DNA from: Clostridia bacterium
Lineage (GTDB): Bacteria > Bacillota > Clostridia > Oscillospirales > Acutalibacteraceae
DNA length: 42,074 nucleotides
Direction of reading: 5' to 3'
Assembly (NCBI GenBank): GCA_017403185.1
Contig: JAFQON010000034.1
Span: 1-42,074, forward strand
A program made the position numbers and the translations under genes. Of this stretch, positions 1 to 42,074 are shown piece after piece; positions within the stretch are counted from its first letter, which is position 1; the number at the start of each line of letters is the position of its first letter. The notes beneath the pieces are model-generated. The model was not told the origin of the DNA, did no database searches, and saw only the letters and a program-made list of their open reading frames with translations.

Positions 1-11
1 AAAGAATCCAA

Positions 12-51
12 TTAAAAACAAAACTGACTCCGCTTGAAAAACGAAGTCAGT
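12..51 (-). terminator. Intrinsic terminator of the tRNA unit
   Basis: Read on the minus strand, a 10-bp stem (one G-U pair; arms at 42-51 and 23-32) with a 9-nt loop is followed by a T-rich run ending near position 12. It lies about 90 bases downstream of tRNA-Glu with no gene between, so it most likely ends the tRNA transcript. Positions 52-141 hold nothing else recognisable apart from a 13-nt near-palindrome at 114-126. Confidence 0.75.
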
Positions 52-141
52 ATGTCGCTTAATTAAATATTTCTGCCATAGGGTCTTTTTTTGTACTGTC
101 CGCACAATTTGGGGCAGTTCAACTGCATCGGTCTTTTGTCG

Positions 142-216
142 TGGTGACCCGGACGGGAATCGAACCCGTGTTACCGCCGTGAAAGGGCGGTGTCTTAACC
201 GCTTGACCACCGGGCC
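142..216 (-). tRNA. tRNA-Glu (anticodon TTC)
   Basis: The reverse complement folds as a full cloverleaf: 7-bp acceptor stem (one G-U pair), D arm, a 5-bp anticodon stem CCGCC/GGCGG around loop CTTTCAC with anticodon TTC, and a T arm containing GGTTCGATTCC. The 3' CCA is encoded (142-144). It is 6 bases downstream of tRNA-Met and shares its promoter, so the two are one transcript. Confidence 0.97.
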
Positions 217-222
217 ATGTGT

Positions 223-298
223 TGGTAGCGGCAGTTGGATTTGAACCCACGACCTACCGGGTATGAACCGGTTGCTCTAGCCTCTGAGCTATGCCGCC
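223..298 (-). tRNA. tRNA-Met, elongator (anticodon CAT)
   Basis: The reverse complement gives a cloverleaf with acceptor GGCGGCA/TGCCGCT, anticodon loop TTCATAC (CAT) and encoded CCA (223-225). The paired first base and the ACCGG/CCGGT anticodon stem lack the initiator hallmarks (1-72 mismatch, three G-C pairs), and the acceptor resembles known Firmicute elongator tRNA-Met rather than lysidine-type tRNA-Ile. It is first in the two-tRNA unit. Confidence 0.94.
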
Positions 299-324
299 AT
301 ATATTCACCTCAAAGGGCTTGTTA

Positions 325-353
325 ATTATATTATATGATTTGCGATTTGTCAA
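325..353 (-). promoter_or_regulatory. SigA promoter of the tRNA-Met/tRNA-Glu unit
   Basis: On the minus strand, TTGACA (348-353) and TATAAT (325-330) are separated by exactly 17 bases. Both boxes are perfect, as expected for a stable-RNA promoter, and the -10 is about 26 bases from the first tRNA base. Confidence 0.9.
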
Positions 354-406
354 CAGTTTTTTCAAATTTTTTTAAATTTTTTTATCTGTTATATTTTTTT
401 GTGCAA

Positions 407-435
407 TTGAAAAAATATTCCGTATATGCTATTAT
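407..435 (+). promoter_or_regulatory. Candidate SigA promoter for the alpha/beta hydrolase
   Basis: TTGAAA (407-412), 17-base spacer, TATTAT (430-435), 34 bases upstream of the GTG start at 470. The surrounding DNA is very AT-rich, so chance matches are possible. Confidence 0.5.
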
Positions 436-469
436 TAAAATATAATGTCAGTTGAGAGGAGATAAGCCG

Positions 470-1411
470 GTGAAAAAAAGTAAGCTTGCAATAGGTGCGG
501 GCGTTGCCGCTGCGGCAACGGCGGTTGCATCAATGGGTGCTGCCTGTTATAAGGTTGCCTGCGTTTCCAGAAGAAACAAGCCGCCCGAAAAAGACCCTAA
601 AAGAATTCTCAGGGCAGAGGTCAGAAAAAAGAACAATGAGTTCCTTTTTTCACATAATCCCGAGGATCTTGAAATTCTCACCCCCGATAAGCTCAGGCTC
701 AGGGCGTGGTTTGTGCCTGCGCAGAATGAGTCAAAGAGATTTGTAATATGCGTTCACGGCTACAATTGCAACGGCCCCGATGAGTGCGGGCATCTTTTTC
801 CGTTTTATCATTATGAAATGGGCTGCAACTATCTTCTCCCCGACCTTAGGGGTCACGGCAGAAGCGACGGCAGCCTTATAGGCTACGGCACATGGGACAG
901 CGTGGATATCAAACGCTGGATTGATTATCTCATTGAGCGCTTCGGCGAGGATATCGAAATAATCCTGCACGGAATTTCAATGGGAGCCGCAACTGTTATG
1001 ATGGTCAACAACACATCACCCCGTGAGCAGGTCAGGGTGATTATAGAGGATTGCGGATTTACCAATGCGCTTGATGTGGTTACCGCTAAAATCAAGGGGA
1101 TGAACATGAAGCACAGTGCGGGATTTATTGCAAGAGCAGGCAATGTTTACTGCAGAGCATTTTCGAAATATGACCTTAAAAAAGATGCAAGCCCGCTCGG
1201 CACCATGGCGGATGCCAAAAATCCCGTTTTGTTTATCCACGGTGAAAAGGATGCGCTTGTGCCCTTTGAAATGTGCGGAATGCTCTATGAAGCCTGCCCT
1301 GCACCCAAGGATATTTTTACCGTGCCCGATGCAGAGCACGCTTTCAGCTATTACGATGCAAAGGAAGAGTATAACGCAAAGGTCAAAGCCTTTATAGAAA
1401 AGTATATATAA
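470..1411 (+). CDS. Membrane-tethered alpha/beta hydrolase
   Basis: A 313-residue serine hydrolase of the alpha/beta fold, related to the YqkD-type group; the substrate (an ester or acylated molecule) is not predictable. Residues 5-31 form an Ala/Gly-rich hydrophobic segment that should be a signal anchor, placing the enzyme outside. Seen in order: oxyanion strand CVHGYNCNG (about 94-102), DLRGHGRSDG (about 125-134), nucleophile elbow HGISMGA with Ser170, an acid in HGEKDALVPF, and the His in DAEHAF near the C-terminus. The catalytic set is therefore complete. The start is taken as GTG at 470 because AGAGGAGA lies 6-8 bases upstream; a TTG at 452 would fall before this ribosome binding site. 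It is monocistronic, with its own promoter and a strong terminator. Confidence 0.88.
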   Translation: MKKSKLAIGAGVAAAATAVASMGAACYKVACVSRRNKPPEKDPKRILRAEVRKKNNEFLFSHNPEDLEILTPDKLRLRAWFVPAQNESKRFVICVHGYNCNGPDECGHLFPFYHYEMGCNYLLPDLRGHGRSDGSLIGYGTWDSVDIKRWIDYLIERFGEDIEIILHGISMGAATVMMVNNTSPREQVRVIIEDCGFTNALDVVTAKIKGMNMKHSAGFIARAGNVYCRAFSKYDLKKDASPLGTMADAKNPVLFIHGEKDALVPFEMCGMLYEACPAPKDIFTVPDAEHAFSYYDAKEEYNAKVKAFIEKYI

Positions 1412-1422
1412 TATAAATACAG

Positions 1423-1462
1423 AATGGCTTGTGAGCATATACTCACAAGCCATTTCTTTTTT
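1423..1462 (+). terminator. Intrinsic terminator after the hydrolase gene
   Basis: A perfect 13-bp stem (1423-1435 with 1442-1454), 6-base loop, followed by TCTTTTTT. The last T residues overlap the stop codon of the convergent PHP gene. The minus-strand side has no good T run, so it serves mainly the plus strand. Confidence 0.88.
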
Positions 1463-2942
1463 AGAACGGATTTATAAGTCTGTCAAATGTGATGGGGTTG
1501 TAGCCCAATCCGAAATACTTGAATATCCAGATGAGGGGATTGAATCTGAAGAACACAAGGTCAACAACGGTTACAAGACCTCTGAGGAAGGTTGAGATAT
1601 CATGGGTTTCGGGCACTTCAACGGGTTCAAAGGTCTCGCCTTTAACATTGAGTACGAAGGGCTGTGAGTAGCAGATGCCGTTGTCACCGGTGATGTAAAA
1701 TCTTACATAGAGGTTGGGCTCGTCAAGAAGGTCCGAAGCGTGAAGGTCAAGTGTTGCCTTGCCGCTTGTGATGTTGCTTTCTCTGCGGATAACATTGCAG
1801 TCTGATACCCATGTGATTTCGTCAAAGTTTGTGCCTTCGATTGTGATGGTGTCGTTATCCTGGTCAACGGTAACTCTTGTTACCATGGGTGTGTTGTCAA
1901 GAAGATAGCTCTTTGTATCATATACCTTCTGCTCATCGAAGCCGGGCATTTCAGGCATACCGTTGAGCTCAACGCCGTTTGAATAATGGGAGATTGAGAA
2001 GAATTCACCCTTTTCAAGGCAGGTGCGGAAGTTTTCCATTGTGAGTGAGGGCATGAGCGACATTGTGTAAGCATCGTTGATTGCGGGCTCGTCGTGAGAA
2101 TCTGCGAAGGTGTTGCACCAGGGCACAACGCCGTTGGGGATTGTCTTCTGAAGAATCTGGTCATAGAGAATTCTGTCGCAGCGGGTGTGAGCATCCGTTG
2201 CGCTGTTGATGCCCATGCCGAGGCTTGAGCCCTTACAGTCGAGGAAGAGGCGTGCAAACTTATTGACATAGTATTCGTCTATGGGCTTACCCACATGTTT
2301 TTCACTGTCTTTGTCAACATAAACATATTCGCCTACATGTGAAAGCATTGAAATGCCGCCTGCTTCCATAACACCCTTTGACGGGGTTTCATAGTCACCG
2401 AATACGCCTGCAAGACCCTGACCGTAGTTGGCAAAGTAGCCTGTAAGGTGGCAGTCTGCGAAGGGTGTTGCCATGTTGAGCTCTATGCCGAGGGGCACAT
2501 CGAGCATACCGTTTGTATGGGTTCTTGTTTCGGATGCGGCGGTGCCGTTAAGATATGCCTGATACTCCTCGTCGGTGAGAGGGATAATATCTGCCATCTT
2601 GGTGCGTTCTTTTTTGATGTAGCGCATAAGGGGCACGGTTTCGGGGGCAACATTCCAGCCTTTGTTGAGTGTGCCGTGGTCTGTGAGAGCAACTATATCA
2701 AAGTTGAGGTCATAGTGCTTCTGAACGAATTCGTGAACGGGCAAAAAGCCGTCACTTGCGGTGGTGTGGCAGTGGAGCTGGGTTTTGTAAGCACTCCACT
2801 GATCCCAATCAACTCTTTTGTAAGGGTCTTCAATAACAAAGTTTTTTTCTGCCGCAGCGGTTTCCTCTGCCGAAGCGGAAACGCCCGCAACAGGGAAAAT
2901 CATCAGAGCGGCAAGAAGGATTGCAGTGAGTTTTTTTAACAT
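1461..2942 (-). CDS. Secreted PHP-domain metal-dependent phosphoesterase-like protein
   Basis: A 493-residue exported protein with a signal peptide (residues 1-24, cut around SASA) and an N-terminal PHP domain. Metal-binding motifs of the PHP fold are visible: LHCHTTASDG with His57, His59 and Asp64, ALTDHG with Asp88-His89, SHVGEY, and DAHTRCD further on. The family hydrolyses phosphoesters with a multi-metal site; the real substrate is unknown. Residues about 340-430 look like a beta-rich accessory domain. The last 45 residues are strongly hydrophobic and aromatic (core LIWIFKYFGLG), an unusual tail for a soluble exported enzyme and possibly a membrane anchor. ATG at 2942 has GAGG about 8 bases upstream and a good promoter. 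Confidence 0.82.
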   Translation of the reverse strand: MLKKLTAILLAALMIFPVAGVSASAEETAAAEKNFVIEDPYKRVDWDQWSAYKTQLHCHTTASDGFLPVHEFVQKHYDLNFDIVALTDHGTLNKGWNVAPETVPLMRYIKKERTKMADIIPLTDEEYQAYLNGTAASETRTHTNGMLDVPLGIELNMATPFADCHLTGYFANYGQGLAGVFGDYETPSKGVMEAGGISMLSHVGEYVYVDKDSEKHVGKPIDEYYVNKFARLFLDCKGSSLGMGINSATDAHTRCDRILYDQILQKTIPNGVVPWCNTFADSHDEPAINDAYTMSLMPSLTMENFRTCLEKGEFFSISHYSNGVELNGMPEMPGFDEQKVYDTKSYLLDNTPMVTRVTVDQDNDTITIEGTNFDEITWVSDCNVIRRESNITSGKATLDLHASDLLDEPNLYVRFYITGDNGICYSQPFVLNVKGETFEPVEVPETHDISTFLRGLVTVVDLVFFRFNPLIWIFKYFGLGYNPITFDRLINPF

Positions 2943-2978
2943 GATAAAGCCTCGCTTCCTTTGTTTTATTATGATAAA

Positions 2979-3007
2979 ATGTTAACACTCTGAATAAAAA
3001 TTGTCAA
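2979..3007 (-). promoter_or_regulatory. SigA promoter of the PHP gene
   Basis: On the minus strand TTGACA (3002-3007), 17-base spacer, TAACAT (2979-2984), about 37 bases from the ATG. Confidence 0.7.
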
Positions 3008-3084
3008 ATATTTTCTCGATTTTGTGAGATGTTCCAAAAATCGGGTGTGCGGTTTGTAGGTTTTGTTAAACCGTAATTGTAATG

Positions 3085-3114
3085 TTGACATAATGCAACA
3101 GCATACTGTATAAT
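3085..3114 (+). promoter_or_regulatory. SigA promoter of the ion channel gene
   Basis: Perfect TTGACA (3085-3090) and TATAAT (3109-3114) with an 18-base spacer, 47 bases before the ATG at 3161. Confidence 0.85.
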
Positions 3115-3160
3115 AATTCACAATAATGCAAAATATGCGTTTGATTTGAGGAGGAAGTAT

Positions 3161-5221
3161 ATGAAAAAGCTTAAAGAGTGGATAAGTATACGCATTGCAA
3201 AGTCGCCCGGTCCCGTGGTGCTTTCGGGCATTATTCTTGCCAATGTGATTCTGTTCCTTATTGCGGCAACCGTTATCTATTACAGTGCGCCGTCCGACCT
3301 TGAAGCGGGCAGCTTCGGTGCGTGTGTTTTCTACACAATATCAATGATTCTTGATGCGGGCTGCATACAGTATGTTATTCAGGATATGGGCAATGCCGAT
3401 GCGGGGCTTGTTGTATTCTGCCTTGCAACGGTTATTCTCGGCATGATTGTTTTTACCGGTGCGGTAATCGGTTATATTTCAAATTGGATTTCAGCCTTCA
3501 TTGATAAGGCTAATTCAGGTAACAGCAGGCTCAGCCTTTCAAACCACACGGTAATTCTCAATTGGAATACAAGAGCTTCCGAGATAATAAACGATTTTCT
3601 TTATAAGCAGACCAAAGAAACCATAATCGTGTTTGCTCCTGCCGATAAAGAGCGTATCGAGAAGGAGATATACGAAAGGCTTGACGATACCATAGCCAAG
3701 GAGAAAGAAAACGGTCTGCATCTTCACAACAAGCTTTCCATCATTGTAAGGGAGGGTGAAACCTACTCAACAAAGCAGCTCAACGATATTTGTGTTTCAA
3801 AGGCAAAAAGCATAATTATCCTGAGTGCAGAGATAACGAACAATGTGTGTAAGTTTGATTACAGAGAGCAGCTTGATAAGATGGAGAAGGGCAATGCCGC
3901 AACAATAAAAACGCTTGTTCAGGTTGCTCATTTCACCGCTGCGGAGGATTCGGCGGATAATCAGCAGATTATCGTTGAGGTTAATGACGATTGGACTTTG
4001 TCACTTGTCAATAAAATCATTGATTATAAGACCAAGGCGAATGATGAGCAGAAGAAGAAATGCAATATCGTTCCCATTGCGGTCAACAGAGTTCTCGGTC
4101 AGATTCTTTCTCAGTTTTCGATTATGCCGGAGCTTAACAGTGTTTATAACACTCTGTTTTCAAATAACGGCGCAGCGTTTTATGCTGAAAAAACATCAAA
4201 GAGCTGGAAGGATGAGGAGGAATATATTGAAAGCGCAATAAAGGCTGATAACGATATTATTCCTCTCACTTTAATGACAGATGAAAACGGCAATGTGAAT
4301 GAATACTTCATGACTGACACAAGCACAAAGCACAGAAAGCATTTTGCGCAGCAGGCTGACAGAAGTTTTGCCGTCAGTGTTAACGATGATTACCGCACTG
4401 CGAGAAAAAATATTGTTATTCTCGGTCACAACAGCAAATGCCAGTCAATTATGGAGGGCTTCAACTCATACCGCTCCGAGTGGCAGGCAAACCGTGAGGA
4501 AGAAATTCTCAATATAATTGTAATAGACGATGAGAAGAGTCTTGAAAAGCTGAATTATTACAAGGATTATCCTTATGTCAAGAAAAGTGTGGTTGCCGAT
4601 ATCTATGACAAGGATGTCATCACATCCGAAATCAAGGCGTTCGTTGATTCCAACACGGGCGACACAAGCGTTCTTATTCTTTCCGATGATTCCGCAGCGA
4701 ATGATGATATGGACTCAAATGTGCTCACATATCTTGTTTATCTGCAGGATATCATCGCCCATTACAAGCAGGAGGATGAGAATTTTGACCCCGAAAGCAT
4801 AGATATTGTTGCGGAAATCCTTAACCCCAAAAATTATGATGTTGTTCACAACTACAGTGTAAACAACATCATTATCAGCAACAGATACATAAGCAAAATG
4901 GTATGCCAGCTTTCAGAGAAAAAAGAACTGTTTGATTTCTATAACGATATTCTGTCTTATGATGACGGTGAATCCGAGAGCTTTACCAGCAAGGAGCTTT
5001 ATGTTAAATCAGCAGAGAAATTCTATAACGGTCTTCCTGCAGAGTGCAGTGCTTTTGAACTTGTGAAGGCAACATATGAAGCTTCTCCGCACGACAACAA
5101 ATCCGTTGTTCTCGGCTATGTCAGCCCGGGCGGTAAAATGACTATATTCGGCAGCGACCTCAAAAATACGAGAGTGGAGCTTAAAAAGAGAGATAAAATT
5201 ATAATGTTCAGCAACCATTAA
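3161..5221 (+). CDS. CASTOR/POLLUX (DMI1)-type RCK ion channel
   Basis: A 686-residue membrane channel subunit. Near the N-terminus are a hydrophobic segment (about 17-41), a short pore-like helix region (TISMILDAG, about 58-66) and a second membrane span (about 82-108). Two large cytoplasmic NAD-binding-like RCK regions follow. The first starts LSLSNHTVILNW (about 125-136), the wording typical of the CASTOR/DMI1 ion channel family known from plant nuclear envelopes and some bacteria. The second starts KNIVILGHNSK (about 420). By family these form tetrameric cation channels gated by a cytosolic ring; the ion and ligand are not visible here. ATG 3161 is chosen because GAGGAGG lies directly upstream; a TTG at 3146 would include this site. 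It is a single-gene unit. Confidence 0.82.
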   Translation: MKKLKEWISIRIAKSPGPVVLSGIILANVILFLIAATVIYYSAPSDLEAGSFGACVFYTISMILDAGCIQYVIQDMGNADAGLVVFCLATVILGMIVFTGAVIGYISNWISAFIDKANSGNSRLSLSNHTVILNWNTRASEIINDFLYKQTKETIIVFAPADKERIEKEIYERLDDTIAKEKENGLHLHNKLSIIVREGETYSTKQLNDICVSKAKSIIILSAEITNNVCKFDYREQLDKMEKGNAATIKTLVQVAHFTAAEDSADNQQIIVEVNDDWTLSLVNKIIDYKTKANDEQKKKCNIVPIAVNRVLGQILSQFSIMPELNSVYNTLFSNNGAAFYAEKTSKSWKDEEEYIESAIKADNDIIPLTLMTDENGNVNEYFMTDTSTKHRKHFAQQADRSFAVSVNDDYRTARKNIVILGHNSKCQSIMEGFNSYRSEWQANREEEILNIIVIDDEKSLEKLNYYKDYPYVKKSVVADIYDKDVITSEIKAFVDSNTGDTSVLILSDDSAANDDMDSNVLTYLVYLQDIIAHYKQEDENFDPESIDIVAEILNPKNYDVVHNYSVNNIIISNRYISKMVCQLSEKKELFDFYNDILSYDDGESESFTSKELYVKSAEKFYNGLPAECSAFELVKATYEASPHDNKSVVLGYVSPGGKMTIFGSDLKNTRVELKKRDKIIMFSNH

Positions 5222-5227
5222 AAGTGA

Positions 5228-5266
5228 AATAACCTGCTTACTGTGCGGTAAGCAGGTTATTTTTTT
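5228..5266 (+). terminator. Intrinsic terminator after the ion channel gene
   Basis: A perfect 14-bp stem (5228-5241 with 5248-5261), 6-base loop, followed by six T. It lies between two convergent genes, and the T run overlaps the stop of the minus-strand glycerophosphodiesterase gene. Confidence 0.88.
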
Positions 5267-6095
5267 ACGGCAGAATTCTGTTTGTTGTGATGTAATCAAC
5301 GCCGAGCGCACACAGCAGGTCGAGCACCGGCAGCATATCAACAGTCCACGATGCAAGTGTTATTCCCTGTGTCTGAGCATCCTTTATTTTGAAATAATTC
5401 TGAGGAATACCGAAGTTAAAGCCTATTCCCATTGAGTTTTTATTTGCAAATTCAAGGGTGCCGTCCTCAATCTCATTTACGAGATACCAGAGTTCGATAT
5501 CCGGGTCAAGCTTTCTCAGTGCCGAAAGACGGTCTGAATCAAAATCAATAATCAGCGGATTTTCAATACCCGATGCTTTGATAATGTCAAGCACGCTCTG
5601 CATATCTTCGGGCTTGCCGCCTTTTATTTCAATCATCGGTCTCATTGAATATTTTTTGCAGATATCAAGAGCTTCTTCAAGCGTTGAAATCTTCAGCTCG
5701 GGGTAGTTTTCAATCCCCTTGCCCTCATCTATATTCATTTCAAGCAATTCGTCATAGGTGAAGCTGCTCACCTCGCCCGTACCGCTCATTGTTCTGTCAA
5801 CGGTGTCATCGTGAATCAGCACCCACACACCGTCTTTGGCGGGGATGATATCGAATTCAGCGGCATAATAGCCTGCCTTACCTGCTTCTTCAAGTGCGGG
5901 GGCACTGTTTTCGGGTGCAACCGAAGAAAGACCTCTGTGAGCAGTGAGAAAAAAACTGTTTTCCGTTGCCGATGCGATTGTGAAATCTGAGCTTACGGTT
6001 GTGTTGGTCTTGAAATATACGACCAAAAGAACGATTACAACCGCAAGCGCTGCAATGCTCTTAAGTATCTTTTTGACTGTTTTTCTGAATTTCAT
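5265..6095 (-). CDS. Membrane-anchored glycerophosphodiester phosphodiesterase
   Basis: A 276-residue GDPD-family enzyme that splits glycerophosphodiesters (deacylated phospholipids) into glycerol-3-phosphate and an alcohol. An N-terminal membrane anchor (about 9-28, core AALAVVIVLLVVYF) puts the TIM-barrel outside. Visible catalytic motifs: TAHRG followed by APENS, the metal-binding AEFDII, and IHDDTVDRT, all canonical. It is last in a minus-strand run behind the patatin gene (59-base gap), so deacylation by the patatin and then GDPD cleavage would form a logical phospholipid breakdown route. The ATG at 6095 has AGAGGTG about 7 bases upstream. Length is normal for the family. Confidence 0.9.
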   Translation of the reverse strand: MKFRKTVKKILKSIAALAVVIVLLVVYFKTNTTVSSDFTIASATENSFFLTAHRGLSSVAPENSAPALEEAGKAGYYAAEFDIIPAKDGVWVLIHDDTVDRTMSGTGEVSSFTYDELLEMNIDEGKGIENYPELKISTLEEALDICKKYSMRPMIEIKGGKPEDMQSVLDIIKASGIENPLIIDFDSDRLSALRKLDPDIELWYLVNEIEDGTLEFANKNSMGIGFNFGIPQNYFKIKDAQTQGITLASWTVDMLPVLDLLCALGVDYITTNRILP

Positions 6096-6154
6096 TTAAA
6101 CACCTCTGCGACGCTTAATTAAATCGGGTAAGGGCAGAGCTCTTCCGAAATTTA

Positions 6155-7012
6155 TCACTTTTCATTTGCTGTTATGAATTCCTTTACTTTGCCAAGATAT
6201 TTTTCACCTGCAGCCCTGCCGAGGTCATAAACCTTCTGCATTTTGTCAGGGTTATGCTCAACCCTGCCGATGTCAAGCGGGGCATCGGGTCTGATAACAA
6301 GAGCGTTTCCCGATTTTTCTCTTTGGGCTATGTATTCAAGCGTGCTGTTGTATTCGTTGTGTCTGTCCGCCATTGTTTCGGCAATTTTGGGGTATTGTTT
6401 AAGTGCGTATTTTATGATTTTTGTTGCGGAGCTCGGCTTTTTGACAAAGTCTGCGGGTTGGGTAAGAATGATAACATTCCTGCTGTAGCCGATGCTTTCA
6501 AAATACTGTATAGGCACCGAATCGGCAATACCGCCGTCAAGATATTTTTTGCCCTTTATTTCAACGGGTCTTGAAACAAGCGGCATTGATGCAGAGGCTC
6601 TGAAGCATTCGAGCGAATCATCGCCCGCTTCATCGGAGTTGATATAAACCGCTTTGCCTGTCTCGATGTCGGTTACCACCACATAGAATTCCATGGGATT
6701 TGCAATGTATGCTTCTGTGTCAAAAAGGTCAAGCTCATCGGGAACAGTGTGATAGCAGAATTCCGCACCGAAAAGGTCACCCGTTTTAATCAGAGAACGA
6801 AGGCTGCAAAAACGCTTGTCCTTTGCAAAACGCTTGTTGTAGCGTATAACTCTGCCCGGCTGCCTTGATTTGTAGTTGCAACCGAATGCGGCACCTGCCG
6901 ATACACCGATTGCCGCATCAAATTCAATCCCGTTTTCCATAAAAACATCCATTACGCCTGCGGAGAAAAGCCCTCTCATTGCTCCGCCTTCAAGTATAAG
7001 CCCTGTTTTCAT
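6155..7012 (-). CDS. Patatin-like phospholipase
   Basis: A 285-residue cytoplasmic patatin-family lipid acyl hydrolase. The oxyanion motif EGGAMRG (residues 8-14), the nucleophile GVSAG with Ser38, and the catalytic Asp in LDGGIADSVP are all present, so the Ser-Asp dyad is intact. There is no signal peptide. By family it removes acyl chains from phospholipids or lysophospholipids; it resembles the bacterial YjjU-type group, but the exact lipid is unknown. Its start overlaps the stop of the upstream metallophosphoesterase gene by 4 bases, so it is translationally coupled, and the GDPD gene follows. Confidence 0.9.
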   Translation of the reverse strand: MKTGLILEGGAMRGLFSAGVMDVFMENGIEFDAAIGVSAGAAFGCNYKSRQPGRVIRYNKRFAKDKRFCSLRSLIKTGDLFGAEFCYHTVPDELDLFDTEAYIANPMEFYVVVTDIETGKAVYINSDEAGDDSLECFRASASMPLVSRPVEIKGKKYLDGGIADSVPIQYFESIGYSRNVIILTQPADFVKKPSSATKIIKYALKQYPKIAETMADRHNEYNSTLEYIAQREKSGNALVIRPDAPLDIGRVEHNPDKMQKVYDLGRAAGEKYLGKVKEFITANEK

Positions 7013-8265
7013 TCGCCAAGCACCTGCATTGTGACCTCTTCCTTTTCAAAGTGTGAGGTGTATTTTTCCTGATAATAATTCTCTGCACTGTATGAAATAT
7101 CGCCGTTTTCCGCAATGTTTATAACCGTGCATCCTCTTTGTGAGCCGAGCTTTGAAATGCCCGTATATGCGAGGTAATCTATGCTGTATGAGTATGTAAG
7201 GTCAATTCCCTTGTAGTTTATTGAGAAGTTGTTGAGATGGTCATGACCGCAGAATACGCTGTCCGTGCTGCCGAGCTCAAGCATTGTTTCAAAGAAATTA
7301 TCCTCGTAAATTCCGGGATAAACAACTTTGCCGCTTTCACCTGCAGCGCCGTAGTTGTATTTTACATTTTTTGTGTCCTTATAGCCGTTATCCGCATATT
7401 CATTCCATGCGTCTTTGTATTCCGAAAGGGGCACATGAAGAAAAACGGACGAGGGCACATTCAAAAAGTTAATATACTTCTGACCGAAATCAGACTGACT
7501 TGAAGAGAGAATTTTCATTTCATTGTGCTTGTTGTTTTCTTCAATCACGCTCTTGTACCATTCAATCTGATTTTCGTGAATGTTATCATATTTCCACATG
7601 ATGCCGAAAATATCGCCGTCAACATAGGAATGGGAGTCGATGGTGAAAAGTGAGCGGGTTATCATGCCGTCGGAATTAATGACATTGAAAACCTGATTTG
7701 CATAGCCGTCAACATCAGCAGCCCCCTCACGCACAAGGCAGTGGGGATACTGAGAATAGAAATCCGTTATTTCTTCACGGTCAAAGAAGCTGTATGCCTC
7801 CGTGTCATGGTTGCCGTAGGATGCTGTCCAATAAACGCCGAGAGTTTCCATAAGCTCGGCGAGCAGCTTTGCACCTGATTTGTTGTTGAAGGTGCCTGCC
7901 TGGAAGGGCACGGGATACGCCATGTCACCCGTAACTATAACAAGGTCGGGCTTTTCGGCGCTTATTATTGCCGCAATTGCATTCATTGCCATGGAGTCCT
8001 TCTTTATCGACATCCATCCGCCGCCGAAATGCGTGTCGCTGAGCTGAATAACTTTTATTTCTCTGTCGGAATAAATATTCCACACACCGTTGCCTTTTTC
8101 TTCAATTTTAATATCCGTGCCCACTGCGGGGAAGCTGTGGGATTTGTTTGTGTTGGCGTTAAGCCCTATAACAGTTACAACTGTTGTGATGCCTGCAAAC
8201 AAAACGATAACCGCAAGAATGATTGCGAGCACACGCAACGCTTTTTTTCCTTTTTTATTTTTCAT
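7009..8265 (-). CDS. Membrane-anchored calcineurin-like metallophosphoesterase
   Basis: A 418-residue protein with an N-terminal membrane anchor (about 9-35) and an external metallophosphoesterase domain. The five-motif signature is visible: LSDTHFGG, VTGDMAY, SYGNHDTE, and CGHDHLNN near residue 340. The dinuclear metal site thus looks complete, and the enzyme should hydrolyse phosphomono- or diesters. The substrate is not predictable, although neighbours acting on lipids suggest a phospholipid-related one. The start overlaps the end of the CDF gene by 11 bases and the stop overlaps the patatin start by 4, showing one operon. Confidence 0.86.
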   Translation of the reverse strand: MKNKKGKKALRVLAIILAVIVLFAGITTVVTVIGLNANTNKSHSFPAVGTDIKIEEKGNGVWNIYSDREIKVIQLSDTHFGGGWMSIKKDSMAMNAIAAIISAEKPDLVIVTGDMAYPVPFQAGTFNNKSGAKLLAELMETLGVYWTASYGNHDTEAYSFFDREEITDFYSQYPHCLVREGAADVDGYANQVFNVINSDGMITRSLFTIDSHSYVDGDIFGIMWKYDNIHENQIEWYKSVIEENNKHNEMKILSSSQSDFGQKYINFLNVPSSVFLHVPLSEYKDAWNEYADNGYKDTKNVKYNYGAAGESGKVVYPGIYEDNFFETMLELGSTDSVFCGHDHLNNFSINYKGIDLTYSYSIDYLAYTGISKLGSQRGCTVINIAENGDISYSAENYYQEKYTSHFEKEEVTMQVLGE

Positions 8266-9094
8266 TTTTACCTCCCGATTTAAAGTAAATTCTGCAATTC
8301 ATTTCCCTTTCAAATTTCTGTGAAAGCTTAAGAGCTTCTTTCTCTTCTGCCTTGATATCAGCGGTGAAAATTTTAATGTCGCCGTATTCGTGGCACTGTA
8401 TGTCACTGCACTCAATTCCGTTTTTTTCAATAAAAGCCTTCGCTTTTTCGCAGAGCTCATCATTCCGCCTGCCTGCGATTTTTTTGCATATGAATGCGGT
8501 CATTTTTATTCCCTGCACAATAAGAATAATGCTGATTATAATTCCCGCTGCTCCGTCAAGTGAAAAGCTGACTTTGTCCGAAAGCGTGAAAGAAACAAGT
8601 GTGCAAAGTGTGATGAAAAAATCAAGCAGGCTGTCCGTTTCAATGCCCCTGACCGTTTGTGAGCCGTATTTTTTTGAAACCGCCTTAAAAAAGAATACAA
8701 GAATCAGCTTCACTGCGGCGGTTGCCGCAATAATCACCGCATAGAGCGATGAATACCACACGGGTACGGGATACATCAGCCTTTCAAGTGAAGTGTATGC
8801 AAAGGCAAAGCCTGTTATTGTAATAACAGAGGATATTAAAAGATTAAGCAAATCCTCGGCTCTGCCCGTGCCGAAGGGGTATTTTGGGCGCGGCTTTGAT
8901 GAAATCAGATAAAATCCGATTGCTGCGGCAATGCACACCGCACAATCTGCAAGACTGTTGACGGCATCGGTGTAAATCGCAACGCTGTTTACCGAAAGAC
9001 CGATATACAGCTTCACAAAAAACAGCAGCAAGTTGACTGCCGCACCTGACGCAACGGCAAATATCCTGTTTTTTGAAGTTTTTGTATGTTTCAT
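8255..9094 (-). CDS. CDF-family cation transporter with a non-standard metal site
   Basis: A 279-residue cation diffusion facilitator: about six membrane spans and a short cytoplasmic C-terminal domain. In TM2 the motif reads TDAVNSLAD, so the usual (H/D)xxxD pair is NxxxD; the loop after TM3 reads PFGTGRAEDL, where many members have a His; in TM5 TDSLLDF offers DxxxD rather than HxxxD. By family it exports a divalent metal against protons; the altered ligands make zinc uncertain. It is first in the lipid-enzyme operon. No clear Shine-Dalgarno precedes ATG 9094, and the terminator of the upstream gene ends 8 bases before it, so expression may depend on read-through or an unrecognised promoter. 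Confidence 0.8.
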   Translation of the reverse strand: MKHTKTSKNRIFAVASGAAVNLLLFFVKLYIGLSVNSVAIYTDAVNSLADCAVCIAAAIGFYLISSKPRPKYPFGTGRAEDLLNLLISSVITITGFAFAYTSLERLMYPVPVWYSSLYAVIIAATAAVKLILVFFFKAVSKKYGSQTVRGIETDSLLDFFITLCTLVSFTLSDKVSFSLDGAAGIIISIILIVQGIKMTAFICKKIAGRRNDELCEKAKAFIEKNGIECSDIQCHEYGDIKIFTADIKAEEKEALKLSQKFEREMNCRIYFKSGGKNEK

Positions 9095-9102
9095 AATTTT
9101 TC

Positions 9103-9132
9103 AAAAAAGGCACAGCTTTATAAGGCTGTGCC
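9103..9132 (-). terminator. Intrinsic terminator after the second metallophosphoesterase
   Basis: On the minus strand, GGCACAGC/GCTGTGCC (9125-9132 with 9109-9116) forms an 8-bp stem followed by six T (9103-9108). It sits 8 bases in front of the CDF start codon and would separate the two transcription units unless read through. Confidence 0.8.
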
Positions 9133-9140
9133 GTGTTAAA

Positions 9141-10340
9141 TTAAAGTGCAAAAATTGATATTACGCTGAACCAGATATATTTAAAGAATGCTGCAATCTG
9201 GTCGATAACCTCATGCTCACTGCCGTAAAGCACAAAGCGTTCAAGCGCAGCCTTGTTATCTGCATGATAATCCTGATATCTGATAACCTCGGTTTCGTAG
9301 TCCCTTGTGCCTTCTTCAATGTCAATGATACGCACGCCTCTGTTGTGGTCACCGTATGAGTTGAAGCCCACGCCGGGAGTGTTTACAAGGTCAATGCCCT
9401 GATACTCCACTTCAAATGAGTTCTTGTGGTCATGACCGAAGAACATAGCAACAACATCGCCCTGAGCAACAGCGGTTTCAAACTGAAGGCTGTCAACCGC
9501 ACCGGGGCAAGGCATTTCGTTGAGCTCGCCTGTTCTGAGATACTCATTTTTTATTGCGTAATATCTTGAAACTCCTGTTTCTTCATTGCGTTCCTCAACA
9601 TATTCGTAGTTATCCTTCTCGCTTTCAGGGATTTCTGTGATAACATCATAAATTTCGTTAACGATGATGTGCTGGAACATCATTGAGGGCACGGCAGCTC
9701 CGCCGTTCTGAGCCTTAAGCTCATTTGAGGTTTTAACATACCAGTCAATCTGATCCTGATGAACATGGTCGTAGCCGTCGTTTACATCGTCATACATATT
9801 TGAGTCAATCATCCAGAGGTTGTATGCAATTTTGCCGGCATCATTCTTTGAGTAGATGGGCACATTGTATGTGCCGCAGCCGTAGAGAGCATCACCCTCG
9901 TCAACCGCAACGCAGCAATCATATTCCATATACATTGCCATCTGCTCTTCTTTTGATACAATTTCTTCCGCATCGTGGTTGCCGAAAACAACTGCAACGG
10001 GAACATCGTATTTTTCAAAAATTGACATATATCTGTCTATAGCTGCCTTGACAAGGATAAGGTCAAGCTTGTGGATTCCGATTGTTGCGGCACCTGCGGA
10101 AATATTATCGCCGGTAAGCACAACGAGGTCGGGCTTGGCATAGACAACCATTTCTTCTATGTAATCTCTTGTGATATCAAGAAGGAACGGACCGTCCTGA
10201 ATATCGGCAATCTGCATAATGCGGAATTTGCCGTCATCGTTGAACTGAAGCTTTGAGTCTGCCTCTGATGCTGCACCCGAAGGTATGAGCATGGCAAAGG
10301 CAAGGATGAATGCAAGAATGAGTGAAAGTGCCTTTTTCAT
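9141..10340 (-). CDS. Secreted metallophosphoesterase
   Basis: A 399-residue exported calcineurin-like phosphoesterase. Signal peptide at residues 1-23 (MKKALSLILAF...), then the motifs ADIQDGP, VLTGDN, VFGNHDAE and FGHDHKNS. The first motif is D-x-Q where most members have D-x-H, which changes one metal ligand; some purple-acid-phosphatase-like members share this. The C-terminus ends in an aromatic hydrophobic stretch (AAFFKYIWFSVISIFAL), possibly a membrane tail. The start is set at 10340, where AAGGAG lies upstream and a signal peptide begins; a reading frame open further upstream runs through the promoter. It has its own promoter and terminator. Confidence 0.86.
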   Translation of the reverse strand: MKKALSLILAFILAFAMLIPSGAASEADSKLQFNDDGKFRIMQIADIQDGPFLLDITRDYIEEMVVYAKPDLVVLTGDNISAGAATIGIHKLDLILVKAAIDRYMSIFEKYDVPVAVVFGNHDAEEIVSKEEQMAMYMEYDCCVAVDEGDALYGCGTYNVPIYSKNDAGKIAYNLWMIDSNMYDDVNDGYDHVHQDQIDWYVKTSNELKAQNGGAAVPSMMFQHIIVNEIYDVITEIPESEKDNYEYVEERNEETGVSRYYAIKNEYLRTGELNEMPCPGAVDSLQFETAVAQGDVVAMFFGHDHKNSFEVEYQGIDLVNTPGVGFNSYGDHNRGVRIIDIEEGTRDYETEVIRYQDYHADNKAALERFVLYGSEHEVIDQIAAFFKYIWFSVISIFAL

Positions 10341-10374
10341 GGTTATTCTCCTTATGTAGTAATATATCTTATAC

Positions 10375-10403
10375 ATTATATCACCATTTTTATCCTTCAA
10401 CAA
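10375..10403 (-). promoter_or_regulatory. Promoter of the secreted metallophosphoesterase
   Basis: On the minus strand TTGTTG (10398-10403), 17-base spacer, TATAAT (10375-10380), about 35 bases from the ATG. Confidence 0.65.
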
Positions 10404-10488
10404 GAACAATGCAAAAAATTGATGTTGTGCACAAAAATATCGCCCTAAATTTGGCAATAATAACAAACGGAAGAGTGTTATATTTTGA

Positions 10489-10517
10489 TTTACAAATAAT
10501 GTATTAAATGGTAGAAT
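10489..10517 (+). promoter_or_regulatory. Promoter of the GH43 / reductase unit
   Basis: TTTACA (10489-10494), 17-base spacer, TAGAAT (10512-10517), 25 bases before the ATG at 10542. It is divergent from the promoter at 10375-10403. Confidence 0.65.
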
Positions 10518-10541
10518 ATAACGGTACGGAGGTGAAACGGT

Positions 10542-11462
10542 ATGTGTAACGAATATGCAATTCCCGTTAAAAGCCTTGCGGGTAAATATATGTTTTGCCA
10601 GTTTGTGGGCAATGAGCCTGAGCAGGAGCGAATTCATTTTGCCGTGAGTGAAGACGGCTACAACTTCAAGCCGCTCAATAACAACGAGCCTGTTATAATT
10701 CAGACAAAGGGCAAAAAGTGTGTGCGTGACCCATATATACTCAGAGGCAAAGACGGCTATTTTTATATAATAGGCACCGATATGAAGTGCACCGAGGGCT
10801 GGACCTCAAATCATGCTCTTGTCACTTGGAAGTCCGCCGACCTTGTTGAATGGACAGACGAAACAATAATTGATATGCGTGAGCTGGGCGGCGAGTTTGC
10901 AAATACTACCCGTGCATGGGCGCCTCAGGCGATTTGGGATGAAAACGCAGGCGCATATATGGTCTATTGGGCAAATTCAACGCTTGAAAACGATGTTGCG
11001 GCGATGTATTATGCCCACACAACCGATTTCAAGAGCATTACTCAGCCCAAACTTCTGTATGAGAGAAAGGGTATTCAGACCATAGACGGCGATATAACCT
11101 ATAATGAGAATAACGGATATTACTACCTCTATTTTAAACATGATGAAGACCAGACCATTGCCTATGTAAAATCAAAATCGCTTACCGGTCCCTATGTGGA
11201 TAAGCCCGCAGTGGTTTCACTTTCAAAAGAAGGCGTTGAAGGCAGCGAAATGTACCGCCTTACGGGCACGGATTCATGGATAATGATTATGGACGAATAC
11301 GGCACGGGCAGATTTTTTATGCAGATGACAACGGATATGGAGAATTTCAAAGCGGTAAGCCCTGCCGATTACAGCTTTGACGGAGTGAGACCCCGTCACG
11401 GCTCGGTTATGGCAATCACGGATGAAGAATATGCAAGGCTTGTTGAAGCCTTCGGAATATAA
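10542..11462 (+). CDS. GH43-like glycoside hydrolase, cytoplasmic
   Basis: A 306-residue five-bladed beta-propeller enzyme of glycoside hydrolase family 43 type. Three acidic positions of the family can be placed: Asp63 in CVRDPYIL (base), an Asp in the DGDITY region (pKa modulator) and Glu in GSEMYRL (acid); WAPQAIWD is also typical. Family members release arabinose, xylose or galactose from oligosaccharides. No signal peptide is present, so it would act on imported oligomers. GGAGGTG lies 6 bases upstream of the ATG. The next gene starts 13 bases after its stop and is likely co-transcribed. Confidence 0.8.
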   Translation: MCNEYAIPVKSLAGKYMFCQFVGNEPEQERIHFAVSEDGYNFKPLNNNEPVIIQTKGKKCVRDPYILRGKDGYFYIIGTDMKCTEGWTSNHALVTWKSADLVEWTDETIIDMRELGGEFANTTRAWAPQAIWDENAGAYMVYWANSTLENDVAAMYYAHTTDFKSITQPKLLYERKGIQTIDGDITYNENNGYYYLYFKHDEDQTIAYVKSKSLTGPYVDKPAVVSLSKEGVEGSEMYRLTGTDSWIMIMDEYGTGRFFMQMTTDMENFKAVSPADYSFDGVRPRHGSVMAITDEEYARLVEAFGI

Positions 11463-11475
11463 AGGAGAGTTTTTT

Positions 11476-12492
11476 ATGGAAAAAGTTGCAATTTACGGCG
11501 CAGGCTCGCTCGGCACGGTGCTCGGCGCATATATGACAAAAAACGGAGCAGAGGTTGAGCTTGTCAACCGCAACAAGGCTCATGTTGCCGCTCTTAAAGA
11601 AAAGGGCGCAAAAATCACGGGAACTGTTGAGATGACGGTGCCCGTCAACGCTATAACACCTGATGAAATGAGCGGAAAATACAGCGTTATCTTCCTTATG
11701 ACAAAACAGCTTCACAATCCCGAGGTTGTAACCTTCTTAAAGCCGTTTCTTACCGATGACGGCGTTATCGTAACTCTTCAGAACGGCATTCCCGAGCCCG
11801 GCATTGCTGAAATCATCGGCAAGGAGCACACAATGGGTTGCGCCGTTGAATGGGGCGCAAACCTTGCAGCCCCCGGCGAATGCGTTCTCACCAGTGAGCC
11901 CGACAGCCTTTCGTATCACATGGGCAAAATGGACGGCATTACCGATGCACAGGTTAAAAGAGTAACAGAGCTTCTTGAAAAAATGTGCCCCGTTCATTTT
12001 GAAGAAAATCTTATCGGCACAAGATGGTCAAAGCTTCTTATAAACGCAACCTTCTCGGGCCTCGGCACGGTAGTGGGCGGCACCTTCGGCGCTGTTACGG
12101 GCGATGCTTATGCAAGAAAGGTTGCAATCCGCTGCATGAAGGAATGTATTGATGTGGGTCACGCAGCGGGGGCGGAATTTGCTCCCGTTCAGGGCAAAAA
12201 CATTGTCGGTCTTTTCTATTATAAAAATGCAATCAAGCGCAAATTGGGTGAAATGCTCATTCCCATTGCAATGAAGAAGCATAAGGACATCATCCCTTCA
12301 ATGCTTCAGGATATCCGCAACGGCAAGCCCTGCGAGGTTGATGCAATCAACGGCGTTGTTTGCGAATGGGGCAGAAAGTGCGGCATTCCCACACCAATCA
12401 ACGACAGAATCGTTGAAATAATCAAGAAAGAGCAGTCAGGCGAGCTCAAACTTGAACAGTCAAACATCAAACTGTTCGATGATTTGCTTTGA
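11476..12492 (+). CDS. Ketopantoate reductase family (PanE/ApbA) protein
   Basis: A 338-residue NADPH-dependent reductase. The Rossmann motif GAGSLGTVLG (residues 8-17) opens the protein, LMTKQLHN and LQNG follow, and the C-terminal helical domain has TRWSKLLINA with the family Lys and PSMLQDIRNG ending in DAINGVV. 2-Dehydropantoate 2-reductase makes pantoate for CoA, but many paralogues have other 2-oxo-acid substrates, and pairing with a GH43 enzyme rather than panB/panC argues for caution. ATG 11476 follows AAGGAG by 8 bases; an upstream in-frame ATG lies within the GH43 gene and has no ribosome binding site. Confidence 0.82.
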   Translation: MEKVAIYGAGSLGTVLGAYMTKNGAEVELVNRNKAHVAALKEKGAKITGTVEMTVPVNAITPDEMSGKYSVIFLMTKQLHNPEVVTFLKPFLTDDGVIVTLQNGIPEPGIAEIIGKEHTMGCAVEWGANLAAPGECVLTSEPDSLSYHMGKMDGITDAQVKRVTELLEKMCPVHFEENLIGTRWSKLLINATFSGLGTVVGGTFGAVTGDAYARKVAIRCMKECIDVGHAAGAEFAPVQGKNIVGLFYYKNAIKRKLGEMLIPIAMKKHKDIIPSMLQDIRNGKPCEVDAINGVVCEWGRKCGIPTPINDRIVEIIKKEQSGELKLEQSNIKLFDDLL

Positions 12493-12504
12493 TTAAATTT
12501 TTTC

Positions 12505-12534
12505 TTGACATTCAAATAATGGCAGGATTATACT
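12505..12534 (+). promoter_or_regulatory. SigA promoter of the leader-ABC exporter operon
   Basis: TTGACA (12505-12510), 18-base spacer, TATACT (12529-12534), 12-17 bases after the reductase stop and just upstream of the leader ORF. Confidence 0.8.
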
Positions 12535-12564
12535 ATATTAAAAATATGAAAGGAGGCGGACACA

Positions 12565-12624
12565 ATGACAATGAAAATGAACGATAACAAGAAAACGGAA
12601 GTGTTGTGCCCGCAGTCTGAGTAA
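12565..12624 (+). CDS. 19-codon leader peptide ORF of the ABC exporter operon
   Basis: A 19-residue ORF, MTMKMNDNKKTEVLCPQSE, with a near-perfect ribosome binding site (AAAGGAGG at 12549-12556, 8 bases before ATG). It starts about 25 bases downstream of a promoter and is followed 31 bases later by an intrinsic terminator, and only then by the exporter gene. This is the layout of a translation-controlled attenuator, as known for bmrB-bmrCD in Bacillus subtilis. Codons 13-15 (12601-12607) can pair with the left arm of the terminator (12655-12661, 7 bp with two G-U), so a ribosome finishing the ORF would free the terminator while a stalled one could leave an antiterminator. That mechanism is inference. 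A small exported peptide is a less likely alternative. Confidence 0.65.
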   Translation: MTMKMNDNKKTEVLCPQSE

Positions 12625-12655
12625 TATTGCGGCATTTTGCGTGCAGAATCACAAG

Positions 12656-12687
12656 CAGCACTTTCGTTTGATGAAAGTGCTGTTTTT
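12656..12687 (+). terminator. Attenuator-type intrinsic terminator before the ABC exporter
   Basis: A perfect 10-bp stem (12656-12665 with 12673-12682), 7-base loop and five T (12683-12687). It lies between the leader ORF and the start of the first ABC gene with no other promoter seen between, so most transcripts should stop here unless antitermination occurs. A small hairpin at 12628-12645 lies between the leader stop and this stem. Confidence 0.8.
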
Positions 12688-12714
12688 ACATTTAATTAAA
12701 GGCGGTGAACCTTT

Positions 12715-15081
12715 ATGAGTAAAAAAAGGGAGAAAAAGCCCAAGCCCCCGAAGCCCGAAAAGGGCAAATTCCCGAAGCCTCTTCTCAGAGTGCTTGAGGA
12801 AGCGGGGCTTTTAACCGAAAATCTGATTTATTGCTGCACGGGCGACATGGATAACGAAGCCTGCTACTGCTCATCGTGGCTCAGCTTCGATGAAAAGGGT
12901 CTTTATATAGCTTTGGGTGACGAAGAAATCGTTAAATCCAAGCGAAAGAATCACAGACCCGACCCGAAATACACTGTCAGTGAAATTCAGAGCATTCCTC
13001 TTGAAGATGCGGAGTCGCTTGAAACGGAAAGATATGTTTCAACCGGCAGGCTCATAATGAAAAAAGACGGCGAGCAGATAAGCCTTGTCCGTTTTTCAAT
13101 AGGCAAAATTGCTCAGTTTGAAAATTTTGCGAGAGCATTCAACACCTACAAGAAAAACGGTGAGGCGGAGGTACCTGCTTCTGATGAGCCTGAAGAAAAC
13201 AAGTGCAAAAAATGCGGCAAGCCCTGCCCGCCCGGCAAGGATTTCTGCCCCAAACACAACAAAAACTCCTCAACCGCAGTCCGCCTTTTCAAGTTTTTCG
13301 GCGGATACATTCCGCAGATTATAACGATTATTGCAATTATGCTTCTCGGCACGGCAGTAACCGTGCTTATTCCGCAGATAAGCACCCGTGCGCTTTTTGA
13401 CGATGTTCTTTCAAACCCCGACGGCTTGCCCGTTGCGGAGCTTCTTAAGGCTCTCGGAGTGCTTGTGCTGTCAATATTCGGAATAAGATTGCTCAACACG
13501 ATTCTCACCGTTATTCAGCAGTACATAACGGGCGGAATCATGCCGAATGTAATTTATGACATCAAGGTCAAAATCTTCAACGCCATGCAGCGGCTTTCGG
13601 TTAATTTCTATTCATCAAAGCAGACAGGCTCTCTCATGGAGCGTGTTATCCGTGATGCCAACAATATTTATTGGTTTTTTGTTGACGGTCTGCCTGCGCT
13701 CATAATCGATATTGCAACAGTCATAGGTGTTATTGCAATTATGTTTGTTATGAGCTGGAAGCTGTCGCTCATAACCCTTGCGGCAGTGCCTGTGCTGTTT
13801 GCGTTTCTTACACTCGGTGATAAATTCTTCCGCTCCCTTCACCACAGAGCGTGGCTTTACGGTGCGAGAGTTTCCGCAATGGTCAGCGACAATATCAACG
13901 GTCAGCGTGTTATCAAGGCGTTTGCAAAGGAAGAGGATGAATTCAGCAGATTTGAAAAACTCAGCGGCGAGCATATGAAGGCGGAGCTCAAGCTTTCGCT
14001 CTCGGAAGCGACGCTTTTCCCGATTCTTGAAGTATTCGTGCTGCTGCTTTCAACCGTTGTGCTCGGCGCAGGCGGTGTGCTTGTTGCAAGGGGAGAGCTT
14101 TCAACGGGTACGCTTCTCAGTTATATAGTTTATCTCGAAATGCTCAGAGGTCCTTTTGACTTCCTTTCGTGGATTTCAAACTGGTGGGCAAGATGTGCCG
14201 ACTCGGCACAGAGAGTTTTCGAGGTCTGCGACGCAAAGCCCGATATAACGGAGAAAGAAAATGCGGTAAGCTTCGAAAATCTCAGGGGAGATATCGAGAT
14301 TAACGAGCTTGAATTTGAATATGAGCCTGCAAGGCCCGTTATCAAAAAGCTCAGCCTTGAGGTCAGGGCGGGCGATATGCTCGGCATCGTCGGCAAAACG
14401 GGCGCAGGCAAAACAACAATCGCAAACCTCATTGCAAGGCTTTACGATGCAAAAGAGGGCTGCGTTAAAATTGACGGCATTGATGTGCGTGATTTGAAGC
14501 TCACCGAGCTTCGCCGCAACATCGGTCTTGTTTCGCAGGATATCTACCTTTTCATCGGCTCTATTGCCGATAACATCAGATACGCAAAGCCCGACGCAAC
14601 CATGGATGAGGTTATTGCGGCGGCAAAGGCGGCATCGGCCCACGATTTCATTATGAAGCTGCCCGATGCTTATGAAACAAGGGTTGGCGCAGGCGGTCAG
14701 AAGCTTTCAGGCGGCGAAAGGCAAAGAATATCAATTGCGAGAACGATTATTCAGAATCCTAAAATACTTATTCTTGATGAAGCAACTGCCGCAATGGATA
14801 CCGAAACCGAGCGCAATATTCAGCATTCGCTCACAAAGCTCAAAGCGGGCAGAACAACCATTGCCATTGCCCACCGACTTTCAACTCTTCGTGATGCGGA
14901 TTATCTTGCCGTTATCAGCGACGGTAAAATTGTTGAGTACGGCACCTTTAAAGAGCTTATAAAGCAAAAGGGCGAATTCTACAAGCAATATAAAATCCAG
15001 TCAGAGGCTCTTAAGACTATCGGCATAGGTGTCGGCACGGGCGGCGAAAAGCCCGAGGAGGATGAACATGAACACAAATAA
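12715..15081 (+). CDS. ABC half-exporter with N-terminal domain and zinc ribbon
   Basis: A 788-residue exporter-type ABC protein, longer than the usual 580-620. Residues 1-25 are Lys/Pro-rich; about 25-150 form a mixed alpha/beta, PH-like domain; about 164-180 are a four-ligand zinc-ribbon-like knuckle (CKKCGKPCPPGKDFCPKH). The six-span membrane domain (about 190-480) and the ATPase domain follow: Walker A GKTGAGKTT (about 560), signature LSGGERQ (about 664), Walker B ILILDEAT with the catalytic Glu, and the switch His in AHR. Both ATP sites of this subunit look active. The partner is probably the half-exporter at 16452, which has the same kind of N-terminal extension. The cargo is unknown; DUF1854-linked ABC exporters elsewhere occur near cyanophycin genes. 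The start follows GGCGGTG. Confidence 0.87.
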   Translation: MSKKREKKPKPPKPEKGKFPKPLLRVLEEAGLLTENLIYCCTGDMDNEACYCSSWLSFDEKGLYIALGDEEIVKSKRKNHRPDPKYTVSEIQSIPLEDAESLETERYVSTGRLIMKKDGEQISLVRFSIGKIAQFENFARAFNTYKKNGEAEVPASDEPEENKCKKCGKPCPPGKDFCPKHNKNSSTAVRLFKFFGGYIPQIITIIAIMLLGTAVTVLIPQISTRALFDDVLSNPDGLPVAELLKALGVLVLSIFGIRLLNTILTVIQQYITGGIMPNVIYDIKVKIFNAMQRLSVNFYSSKQTGSLMERVIRDANNIYWFFVDGLPALIIDIATVIGVIAIMFVMSWKLSLITLAAVPVLFAFLTLGDKFFRSLHHRAWLYGARVSAMVSDNINGQRVIKAFAKEEDEFSRFEKLSGEHMKAELKLSLSEATLFPILEVFVLLLSTVVLGAGGVLVARGELSTGTLLSYIVYLEMLRGPFDFLSWISNWWARCADSAQRVFEVCDAKPDITEKENAVSFENLRGDIEINELEFEYEPARPVIKKLSLEVRAGDMLGIVGKTGAGKTTIANLIARLYDAKEGCVKIDGIDVRDLKLTELRRNIGLVSQDIYLFIGSIADNIRYAKPDATMDEVIAAAKAASAHDFIMKLPDAYETRVGAGGQKLSGGERQRISIARTIIQNPKILILDEATAAMDTETERNIQHSLTKLKAGRTTIAIAHRLSTLRDADYLAVISDGKIVEYGTFKELIKQKGEFYKQYKIQSEALKTIGIGVGTGGEKPEEDEHEHK

Positions 15082-15592
15082 TGCAAACACAATTTCACCT
15101 GAAACGCTCAGAACGGAATATGTGAGCCCCGAAACCTGCGTATTTTCAAAGAACGAAAACGGTTTTCTTGCGGCAACAATAAACGGCAAGGAGTATAAGA
15201 GAGTGATTCTCACCCGTTCATTGCCGCTGAGTTTTCCGTCGGATTACATCTGCATTTCGGATATCGAAAAAAACGAGCTCGGCATTGTTGAGCATATGGC
15301 GGATTTTCCGAAAGAACAGCAGGCGCTTATGAACGATGAGCTTGACCAGCGCTACTACTGCCCCGTTATCACAAAAATTGAGTCAATCAAAGAGAAAATG
15401 GGTCATTTTTACTTTGATGTTATGATAGGTGATTTCAAAAAGTCGTTTGCGGTGAGGGATATTTCAAAAAGCATCCGTCAGCACGGCGATGCGATAGACC
15501 TTGTTGATATTGACGGCAACCGTTTCCGCATTCTTGATTTTGAGGCGATTCCTTCAAAGAGCCGCCGCAAACTTGAGCCTTATCTCTATTAA
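15068..15592 (+). CDS. DUF1854 protein, exporter-associated
   Basis: A 174-residue soluble protein recognised as DUF1854 by its order of conserved features: the central FPSDYICISD, the D(E)LDQRYYCPVI segment, and the C-terminal IDGNRFRILD and SRRKLEPYLY. DUF1854 genes are regularly found next to exporter-type ABC genes, but the biochemical role is not established. Its start at 15068 overlaps the end of the first ABC gene by 14 bases and is preceded by GAGGAGG (15055-15061), so the two are translationally coupled. It is probably a cytoplasmic partner or regulator of the exporter pair. Confidence 0.75.
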   Translation: MNTNNANTISPETLRTEYVSPETCVFSKNENGFLAATINGKEYKRVILTRSLPLSFPSDYICISDIEKNELGIVEHMADFPKEQQALMNDELDQRYYCPVITKIESIKEKMGHFYFDVMIGDFKKSFAVRDISKSIRQHGDAIDLVDIDGNRFRILDFEAIPSKSRRKLEPYLY

Positions 15593-15618
15593 TCCGGTCA
15601 CTTAAAGAGGTGTATCAA

Positions 15619-16422
15619 ATGAAGCTTGAACTTCGTGATGTTTTGATGAGAGGCAAATGGTACAAAGAAGAAGATTCCGAATATGAAGTGGAATATTGGC
15701 TTGAAAAAAGCAGTTTACAGCTTTTTTACACGGAAAATCTGATTGAAGAGTTTGGCTATAAAAACTGCGATGAAATCAAAAAATCAGGGCATTTTATACC
15801 ATTTTTCAAAACAGATATCATTGCACTTCAAAAAAAGTTTATAGAGAATTATCCCGATAAAGCTGTAGAAGAAACAATGAATGATATTATTAAAAATAAT
15901 AATTATGGATATAATTCAGGTTATGATGTTGCATTCAGAATATTAACTCAGGATTATGCAGAGTTCCGTAAATTTTCAGATGATTACTATGATTTTGAGA
16001 AAAAGCAGCTTTTAAAGGATGCAGAACAATGGTGCAAAGAAAATAATATTCCGTATTACACAGAAAATGACTCAGAACGGAAATTAGATCTCAGAAATAC
16101 ATTACTTTATGCTTTCGGCGGAGAGTGCGATGATGGAGAAGGTGGTTGGAAACCTTTTACTTTTTGGTTTTGCAGAGCGGATTTCCGAATTTTGGATCCT
16201 GCTGATATAAGTGTGTATTATGGTTATGAAAATGATGAGGATATTGCTGCATCAGGGCTTTTTATTCCATTGTTTAAAGTGAATGATGAGGATATGGACT
16301 ATGATGATTCCGTTGTTCTGAAAATAGCGGAACAGTGGGCTGTTGAAAACAATATACCTTACTATATTTCAAGGGACAGACCCGACCATTTGGGAAGTCA
16401 ATTTGAAGAAACTGAAATATAA
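15619..16422 (+). CDS. Uncharacterised protein with an internal duplication
   Basis: A 267-residue acidic, aromatic-rich cytoplasmic protein that I do not recognise with confidence. It contains two related halves: LRDVLMRG...FIPFFK...WCKENNIPYY (about 4-150) and LRNTLLYAFGG...FIPLFK...WAVENNIPYY (about 154-255). The segment FRKFSDDYYDFEKKQLLKDA (about 117-136), followed by WCKENNIPYY, vaguely recalls the C-terminus of UPF0158 proteins, which is weak evidence. The DNA is visibly richer in A and T than its neighbours, with AT-biased codons, which hints at later acquisition. It sits in the exporter operon between DUF1854 and the second ABC gene. Start at ATG 15619, 7 bases after AGAGGTG. Confidence 0.7.
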   Translation: MKLELRDVLMRGKWYKEEDSEYEVEYWLEKSSLQLFYTENLIEEFGYKNCDEIKKSGHFIPFFKTDIIALQKKFIENYPDKAVEETMNDIIKNNNYGYNSGYDVAFRILTQDYAEFRKFSDDYYDFEKKQLLKDAEQWCKENNIPYYTENDSERKLDLRNTLLYAFGGECDDGEGGWKPFTFWFCRADFRILDPADISVYYGYENDEDIAASGLFIPLFKVNDEDMDYDDSVVLKIAEQWAVENNIPYYISRDRPDHLGSQFEETEI

Positions 16423-16451
16423 TTAAAAGCACCATAAAAGAGGTGATAATT

Positions 16452-18602
16452 ATGCAAACAAAAGCGGCTTTTGACCTGACACAGAGCAGCGAGCTGTGCA
16501 GGGGAGAGCTGATATTTGAAAACGGCGTTATTTCCGCCGTTATAAACGGTGAAACCGTTTTCAGCCGCAGCCTTGACGGCGTTGAGGAGCTTATGCAGCG
16601 CACCTATGTCGGTTGCGGTATGCTTGAGCTTATAACCGAAAAAGAAAATTCGGAAATGGCAAAAAGCATCCCCGTCTGCCGTTTTTCAATGTCATGTGTT
16701 GAAGAGATCGGCGAATTCTGCAAGGTGGTTAACCATTATATAAAAACGGGTGAGGAAACCGAGCTTTCCCGTGAGGATTTCAGGGTATGCCCCAAATGCG
16801 GCAGGCACTTTATAAAGGGTATGGATGTGTGCCTTTTCTGTGTTGAAAAAAGCTATCTTTTCAAGCGCACTGTCGGTATGCTAAGAAAATACCTGCCTTC
16901 GCTTCTTGTTGCGGGTCTTTTGCTGACGCTTGCAACGGCATCAAATGCGCTTCTGCCCGTGCTTAATGCAAGGCTTGTTGACGGATATTTCAATAATCCG
17001 TCGGTGACGGGCGATGCGGCGGTGAAGGGTATTCTCAGCATTGTTGTGCTCATCGGCATAACGCAGGTTCTGGGTCAGGTGCTCAGGATTTTCAGCCAGC
17101 GCAGAACGAATGTTGTGAGCTGCAGAATGTCAAATGACCTGAGAATAATGATGTATGACAAGGTGCAGAGGCTTTCGCTCTCGTCAATGTCAAAAAAGAC
17201 GGCGGGCGATTTGATGAAGCGAGTCACAAGGGATACCGAAACGGTCAAACGCTTCGTTACCGAGCAGGGAATGTATGCGGTGCAGCAGCTCATAATGTTC
17301 ACGGCAATATTGATAATTCTGCTCAGCATCAGCCCTCTGCTTACATTGCTTGTGTTCATTCCCGTTCCGCTTGTTGTTATGGCAATCAGAGGATTCTGGA
17401 AATTCATTCATCTCCGCTACGAAAAGCAGTGGAGATGTGATTCACGCTCAAACTCCGTGCTTCACGATATTGTGAGGGGTATCAGGGTTGTAAAAACCTT
17501 CGGCAGTGAAGAGAGAGAAATCAAAAAATTTGATGCAATCTGCCTTCGTCTTGCTCAGATTTCAAAGAGCAATGAGCAGCTTTGGGCAAGAGTTTTTCCC
17601 TTCCTTTCGTTCTTTATGGGAATAGGCGAATTTTTTGTGCTTTATTTCGGCGGCAGAATGGTGCTTGAGGGCACGATAACGCTCGGCGAACTGCTTGAAT
17701 TCACGCTGTTCCTTGCCTATATTTACCAGCCGCTCCGCTGGGTATCGACCCTTCCCCGCCGCCTTGGCGAGGTTGCAACGAGCCTTATTAAGATTTATGA
17801 AATTCTTGACGAAAAAGAGGGTATTGAGGATTCTGAAAATCCTGCCCCCGCAAACCTGAGCGGCGATATAGTGTTTGATAATGTGCGCTTCGGCTACAAG
17901 GCGTATGAGCCCGTGCTCAGGGATATCAGCCTTACCGTTAAGCAGGGCGAAATGATAGGTCTTGTCGGTCATTCGGGTGCAGGCAAGTCAACTCTTATCA
18001 ACCTGATAATGCGGCTTTATGATGCCGACGAGGGCAGCATAACCGTTGGCGGTGTGGATGTGAAAAACATGAGCCAGAGCGCTTACCGTGAAAAAATCGG
18101 CGTCGTTTTTCAGGAAACCTTCCTTTTTGCGGGCACGGTTTACGATAACATCGCCTATGCAAGACCCAACGCTGAGCCCGGCGAGATAATTGCCGCAGCA
18201 AAGGCTGCGAATGCCCACGAATTCATCATGAAGCTGCCCGACGGCTACAACACCGTTGTCGGTGAGGACGGTCACAATCTTTCAGGCGGCGAAAGGCAGA
18301 GAATTTCAATTGCAAGAGCTGTGCTCAGAAATCCCGAAATTCTTATTCTCGATGAAGCTACAAGTGCTCTTGACCCTGAAACGGAAAGCTCCATTCAGGA
18401 GGCTCTTGCAAGGCTTGTGAAGGGCAGAACAACCTTTGCCATTGCTCACAGGCTTGCAACCCTGCGAAATGCGGACAGGCTTGTGGTTATTGAAAAGGGC
18501 AGAATTGCCGAGGTGGGCACTCACCGTGACCTGCTTATGCAGGACGGCATTTATGCAAAGCTCGTTATGGCTCAAAGGCAGACGGCAAAGCTTACCAAAT
18601 AA
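16452..18602 (+). CDS. ABC half-exporter with N-terminal zinc ribbon (partner subunit)
   Basis: A 716-residue exporter-type ABC protein. About 110 residues precede a zinc-ribbon knuckle (CPKCGRHFIKGMDVCLFC, about 113-130), then six membrane spans (about 145-430) and the ATPase domain: Walker A GHSGAGKST (about 505), signature LSGGERQ (about 610), Walker B ILILDEATSALD, switch AHR. The catalytic Glu is present, so unlike many heterodimeric exporters neither subunit is obviously degenerate. The shared domain plan with the protein at 12715 supports a heterodimer. ATG 16452 is chosen because AAAGAGGTG ends 6 bases before it; a GTG at 16443 lies inside that site. It is the last gene before a hairpin. 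Confidence 0.87.
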   Translation: MQTKAAFDLTQSSELCRGELIFENGVISAVINGETVFSRSLDGVEELMQRTYVGCGMLELITEKENSEMAKSIPVCRFSMSCVEEIGEFCKVVNHYIKTGEETELSREDFRVCPKCGRHFIKGMDVCLFCVEKSYLFKRTVGMLRKYLPSLLVAGLLLTLATASNALLPVLNARLVDGYFNNPSVTGDAAVKGILSIVVLIGITQVLGQVLRIFSQRRTNVVSCRMSNDLRIMMYDKVQRLSLSSMSKKTAGDLMKRVTRDTETVKRFVTEQGMYAVQQLIMFTAILIILLSISPLLTLLVFIPVPLVVMAIRGFWKFIHLRYEKQWRCDSRSNSVLHDIVRGIRVVKTFGSEEREIKKFDAICLRLAQISKSNEQLWARVFPFLSFFMGIGEFFVLYFGGRMVLEGTITLGELLEFTLFLAYIYQPLRWVSTLPRRLGEVATSLIKIYEILDEKEGIEDSENPAPANLSGDIVFDNVRFGYKAYEPVLRDISLTVKQGEMIGLVGHSGAGKSTLINLIMRLYDADEGSITVGGVDVKNMSQSAYREKIGVVFQETFLFAGTVYDNIAYARPNAEPGEIIAAAKAANAHEFIMKLPDGYNTVVGEDGHNLSGGERQRISIARAVLRNPEILILDEATSALDPETESSIQEALARLVKGRTTFAIAHRLATLRNADRLVVIEKGRIAEVGTHRDLLMQDGIYAKLVMAQRQTAKLTK

Positions 18603-18604
18603 CG

Positions 18605-18635
18605 ATACCCCCGGTGCGCAGTTCATCGGGGGTAT
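18605..18635 (+). terminator. Probable terminator of the ABC exporter operon
   Basis: A very stable 12-bp stem rich in G-C (18605-18616 with 18624-18635, one G-U) with a 7-base loop directly follows the stop codon. The following T tract is poor (TAAAATTT), so termination efficiency is uncertain. Confidence 0.55.
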
Positions 18636-18712
18636 TAAAATTTACTATGGACTTTTATTTGTTTTTTTGTTATTATAACCATATATGAATTTTTACCAAG
18701 GAGAGATTATAT

Positions 18713-20752
18713 ATGAAAAAAACGCTTGCATTGCTGCTTGCGGTGCTTATGCTTATCGGCTGCGTGCCTTTTGCAACGGCGGCAGAAACGGCATATAACT
18801 ACAAAATCTCAACTGCATTTTATGCCGAGGATTCAAACGGCGACTGGGCTGAGATAACTTCAGTGCCTGCGGGCAGTGATGTTAAAATGAGGGTTTCGAT
18901 TGCAACAAATTTTGTGTCGGGCCCCGCAACCGTTCTTCTTGCTTATGATAAGTCGGTGCTTTCCGCAAGCTCAATCCCCGAGGCGGCATCGGCATCAATG
19001 GAGCTTAACGGTGATTTTGATTTCACAAAAAAAATTCAGCAGGTTTCGGGCGCAAACGGTGCAAATGTTGCCAACAAGCAGCTCGGTCTGGGCAATATTA
19101 CGCAGGAGCAGTTTAACTCTTACGGCTTCCTTGCTTTTTCAATCCGCACAAACGGCTGCATTGTTTATGACAGCTCGGATTGGCTCTTTGAGCTTGATAT
19201 GACCGTGCTCAAGGGCAGCAGAGGCAAAACGCTTGAATGCTTTGTAATCCCCGAAACGGTGTGCACAACAGAGAACACACAGGGCTTTGTTGCCTTCCCT
19301 TATGCGGAGAGCACATCGTCATCACTTGCGGACCTTGCGGCGGCATATCTCTGGTATGAAAGCACGCCCGAGCTTGAAAGCGTTCAGGCGGCAGTTACAC
19401 CTTCTCTCACTGAGCGAAGTGTCACATGGGTTGTTGACGGTGAGGAAAAGGCAGAATACTATGAAATCGGCGATGCGATAACAGGCGAATGGGCTCCCGA
19501 AAAAGAAGGCTGTACCTTTATCGGCTGGTCACCCGAAGTTCCCGACACAATGCCCGACGAAAATCTTGTTTTCACCGCACAGTGGGAAGCAAATGAATAT
19601 ACAATCTCATTTGAGAACACAGGCGAAAGCGTTATCAGCCCCATTACTCAGGATTACGGCACAACCGTCGCAAAGCCCGAAAACCCCGTGAAAGCAGGCT
19701 ACACATTCGCAGGCTGGCAGCCTGAAATTCCCGATACAATGCCCGCCGAGAATTTAACAATAAGTGCAGTGTGGGCTGCAAACAGCTACAGTGCGGTGTT
19801 TGATGCCAACGGCGGCGCATTTGCAAACGGAGCGGAAAGCACGGTTGCAGAGGCTGTTTTCGGCTCTGAAATCACGGCACCCGCAGCACCTGAAAAGGAA
19901 GGCTATGTTTTTGCAGGCTGGGCGGTAACTGAAAACGGAGAAGCCGTTGATACTCTCGGCAAAATGGACAGTGTAAACGGCAAAAAGTTCTATGCAGTAT
20001 GGATTGAAGCAACCGATGTTGCTTACACTGTTGAAACCTACACAATGGATGTGAACGGTGAATATACTCTTGTGTCAACGGGTCATACGGGCACAACAGG
20101 CGAAAGCGTTGCCGCTGAGTACGCTGTTGCCGAAGGCTTTACACTCAATGACGAAAAGAGCGTTCTTTCAGGCGTTGTTGCCGCTGACGGTTCACTTGTT
20201 CTTAAGGTTTATATTGACAGAAACAAATATACCTTCAAAACCGTTGTTGACGGCGTTGAGAATTCGGCAGAATATTTTTACGGTGCGTCAGTAGCAAAGC
20301 CTGCAGCACCCTCAAAAGCGGGCTACACATTTGCGGGCTGGTCGGCACAGATTCCCGACACAATGCCCGCAGGTGATGTTACGGTAACAGCAAATTTCAG
20401 ATGTATTGCATCGGTTAAAATCAAGAATAATCCCGGTTCAAAAACAATCAATTACGGCGAAACTCTTCGCCTTACCGCAGAAGCGGCAAATCTGCCCGAC
20501 GGTGCGAAGCTTTACTGGTATGTAAACGGCGATAAGAAGGGCGAGGGCACAACCTTTGAGGTTTCACCTTCAAGCGGCAGCGTTGAGGTGAAGGTTAAGG
20601 TTGTTGATAAAAACGGCAGTGATTTTTCGGACGGTGAAATTTCAGATTCTCAGAGGGTTTCCGTTAACTCAGGCTTCTTCCAGAAGATTATCTCATTCTT
20701 CAAAAATCTTTTTGGTATGAACAGAACGGTAATCCAGCGTTTGTTCAGATAA
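18713..20752 (+). CDS. Secreted InlB-type B-repeat surface protein
   Basis: A 679-residue exported protein. Signal peptide at 1-23 (cut after TAA/AE). Residues about 30-220 form a beta-rich domain with cohesin-like features (a lone F...D strand pattern and SGPATVLLAYD); this is tentative. Residues about 240-560 hold four Listeria-Bacteroides/InlB B-repeats, marked by AGYTFAGW and IPDTMPAENL and ending in TAQWEAN-type strands. A further Ig-like domain covers about 565-650, and the protein ends in FFQKIISFFKNLFG, an amphipathic tail. No LPXTG signal is seen. The role is probably adhesion or cell-surface display. AAGGAGAG lies 10 bases upstream of the ATG. Confidence 0.82.
   Translation: MKKTLALLLAVLMLIGCVPFATAAETAYNYKISTAFYAEDSNGDWAEITSVPAGSDVKMRVSIATNFVSGPATVLLAYDKSVLSASSIPEAASASMELNGDFDFTKKIQQVSGANGANVANKQLGLGNITQEQFNSYGFLAFSIRTNGCIVYDSSDWLFELDMTVLKGSRGKTLECFVIPETVCTTENTQGFVAFPYAESTSSSLADLAAAYLWYESTPELESVQAAVTPSLTERSVTWVVDGEEKAEYYEIGDAITGEWAPEKEGCTFIGWSPEVPDTMPDENLVFTAQWEANEYTISFENTGESVISPITQDYGTTVAKPENPVKAGYTFAGWQPEIPDTMPAENLTISAVWAANSYSAVFDANGGAFANGAESTVAEAVFGSEITAPAAPEKEGYVFAGWAVTENGEAVDTLGKMDSVNGKKFYAVWIEATDVAYTVETYTMDVNGEYTLVSTGHTGTTGESVAAEYAVAEGFTLNDEKSVLSGVVAADGSLVLKVYIDRNKYTFKTVVDGVENSAEYFYGASVAKPAAPSKAGYTFAGWSAQIPDTMPAGDVTVTANFRCIASVKIKNNPGSKTINYGETLRLTAEAANLPDGAKLYWYVNGDKKGEGTTFEVSPSSGSVEVKVKVVDKNGSDFSDGEISDSQRVSVNSGFFQKIISFFKNLFGMNRTVIQRLFR
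19440..20400 (+). repeat. Intragenic InlB B-repeat array
   Basis: Three close copies and one diverged copy of a roughly 70-codon B-repeat. The nucleotide word CCCGAcACAATGCCC recurs near 19540, 19728 and 20355 and marks the end of each close copy. Confidence 0.7.
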
Positions 20753-20756
20753 TAAC

Positions 20757-20785
20757 AAAAGGGGCTGTAAAAAACAGCCCCTTTT
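20757..20785. terminator. Bidirectional terminator between convergent genes
   Basis: A 12-bp stem (20757-20768 with 20774-20785) AAAAGGGGCTGT/ACAGCCCCTTTT with an A5 loop. Each strand has a T run at the 3' side, serving the B-repeat gene and the lipoprotein gene. Confidence 0.85.
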
Positions 20786-20797
20786 AGCTTTATTAAC

Positions 20798-21679
20798 TTA
20801 GAATCCGCCGCCTGTGGTGATTACATATCCCACCGAGCCGAAAGCATCCTCAATCGTAACAACAATTGCGGGGAAGGCATCTGCGCTGGCAACAAGCTCT
20901 GCAATGGTAACATTTACTGTATATGACCATGTGCCCTTTTCGATTATGCCGTCTTTGTTGATTTTAACCTTGAGCTTGGGGTTTGCGTAGCGAAGCTTGA
21001 TATCGGCGTTGTCAAAATCTACATTGAACATCGGAAGCGCATCGGCAACAACGGATAAATCACCAACAACAGAGATTGCATGACCAACTGTGCCCGAGAA
21101 TCTGTCGCCGTGTGCACCGTCGGTCTGTTCCTTCAGAGTCATTTCAATAACGGTGTATTCGCCGCTTTTGTATGCCTTTGTGCTTGCGGTGTCTGATACC
21201 GAAAGATTTTCGTATCCGCCTGTTATTCCGTCAAATTCAGTTATGCTGTCTTTAAGCGCATCTTCAAGAAACGGAGTTGCCCAATCAACAACCTTGCCTA
21301 TGAAGCCTGTGCCGTTGTTGACGCTTATTTCGTTGATTACCTTTGCTTCCTTTGACTTGACCTTTGTTTTTGACCTGACAGCAGCAGCCTTGTAGAATTC
21401 AACTATCTGCTCATCGGTCCATGTTGACGGGTCATCAGAAGGAGCACTGACGGGCTCGAGGGTTGTTTCTTCGGCGGTTGTTCCCGTGCTCTCGGCACTG
21501 CCCGAAGGGGATTCGGTAACAATTTCCGTTACAAATTCTCCCTCATTGTTTGTTACGGCTTCGCCGTCATTGCCTGTTACAAGTTCCGTTCTTGCATCTT
21601 CGCCGTCTTCCTTGCCGCCGCATGAAGCAAAGGCAAAAAGCATGGAGATTGCAAGAAGCATTGCGATAAATCTTTTCAT
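20798..21679 (-). CDS. Lipoprotein of unknown function
   Basis: A 293-residue exported lipoprotein: signal MKRFIAMLLAISMLFAFASC with the lipid-anchored Cys at position 20, followed by GG. Residues about 21-80 are a low-complexity Glu/Thr/Ser linker that would span the cell wall. The remaining 210 residues form an uncharacterised domain; PSTWTDEQIVEFYKAA begins it, and a beta-rich C-terminal part repeats KLKVKINKDGIIEKG-type strands. I do not recognise the family. The start is at 21679, after GGGAGG; the frame remains open upstream through the promoter but without a ribosome binding site. Monocistronic, facing away from the sigma factor gene. Confidence 0.85.
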   Translation of the reverse strand: MKRFIAMLLAISMLFAFASCGGKEDGEDARTELVTGNDGEAVTNNEGEFVTEIVTESPSGSAESTGTTAEETTLEPVSAPSDDPSTWTDEQIVEFYKAAAVRSKTKVKSKEAKVINEISVNNGTGFIGKVVDWATPFLEDALKDSITEFDGITGGYENLSVSDTASTKAYKSGEYTVIEMTLKEQTDGAHGDRFSGTVGHAISVVGDLSVVADALPMFNVDFDNADIKLRYANPKLKVKINKDGIIEKGTWSYTVNVTIAELVASADAFPAIVVTIEDAFGSVGYVITTGGGF

Positions 21680-21725
21680 GTTGTTCCTCCCTGTTTTATT
21701 ACTGCTTTTGAAGCATTTCTCTAAT

Positions 21726-21754
21726 AATTTACGCTTAAAATCGAATTTTGTCAA
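21726..21754 (-). promoter_or_regulatory. SigA promoter of the lipoprotein gene
   Basis: On the minus strand TTGACA (21749-21754), 17-base spacer, TAAATT (21726-21731). It is divergent from the sigma factor promoter, with 35 bases between the two -35 boxes. Confidence 0.75.
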
Positions 21755-21789
21755 TACACAATGAGCAATTTCTGTTTAATTTTCGTTGT

Positions 21790-21818
21790 TTGACAATGTA
21801 TTTCAAAATTGTTATAAT
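21790..21818 (+). promoter_or_regulatory. SigA promoter of the ECF sigma operon
   Basis: Perfect TTGACA (21790-21795) and TATAAT (21813-21818), spacer 17, 31 bases before the ATG at 21849. The operon thus has a housekeeping promoter rather than an obvious ECF autoregulatory one. Confidence 0.88.
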
Positions 21819-21848
21819 TATTAAAATTTTTGCAAAGGAGTGATATGT

Positions 21849-22397
21849 ATGATAAGCGCAGAGCGTGCAAGAGAAGTTGCAGGGCAATATTATGAAGATA
21901 TATATCACTTTTGTTATATAAGGCTCGGGAATGAAGCCGATGCGCACGATGTTGTTCAGGATGTGTTTTTGCTGTTTCAGCAAAAAGGTGACGGTGTTGA
22001 GGAAAAGTACATCAGGGCATGGCTTTTCTCGGCAGCGGATAAAAAGATTAAAGAAAAATTCAGGGATATTGCTAAAAGAGAAAAGGCATTGATTTTCGGC
22101 TTGTCCCGTTCTCCCGCCCAAAGTGCAGAGCTGGTTTATGAAATGGAGCAGGATTTTCTGATATCCGATGAAGAAATAGAGAAAAAGAAGAAGTCAATTC
22201 TCTCTCAGCTCAACGAAAAGGAGCTCGAGCTTTTTGAAATGGTTTATGTCAGGCACATGAGGTATGAGGAGCTGGCAAAAATGCTTGATATAAGTGAAAA
22301 TGCGGTAAAAGCAAGGGTGTTCAGGCTGAAAAACAAAATCAAATCCAAGGTTTCGTTTGCGTTTATGGCACTGCTTCTTTTGTTTATGAAACTGTAA
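21849..22397 (+). CDS. ECF-type RNA polymerase sigma factor with hydrophobic C-terminus
   Basis: A 182-residue sigma-70 family factor. Region 2 covers about 8-65 (LGNEADAHDVVQDVFLLFQQ is the core of region 2.2), and region 4 covers about 110-160 (MRYEELAKMLDISENAVKAR is the helix-turn-helix). The last 16 residues (VSFAFMALLLLFMKL) are strongly hydrophobic, which is unusual for a sigma factor and could tether it to the membrane. ATG 21849 is 8 bases after AAAGGAG; a GTG at 21840 lies in the ribosome binding site. It is followed by a DUF4367-type membrane protein that is its likely anti-sigma factor and by a small secreted protein. Confidence 0.88.
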   Translation: MISAERAREVAGQYYEDIYHFCYIRLGNEADAHDVVQDVFLLFQQKGDGVEEKYIRAWLFSAADKKIKEKFRDIAKREKALIFGLSRSPAQSAELVYEMEQDFLISDEEIEKKKKSILSQLNEKELELFEMVYVRHMRYEELAKMLDISENAVKARVFRLKNKIKSKVSFAFMALLLLFMKL

Positions 22398-22437
22398 GCT
22401 TGTTGTTTTTGCATAAAATAGCAAGCTTAATTTTGTG
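22396..22437 (+). terminator. Weak hairpin between sigma and anti-sigma genes
   Basis: AAGCTTG (22396-22402) pairs with CAAGCTT (22422-22428), extendable to 9 bp, with a long loop and a short T stretch (22431-22434). It may reduce downstream transcription. The 159-base gap also contains AAGGAGG at 22508-22514 without a convincing gene behind it. Confidence 0.35.
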
Positions 22438-22556
22438 CAATGCTACAAAGTTAAAAAAATCCGAAAATTTTTCCGTAACCTACGCAATTTTTCGTCATTT
22501 ATATATGAAGGAGGTAAATTGCGTATAAATCAAATTGTTCGGAGGTGAATCAATCC

Positions 22557-23375
22557 GTGGGAAACCGGCATGAAAAAACAAACGAAAAAAGAACACTGAA
22601 TGACAAGCTTAAAGCAGTTGTTCTTCTTGAATCTTCAAAAAACTATAAGGAAATGGATGACGCTCTCATTTCAGAATGCGTGGATTTTCTCATGGAGATT
22701 GAAGAGAAAAAGAGGATTTTAAAAACAGAAATTGACCAAAGTGTCGAAAAAATTTCCTTTGTTGATAAAGTACATAATATCGGTATGAATTCAAAAACCA
22801 GGTTCAGGCTCAAGACGCTTGGCATTATAGCGGCTGTTCTGGCAGTTATATTCTCAATTTTTGCCATAGCGGCTGTCGGTTCGGGAGATGAGTCCGACAT
22901 TTTGGTCAACAAATGGATTCGCGTTATAGATGAATTGATAGAGGGCGAAATTCTGAATTTTGGCGATAAAGTAACCTTCACCAAAGCTAAGGAGAAGCGA
23001 ACCTACAGTTCAATTGAAGAGCTTCTCACAGAAGAAGATATTGCTGTCCTTTATCCCTCGTGGCTGCCCGAAGATGTAAAGGTTAAATCTGTAGATTATT
23101 TTGTAGACAGTTATACCGGTGAAAGAGTATATACCTTTATAACTGATAATGTTGTTTATAATATAGTCATTAATCTTGACAAAGAGGTTTCATCCGGAAT
23201 GAAAACCGATTTTAATATGAAGGTAATAAACGGTCTGGAGGTTTATTACAAATATTATGATACAACCGTTTTCTGGCAGGCAAATTTCGATTATAACGGA
23301 ATGATGTATTCGCTCAGTGCGTATACAGAAGAAGAACTTCTAAAAATTATTGAAAACCTTAAGGAGATTGAATGA
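22557..23375 (+). CDS. Membrane anti-sigma-like protein with DUF4367 domain
   Basis: A 272-residue single-span protein. The cytoplasmic N-terminal 80 residues are charged and helical (LNDKLKAVVLLESS, ECVDFLMEIEEKK), a membrane span lies at about 83-105 (IIAAVLAVIFSIFAIAAV), and the outer part ends in a DUF4367 domain (VFWQANFDYNGMMYSL and EEELLKIIENL). This plan is typical of proteins that hold ECF sigma factors at the membrane in Clostridia. The GTG at 22557 is preferred: GGAGG at 22541-22545 is 11 bases upstream, and the earlier GTG at 22545 overlaps that site. The stop is 1 base before the next start. Confidence 0.75.
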   Translation: MGNRHEKTNEKRTLNDKLKAVVLLESSKNYKEMDDALISECVDFLMEIEEKKRILKTEIDQSVEKISFVDKVHNIGMNSKTRFRLKTLGIIAAVLAVIFSIFAIAAVGSGDESDILVNKWIRVIDELIEGEILNFGDKVTFTKAKEKRTYSSIEELLTEEDIAVLYPSWLPEDVKVKSVDYFVDSYTGERVYTFITDNVVYNIVINLDKEVSSGMKTDFNMKVINGLEVYYKYYDTTVFWQANFDYNGMMYSLSAYTEEELLKIIENLKEIE

Positions 23376-23376
23376 T

Positions 23377-23769
23377 ATGAAAAAAATTATTGCATTTATT
23401 ATGTCGATGATGTTTATTTTCGGCGCAATGACGGTAACCTCAAATGCCGTTGACGGCATTGAAAACACAAATGTTGTTACCTGCGGAGATACAGATTATA
23501 TCTTTGAAAGCGGCGTTTCAGCCGATGTTCAGCAGAGAGTTATTGCAGATATCTGCGGCGAATGTGACGAGGATGAAGCATCAACCTACGGCCTTATGTG
23601 CACTCTTTTCGGTCACAAGCTTGAAACAAGCACAACCTCTGCAATAACACACAAGGTTAATGCAAGCGACCCCAGATGCCTGAAGAAAACATATAACTAT
23701 TCGATATGCACAAGATGCGATTATGCCGAAACAACATTGATAAGTCAGCATTACATCAGCTGCTGCTGA
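23377..23769 (+). CDS. Small secreted Cys-rich protein
   Basis: A 130-residue exported protein with a signal peptide (1-24, ending SNA). The mature part begins with an acidic region containing CGDTDY and DICGECDEDE and ends with a His/Cys module: LFGHKLET, THKVNAS, PRCLKKTYNYSICTRCDY and a terminal SCC. The Cys-x2-Cys and His pairs could bind zinc or form disulfides. Similar small secreted proteins occur in many gut Clostridia, function unknown. It is the third gene of the sigma/anti-sigma operon, one base after the anti-sigma stop, with AAGGAG 10 bases before ATG 23377, so it may be a signal sensed by, or a main product of, that operon. Confidence 0.75.
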   Translation: MKKIIAFIMSMMFIFGAMTVTSNAVDGIENTNVVTCGDTDYIFESGVSADVQQRVIADICGECDEDEASTYGLMCTLFGHKLETSTTSAITHKVNASDPRCLKKTYNYSICTRCDYAETTLISQHYISCC

Positions 23770-23800
23770 TAAAAAGCTTCGGATGGCGTGACTAAGCAAA

Positions 23801-23838
23801 GCCCCCGGCAACTCAGGTTGTCGGGGGCGTATTGTTTT
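23801..23838 (+). terminator. Terminator of the sigma operon
   Basis: A 12-bp G-C-rich stem (23801-23812 with 23817-23828, one G-U), loop TCAG, then GTATTGTTTT. It ends at the stop codon of the convergent DUF4838 gene. Confidence 0.8.
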
Positions 23839-25723
23839 ATTTCCAATTAAACGGGCGAAGCATAAAGTCAACATCCTCTTTGTTTTCGGGGATTAATCCG
23901 AAGGATGAAACACGGTTTATGCCGTGCGCTTTGAAATTATCGTAAAGCTCTTCGTTTGCCTTAAGCCTCAGCGGGTTTAAGAAGGAGTATCTGCCTATAA
24001 ACTGATTTGCCTTGAAATATTCCCAGCTCAGATTTGCAACCTCAACATTGAACCTCTGCTCATCCGTTATATCCGCATTCAGTGCCTTGTTCCAAAGAGA
24101 ATTGAGCCTGTTAACGGTGTAGAAGGGGTAGAAGCCCGACTGATAGTGCCAGTCAAAGTCAAAGGCGTGAGCGGTTGCTTTTATCTGCGCAGTCTGAATA
24201 TCAAGAATTTCTCTGATAAAGGGTGCGGCAGCCTCGCCGTAATAAGCGTTGAGGAAGTCCGTCATGTGGTATTCAACATCGCAGTCAACATCCCACTGCA
24301 GCTTGCTCAGAAGGTAGTTTCTCAGCTCGTTGAAGGCGGCATAGTGACCGTCGCCGCAGTTATAAACATAGCCCGTGATGCCGATGTCGTGCATATATTT
24401 CATTGTGGGCTGCATTGTTTCAAAATTTGAGAAAAACTGAGTGGAGTTGAGGAAGTTAATGGTGTAGTCATAGATATATGTTCTGTCCGCAACCTTAACC
24501 CAGTTTGCAAAATCCTCGGCTATGGTGGGCTCGTTGTCGCCGTAGAGGTTCATAAAGGTTTCGTTGCCGTCCTGCGCACCGCACTCGGTGAGAGGATGGC
24601 TGCGGCACGCCTTGTGAAGCCCGCAAAGCACGGGCACAACATTCGGATTGCACCTGAGCGATAAATCCTGAGGGGGTCTTTCCGTTTCGCCGTAAGCGTA
24701 GAATGTGAAGGTGAAATCGGGGAATTCATCGTCAAGCGCATCGGCAAAAGCGTTTGTGAAAATGAGGGTCGGGGCGCAGATGCTGCCGTATTTCTCATAA
24801 AGAGCCTCGCAGCTTTCGCAGTGACAGTAGTTTGAATTATCCTTCTGACCGATGTGAATGTATTTTGAATCCCTTTCGCAGGCGAGAATTTCCTGCCTTG
24901 CATTCTCAATTGCAATCGGAAGCACCTCGGGGTGAGAAAGGCACACATGGTCTGTTGTGCGTGTGCCGTCGGGGTTCATTGCGAAGTATTCGGGGTGCTG
25001 AGCAAAAAGCGTATCGGGCACAAGTCTGTCAAGAGTGACATCCCACAAAACATAGGTCAGTGAGCCGCCGTATTCGGGTGCTTCATTCCAGAAGGATACA
25101 TTGATTTTGTGCTTTGCACGGTAGGCATCGTCTGCGCCTGCGGGGCTGTTGCGGCGGATTGAGAATGAGGGCTTGACAATGCGGTTTATCGCAGCATCAA
25201 TCACGATATCCCTGCTGTCGGGTATAACCTCAAGCTCGGGCGTAAACCAGCGAACGCCGAAATATTCTTCAATCACGGTGTAAACGCCGTAAAGAGTGCC
25301 TCGGCTGTCGCCGCCTGCAATGAGCAGGTGACTGCCGTCTGAATAAAGCATAAAGCCGTCTGCACCGATTTGAGTGCGGTCAACGCTTGCGATGTTTTTC
25401 TCAAGCTCTGTTTCGCCTATGATAATCGCTTTTGTGCCCTCGGTGTATTCTGATTCCGTGATACACTCAGGCCTTGCGCCGCTGATTTTTTCAACATAGG
25501 TCTGCATCTCGTTTGCAGCGGTGATAATGCACGCATCGGGCTCCTCTTCGGTAACGATAACAAAATCCGTATTGCCGTTTTGCGCAATATACATCGGTGT
25601 TGTGACGGCAGGCGGTCGATAGCCGTTGCTGCCGTAGCTGATGTTATCCGTGTTTACGGGGAATATGCCTATGCTGAGAAGAAAAATCTCAATAAATGAA
25701 AGTATCGCTTTAAATGTTGCCAT
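23837..25723 (-). CDS. DUF4838 family glycan-active-like exported protein
   Basis: A 628-residue protein. The N-terminus is a Phe/Ile-rich membrane segment (about 4-22, FKAILSFIEIFLLSIGIFP) without a classic cleavage site. Residues about 50-175 resemble the N-terminal domain seen ahead of alpha-glucuronidase and hexosaminidase barrels (AANEMQTYVEKISG, IIGE, LLIAGGDSRGTLYGVYT). The central DUF4838 domain has HIGQKDNSNYCHCESC, the hallmark of the family. Members accompany carbohydrate-degrading enzymes and are thought to be glycosidase-like barrels; the activity is not proven. It is second in an operon with the GH92 gene, whose stop lies 14 bases upstream of the start, within the GAGGAGG site. 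Confidence 0.8.
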   Translation of the reverse strand: MATFKAILSFIEIFLLSIGIFPVNTDNISYGSNGYRPPAVTTPMYIAQNGNTDFVIVTEEEPDACIITAANEMQTYVEKISGARPECITESEYTEGTKAIIIGETELEKNIASVDRTQIGADGFMLYSDGSHLLIAGGDSRGTLYGVYTVIEEYFGVRWFTPELEVIPDSRDIVIDAAINRIVKPSFSIRRNSPAGADDAYRAKHKINVSFWNEAPEYGGSLTYVLWDVTLDRLVPDTLFAQHPEYFAMNPDGTRTTDHVCLSHPEVLPIAIENARQEILACERDSKYIHIGQKDNSNYCHCESCEALYEKYGSICAPTLIFTNAFADALDDEFPDFTFTFYAYGETERPPQDLSLRCNPNVVPVLCGLHKACRSHPLTECGAQDGNETFMNLYGDNEPTIAEDFANWVKVADRTYIYDYTINFLNSTQFFSNFETMQPTMKYMHDIGITGYVYNCGDGHYAAFNELRNYLLSKLQWDVDCDVEYHMTDFLNAYYGEAAAPFIREILDIQTAQIKATAHAFDFDWHYQSGFYPFYTVNRLNSLWNKALNADITDEQRFNVEVANLSWEYFKANQFIGRYSFLNPLRLKANEELYDNFKAHGINRVSSFGLIPENKEDVDFMLRPFNWK

Positions 25724-25736
25724 GAATTTAACCTCC

Positions 25737-27980
25737 TCAGTTCGCCTTGTCTGTCATGTTGAAAACAAGCTCTCCGCCGCCCATAAGCTGAGCGTGGGTA
25801 ACATAGCAGCCTTCAAGCTTTTCGCCGTTGAGAGTAACGGAGTCAACATAGATATTCTTGTCGCTCTGATTGTTTGCGGTGATTTTAAGGGTGCTGCCGT
25901 TTGAAAGAGTAACCTGTGCCGAGTCAATGTTGGGCGAGCCTATCCAGTATTTATCCGTGCCCGCAAGGGGATAGAAGCCGAGAGCGGAGAATACATACCA
26001 CGAGCTGAGTGTGCCGCCGTCGTCGTTGCCGTCAAGCCCGTTGATATCGGTGCTGAAGCGGTTTTTGAGAGTCCAGCGCACCCACTTCTGAGTAAGGTCG
26101 CTTCTGCCTGCGTTGCTGAAAAGATAGGGCGTGTGGATATCGTGCTGATTGCCCACCCAGTAGCCGCTGCCGGGGTCAACAGCCGCTCTTGAGAGCGAAG
26201 CATCCTTCATGAATTTGTCAAGCTCGCTCACGAAATATTCATCCGAGCCGAAAAGCTCAATCATGCCGTCAATATCATGAATTGCGCTCCAACGCCACTG
26301 CCTTGCGCTGCCCTCGCAGTAGCAGTCTGCAAATTTCTTTATCATAACGGCATCATAGAAGGTGGTTATGTAGGGGCTGAAATTCCACACAAAGCTGCCG
26401 TCTGCATTGCGTGCTTGGAAATATTTTGTTTCGGGGTTGAAAACATTTTTATAATACATGGATTTTGCGGCGTATTTCTGAGCGTCCTCGGTTTTGCCGA
26501 GTGCCGCTGCAAGGTCTGCTATTGCGGCATCCTCCCATGCGTATTCGAGAGTACGGCTCACGGATTCGTCACCCGGAGCGATATCCTGAGGAATGTAACC
26601 GTATTCATTGTAAAGCTCAACATAATTTCTGCCGTCTTTATTCACCGCATTATCCGAAGAATTCTTCATGTATTCATAAGCTTTTTCAACATCAAAATCA
26701 GTGATACCTTTGAGATAGCTTTCGGTTATCACAATGTTGGCGGGGTCGCCCTGCATGGAGCTTGTGTAGCCTGCGCCCATAGGCCATCTCGGGATAACGC
26801 CAACGCCTGATTCAGCCATCTGCACAAGGCTGTTGAGGCAGTCGGTCTGAATATCCTGTGCGATGAGCGTGTAAAGCGGGTGGGTTGTGCGGCAGGTGTC
26901 CCAGAGGGACATATCGGTTCTGTAGGTGTAGCCCTCGGCAACGCCTGCCTGCTTATCAAAGCCGAGATATTCGCCGTTGACATCGGTGAAATCCGATGGC
27001 ATTGTCATGCTGTGGTAAAGTGCGGTATAGAAAATGGTTTTTATTTCGTCGTCGGCATTGATTTTGATTACCGAAAGGCGTTCTTCCCAAGCCTTTGCGG
27101 CGTTTTCTCTGACTTTGTCAAAATCAAGACCGTCAGTTTCCTCTTTGAGGTTGAGCAGTGCGTTCTCTTTGCTCACATAGCTTATGCCGAGCTTTAATTC
27201 AACGCTTTCGCCGTCAAGGCAGCCGAAGTTGAGGTCGATTCCCTTTTCGTCAATTTCATATGAAACGGCAGGCTTGTCCGTAACGGCTGCAAAATATGCG
27301 GGCAGACCGTCAAATCTTCCCGAAAACTGACCGTCGATTATGCAGCTGCCCGAGATAACTCCCGTTTCCTCGTTATATTCGACCTTCGGCTCTTTTGATG
27401 TTTTGTTTGCAGCAGCGCTTGAAGCGTCAATATAAAGCCGCGAATCGCCGCTGCCGTTGAAGGTGTAGCGGTGAACGCCCGTGTGAACATCCGCCGTAAG
27501 CTCCGCAAGGCAGCCCACGGAAGGCAGATACACCGCATAATAGCCGGGCGAAGCGGTTTCTTTTGAATGTGAATAGGTCATAACGGCAGGCTCATTGCTG
27601 CCTGAAACGGGTGTGACCCTGAAATGGCTGTAGTCTTCAGCGCCTGTGCCCGAAAGCCTTGAATGGCTGAAGCCCTTGATGTGACCCTGCTCATAGTAAT
27701 AGCCCGATGTGTTCATTTTGATAAGATAGCCGCCGCCCACAAAGCAGGTGTCGGGCCCGAGCCTTACCGAGCCGAAGGGCACCGTTGCCGCAGGGCTGAG
27801 CATTGCGCAGGTCCAGGGAGTGCCTCCCGTGCCGATAAACGGGTCAACAAACTGACCGTATTCGCCCTCGGGAATTTCGGGCATATCAATCTGCCTGAAG
27901 CTTACGCCGCCGAAAATGCCCGTAACCAAAGTTTCAAATGCAACGAAAACCGAAACTATGACTCTGATTATTTTCCACAT
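25737..27980 (-). CDS. GH92 family alpha-mannosidase
   Basis: A 747-residue glycoside hydrolase family 92 exo-alpha-mannosidase. Motifs run in order: GTGGTPW (about 50), GFSHSRLSGTGAEDY (about 104-118), MTMPSDFTDVNGEY, LWDTCRTTHPLYTL, GVIPRWPMG, CEGSARQWRW with the likely acid Glu, and DGNDDGGTLSSWYVFSALGF, which carries the Asp pair of the catalytic base. The length and both domains are complete. Calcium-dependent GH92 enzymes trim alpha-1,2/1,3/1,6 mannose from N-glycans or yeast mannan. The first 27 residues form an uncleaved-looking signal anchor (core VIVSVFVAF). GGGAGGCG lies 7 bases before the ATG, and a perfect-spacing promoter is upstream. Confidence 0.93.
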   Translation of the reverse strand: MWKIIRVIVSVFVAFETLVTGIFGGVSFRQIDMPEIPEGEYGQFVDPFIGTGGTPWTCAMLSPAATVPFGSVRLGPDTCFVGGGYLIKMNTSGYYYEQGHIKGFSHSRLSGTGAEDYSHFRVTPVSGSNEPAVMTYSHSKETASPGYYAVYLPSVGCLAELTADVHTGVHRYTFNGSGDSRLYIDASSAAANKTSKEPKVEYNEETGVISGSCIIDGQFSGRFDGLPAYFAAVTDKPAVSYEIDEKGIDLNFGCLDGESVELKLGISYVSKENALLNLKEETDGLDFDKVRENAAKAWEERLSVIKINADDEIKTIFYTALYHSMTMPSDFTDVNGEYLGFDKQAGVAEGYTYRTDMSLWDTCRTTHPLYTLIAQDIQTDCLNSLVQMAESGVGVIPRWPMGAGYTSSMQGDPANIVITESYLKGITDFDVEKAYEYMKNSSDNAVNKDGRNYVELYNEYGYIPQDIAPGDESVSRTLEYAWEDAAIADLAAALGKTEDAQKYAAKSMYYKNVFNPETKYFQARNADGSFVWNFSPYITTFYDAVMIKKFADCYCEGSARQWRWSAIHDIDGMIELFGSDEYFVSELDKFMKDASLSRAAVDPGSGYWVGNQHDIHTPYLFSNAGRSDLTQKWVRWTLKNRFSTDINGLDGNDDGGTLSSWYVFSALGFYPLAGTDKYWIGSPNIDSAQVTLSNGSTLKITANNQSDKNIYVDSVTLNGEKLEGCYVTHAQLMGGGELVFNMTDKAN

Positions 27981-28012
27981 AAAAACGCCTCCCGTTTTTA
28001 TTTCATATAAAC

Positions 28013-28041
28013 ATTATATAGATGCACACGCATAAAGTCAA
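28013..28041 (-). promoter_or_regulatory. SigA promoter of the GH92-DUF4838 operon
   Basis: On the minus strand TTGACT (28036-28041), 17-base spacer, TATAAT (28013-28018), 32 bases from the ATG. Confidence 0.8.
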
Positions 28042-28094
28042 ACCGAATTGTTCCGAAGAGGCAAAAAATATTTTTTGTTTTTTTCAAAAAACAA

Positions 28095-28120
28095 TGAACC
28101 GAAACCTGAACTTCCTCGTC
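28095..28120 (+). promoter_or_regulatory. Candidate ECF-type promoter of the BspA-like gene
   Basis: TGAAC (28095-28099), then 17 bases, then CGTC (28117-28120) followed by TAATGGG. AAC-N16/17-CGTC is the general shape of Firmicute ECF sigma promoters. No good SigA boxes are seen between here and the start at 28189. An ECF factor is encoded at 21849, which makes it a natural candidate regulator; this link is inference. Confidence 0.5.
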
Positions 28121-28188
28121 TAATGGGTGAAAGGGCAGGGAAGAAGTGAAAATCCTTGCAACAAATCAAACTAAAAGGAGTTTTGAAA

Positions 28189-30057
28189 ATGAAGAATTTA
28201 CTCAAAAAATCGCTTTCTGTGCTGCTTGCACTTGCTGCAGTTTTCAGCGTATGTGTTGTTGCGGGAGCCGCAACGGACTACATTGTTTATGAAGAAGGCT
28301 CGGATTACGGCGTTGATTGGTCGCTTGACAGCGAGGGCAACCTGACGGTCAGCGGTTACGGCAGAATGGGCAGCGCATATCCTCCGAATCCCGCCAAATA
28401 TCCGTGGTTCAAATACCGCAACCAAATAAAAACGCTGACAGTGGAATACGGCATAACCTCTCTGGGTGTGAGTGCATTCCGCAGCCTGCCTTGTCTTGAA
28501 AGTGTGTCACTCCCCGTGAGCCTGACAACCATAGATGAAAGCACTTTTTCAGGCTGCCGGTTGCTGTCAGAAATAAGTTTTCCGTCAAGCCTCACATATA
28601 TCGGCAGCAATGCGTTTTCGGGCTGCAAATCGCTTTCGTCATCAATTGCTCTTCCCGGTGTAACAGTTATCGGCAGATATGCTTTTTCAAACACGGGCAT
28701 CACAGGTGTTTCAATATGCAGCGAAAACGCATCCGTTTTTGAAAATGCCTTCAGAAGGTGTGAAAAGCTTGAATCGCTTGTTTTAAGCTCAGGCATTTAT
28801 GCACAAAAGAATATTTTTGATGAGTGCTTCGCCATTAATAATGTAAAATTCACCGGAACAAGAGAAGAATGGAATTCTCTGCCTTTTGTTATAGGCGGAA
28901 ACAACTCCATCTGTTCGGATGATGTTGAGTGCAATGCTCAGTGTGCCCGACATATTGAAAAAATGTATGTTTCAAATCCTCCCCGTAAACTGATTTACGG
29001 AGTGGGTGAAATGCTTGATCTGTCAGGCATTGAGCTCACCGTTGAGTGGAGTGACGGCACGGTTGAAGCAGTTACGGACACGGCAAAAATCAATGCTTGG
29101 GGCTTCAGCTCCTATTACACCGGCAGTGTTGAGGTTATGGTTGAATATGAGGGCTTTGCAACGGCGTTTTATATTCCCGTTATTACAGAGGCAACGCAAA
29201 TTATATCGGGCAGCTGCGGCCCTCACAGCAAATGGACTTTAGACACAAGATACGGCAATACCCTTACCATAGACGGCAAAGGTGATATGTATGAGTTTGA
29301 AAGTGCTGAGGATTACCCGTGGTATGCCTGGGGAGAAAAAACATATTTTCTTCAGATAAACGGCATCGATTATATCAGTGACAACGCCATTGCAGGCTGT
29401 GTGAATCTGCATGAAATCTCCGTTTATAACAGCCCCGAAATAAGAATCGGCGACAACGCCTTCGGCAACAAAAAATCTCTTTATGAGGTCAGGTTTTACG
29501 GCTCAGCGGAGGAGTGGTGCGCCTTGCAGGTCGGCGAAAATAACGATAAGCTTTACACCGCCGATGAATATTATTTCAACAATGAGCTCCATGCTCATTC
29601 CTTTGAAGAAACCGTAATCGAAGAAGCAAGCTGCATCAAAAACGGTCTTGCATCCGTCAGCTGCAGCTGCGGCTATCACGGCACAAAGAAAATCCCTGCA
29701 CACGGTGAGCATAAGCTCAGCACCGTTACTGTTGACTCAACCTGCACACACACCGGCAAGGAATACTCGGTTTGTGAAGTGTGTGACAGAACAATAGGCG
29801 GCACAACCGTTCTTCCCTTAAAAAATCATACTCCCGGTGAATGGGAAACCGACGAATCGGGCAAAACCGTGAAAAAATGCACCGAATGCTCAATGCTGCT
29901 TGAAGAAAAGGAGGCAGAGCCTGAAGAAGTTCCCGAGGAAACACCCGAAGAGGATGCGCCCGGCTTTGATTTTGTTGAAACAATAAGCGGAGTTTTTAAG
30001 ATAATAACAGATTATATCGCTGCATTTTTTGATTCCTTTTTCAATTTGTTAGGATAA
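28189..30057 (+). CDS. BspA-like secreted surface protein with His/Cys modules
   Basis: A 622-residue exported protein with a signal peptide at 1-26 (cut near GAAT). Residues about 35-230 are BspA-type leucine-rich repeats (LTTIDESTFSGC, LTYIGSNAFSGC, ALPGVTVIGRYAFS). About 265-345 is a Big_3-like Ig domain (LIYGVGEMLDLSGIELTVEW). A second LRR-like stretch follows (IDYISDNAIAGC), and about 465-575 hold His/Cys modules (HSFEETV...CSCGYH, HKLSTVTVDSTCTH, YSVCEVCD, KKCTEC) that could bind zinc. An acidic linker and an amphipathic tail (IITDYIAAFFDSFFNLLG) end the protein. The role is probably adhesion or scaffolding. AAAAGGAG is 8 bases before ATG 28189. Confidence 0.82.
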   Translation: MKNLLKKSLSVLLALAAVFSVCVVAGAATDYIVYEEGSDYGVDWSLDSEGNLTVSGYGRMGSAYPPNPAKYPWFKYRNQIKTLTVEYGITSLGVSAFRSLPCLESVSLPVSLTTIDESTFSGCRLLSEISFPSSLTYIGSNAFSGCKSLSSSIALPGVTVIGRYAFSNTGITGVSICSENASVFENAFRRCEKLESLVLSSGIYAQKNIFDECFAINNVKFTGTREEWNSLPFVIGGNNSICSDDVECNAQCARHIEKMYVSNPPRKLIYGVGEMLDLSGIELTVEWSDGTVEAVTDTAKINAWGFSSYYTGSVEVMVEYEGFATAFYIPVITEATQIISGSCGPHSKWTLDTRYGNTLTIDGKGDMYEFESAEDYPWYAWGEKTYFLQINGIDYISDNAIAGCVNLHEISVYNSPEIRIGDNAFGNKKSLYEVRFYGSAEEWCALQVGENNDKLYTADEYYFNNELHAHSFEETVIEEASCIKNGLASVSCSCGYHGTKKIPAHGEHKLSTVTVDSTCTHTGKEYSVCEVCDRTIGGTTVLPLKNHTPGEWETDESGKTVKKCTECSMLLEEKEAEPEEVPEETPEEDAPGFDFVETISGVFKIITDYIAAFFDSFFNLLG

Positions 30058-30079
30058 AATATCAGCGAACGGATTTAAA

Positions 30080-30115
30080 GGGGCTGCAAACCGACAAGGG
30101 AGCGGCCCCGTTTTT
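30080..30115 (+). terminator. Terminator after the BspA-like gene
   Basis: An 8-bp stem GGGGCTGC/GCGGCCCC (30080-30087 with 30102-30109, one U-G), 14-base loop, then GTTTTT. Confidence 0.75.
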
Positions 30116-30146
30116 ATATTTTATTGGTATAAGTGCACAAAAGTTA

Positions 30147-30175
30147 TTTACTTTTTTTCGTGATAATGTTAATAT
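30147..30175 (+). promoter_or_regulatory. Candidate promoter of the ceramidase-like gene
   Basis: TTTACT (30147-30152), 17-base spacer, TAATAT (30170-30175); an overlapping TATAAT at 30173-30178 would give a 20-base spacer. 36 bases before the GTG. Confidence 0.5.
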
Positions 30176-30211
30176 AATATTGATATTTTTTACGGAAAGA
30201 GGTTTTGTTTT

Positions 30212-31957
30212 GTGAAAAAAATGCTTATGTCAGCAGTTTCGCTTTTGTTGGCTGTTTGCCTGATGATGCCTTCTGCCGGCGCAACGGATGCTGCGGCGGA
30301 TAACAGCGGAATTATATTTTGCGCCAACGCAATAAACGTGCTTCTCAACGCTGTGTTTGCGGGCGTGGGTGCACTCTTCCCGAAGGATTTTGAAACGGTT
30401 GAGGAGTATTACGCTTCAGAAAGCGAAAATTTCTATGAAGGCACGGAGAAGTTCATTGATAAGCCTGCTGAAGGTGCAAAGTGGATGCTTGGCTTCGGCA
30501 AGGCGAGCATGGTCCCCGAAAATCTCAAAGACGGCTCAAAGGAATACTATACAGGCGGTTATTTTACCCAGAAGATAAACGGAGTTTTTGACGATCAGGG
30601 AGCAAATGCCGTTGCGTTGAACGATAATTCGGGCAGAGGCACCGTTATCATTGCATCAATCGACGGAATCGGCGTGTGCAACGAGGATGTGCGTGCAATC
30701 CGTGCAGAGGCTGAGCGAAAGCTTAAAGATAAAGGAATAAAGAGCGATATTGCGGCAATAAACATCAACAGCACTCACTGCCACACCGTTATTGATACTC
30801 AGGGCTTCGGCCTTGCAACGCTTATAAAATCAATTTTTCAGAATATGTTTTCATGGTTTCCGTTTGTTGATAAAACAAGAAGCATTGACAGCGAATTTCA
30901 TGAGCTTATGATTGGCGGCGCATCAGATGCGATTGTTGAAGCTTATGTGAATATGGAGCCGGGTCAGCTGTATTATTACGAAACGGCAGGCGTCGGCTAC
31001 AGTGAAAGAAACAACAACTATCTTGACGATGAATACGGCTATATATTTAACAAGAGATACGATATGGAGGGCTATCAGCATGTTATAGCCTGCTTCAAAT
31101 TCATTCCGTATCGTAAGAGTTCCGTTCCTACCGTTTTTTCAAACCTCGGCGGTCATCCCACAACAATAGACAGAGCAACAAAGCTTCTTTCTGCCGATTA
31201 TCCCAATTATATAGAAGAAAAGCTCAATGCGGCGGGTATGAATTTTATGTTTATTCAGGGTGCACAGGCACCGATATCCGTTAATGCGGGCGGAGTTAAA
31301 ACTCAGGAGATTCTTGATGAAATCGAGGCTGAAATTGCCGCCGACCCGAGGGTTGAAGACTATGAGCAGGCGAAGAAGCTCGGCTATGAGTTTGCAAGAC
31401 TTATTATTGAAGCCGAGAAAAATGCGAAGCCCGTTGCGCCCGTTATGAATGTCAGAATGGAAGAGGTAACCGTTCCTCTTGAACACGGTCTGATGTATCT
31501 CGGTGCTGTTTCGGATCTTCTCGGGCTCACAACCGTTCGTGACAATAGCTCGTCAAGCGGATATTCCGTCATTACCGAAGCGGGTTATATGGAATTCGGA
31601 ACGGATATAGTTGTTCTTACAGTTCCCGGCGAGCTCATACCCCAGCTTGTTTACGGCGAGGTTGTTGACAAAACACAGTCATATCTCGGCACAGACTGGG
31701 AATACGAATACACGGCTGATATCATCGGCAAAGAAAAAACCGTTCTTGTTATGGGTCTTTGCAACGATGCAATCGGCTACATAGTTCCCGATAATGATTA
31801 TGCCCCGTTTATTGCGGATTCTCTCTGGAACACCGATATGGGCGAAAAGCTTTTCGGCGAGCCTCACCGCCACTATGAAGAAATGCTTTCACTCGGAAGC
31901 GAGGCAGGCTCAACCGTTATAAAGGCACTTAATTCGCTTGCGGAGGAGTATAAATAA
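30212..31957 (+). CDS. Secreted neutral/alkaline ceramidase-like hydrolase
   Basis: A 581-residue exported protein with a signal peptide (1-25, ending AGA). The core matches the N-terminal catalytic domain of neutral non-lysosomal ceramidases: IASIDGIGV, ININSTHCHT (the zinc-site His pair), FSNLGGHPTTI, FIQGAQAPIS (equivalent to the nucleophile-bearing QGxxGDxSP segment, here altered), VLTVPGELIP and VMGLCNDAIGYIVPDNDY. By family it would split the amide bond of ceramide or another N-acyl lipid; the changed QGAQAP motif makes the substrate uncertain. A second hydrophobic stretch follows the signal (ANAINVLLNAVFAGVGALF). GTG start with AAAGAGG 9 bases upstream. Confidence 0.82.
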   Translation: MKKMLMSAVSLLLAVCLMMPSAGATDAAADNSGIIFCANAINVLLNAVFAGVGALFPKDFETVEEYYASESENFYEGTEKFIDKPAEGAKWMLGFGKASMVPENLKDGSKEYYTGGYFTQKINGVFDDQGANAVALNDNSGRGTVIIASIDGIGVCNEDVRAIRAEAERKLKDKGIKSDIAAININSTHCHTVIDTQGFGLATLIKSIFQNMFSWFPFVDKTRSIDSEFHELMIGGASDAIVEAYVNMEPGQLYYYETAGVGYSERNNNYLDDEYGYIFNKRYDMEGYQHVIACFKFIPYRKSSVPTVFSNLGGHPTTIDRATKLLSADYPNYIEEKLNAAGMNFMFIQGAQAPISVNAGGVKTQEILDEIEAEIAADPRVEDYEQAKKLGYEFARLIIEAEKNAKPVAPVMNVRMEEVTVPLEHGLMYLGAVSDLLGLTTVRDNSSSSGYSVITEAGYMEFGTDIVVLTVPGELIPQLVYGEVVDKTQSYLGTDWEYEYTADIIGKEKTVLVMGLCNDAIGYIVPDNDYAPFIADSLWNTDMGEKLFGEPHRHYEEMLSLGSEAGSTVIKALNSLAEEYK

Positions 31958-32024
31958 TTTTGAAAAACGCTTTTAACCAACACCGCAGATTGGTTAATGT
32001 GCGGTTGAATATCGGAGATATAAT

Positions 32025-33185
32025 ATGGAAATAAGATATATCAAACCGGATGAAGCTGCAGATTTTCAAAGGATTTCTGCCGCATCGTTTATATGGAAAT
32101 TCAATGCGGAAGAAGACAGTGCTGTTGCGGCACCCGTTCTCGGAGCATTTAAAGACGGCAGACTTATCGCAGGGGCTGAGCTTTTTGATTTCAGAACAAA
32201 TTATTGCGGCAACTTCCTTAATTCGGTCAGCGTAAGCGGTGTATGCAGCTTGCCTGAATACCGCAGAATGGGCGGAATTCGTGAAATCATGAAAAAAATC
32301 GGTGAAACAGCGGTTGAAAACGATTTGACTCTTGGCTTTCTTCACCCGTTCTCTGTTTCATACTACGAAAAGTTCGGTTATGCAAGCCTCAACCGTATGT
32401 TGGCGGTAAGAGTTCCTTTTGAAAGCCTTAAGCATATCCCGTATAATACGGATGTTATTCTTTATACGGGGGAACAGTTTGAGGAATTGAGTGCGCTGCA
32501 CGCAAAAATTGCTTTGAGAGAAAATCTCGTTTCTCTGCGTGAAGAAAAAAAGCATTTTTGCGATACGCCTTTTGAGAATGCCGATTATACATATTTCAGG
32601 CGCAACAAAAACGGTGTTGCCGATGGTTATGTGCGTTTCAAAGTTGAAAGACCCGATGCACTTAATGTTGCCGAGCTTTTTGCGCTGACTCCCGAAGCAG
32701 TTTACGGGCTGCTCGGTTTTCTTCGCAACTATGACGGAATAGTCAAAACCCTCAGAGTGAGAAAGCAGTATCAGGGCAGCGACTTTGCCTGCATTGCGGA
32801 CCGTATCGACAAAGCTTCATATGAAGACGACGGTGGAGTTGCAGGCAGAATTTATAACCTTAAAAAACTGCTTGAATGCAATGCTTATCCCAAAGAATAC
32901 GGCAGATTCCGCATTCTGAGCATAGATGAATTTGAGCAGAACAACGGGATTTTTGAGGTTGAATATCAAAACGGAAAAGCCGTTGTAACACGCAGAAAAA
33001 GCGGAGACTGCGATGTTTCTCTTACCGCTGCCGCCGCTGCAAGGCTTATGCTTGCGGGCGAGGGACACACTGCCGAAACTGCAATTTATATTGACGGGGT
33101 TGAGATTAAGGGCGATGCCTCGGACTTTTTCAGAGCATTTCCGCATCGGCCCACACGCTTCATTGACAGCTTGTGGTCGGTATAG
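32025..33185 (+). CDS. Eis-like GNAT acetyltransferase
   Basis: A 386-residue cytoplasmic protein of the Eis type. A GNAT domain covers about 1-150: VSVSGVCSLPEYRRMGGIRE carries the acetyl-CoA pyrophosphate loop, and PFSVSYYEKFGY is typical of Eis relatives. A second GNAT-like fold follows, and a C-terminal sterol-carrier-like domain (about 285-386) ends in a hydrophobic residue and Val rather than the usual free aromatic acid. Eis proteins acetylate amines, including aminoglycosides and lysines, but environmental relatives are mostly uncharacterised. It begins 67 bases after the ceramidase-like gene with only a weak site (GGAGATAT) before ATG 32025, and is probably co-transcribed. Confidence 0.83.
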   Translation: MEIRYIKPDEAADFQRISAASFIWKFNAEEDSAVAAPVLGAFKDGRLIAGAELFDFRTNYCGNFLNSVSVSGVCSLPEYRRMGGIREIMKKIGETAVENDLTLGFLHPFSVSYYEKFGYASLNRMLAVRVPFESLKHIPYNTDVILYTGEQFEELSALHAKIALRENLVSLREEKKHFCDTPFENADYTYFRRNKNGVADGYVRFKVERPDALNVAELFALTPEAVYGLLGFLRNYDGIVKTLRVRKQYQGSDFACIADRIDKASYEDDGGVAGRIYNLKKLLECNAYPKEYGRFRILSIDEFEQNNGIFEVEYQNGKAVVTRRKSGDCDVSLTAAAAARLMLAGEGHTAETAIYIDGVEIKGDASDFFRAFPHRPTRFIDSLWSV

Positions 33186-33193
33186 GGTATAAA
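33163..33193 (+). promoter_or_regulatory. Possible promoter of the GPH symporter gene
   Basis: TTGACA (33163-33168), 19-base spacer, TATAAA (33188-33193), overlapping the end of the acetyltransferase gene. The long spacer makes it weak. Confidence 0.35.
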
Positions 33194-33265
33194 GAAAAGC
33201 GGCATATTCCATGACCAAAAATCAATATTCTTTTGCGGAATTATAAAACCAAAGGTGGTTACCGT

Positions 33266-34786
33266 ATGGCTGAAATGACGGCAATTAAAGAAAAAAATAA
33301 TACAAACCAAAACGGTTCGGCAAGTCTTGTGTCAAACAACAGAAGATATGTCGGCTCAAAAGAATCGCTGGCGTATGTTGTTTACGACATTTCACAAAGC
33401 TACAACATAAACAAATATCAGGATATTTTCATAACCGATGTTGTTAAAATCGGGCTCAGCTTTCAGACAATAGTCACTTTTGTTATCGGTATCTGGGATG
33501 TTATAAACGATGTGTTCCTTGCTGCAATCGTTGACAAAACCCGCACAAGATTCGGAAAATTCAGGCCGTGGCTTTTTATTTGCTCCGGACCGGGCTATCT
33601 TTTGTCACTCGTATATTGGCTTTTGCCCATTATATTTGCCGTTACTGACCCTTACCATGCAGGTAAGCTTGCGTTTTATATGGTTTTTCAGCTGATAAGC
33701 AACCTTAACGGTTCCCTTGCAACCATTTCAAGAACAGGTATGCTTTCAACCATAACACCGAATGTTATTGAGAGAACAAGGCTTATCACGCAGGCAAGTC
33801 TTTTTTCCGGTTTTATTGAAAAATGGCCCGAAATATTCATGGGGCTTCTCATTGACCTTATCAATCACGGCACTCTCAAAATACAGATGAGAACTCTTTA
33901 TGTTACGGCAGGCATTTTCACATCAACGGTTGCTGCCGCAATGGGTCTTTTCTTTGTTTTTACAGCTAAGGAGAGGGTGGCTCAGAGAGTTGAAAAGCCG
34001 AGTGTTGTTCAGGGAATCAAATCAATACTGAACAATAAGCCGCTGCTGATACTTACAATCACCGATTTCCTTGCGGCGTTCGGTATGAATTCGGGCACGA
34101 ATTATTACTACATAAATGTTCTCGGCCTTGCTTCAATGACAACAATCGTAGGCATTCCCGGTGCCTTTGTTTCGCCCACCAGCTATGCGTTCGTAACAAA
34201 GGCAAGAGAAAGATTTTCAACAAGAGCTCTCTGGATTTTCAGCTCTCATTTCGGTGATTTCCTGATGATTTTTGTTTACCTTATCGGCTCGATTAATAAG
34301 AATTACAAAAAGCTTTCGGTTATGATACCGGCATTTATGATAAGAGAAACAATATGGATGACCTGCTGGGGTCTTATGAATGTTATCCCCGAAGAGATGC
34401 GTAACGAAACCATTGACTACGGTGAATGGAAAAACGGCTACAGAACAGAAGGCATGACAGGTGTCGCCAAGGATCTTGCCAAAAAGCTTGTCGGAACTCT
34501 CGGCGCATCCATAAAAGCCTTTATTCTGAGCAAAATCGGTTATGTTGAGGGCGCAGGATACGGTAATCAGACAGAAAGAACAGAATATCTTCTCTTTATG
34601 ATGTGCACTCTGCTTCCTACCGTTACAAGCGTTTTCGGACTGATACCCAAATTCTTCTATGATCTTTCAGGTGAGAAGAAAGAGAGAATGTATCAGGAGC
34701 TTACGGAACGACGCAGAAGCATTATTAACCAAATGAATGAAGTTAACACAGATAATAATGACAGTCAGGCTTCAGCAAACGACTGA
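33266..34786 (+). CDS. GPH-family (glycoside-pentoside-hexuronide) cation symporter
   Basis: A 506-residue membrane protein with about 12 spans. The loop GIWDVINDVFLAAIVDKTRT (about 74-93) followed by RFGKFRPW is the family signature (WDxxNDP...DRTRTRWGRFRP), although the Pro after ND is replaced by Val. The family takes up sugars such as melibiose, xylosides or glucuronides with Na+ or H+. With GH92, DUF4838 and GH43 enzymes nearby, an oligosaccharide released from glycans is plausible. A hydrophilic N-terminus of about 35 residues and an Asn/Asp-rich C-terminal tail flank the core. ATG 33266 follows AAAGGTGG by 7 bases. Confidence 0.85.
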   Translation: MAEMTAIKEKNNTNQNGSASLVSNNRRYVGSKESLAYVVYDISQSYNINKYQDIFITDVVKIGLSFQTIVTFVIGIWDVINDVFLAAIVDKTRTRFGKFRPWLFICSGPGYLLSLVYWLLPIIFAVTDPYHAGKLAFYMVFQLISNLNGSLATISRTGMLSTITPNVIERTRLITQASLFSGFIEKWPEIFMGLLIDLINHGTLKIQMRTLYVTAGIFTSTVAAAMGLFFVFTAKERVAQRVEKPSVVQGIKSILNNKPLLILTITDFLAAFGMNSGTNYYYINVLGLASMTTIVGIPGAFVSPTSYAFVTKARERFSTRALWIFSSHFGDFLMIFVYLIGSINKNYKKLSVMIPAFMIRETIWMTCWGLMNVIPEEMRNETIDYGEWKNGYRTEGMTGVAKDLAKKLVGTLGASIKAFILSKIGYVEGAGYGNQTERTEYLLFMMCTLLPTVTSVFGLIPKFFYDLSGEKKERMYQELTERRRSIINQMNEVNTDNNDSQASAND

Positions 34787-34889
34787 TTTTGTTGATCAGA
34801 GAAAAATTCGCAACAATTAACTGCAGTTTGTATTGTCAAATCCAAAAATAAAACAATTAACAATAATCCGAATTTAATTTATTTCTTAC

Positions 34890-34919
34890 AAACCGTTCCG
34901 TTTTTCGGAGCGGTTTTTA
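34890..34919 (+). terminator. Terminator after the symporter gene
   Basis: An 11-bp stem (34890-34900 with 34906-34916, one U-G) with a T5 loop, followed by TTTAC. It is about 100 bases after the stop; 34787-34889 is AT-rich with nothing recognisable. Confidence 0.78.
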
Positions 34920-34956
34920 CTTGTTCAAAGCTTTCAAAATAATCAAAAAATTAACA

Positions 34957-35071
34957 TTGTTATCGGATATGAGATAACAACAACGGGAGCTGTACAGCTT
35001 GCATTAAAGCAGTTTGTATAGCTCTTTTTATATGCGAAAACAGTTTTCTTGCAAAGAAATGCTACTTTGCA
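34957..35071 (+). other. Structured intergenic segment, possible small RNA
   Basis: Three hairpins follow one another: TTGTTATC/GATAACAA (34957-34980, 8 bp), GAGCTGTACA/TGTATAGCTC (34987-34996 with 35015-35024, 10 bp, one G-U) followed by TTTTT (35025-35029), and TGCAAAG/CTTTGCA (35050-35071, 7 bp). The middle one has terminator form, yet the symporter transcript should already end at 34919, so an independent short transcript is possible. No ORF and no clear promoter are seen. Confidence 0.4.
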
Positions 35072-35092
35072 GCGATATTTTTATAAAATAGA

Positions 35093-35121
35093 TTGACATT
35101 TATTTGCATTAGTGCTAAAAT
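35093..35121 (+). promoter_or_regulatory. SigA promoter of the tetR-type gene
   Basis: TTGACA (35093-35098), 17-base spacer, TAAAAT (35116-35121), 41 bases before the ATG. Confidence 0.85.
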
Positions 35122-35140
35122 GTAGTTAGCACTAATGCAA
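35104..35140. promoter_or_regulatory. Perfect inverted-repeat operator over the tetR promoter
   Basis: TTGCATTAGTGCTA (35104-35117) and its exact reverse complement TAGCACTAATGCAA (35127-35140) are separated by 9 bases. The left arm covers the spacer and the start of the -10 box and the right arm lies near the transcription start. This is the expected position for a TetR-family autorepression site. It can also form a long hairpin in RNA, but no T run follows. Confidence 0.85.
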
Positions 35141-35161
35141 GAACCTTTTTAAGGAGGCGCT

Positions 35162-35827
35162 ATGGCAAATTCAGAATCAACAAAAAATAAAATACTTCGT
35201 GTTTCATCCACGATGTTTCTTGAAGTAGGATATTCAAAAACCTCGCCGCAGATGATAGCTAAAGAGCTTGGAATATCAACGGGCAATCTTACTTATTATT
35301 ACCCCACAAAGGAACATCTTCTTGCGGTGCTCACGGATTTGCTGTGCAAATATCAGTGGAAGATGATAAAGGAAGAAGCAGATGACGGAATCAGTTCGCT
35401 GCTTGCTCTTTGCTTTGAGCTGATGACTATGGCATCGGCTTGCGAAGAAAGCGAAGTTGCTAAAGACTTTTTCGTTTCGACTTATCAGAGCCCGAAATGC
35501 CTTGAAATCATCCACAACAATGATACCGCCCGTGCAAAAGAAGTTTTTGCGGAATACTGTCCCGATTGGACAGACGAACAGTTCAGAGAAGCGGAAATTC
35601 TTGTTGCAGGCATTGAACACGCAACTCTGAATGCCATTGATAAAACCGTACCGCTTGAAATACGGATTTCGGGAGCATTGAATACCATTATGACTATTTA
35701 TAACGTGCCCGAAGAAATCCGCAGGATAAAGATTGAAAAAGTTCTTGCAATGGATTACCGTTCAATCGGCAAACGCATTTTCAACGAGTTCAAAGAATAT
35801 GTTGAGGGAATGCAGAATTCAGAATGA
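35162..35827 (+). CDS. TetR-family transcriptional regulator
   Basis: A 221-residue regulator. The N-terminal DNA-binding domain (about 6-55) is clear: TKNKILRVSSTMFLEVGYSK, then the helix-turn-helix SPQMIAKELGISTGNLTYYY and PTKEHLLAVLTDLL. The rest is the all-helical ligand-binding domain, rich in acidic residues with several Cys. The ligand is unknown. It most likely represses its own promoter through the inverted repeat at 35104-35140; no other target copy was found in the window. The last residues (MQNSE) and the stop are encoded by a 77-bp repeat element, so the original C-terminus has probably been replaced. AAGGAGG lies 4 bases before the ATG. Confidence 0.9.
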   Translation: MANSESTKNKILRVSSTMFLEVGYSKTSPQMIAKELGISTGNLTYYYPTKEHLLAVLTDLLCKYQWKMIKEEADDGISSLLALCFELMTMASACEESEVAKDFFVSTYQSPKCLEIIHNNDTARAKEVFAEYCPDWTDEQFREAEILVAGIEHATLNAIDKTVPLEIRISGALNTIMTIYNVPEEIRRIKIEKVLAMDYRSIGKRIFNEFKEYVEGMQNSE

Positions 35828-35884
35828 TGAATGCAGAACGGAATAAATTATAATTCTGCCTTCTGCACTCTGAACTCTGCACTC
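35808..35884. repeat. 77-bp palindromic repeat, copy 1 (degenerate)
   Basis: Identical to copy 2 (36091-36167) at 73 of 77 positions in the same orientation. It is built from GCAGAAT-like words; its central stem GAATGCAGAA/TTCTGC.TTC carries mismatches. The loop contains TATAAT. It overlaps the last codons of the tetR gene. Confidence 0.85.
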
Positions 35885-35885
35885 A

Positions 35886-36092
35886 AAAACAGCGGAACGA
35901 GGTCAGAGCAAAGCGGATTTTAATGCTAAACTAAATATTGCTTTGAAAGAAGCAAATGAAACATACTACTGGTTAAGGCTTTTGCACCAAACAGATTATC
36001 TGACAGACAAAGAATTTAAAAGTATGGAAACGGATATAGACGAGATAATTGCAATTCTCGTTTCAATATGTAAGAAAACAAACCAAAAGTGA
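35886..36092 (+). pseudogene. 3' remnant of a four-helix-bundle (S23 / rRNA-IVS) protein gene
   Basis: An open frame without a start ends at TGA 36090-36092 and encodes about 68 residues including AERGQSKADFNAKLNIALKE, YYWLRLL, TDYLTDKEF and IIAILVSICK. This is the C-terminal half of the four-helix-bundle family known from 23S rRNA intervening sequences, where GQS(K/R)ADF and the EYWLxLL helix are hallmarks. The N-terminal half (normally about 50 residues with the RSGTSIGAN motif) is missing and replaced exactly by repeat copy 1. It is therefore broken and unlikely to be translated. Confidence 0.75.
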
Positions 36093-36167
36093 ATGCAGAA
36101 TTCAGAATGATGAATGCAGAATGGAATAAATTATAATTCTGCATTCTGCACTCTGCACTCTGCACTT
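36091..36167. repeat. 77-bp palindromic repeat, copy 2 (intact)
   Basis: The central perfect stem GAATGCAGAAT (36112-36122) / ATTCTGCATTC (36136-36146) has a 13-base loop containing TATAAT (36132-36137, partly in the stem), followed by three CTCTGCA-type units. It starts at the stop codon of the four-helix-bundle remnant and ends 8 bases before the ribosome binding site of the giant surface gene, so it may affect expression of that gene. Confidence 0.85.
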
Positions 36168-36188
36168 AATAACCAAGGAGGAAACCCT

Positions 36189-39100
36189 ATGAAAAAAACA
36201 ACCAAACTCATAAGCATACTGCTTGTATTGGCAATGCTTCTGTCAATGGCACCTTTGACGGTGTTTGCGGCTACGGTAGAAGCAAGCGGTAAATTCGGCG
36301 CAAGCGGCAGCAATCTCACCTGGTCGCTTGACAGTGACGGTGTGCTTACCGTAAGCGGCAGCGGTGCAATGGAAGATTTTGCCAACGTTTCAAAAGTGCC
36401 GTGGTACAGCAAAATAACCAAGGTTAAAACTGTTGTTATAGAATCCGGTGTTACAAACATCGGCAAAGATGCGTTTTACGGTGTTTCTTCTCTTGTTAAT
36501 GCAACGATTTCAGACACCGTAACAAGCATAGGCAACAGAGCATTTTCCGGCTCCGGTCTTACAAATTTCGAGTTTTCCGATGCCGGCAATCTTAAAACAA
36601 TCGGAAACTCGGCGTTCAACAGCACACAAATTAAAAACATGGTTATTCCCGACGGCGTTACAACGCTTGGTTCATATGTTTTCGGCTACGGGCCCATCCA
36701 GAGCGTTACAATCCCTGCAAGTGTAACATCTGTCGGAAACTACTTCTTTGAGGAAACTTCCAGTTTGAACGAAGTTATTTTTCTCGGCAATAAAGAGCCC
36801 GAAACCATAGGCGATACAGTATTCCTGAGTTGTTCATCGTTAGCTTATGTATCTGTTCCCGCAGATTATGAAGGCGATACTTTCAGTAATATGAAGGTAG
36901 CAAAGGCTGCGGCCTCTGTAGCAGAGGTGAACGGTCAGGGCTTCGCAACTCTGGCGGATGCGATTTCTGCAGCACAGAGCATCAACGGAGCCGTGCTTAA
37001 GCTTCTGTCTCATATTTCCATTGACTCGGGAATCACAATTGAAAGCGGCAATTTTACCATTGACCTTAACGGTAAAGAACTGTTCTCTAACGGTTATTTT
37101 CTTTTACGCGTTGACGGTGCGGATGTAACTATCGTTGACAGTGCAGGCGGCGGTATTTTTAATGCAACCAACGATCAGGGCAACATAGTGCTTGAGGTGT
37201 TAAGCGGAAGTGCTAACATTTTAGGCGGTACGTTTAATTCCGCCGGCTATCCCGCAACCGTTAGAGACGGCACACTAAAGTTGACGGGTAAAGACTTTGT
37301 TTTGAACGGCAACTGGCGTATCGGTTGGTATGGCGGAAGCATTGACCTTTCAGCTTGCACAGCTGATGAGGTTCGTATTCAGGCTTGTGCTGACGGATTA
37401 CAGGCAAGTGCAGTCACATTGCCCGACGGATGGGGCTTGTTCAAAACCGACGGTACACCCTGCACTGATTTTGTAAAAAACGATATTTATGTAGCCAAGG
37501 CCGGCTTTAAAGTAACAGCTTCTGTCAACCCTGCCGAAGGCGGAACGGTAGAGGGAGCAGGCACATATAGCTCCGGTGCAACAGTTACTCTCACCGCATC
37601 GGCAGCCAGCGGTTACAGATTTGTTAATTGGATAGAAAACGGCGAGGAAGTAAGCACAAGCGCAGTCTATACTTTCACAGCTTCTAAAAACCGTGAACTT
37701 ACTGCAAACTTTGAAATTGTTCCCCACACCCACTCATTCACATACTCCGCAAGCGGTGATACAATAACTGCTGTTTGCGAAAACACAGACGGCAACTGCC
37801 CTGATTCTGAGGGCACACTCACAATTCTTGCACCTGCAGACCTTTATGCAGACGGTACAACCGCAAAAGAAGCAACCATTGAAAACAACCTTGTTGACAC
37901 TTCGGTTGCAATCAGTTATATTATATATTCAGCCCCTTACGGCTTGCCCCCTAAAGATGCAGGCACTTACACCGCAAGCGTAACAGTCGGCGGTGCAACG
38001 GCAACGGTTGAGTTCACTCTGCTCAACCACGCCGCAAAGGTAACCGATAAAGACGGCAACGCTGTCGGTACTTACAAAACCTTTGAAGATGCAATAACAG
38101 CGGCAGAAGGCAGCGAGGGCAGCACAATAACTCTGCTTGATGATATTACGCTTACCAAAGAGCAGAATATTCGCTCCGGCAAGTTCACGCTTGATCTTAA
38201 CGGTAAAAATCTGATTAACGAAAACGGCAGAGTTCTGTATATACTTGAAGAAGCCGATTTGACAATTAAAGACAGCGGTGAAGGCGGTACAATTGAAACT
38301 AAAGACGAGTCTGTGGATTGTATTTACAATTACGGTAAACTCACTGTTGAATCAGGTATAATCAAGGGCGACGGCGGTATTCGCAACTTCGGTGTTTTGT
38401 ATTTTAATGACGGAACGGTTGAAGCTGACAACTATCCGGCGATTGCCAATTATAATGACAGCACTGTTTATGTTTATGACGGTGTTCTTAAAGGTGGTAA
38501 AAACTCCGGCGCAGTTGAAAACGGCGGTAAGCTTTACGTTTACGGTGGCGAGATTGAAAGCATCGTAAACGTAAATAACGCCTATATTTCCGGCGGTAAA
38601 ATAGACCGTGACGACAATGTGGCACTTAATCTGCTTGGCGGTACTGTTGAGATAACCGGCGGCAGCTTTACGGGAACGGATAGGGCAAGCGGTTATTACA
38701 GCGGCACACCCTACGGCGAATGGACTGTTTACTATGGTGAAGGTGCAACCCTCACCCTCAAGGGCGGCGAATTCCCGAACGGCTTTGTTGTTGCTAACAC
38801 AACCGCAAACACATTCCTTGCAGAGGGATACGCTTTCTATGATAAGGACGGCAACAAGATAAGCGTTGCAGATGATGCAAAAATTATCGACGGCTATGTT
38901 CAGGTCAAGGAACATTTTGTAGCTTCCGTAACCGATAAGGACGGCAACGCTGTCGGTACTTACAAAACCTTTGCAGATGCAATCACAGCAGCACAGGACA
39001 GCGAGGGCAGCACAGTAACTCTGCTTGACGATGTCACGCTTACCGAAGAGCAGGATATTAGCTCCGGCAAGTTCACCCTTGACCTTAACGGCAAAACTCT

Positions 39101-42074
39101 TCTTAATGAAACTGCAGCAGCTATATGCATTGAATCTGATGCGGATGTAACAATCAAGGACAGCGGTGAAGGCGGTACGATAGAATCCAAAGCGGATACT
39201 TGGAATACTGTCTATAATTACGGAACTCTAACCGTCGAATCCGGCATCATCAAGGGCGAAGGCGGTATTAGCAATTCCCGTTCCGGTACGCTCAACTTTA
39301 AAAGCGGCAAAATTGAAGCCGATACTTATTATGCAATCGGTAATTATGGCACAGCCTACATTTACAACGGCAGCTTTAAATCTGTTAGTTCAGGTGCAAT
39401 AGAGAACCGCTCCGATTCAACCGTCTATGTTTACGGCGGAGAGTTCAGCGGTTCTGCCGGCATAGTCAACCACAGCACAGCCTATATTGAAGGCGGCGAA
39501 TTCACGGGCAACTCCTATGCGGCACTTAATCTGCACGGCGGTACGGTTGAGGTAACCGGCGGCAGCTTCACGGGAACAGACTTTGCAAGCGGTTCTTACA
39601 GCGGCACACCCTACGGAGAATATACCGTTTATTGTAACGAAGGTGCAAGCCTCATCCTTAAGGGCGGCGAATTCCCGAACGGATTTGTTGTTAATAACAC
39701 AACCGCAAACACATTCCTTGCAGAGGGCTATTACTACAAAGATGCCGACGGTAAGCTTATTGATGTTGCAGATGATGCAAAAGTCATTAATGGCTATGTA
39801 AAGGTAACAAAAGGAGCTGACCTCTCAGAGGCGGTTGTCACCGTTGACAAAACAGAATTTGTTTATAACGGTCAACATCAAGCACCTGCCGTTACCGTAA
39901 CAATCAGCGGAAAGACACTCACAGAAAACGTGGATTATGCTGTAAATGCTCGCAAATGGGAAAACGATGTTCCCGTTCAGTGGTTCTATTACGTAGATGC
40001 AGGTGTTCATACTTCAGTTATTACCGGTTTGGGCGATTACACCGGAACAGTTGAAAAAGAATTTGTAATCAAGCCCGCAACGGTTGACATCATTTGGGAA
40101 GGCGACGAATTCTATTACACAGGCAATCCCCACAAAGTAACAGCGAAATATGTTGACGTAAACGGCGATGAAATTGACGTTGCAAACATCACCAACGGCG
40201 AAAATACAGAAGTCGGCAAATATATCGCAACCGCAATTGTTGAGGATGCAAACTACACCGTAAACGGCGCAACCATCAACCATGCCTACGAAATTAAGTG
40301 GTATGACGGCGCACCCGATGCAACCGTAAGCGGCACAAAGGGCGAAAACGGCTGGTACACAAGCGAAGTAACCGTAACTGCTCCTGAAGGCTATGCAATC
40401 AGCACTTTGGCTGACGGCATCTACGGCAGCGAAATCACCTTTGGAAATGAAGAAAATGCAGTTTACTATCTCAGGCAGACAGAAAACGGCTATATCGCAA
40501 AGGTTGAGCTTGGCGAAATCAAGTGCGACCTTGCAGACCCCGCAGCCGAAATCACAATGGCTGAAAATAAGTGGAATTCGTTCTTCAATACAGTTACGTT
40601 CGGCTATTTCTTCAAAGAAACACAGTCAATCTCAATCACCGCATCCGACGAGACAAGCGGAATTGCAAAGATTGAATACGTTGTTGCAACCGAAGAAATC
40701 ACCGATTTTGAAAACGCAGAATGGATTGAATACACCGAAGCGTTCACTATTCAGCCCAACTCAAAGAACGTAATCTATGCAAAGGCAACCGATAATGCAG
40801 GCAGATACGTTATCGTTAATTCCGACGGCATCGTTGTTTATACTAACAGCACGCTTGATACTTCGTTTAAGGATGAAGTTGTCTACGTTCTCACAAAGAA
40901 CGCGTCGCAGGCGTTTAATCTCAATTTAAACGGCAACACCGTTGCTTACGTTAAGATTGATGAAACCGTTCTCACCGCAGAAGATTACGAAGTTCTCGGA
41001 AATATGATTATGGTATCAGACGAGGTTCTTGAAAATCTTGCGGCTGGAGAATATGTAATCACAGTCGGCTTCAACCCGATGGGCGAAGAATTTGTTGACG
41101 GCGATGCACCTGCAGAGGTCACAATTCCTCTCACCGTCAAAAAAGCAGATGTAACGATTGAAATTTCCGATTTCGGCAAGGTTTATGACGGCAAGCCCGT
41201 AACCGCAGACTATAAAATCAGCAAATCAAGCGATTCTTCGCCTGCGGCAAGCAATATTGACTATAACGAAACCGTTGAATTCAAGGTAAAGGATTCAGAC
41301 GATTCAACCTACACAACCGAAGCTCCCGTAAATGCAGGTGATTACACTGTCAGAATCACAGTTGCCGAAACAGAAAAGATTACTTCTGCCGAGGTAACAG
41401 CTGATTTCAAAATTTCAAAGAAGAATGTAACCGCAACCGCAACTGCTCCCGATAAGGTTTATGACGGCACGGTTAACCTTGATTTATCAAAGGTAATAAT
41501 CACACTTAACGGCGTTGCTGAAGGCGATGATGTTGAATTTACTATTATAGGCGGAGCGTATTTTAGCCCCGATGTAAATGAAAAAGTAAGAGTGGTTGTT
41601 TCGTATGATGTCAGCGGTGAGGACACAGCAAACTATGAATTCAGCGAAGGCGTATCCATTCCCGAAATGGAATATTACCCCGTTATGACTTTTGCAGCCA
41701 TCACCGCAAAAGATATTTCCGACGGCTTCATCATTCTCGGCGATGCTCTCACATATAACGGTACAGAGCAGACTCAGACCGTTGAAAAGGTGCTTGCAAC
41801 GGGCACAGCTCCCGAAGTAACCTACACCGTAAGCGGCAACAAGGCAACAAATGTGGGCGTATATCTGCTCACGGTAACGGGCACCGGCAACTTCACGGGT
41901 GAAGCAAAGATTGCTTATGAAATTGCAGTTGATGTAAGCGGTCTTGATTACAGTGAAGCTGACGGCTATTATTGGTCTGACGTAAAATCAACCGATAAAG
42001 ACAGAATTGAGTATGTATATAATCAAATCCGTAACGCTTCAACAGAATATGCAGATGAAGATAAGAAAGCAGAA
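36189..42074 (+). CDS. Giant secreted multidomain surface protein (partial, runs off the window)
   Basis: The reading frame stays open for 1962 codons to the right edge, so the 3' end is missing. A signal peptide (1-28, ending TVFA) is followed by BspA-type leucine-rich repeats (about 70-240: VTNIGKDAFYG, VTSIGNRAFSG, VTTLGSYVFGYG). Then come a beta-helix-like segment (about 255-420), a bacterial repeat domain (about 435-505, VNPAEGGTVEGAGTYSSGAT), and two long beta-helix units (about 615-1210) that are near-duplicates. Next are several MBG/YDG-like Ig domains marked by VYNGQHQ, VYDGKPV, KVYDGTVNL and TYNGTEQTQ, and an Ig domain near 1470-1560. Such proteins act in adhesion or biofilm structure. 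AAGGAGG is 7 bases before ATG 36189; no promoter is seen apart from boxes inside the repeat. Confidence 0.85.
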   Translation, partial: MKKTTKLISILLVLAMLLSMAPLTVFAATVEASGKFGASGSNLTWSLDSDGVLTVSGSGAMEDFANVSKVPWYSKITKVKTVVIESGVTNIGKDAFYGVSSLVNATISDTVTSIGNRAFSGSGLTNFEFSDAGNLKTIGNSAFNSTQIKNMVIPDGVTTLGSYVFGYGPIQSVTIPASVTSVGNYFFEETSSLNEVIFLGNKEPETIGDTVFLSCSSLAYVSVPADYEGDTFSNMKVAKAAASVAEVNGQGFATLADAISAAQSINGAVLKLLSHISIDSGITIESGNFTIDLNGKELFSNGYFLLRVDGADVTIVDSAGGGIFNATNDQGNIVLEVLSGSANILGGTFNSAGYPATVRDGTLKLTGKDFVLNGNWRIGWYGGSIDLSACTADEVRIQACADGLQASAVTLPDGWGLFKTDGTPCTDFVKNDIYVAKAGFKVTASVNPAEGGTVEGAGTYSSGATVTLTASAASGYRFVNWIENGEEVSTSAVYTFTASKNRELTANFEIVPHTHSFTYSASGDTITAVCENTDGNCPDSEGTLTILAPADLYADGTTAKEATIENNLVDTSVAISYIIYSAPYGLPPKDAGTYTASVTVGGATATVEFTLLNHAAKVTDKDGNAVGTYKTFEDAITAAEGSEGSTITLLDDITLTKEQNIRSGKFTLDLNGKNLINENGRVLYILEEADLTIKDSGEGGTIETKDESVDCIYNYGKLTVESGIIKGDGGIRNFGVLYFNDGTVEADNYPAIANYNDSTVYVYDGVLKGGKNSGAVENGGKLYVYGGEIESIVNVNNAYISGGKIDRDDNVALNLLGGTVEITGGSFTGTDRASGYYSGTPYGEWTVYYGEGATLTLKGGEFPNGFVVANTTANTFLAEGYAFYDKDGNKISVADDAKIIDGYVQVKEHFVASVTDKDGNAVGTYKTFADAITAAQDSEGSTVTLLDDVTLTEEQDISSGKFTLDLNGKTLLNETAAAICIESDADVTIKDSGEGGTIESKADTWNTVYNYGTLTVESGIIKGEGGISNSRSGTLNFKSGKIEADTYYAIGNYGTAYIYNGSFKSVSSGAIENRSDSTVYVYGGEFSGSAGIVNHSTAYIEGGEFTGNSYAALNLHGGTVEVTGGSFTGTDFASGSYSGTPYGEYTVYCNEGASLILKGGEFPNGFVVNNTTANTFLAEGYYYKDADGKLIDVADDAKVINGYVKVTKGADLSEAVVTVDKTEFVYNGQHQAPAVTVTISGKTLTENVDYAVNARKWENDVPVQWFYYVDAGVHTSVITGLGDYTGTVEKEFVIKPATVDIIWEGDEFYYTGNPHKVTAKYVDVNGDEIDVANITNGENTEVGKYIATAIVEDANYTVNGATINHAYEIKWYDGAPDATVSGTKGENGWYTSEVTVTAPEGYAISTLADGIYGSEITFGNEENAVYYLRQTENGYIAKVELGEIKCDLADPAAEITMAENKWNSFFNTVTFGYFFKETQSISITASDETSGIAKIEYVVATEEITDFENAEWIEYTEAFTIQPNSKNVIYAKATDNAGRYVIVNSDGIVVYTNSTLDTSFKDEVVYVLTKNASQAFNLNLNGNTVAYVKIDETVLTAEDYEVLGNMIMVSDEVLENLAAGEYVITVGFNPMGEEFVDGDAPAEVTIPLTVKKADVTIEISDFGKVYDGKPVTADYKISKSSDSSPAASNIDYNETVEFKVKDSDDSTYTTEAPVNAGDYTVRITVAETEKITSAEVTADFKISKKNVTATATAPDKVYDGTVNLDLSKVIITLNGVAEGDDVEFTIIGGAYFSPDVNEKVRVVVSYDVSGEDTANYEFSEGVSIPEMEYYPVMTFAAITAKDISDGFIILGDALTYNGTEQTQTVEKVLATGTAPEVTYTVSGNKATNVGVYLLTVTGTGNFTGEAKIAYEIAVDVSGLDYSEADGYYWSDVKSTDKDRIEYVYNQIRNASTEYADEDKKAE
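38040..39815 (+). repeat. Tandem intragenic duplication, two units of about 890 bp
   Basis: The unit beginning GTAACCGATAAAGACGGCAA (38040) recurs at 38928, an offset of 888 bp. Both units start TDKDGNAVGTYKTF, contain LDLNGK and GTIE-type beta-helix strands, and end with EFPNGFVV and AEGY; by the end the offset is 900 bp, showing a small indel. High nucleotide similarity at the unit starts points to a fairly recent duplication and potential for recombination. Confidence 0.85.

Follow-up and report, generated by a model that had tools for sequence, protein, structure and literature searches.

How is the ABC exporter operon of this Clostridia bacterium controlled, and does the short open reading frame (ORF) directly ahead of it take part? 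We addressed this question in a 42,074-nucleotide stretch of its genome (contig JAFQON010000034.1; hereafter, the window), for which an earlier note had proposed a leader-peptide attenuator. All the elements that this proposal named were found at the locus it gave, namely the promoter, a strong ribosome site, an ORF of 19 codons, an intrinsic terminator, and the gene for an ABC exporter. The operon does encode a two-subunit exporter, with ABC genes at 12715–15081 and ending at 18602, as judged from Pfam domains. The features are:

12505–12534, plus strand: sigma-70-type promoter TTGACA-18-TATACT, agreeing with the consensus at 11 of 12 positions
12549–12556, plus strand: ribosome binding site AAAGGAGG of the leader ORF, read from the sequence and kept in close relatives
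12551–12566, plus strand: 5' arm of helix P1, made of the ribosome site and start codon (folding, relatives)
12565–12624, plus strand: leader ORF MTMKMNDNKKTEVLCPQSE of 19 codons, from the ATG at 12565 to the stop codon at 12622–12624
12593–12607, plus strand: 5' side of the antiterminator (AT), within the ORF (15 contiguous pairs; permutation tests)
12603–12618, plus strand: 3' arm of P1, at the end of the leader ORF (folding, relatives)
12653–12687, plus strand: intrinsic terminator (T) and start of the U-tract (stem 12653–12685, 15 pairs)
12655–12669, plus strand: 3' side of AT, formed by the left arm and loop of the terminator (duplex computations)
12715–15081, plus strand: ABC exporter subunit 1 (ABC1), with ABC_membrane and ABC_tran domains (Pfam)
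15071–15592, plus strand: DUF1854 protein (PF08909, 1.2e-29)
15619–16422, plus strand: 267-amino acid protein between the DUF1854 gene and the second ABC gene, without Pfam match
16452–18602, plus strand: ABC exporter subunit 2 (ABC2), for which the listed ORF starts with GTG at 16443

Several properties of the operon and its surroundings are worth recording. The 267-amino acid protein (15619–16422) had neither a Pfam nor an NCBIfam match, and none was found for it in the loci fetched from 34 relatives. The N-terminal part of ABC1 (12715–15081) ahead of its membrane domain is a long extension in which a cluster of cysteines (CKKCGKPCPPGKDFC) was seen by eye. The score against the cyanophycin-associated ABC transporter family NF052233 was 524 bits, below the curated cut-off of 880 bits. 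A gene for a Listeria-Bacteroides (Flg_new) repeat protein, possibly surface-exposed, lies directly 3' of the operon (18713–20752). The genome also holds a second DUF1854 gene (L028), which adjoins another ABC transporter gene and outscores the window copy against the family profile. We found no mention of DUF1854 in the literature searched.

Could the RNA upstream of ABC1 fold as a switch? Three helices were identified in the window leader: P1, AT, and T. The earlier note had described a helix pairing 12601–12607 with 12655–12661; this helix exists, but its extent was understated, since the seven pairs are the inner part of a continuous AT helix (12593–12607 with 12655–12669) that is twice as long, at 15 bp. 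The energy of AT in the window is -17.6 to -20.7 kcal/mol, varying with the stretch supplied. P1 is an additional helix, absent from that description; it overlaps AT at 12603–12607, i.e., at 5 of the 15 nucleotides of AT. When the internal codons of the leader were shuffled, pairing with the terminator arm equal to AT arose in 4 of 3,000 trials, and pairing equal to P1 likewise in 4 of 3,000. A plain fold of 12541–12720 gave a z score of -1.6, and 13 of 200 shuffled sequences folded equally well. The fold of this segment is thus unremarkable; a single sequence proves little here, and the case rests on comparative evidence.

We looked for this evidence among close relatives. DUF1854 is present in 43 of the 45 genomes of the genus, and the 34 lower-scoring matches—of the window type or near it—were fetched for comparison. 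ABC1, DUF1854, and ABC2 occur together in 31 of these 34 loci. The region upstream of ABC1 was readable at 28 places, the window included, while four further loci were incomplete. The full layout of promoter, ribosome site, in-frame ORF, and terminator was found in nine of the 28, and 19 were without it. The ABC1 proteins of the nine are at least 79% identical to that of the window, as compared with ~67–70% for the 19 without leader. All nine leader-bearing copies keep both the ORF and its ribosome site, and their ORFs end in ...KVL[CRW]P... or similar. A covariance model built on these nine (R1) had no match before ABC1, at E values up to 10, in the 26 other loci that it was given. In 15 of the 19 leaderless loci, no more than 40 nt separate ABC1 from the end of the last ORF upstream, and in the remaining four the distance is 95–280 nt; this count is mechanical and noisy, as ORFs were also called across three of the leader regions. 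Since leaderless ABC1 genes mostly lie close behind an upstream ORF, the leader seems to accompany operons that have their own promoter.

Among the nine close copies, the terminator shows compensatory changes. The seven pairs between 12601–12607 and 12655–12661 are 88.9% paired in these copies, without compensatory change, a level that 435 of 500 column shuffles reach. Another candidate, a CCGC:GCGG helix just after the stop codon, was seen by eye in seven of the nine and was rejected, having no contact to the terminator. A DNA pattern of the ABC1 class occurs once each in eight of the 45 genus genomes, always before ABC1; it suggested an element specific to this locus, a view overturned by covariance-model matches elsewhere.

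How widespread is the leader? Rfam at the gathering score left it unmatched, finding only two tRNAs in the window, and a permissive E-value scan of the leader gave merely two chance-level matches. R1 had matches in 42 of 398 genomes of the family, spread over 23 of 135 genera (own genome included). A second covariance model, built on 46 copies (R2), had matches in 22 of the 45 genomes of the genus, none of which had more than four copies, and in 30 of 394 genomes of the order, the own genome counted in both. Matches in the class sample came from seven of 291 genomes: the own one, one of the order, and five beyond it, of which the four stronger have leader ORFs and the fifth is weak (E 8e-4). 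The phylum sample gave four of 398: the own genome, one of the order, and two weak matches outside the order (E 1.5e-4 and 6.6e-4) that lack a plausible leader ORF and that we took as chance. A second family copy in the window's genome lies before a GNAT-type gene (L111:338–484). Leader ORFs across the family are 16–40 codons long, and other leaders read MTM...RRAVLSVCD, ...IKSxAVLSAD, and similar. A DNA pattern of the AVLSV class was found in 42 stretches of named records; most of these are MAGs from the gut that were deposited under Oscillospiraceae or Clostridia, and the titles refer to uncultured Clostridia from ruminant and other animal guts.

Are the ORF and the helices maintained across this family? 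Of 121 alignment rows, 12 (L180 twice, L183, L184, L188–L192, L124, L177, and the minus-strand match of L127) were dropped before the ORF and AT counts, so that 109 rows, with 94 distinct copies, remained. In every one of these 94 retained distinct copies the ORF stays open from the modelled ATG, a result that is valid for retained copies only: L124 is truncated at its locus end, two further dropped loci, L183 and L177, contain plausible leader ORFs that would raise the total, and most of the other dropped rows had no plausible ORF or gene. The start codon belongs to the model and is hence found by construction, whereas the openness of the frame is not. A promoter-like site was present in the 75 nt before 91 of 97 family copies (from 103 distinct model matches), as compared with 115 of 2,000 random stretches of the window. 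Over 46 aligned sequences, 96.4% of the P1 cells are standard pairs, with double changes at three of ten pairs—one pair having 14 such cells (A-U to C-G and others)—and T shows double changes at 11 of 11 modelled pairs; slid controls were 44–49% paired over the whole structure. This alignment was fitted to the P1/T structure, and its pairing counts therefore lean that way.

AT is outside the covariance model, and we examined it in 23 representatives with dissimilar terminator arms. The AT segment paired with its own arm at a mean of -11.4 kcal/mol, as compared with -7.5 kcal/mol for permuted arms (z -6.4; none of 10,000 permutations as good), although the own arm was the best in its row for six of the 23 only. 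Four control segments gave z scores of -0.8, -1.7, -1.8, and -2.3, with 2,234, 473, 421, and 127 of 10,000 permutations as good, and three of the four likewise beat most permutations. The signal persisted in copies other than those of R2 (z -5.0, none of 10,000; 11 representatives of 58 copies that are identical to none of those in R2, though related to them). In L053, L060, L101, L103, and L108, pairing with the own arm was no better than with many other arms. The alternative pairing is therefore kept family-wide when measured against permutation, although the nine close copies by themselves do not suffice to demonstrate it. The earlier note had named a lack of conservation of the ORF, its ribosome site, and the alternative pairing as grounds for abandoning its reading; we looked for this lack and found all three kept. 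In 84 of 93 copies AT is no more stable than T, which means that AT must win kinetically. The distance from the stop codon to the end of the terminator match has a median of 57 nt with a CV of 7%, as compared with a CV of 22% for ORF length (93 copies); this constancy would fit a fixed geometry of ribosome and RNA polymerase. The stability, spacing, and P1/AT overlap counts are over 93 copies, one N-containing copy—itself one of the 23 AT representatives—being left out.

What genes stand behind these leaders? In 76 of 85 cases, a gene starts no more than 60 nt from the end of the terminator match. The 94 downstream ORFs included nine doubtful ones; the other 85 were clustered, and the counts represent nonindependent events. 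The genes were mostly GNAT acetyltransferases and ABC transporters. In the largest cluster (n = 35), ten of the 11 proteins scanned match GNAT families, and the other (L101) gives a sub-threshold kinase match alone. The second cluster (n = 23) is BLAST-linked to ABC1 and includes the nine ABC1 genes; the members scanned (window, L096, L103, L119, and L187) all match ABC families. Two of these lie outside the genus: the leader of L096 precedes an ABC1 relative that is 61% identical across 483 residues and 48% identical within the N-terminal extension; that of L187 precedes a remoter one with 32% identity (30% in the extension). Smaller groups gave GNAT proteins (L091, L146, L161, and L170), methyltransferases (L107, L109, and L121), a histidine phosphatase (L093), a LytTR regulator (L106), GrpB (L098), and an MFS transporter (L125), as well as types that are not resistance-like: PNP_UDP (L153), AP_endonuc_2 (L130), and HNH (L160). 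The Pfam-type scan returned no family for L084, L144, and L149 and sub-threshold matches alone for L147; L095, L114, L139, and L177 were left out of the downstream-gene scans. An NCBIfam scan of ten downstream proteins gave none at a curated resistance cut-off, so that "resistance-like" here is a reading of protein type.

How might such a leader work? Sequence comparison shows a promoter, a translated-looking short ORF, P1, AT, and T kept together in many genomes, and on this basis we consider that the leader most likely belongs to a new family of ribosome-mediated transcription attenuators that follow the logic of the trp and bmrB leaders. A ribosome moving through the leader at normal speed would clear or cover the AT segment and the 3' arm of P1, letting T form and turning the operon off. 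A ribosome slowed or stalled on the first codons would instead hold P1 open and leave the AT segment free; AT would then form and block T, and the ABC-DUF1854-ABC operon would be transcribed. With no ribosome present, P1 would form and take 12603–12607 from AT, and termination should be favored, in line with the reported behavior of bmrB when its leader is not translated. Masking by a ribosome that finishes the ORF, as originally proposed, would be partial: given the size of the ribosome footprint, such a ribosome should cover about 12603–12607 and not the whole 5' side of AT. What the leader senses is probably a disturbance of translation, such as one caused by ribosome-targeting compounds, and a compound of this kind is probably what the operon exports. 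The attenuator interpretation of the leader is supported by these comparisons; that leader translation controls read-through, and in which direction, we infer, as we do the inducer.

Does the ribosome or its nascent chain carry the signal? The first half of the ORF shows 256, 562, and 373 substitutions at the three codon positions; lacking a third-position bias, it gives no sign of selection at the protein level. For the 3' arm of P1 we counted 79 copies with frame 0, ten with frame 2 (the class of the window included), and five with frame 1. P1 is thus kept while frame and peptide vary, which suggests that ribosome occupancy, and not a particular nascent chain, is sensed. An arrest peptide specific to a drug or metabolite, whose nascent chain (...AVLSV or ...KVLCP) would stall its own ribosome together with a ligand, is suggested by the presence of VLSV in 40 of 94 leaders and of an AVLSVCD ending in 24 of 94. 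The conserved part of the ORF coincides with P1, however, and the same nucleotides form this helix, which can account for their conservation; moreover, the varying frame yields VLSV, VLRP/VLCP, or unrelated peptides, and we regard a specific arrest peptide as rather unlikely. A short peptide exported by the transporter, which the earlier note had offered as its alternative, might explain a conserved small ORF directly ahead of exporter genes, but leaders of this type are also found ahead of genes for acetyltransferases, methyltransferases, a histidine phosphatase, and a response regulator. In addition, the protein sequence encoded by the first half of the ORF is not conserved, and a modelled terminator stands between ORF and exporter; this reading is thus extremely unlikely. 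The frame differences between classes favor general translation sensing over either peptide. A metabolite riboswitch or protein-binding leader with an incidental ORF would likewise be a structured 5' region with a terminator; set against it are the Rfam results above, the ORF open in every retained copy, and an alignment in which no conserved, unpaired aptamer-like core was seen by eye, and we hold it to be very unlikely.

Another reading of the leader differs in its default state. Here P1 and AT would coexist as an end-stacked H-type pseudoknot, so that without ribosomes leader translation would be off, the terminator blocked, and the operon on, and loss of initiation would induce. The persistence of P1 across three reading frames is consistent with this, and for 24 of the 41 copies in the 18-codon class, removing the P1-arm bases costs AT no more than 1.5 kcal/mol (class median 1.3 kcal/mol); AT ends exactly at the 3' arm of P1 in nine of the 41, L084 among them. 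Such small losses make P1 and AT weakly exclusive in that class and leave room for a stacked pseudoknot. Against it, the free AT duplex extends into the 3' arm of P1 in 69 of 93 copies, including 31 of 41 in the 18-codon class and all ten of the frame-2 class, to which the window belongs and where the median loss is 6.9 kcal/mol; in the window itself AT drops from -19.9 to -9.9 kcal/mol. For bmrB, expression is also reported to have fallen once leader translation was abolished (PMC4191407). We consider an ON default unlikely on balance; for the window, a trp-like competition between P1 and AT is likelier than a stacked pseudoknot.

How does this leader compare with known systems? Attenuators of the trp type have three competing helices (1:2, 2:3, and 3:4), with the terminator last and an ORF over the first arms. 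The present leader shares these three competing helices, the terminal position of the terminator, and a leader ORF overlapping the first arms; in contrast, its arm 1 is the leader ribosome site itself, and transferases and transporters make up most of its targets. Inspection of the leader sequences by eye showed no run of codons for a regulating amino acid, such as attenuators of amino acid biosynthesis have. Three sequence traits of a ribosome-mediated attenuator are present: a leader ORF with a ribosome site, a terminator before the structural gene, and a conserved AT overlapping both ORF and terminator. The likeness to bmrB-bmrCD that had been pointed out holds for a leader ORF with alternative stem-loops and a terminator ahead of a two-subunit multidrug ABC exporter, as described for Bacillus subtilis (PMC4191407), but not for length (19 versus 53 codons). 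There, blocking translation of the 53-amino acid leader lowered bmrCD expression, and induction by antibiotics requires leader translation. bmrB is one described locus, whereas the present leaders, of 16–40 codons, stand before many unrelated targets and have a helix hiding their own ribosome site. Attenuators of mef(E)/mel, msrD, vmlR, and yxjB (PMC4335068, PMC10314930, PMC9226507, and PMC6851288) are likewise ribosome-linked and precede Gram-positive resistance genes; the available portions of these reports describe individual loci and report no sequence family shared with the present leader, and it is by these descriptions that we set them apart. The LEU element of Actinobacteria similarly combines a leader ORF with a candidate pseudoknot, but its described target is leuA, and in its base stem leucine codons are paired to the ribosome site of the downstream leuA (PMC1262725).

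In the literature searched, we found no description of this leader family, of its breadth, or of a helix that locks the leader's own ribosome site. The principle of attenuation by a leader ORF is already known, but here one recognizable leader family is reused before many unrelated genes. If the leaders respond to ribosome inhibition, the family would mark genes with which these bacteria counter translation inhibitors, among them those for acetyltransferases, exporters, and DUF1854 proteins, and the leader would serve as a sequence handle for finding such genes. With this family, sensing of a specific peptide could also be cleanly distinguished from sensing of translation as such. We tentatively consider one further possibility: that these leaders are a single widespread RNA device sensing general translation capacity, in which P1 locks the leader ribosome site and, in many members, stacks on AT as a pseudoknot, so that a loss of ribosome loading by any cause would turn the leader off and the gene on. 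If this were true, acetyltransferases, exporters, and methyltransferases would form a common translation-stress regulon in many uncultured gut bacteria.
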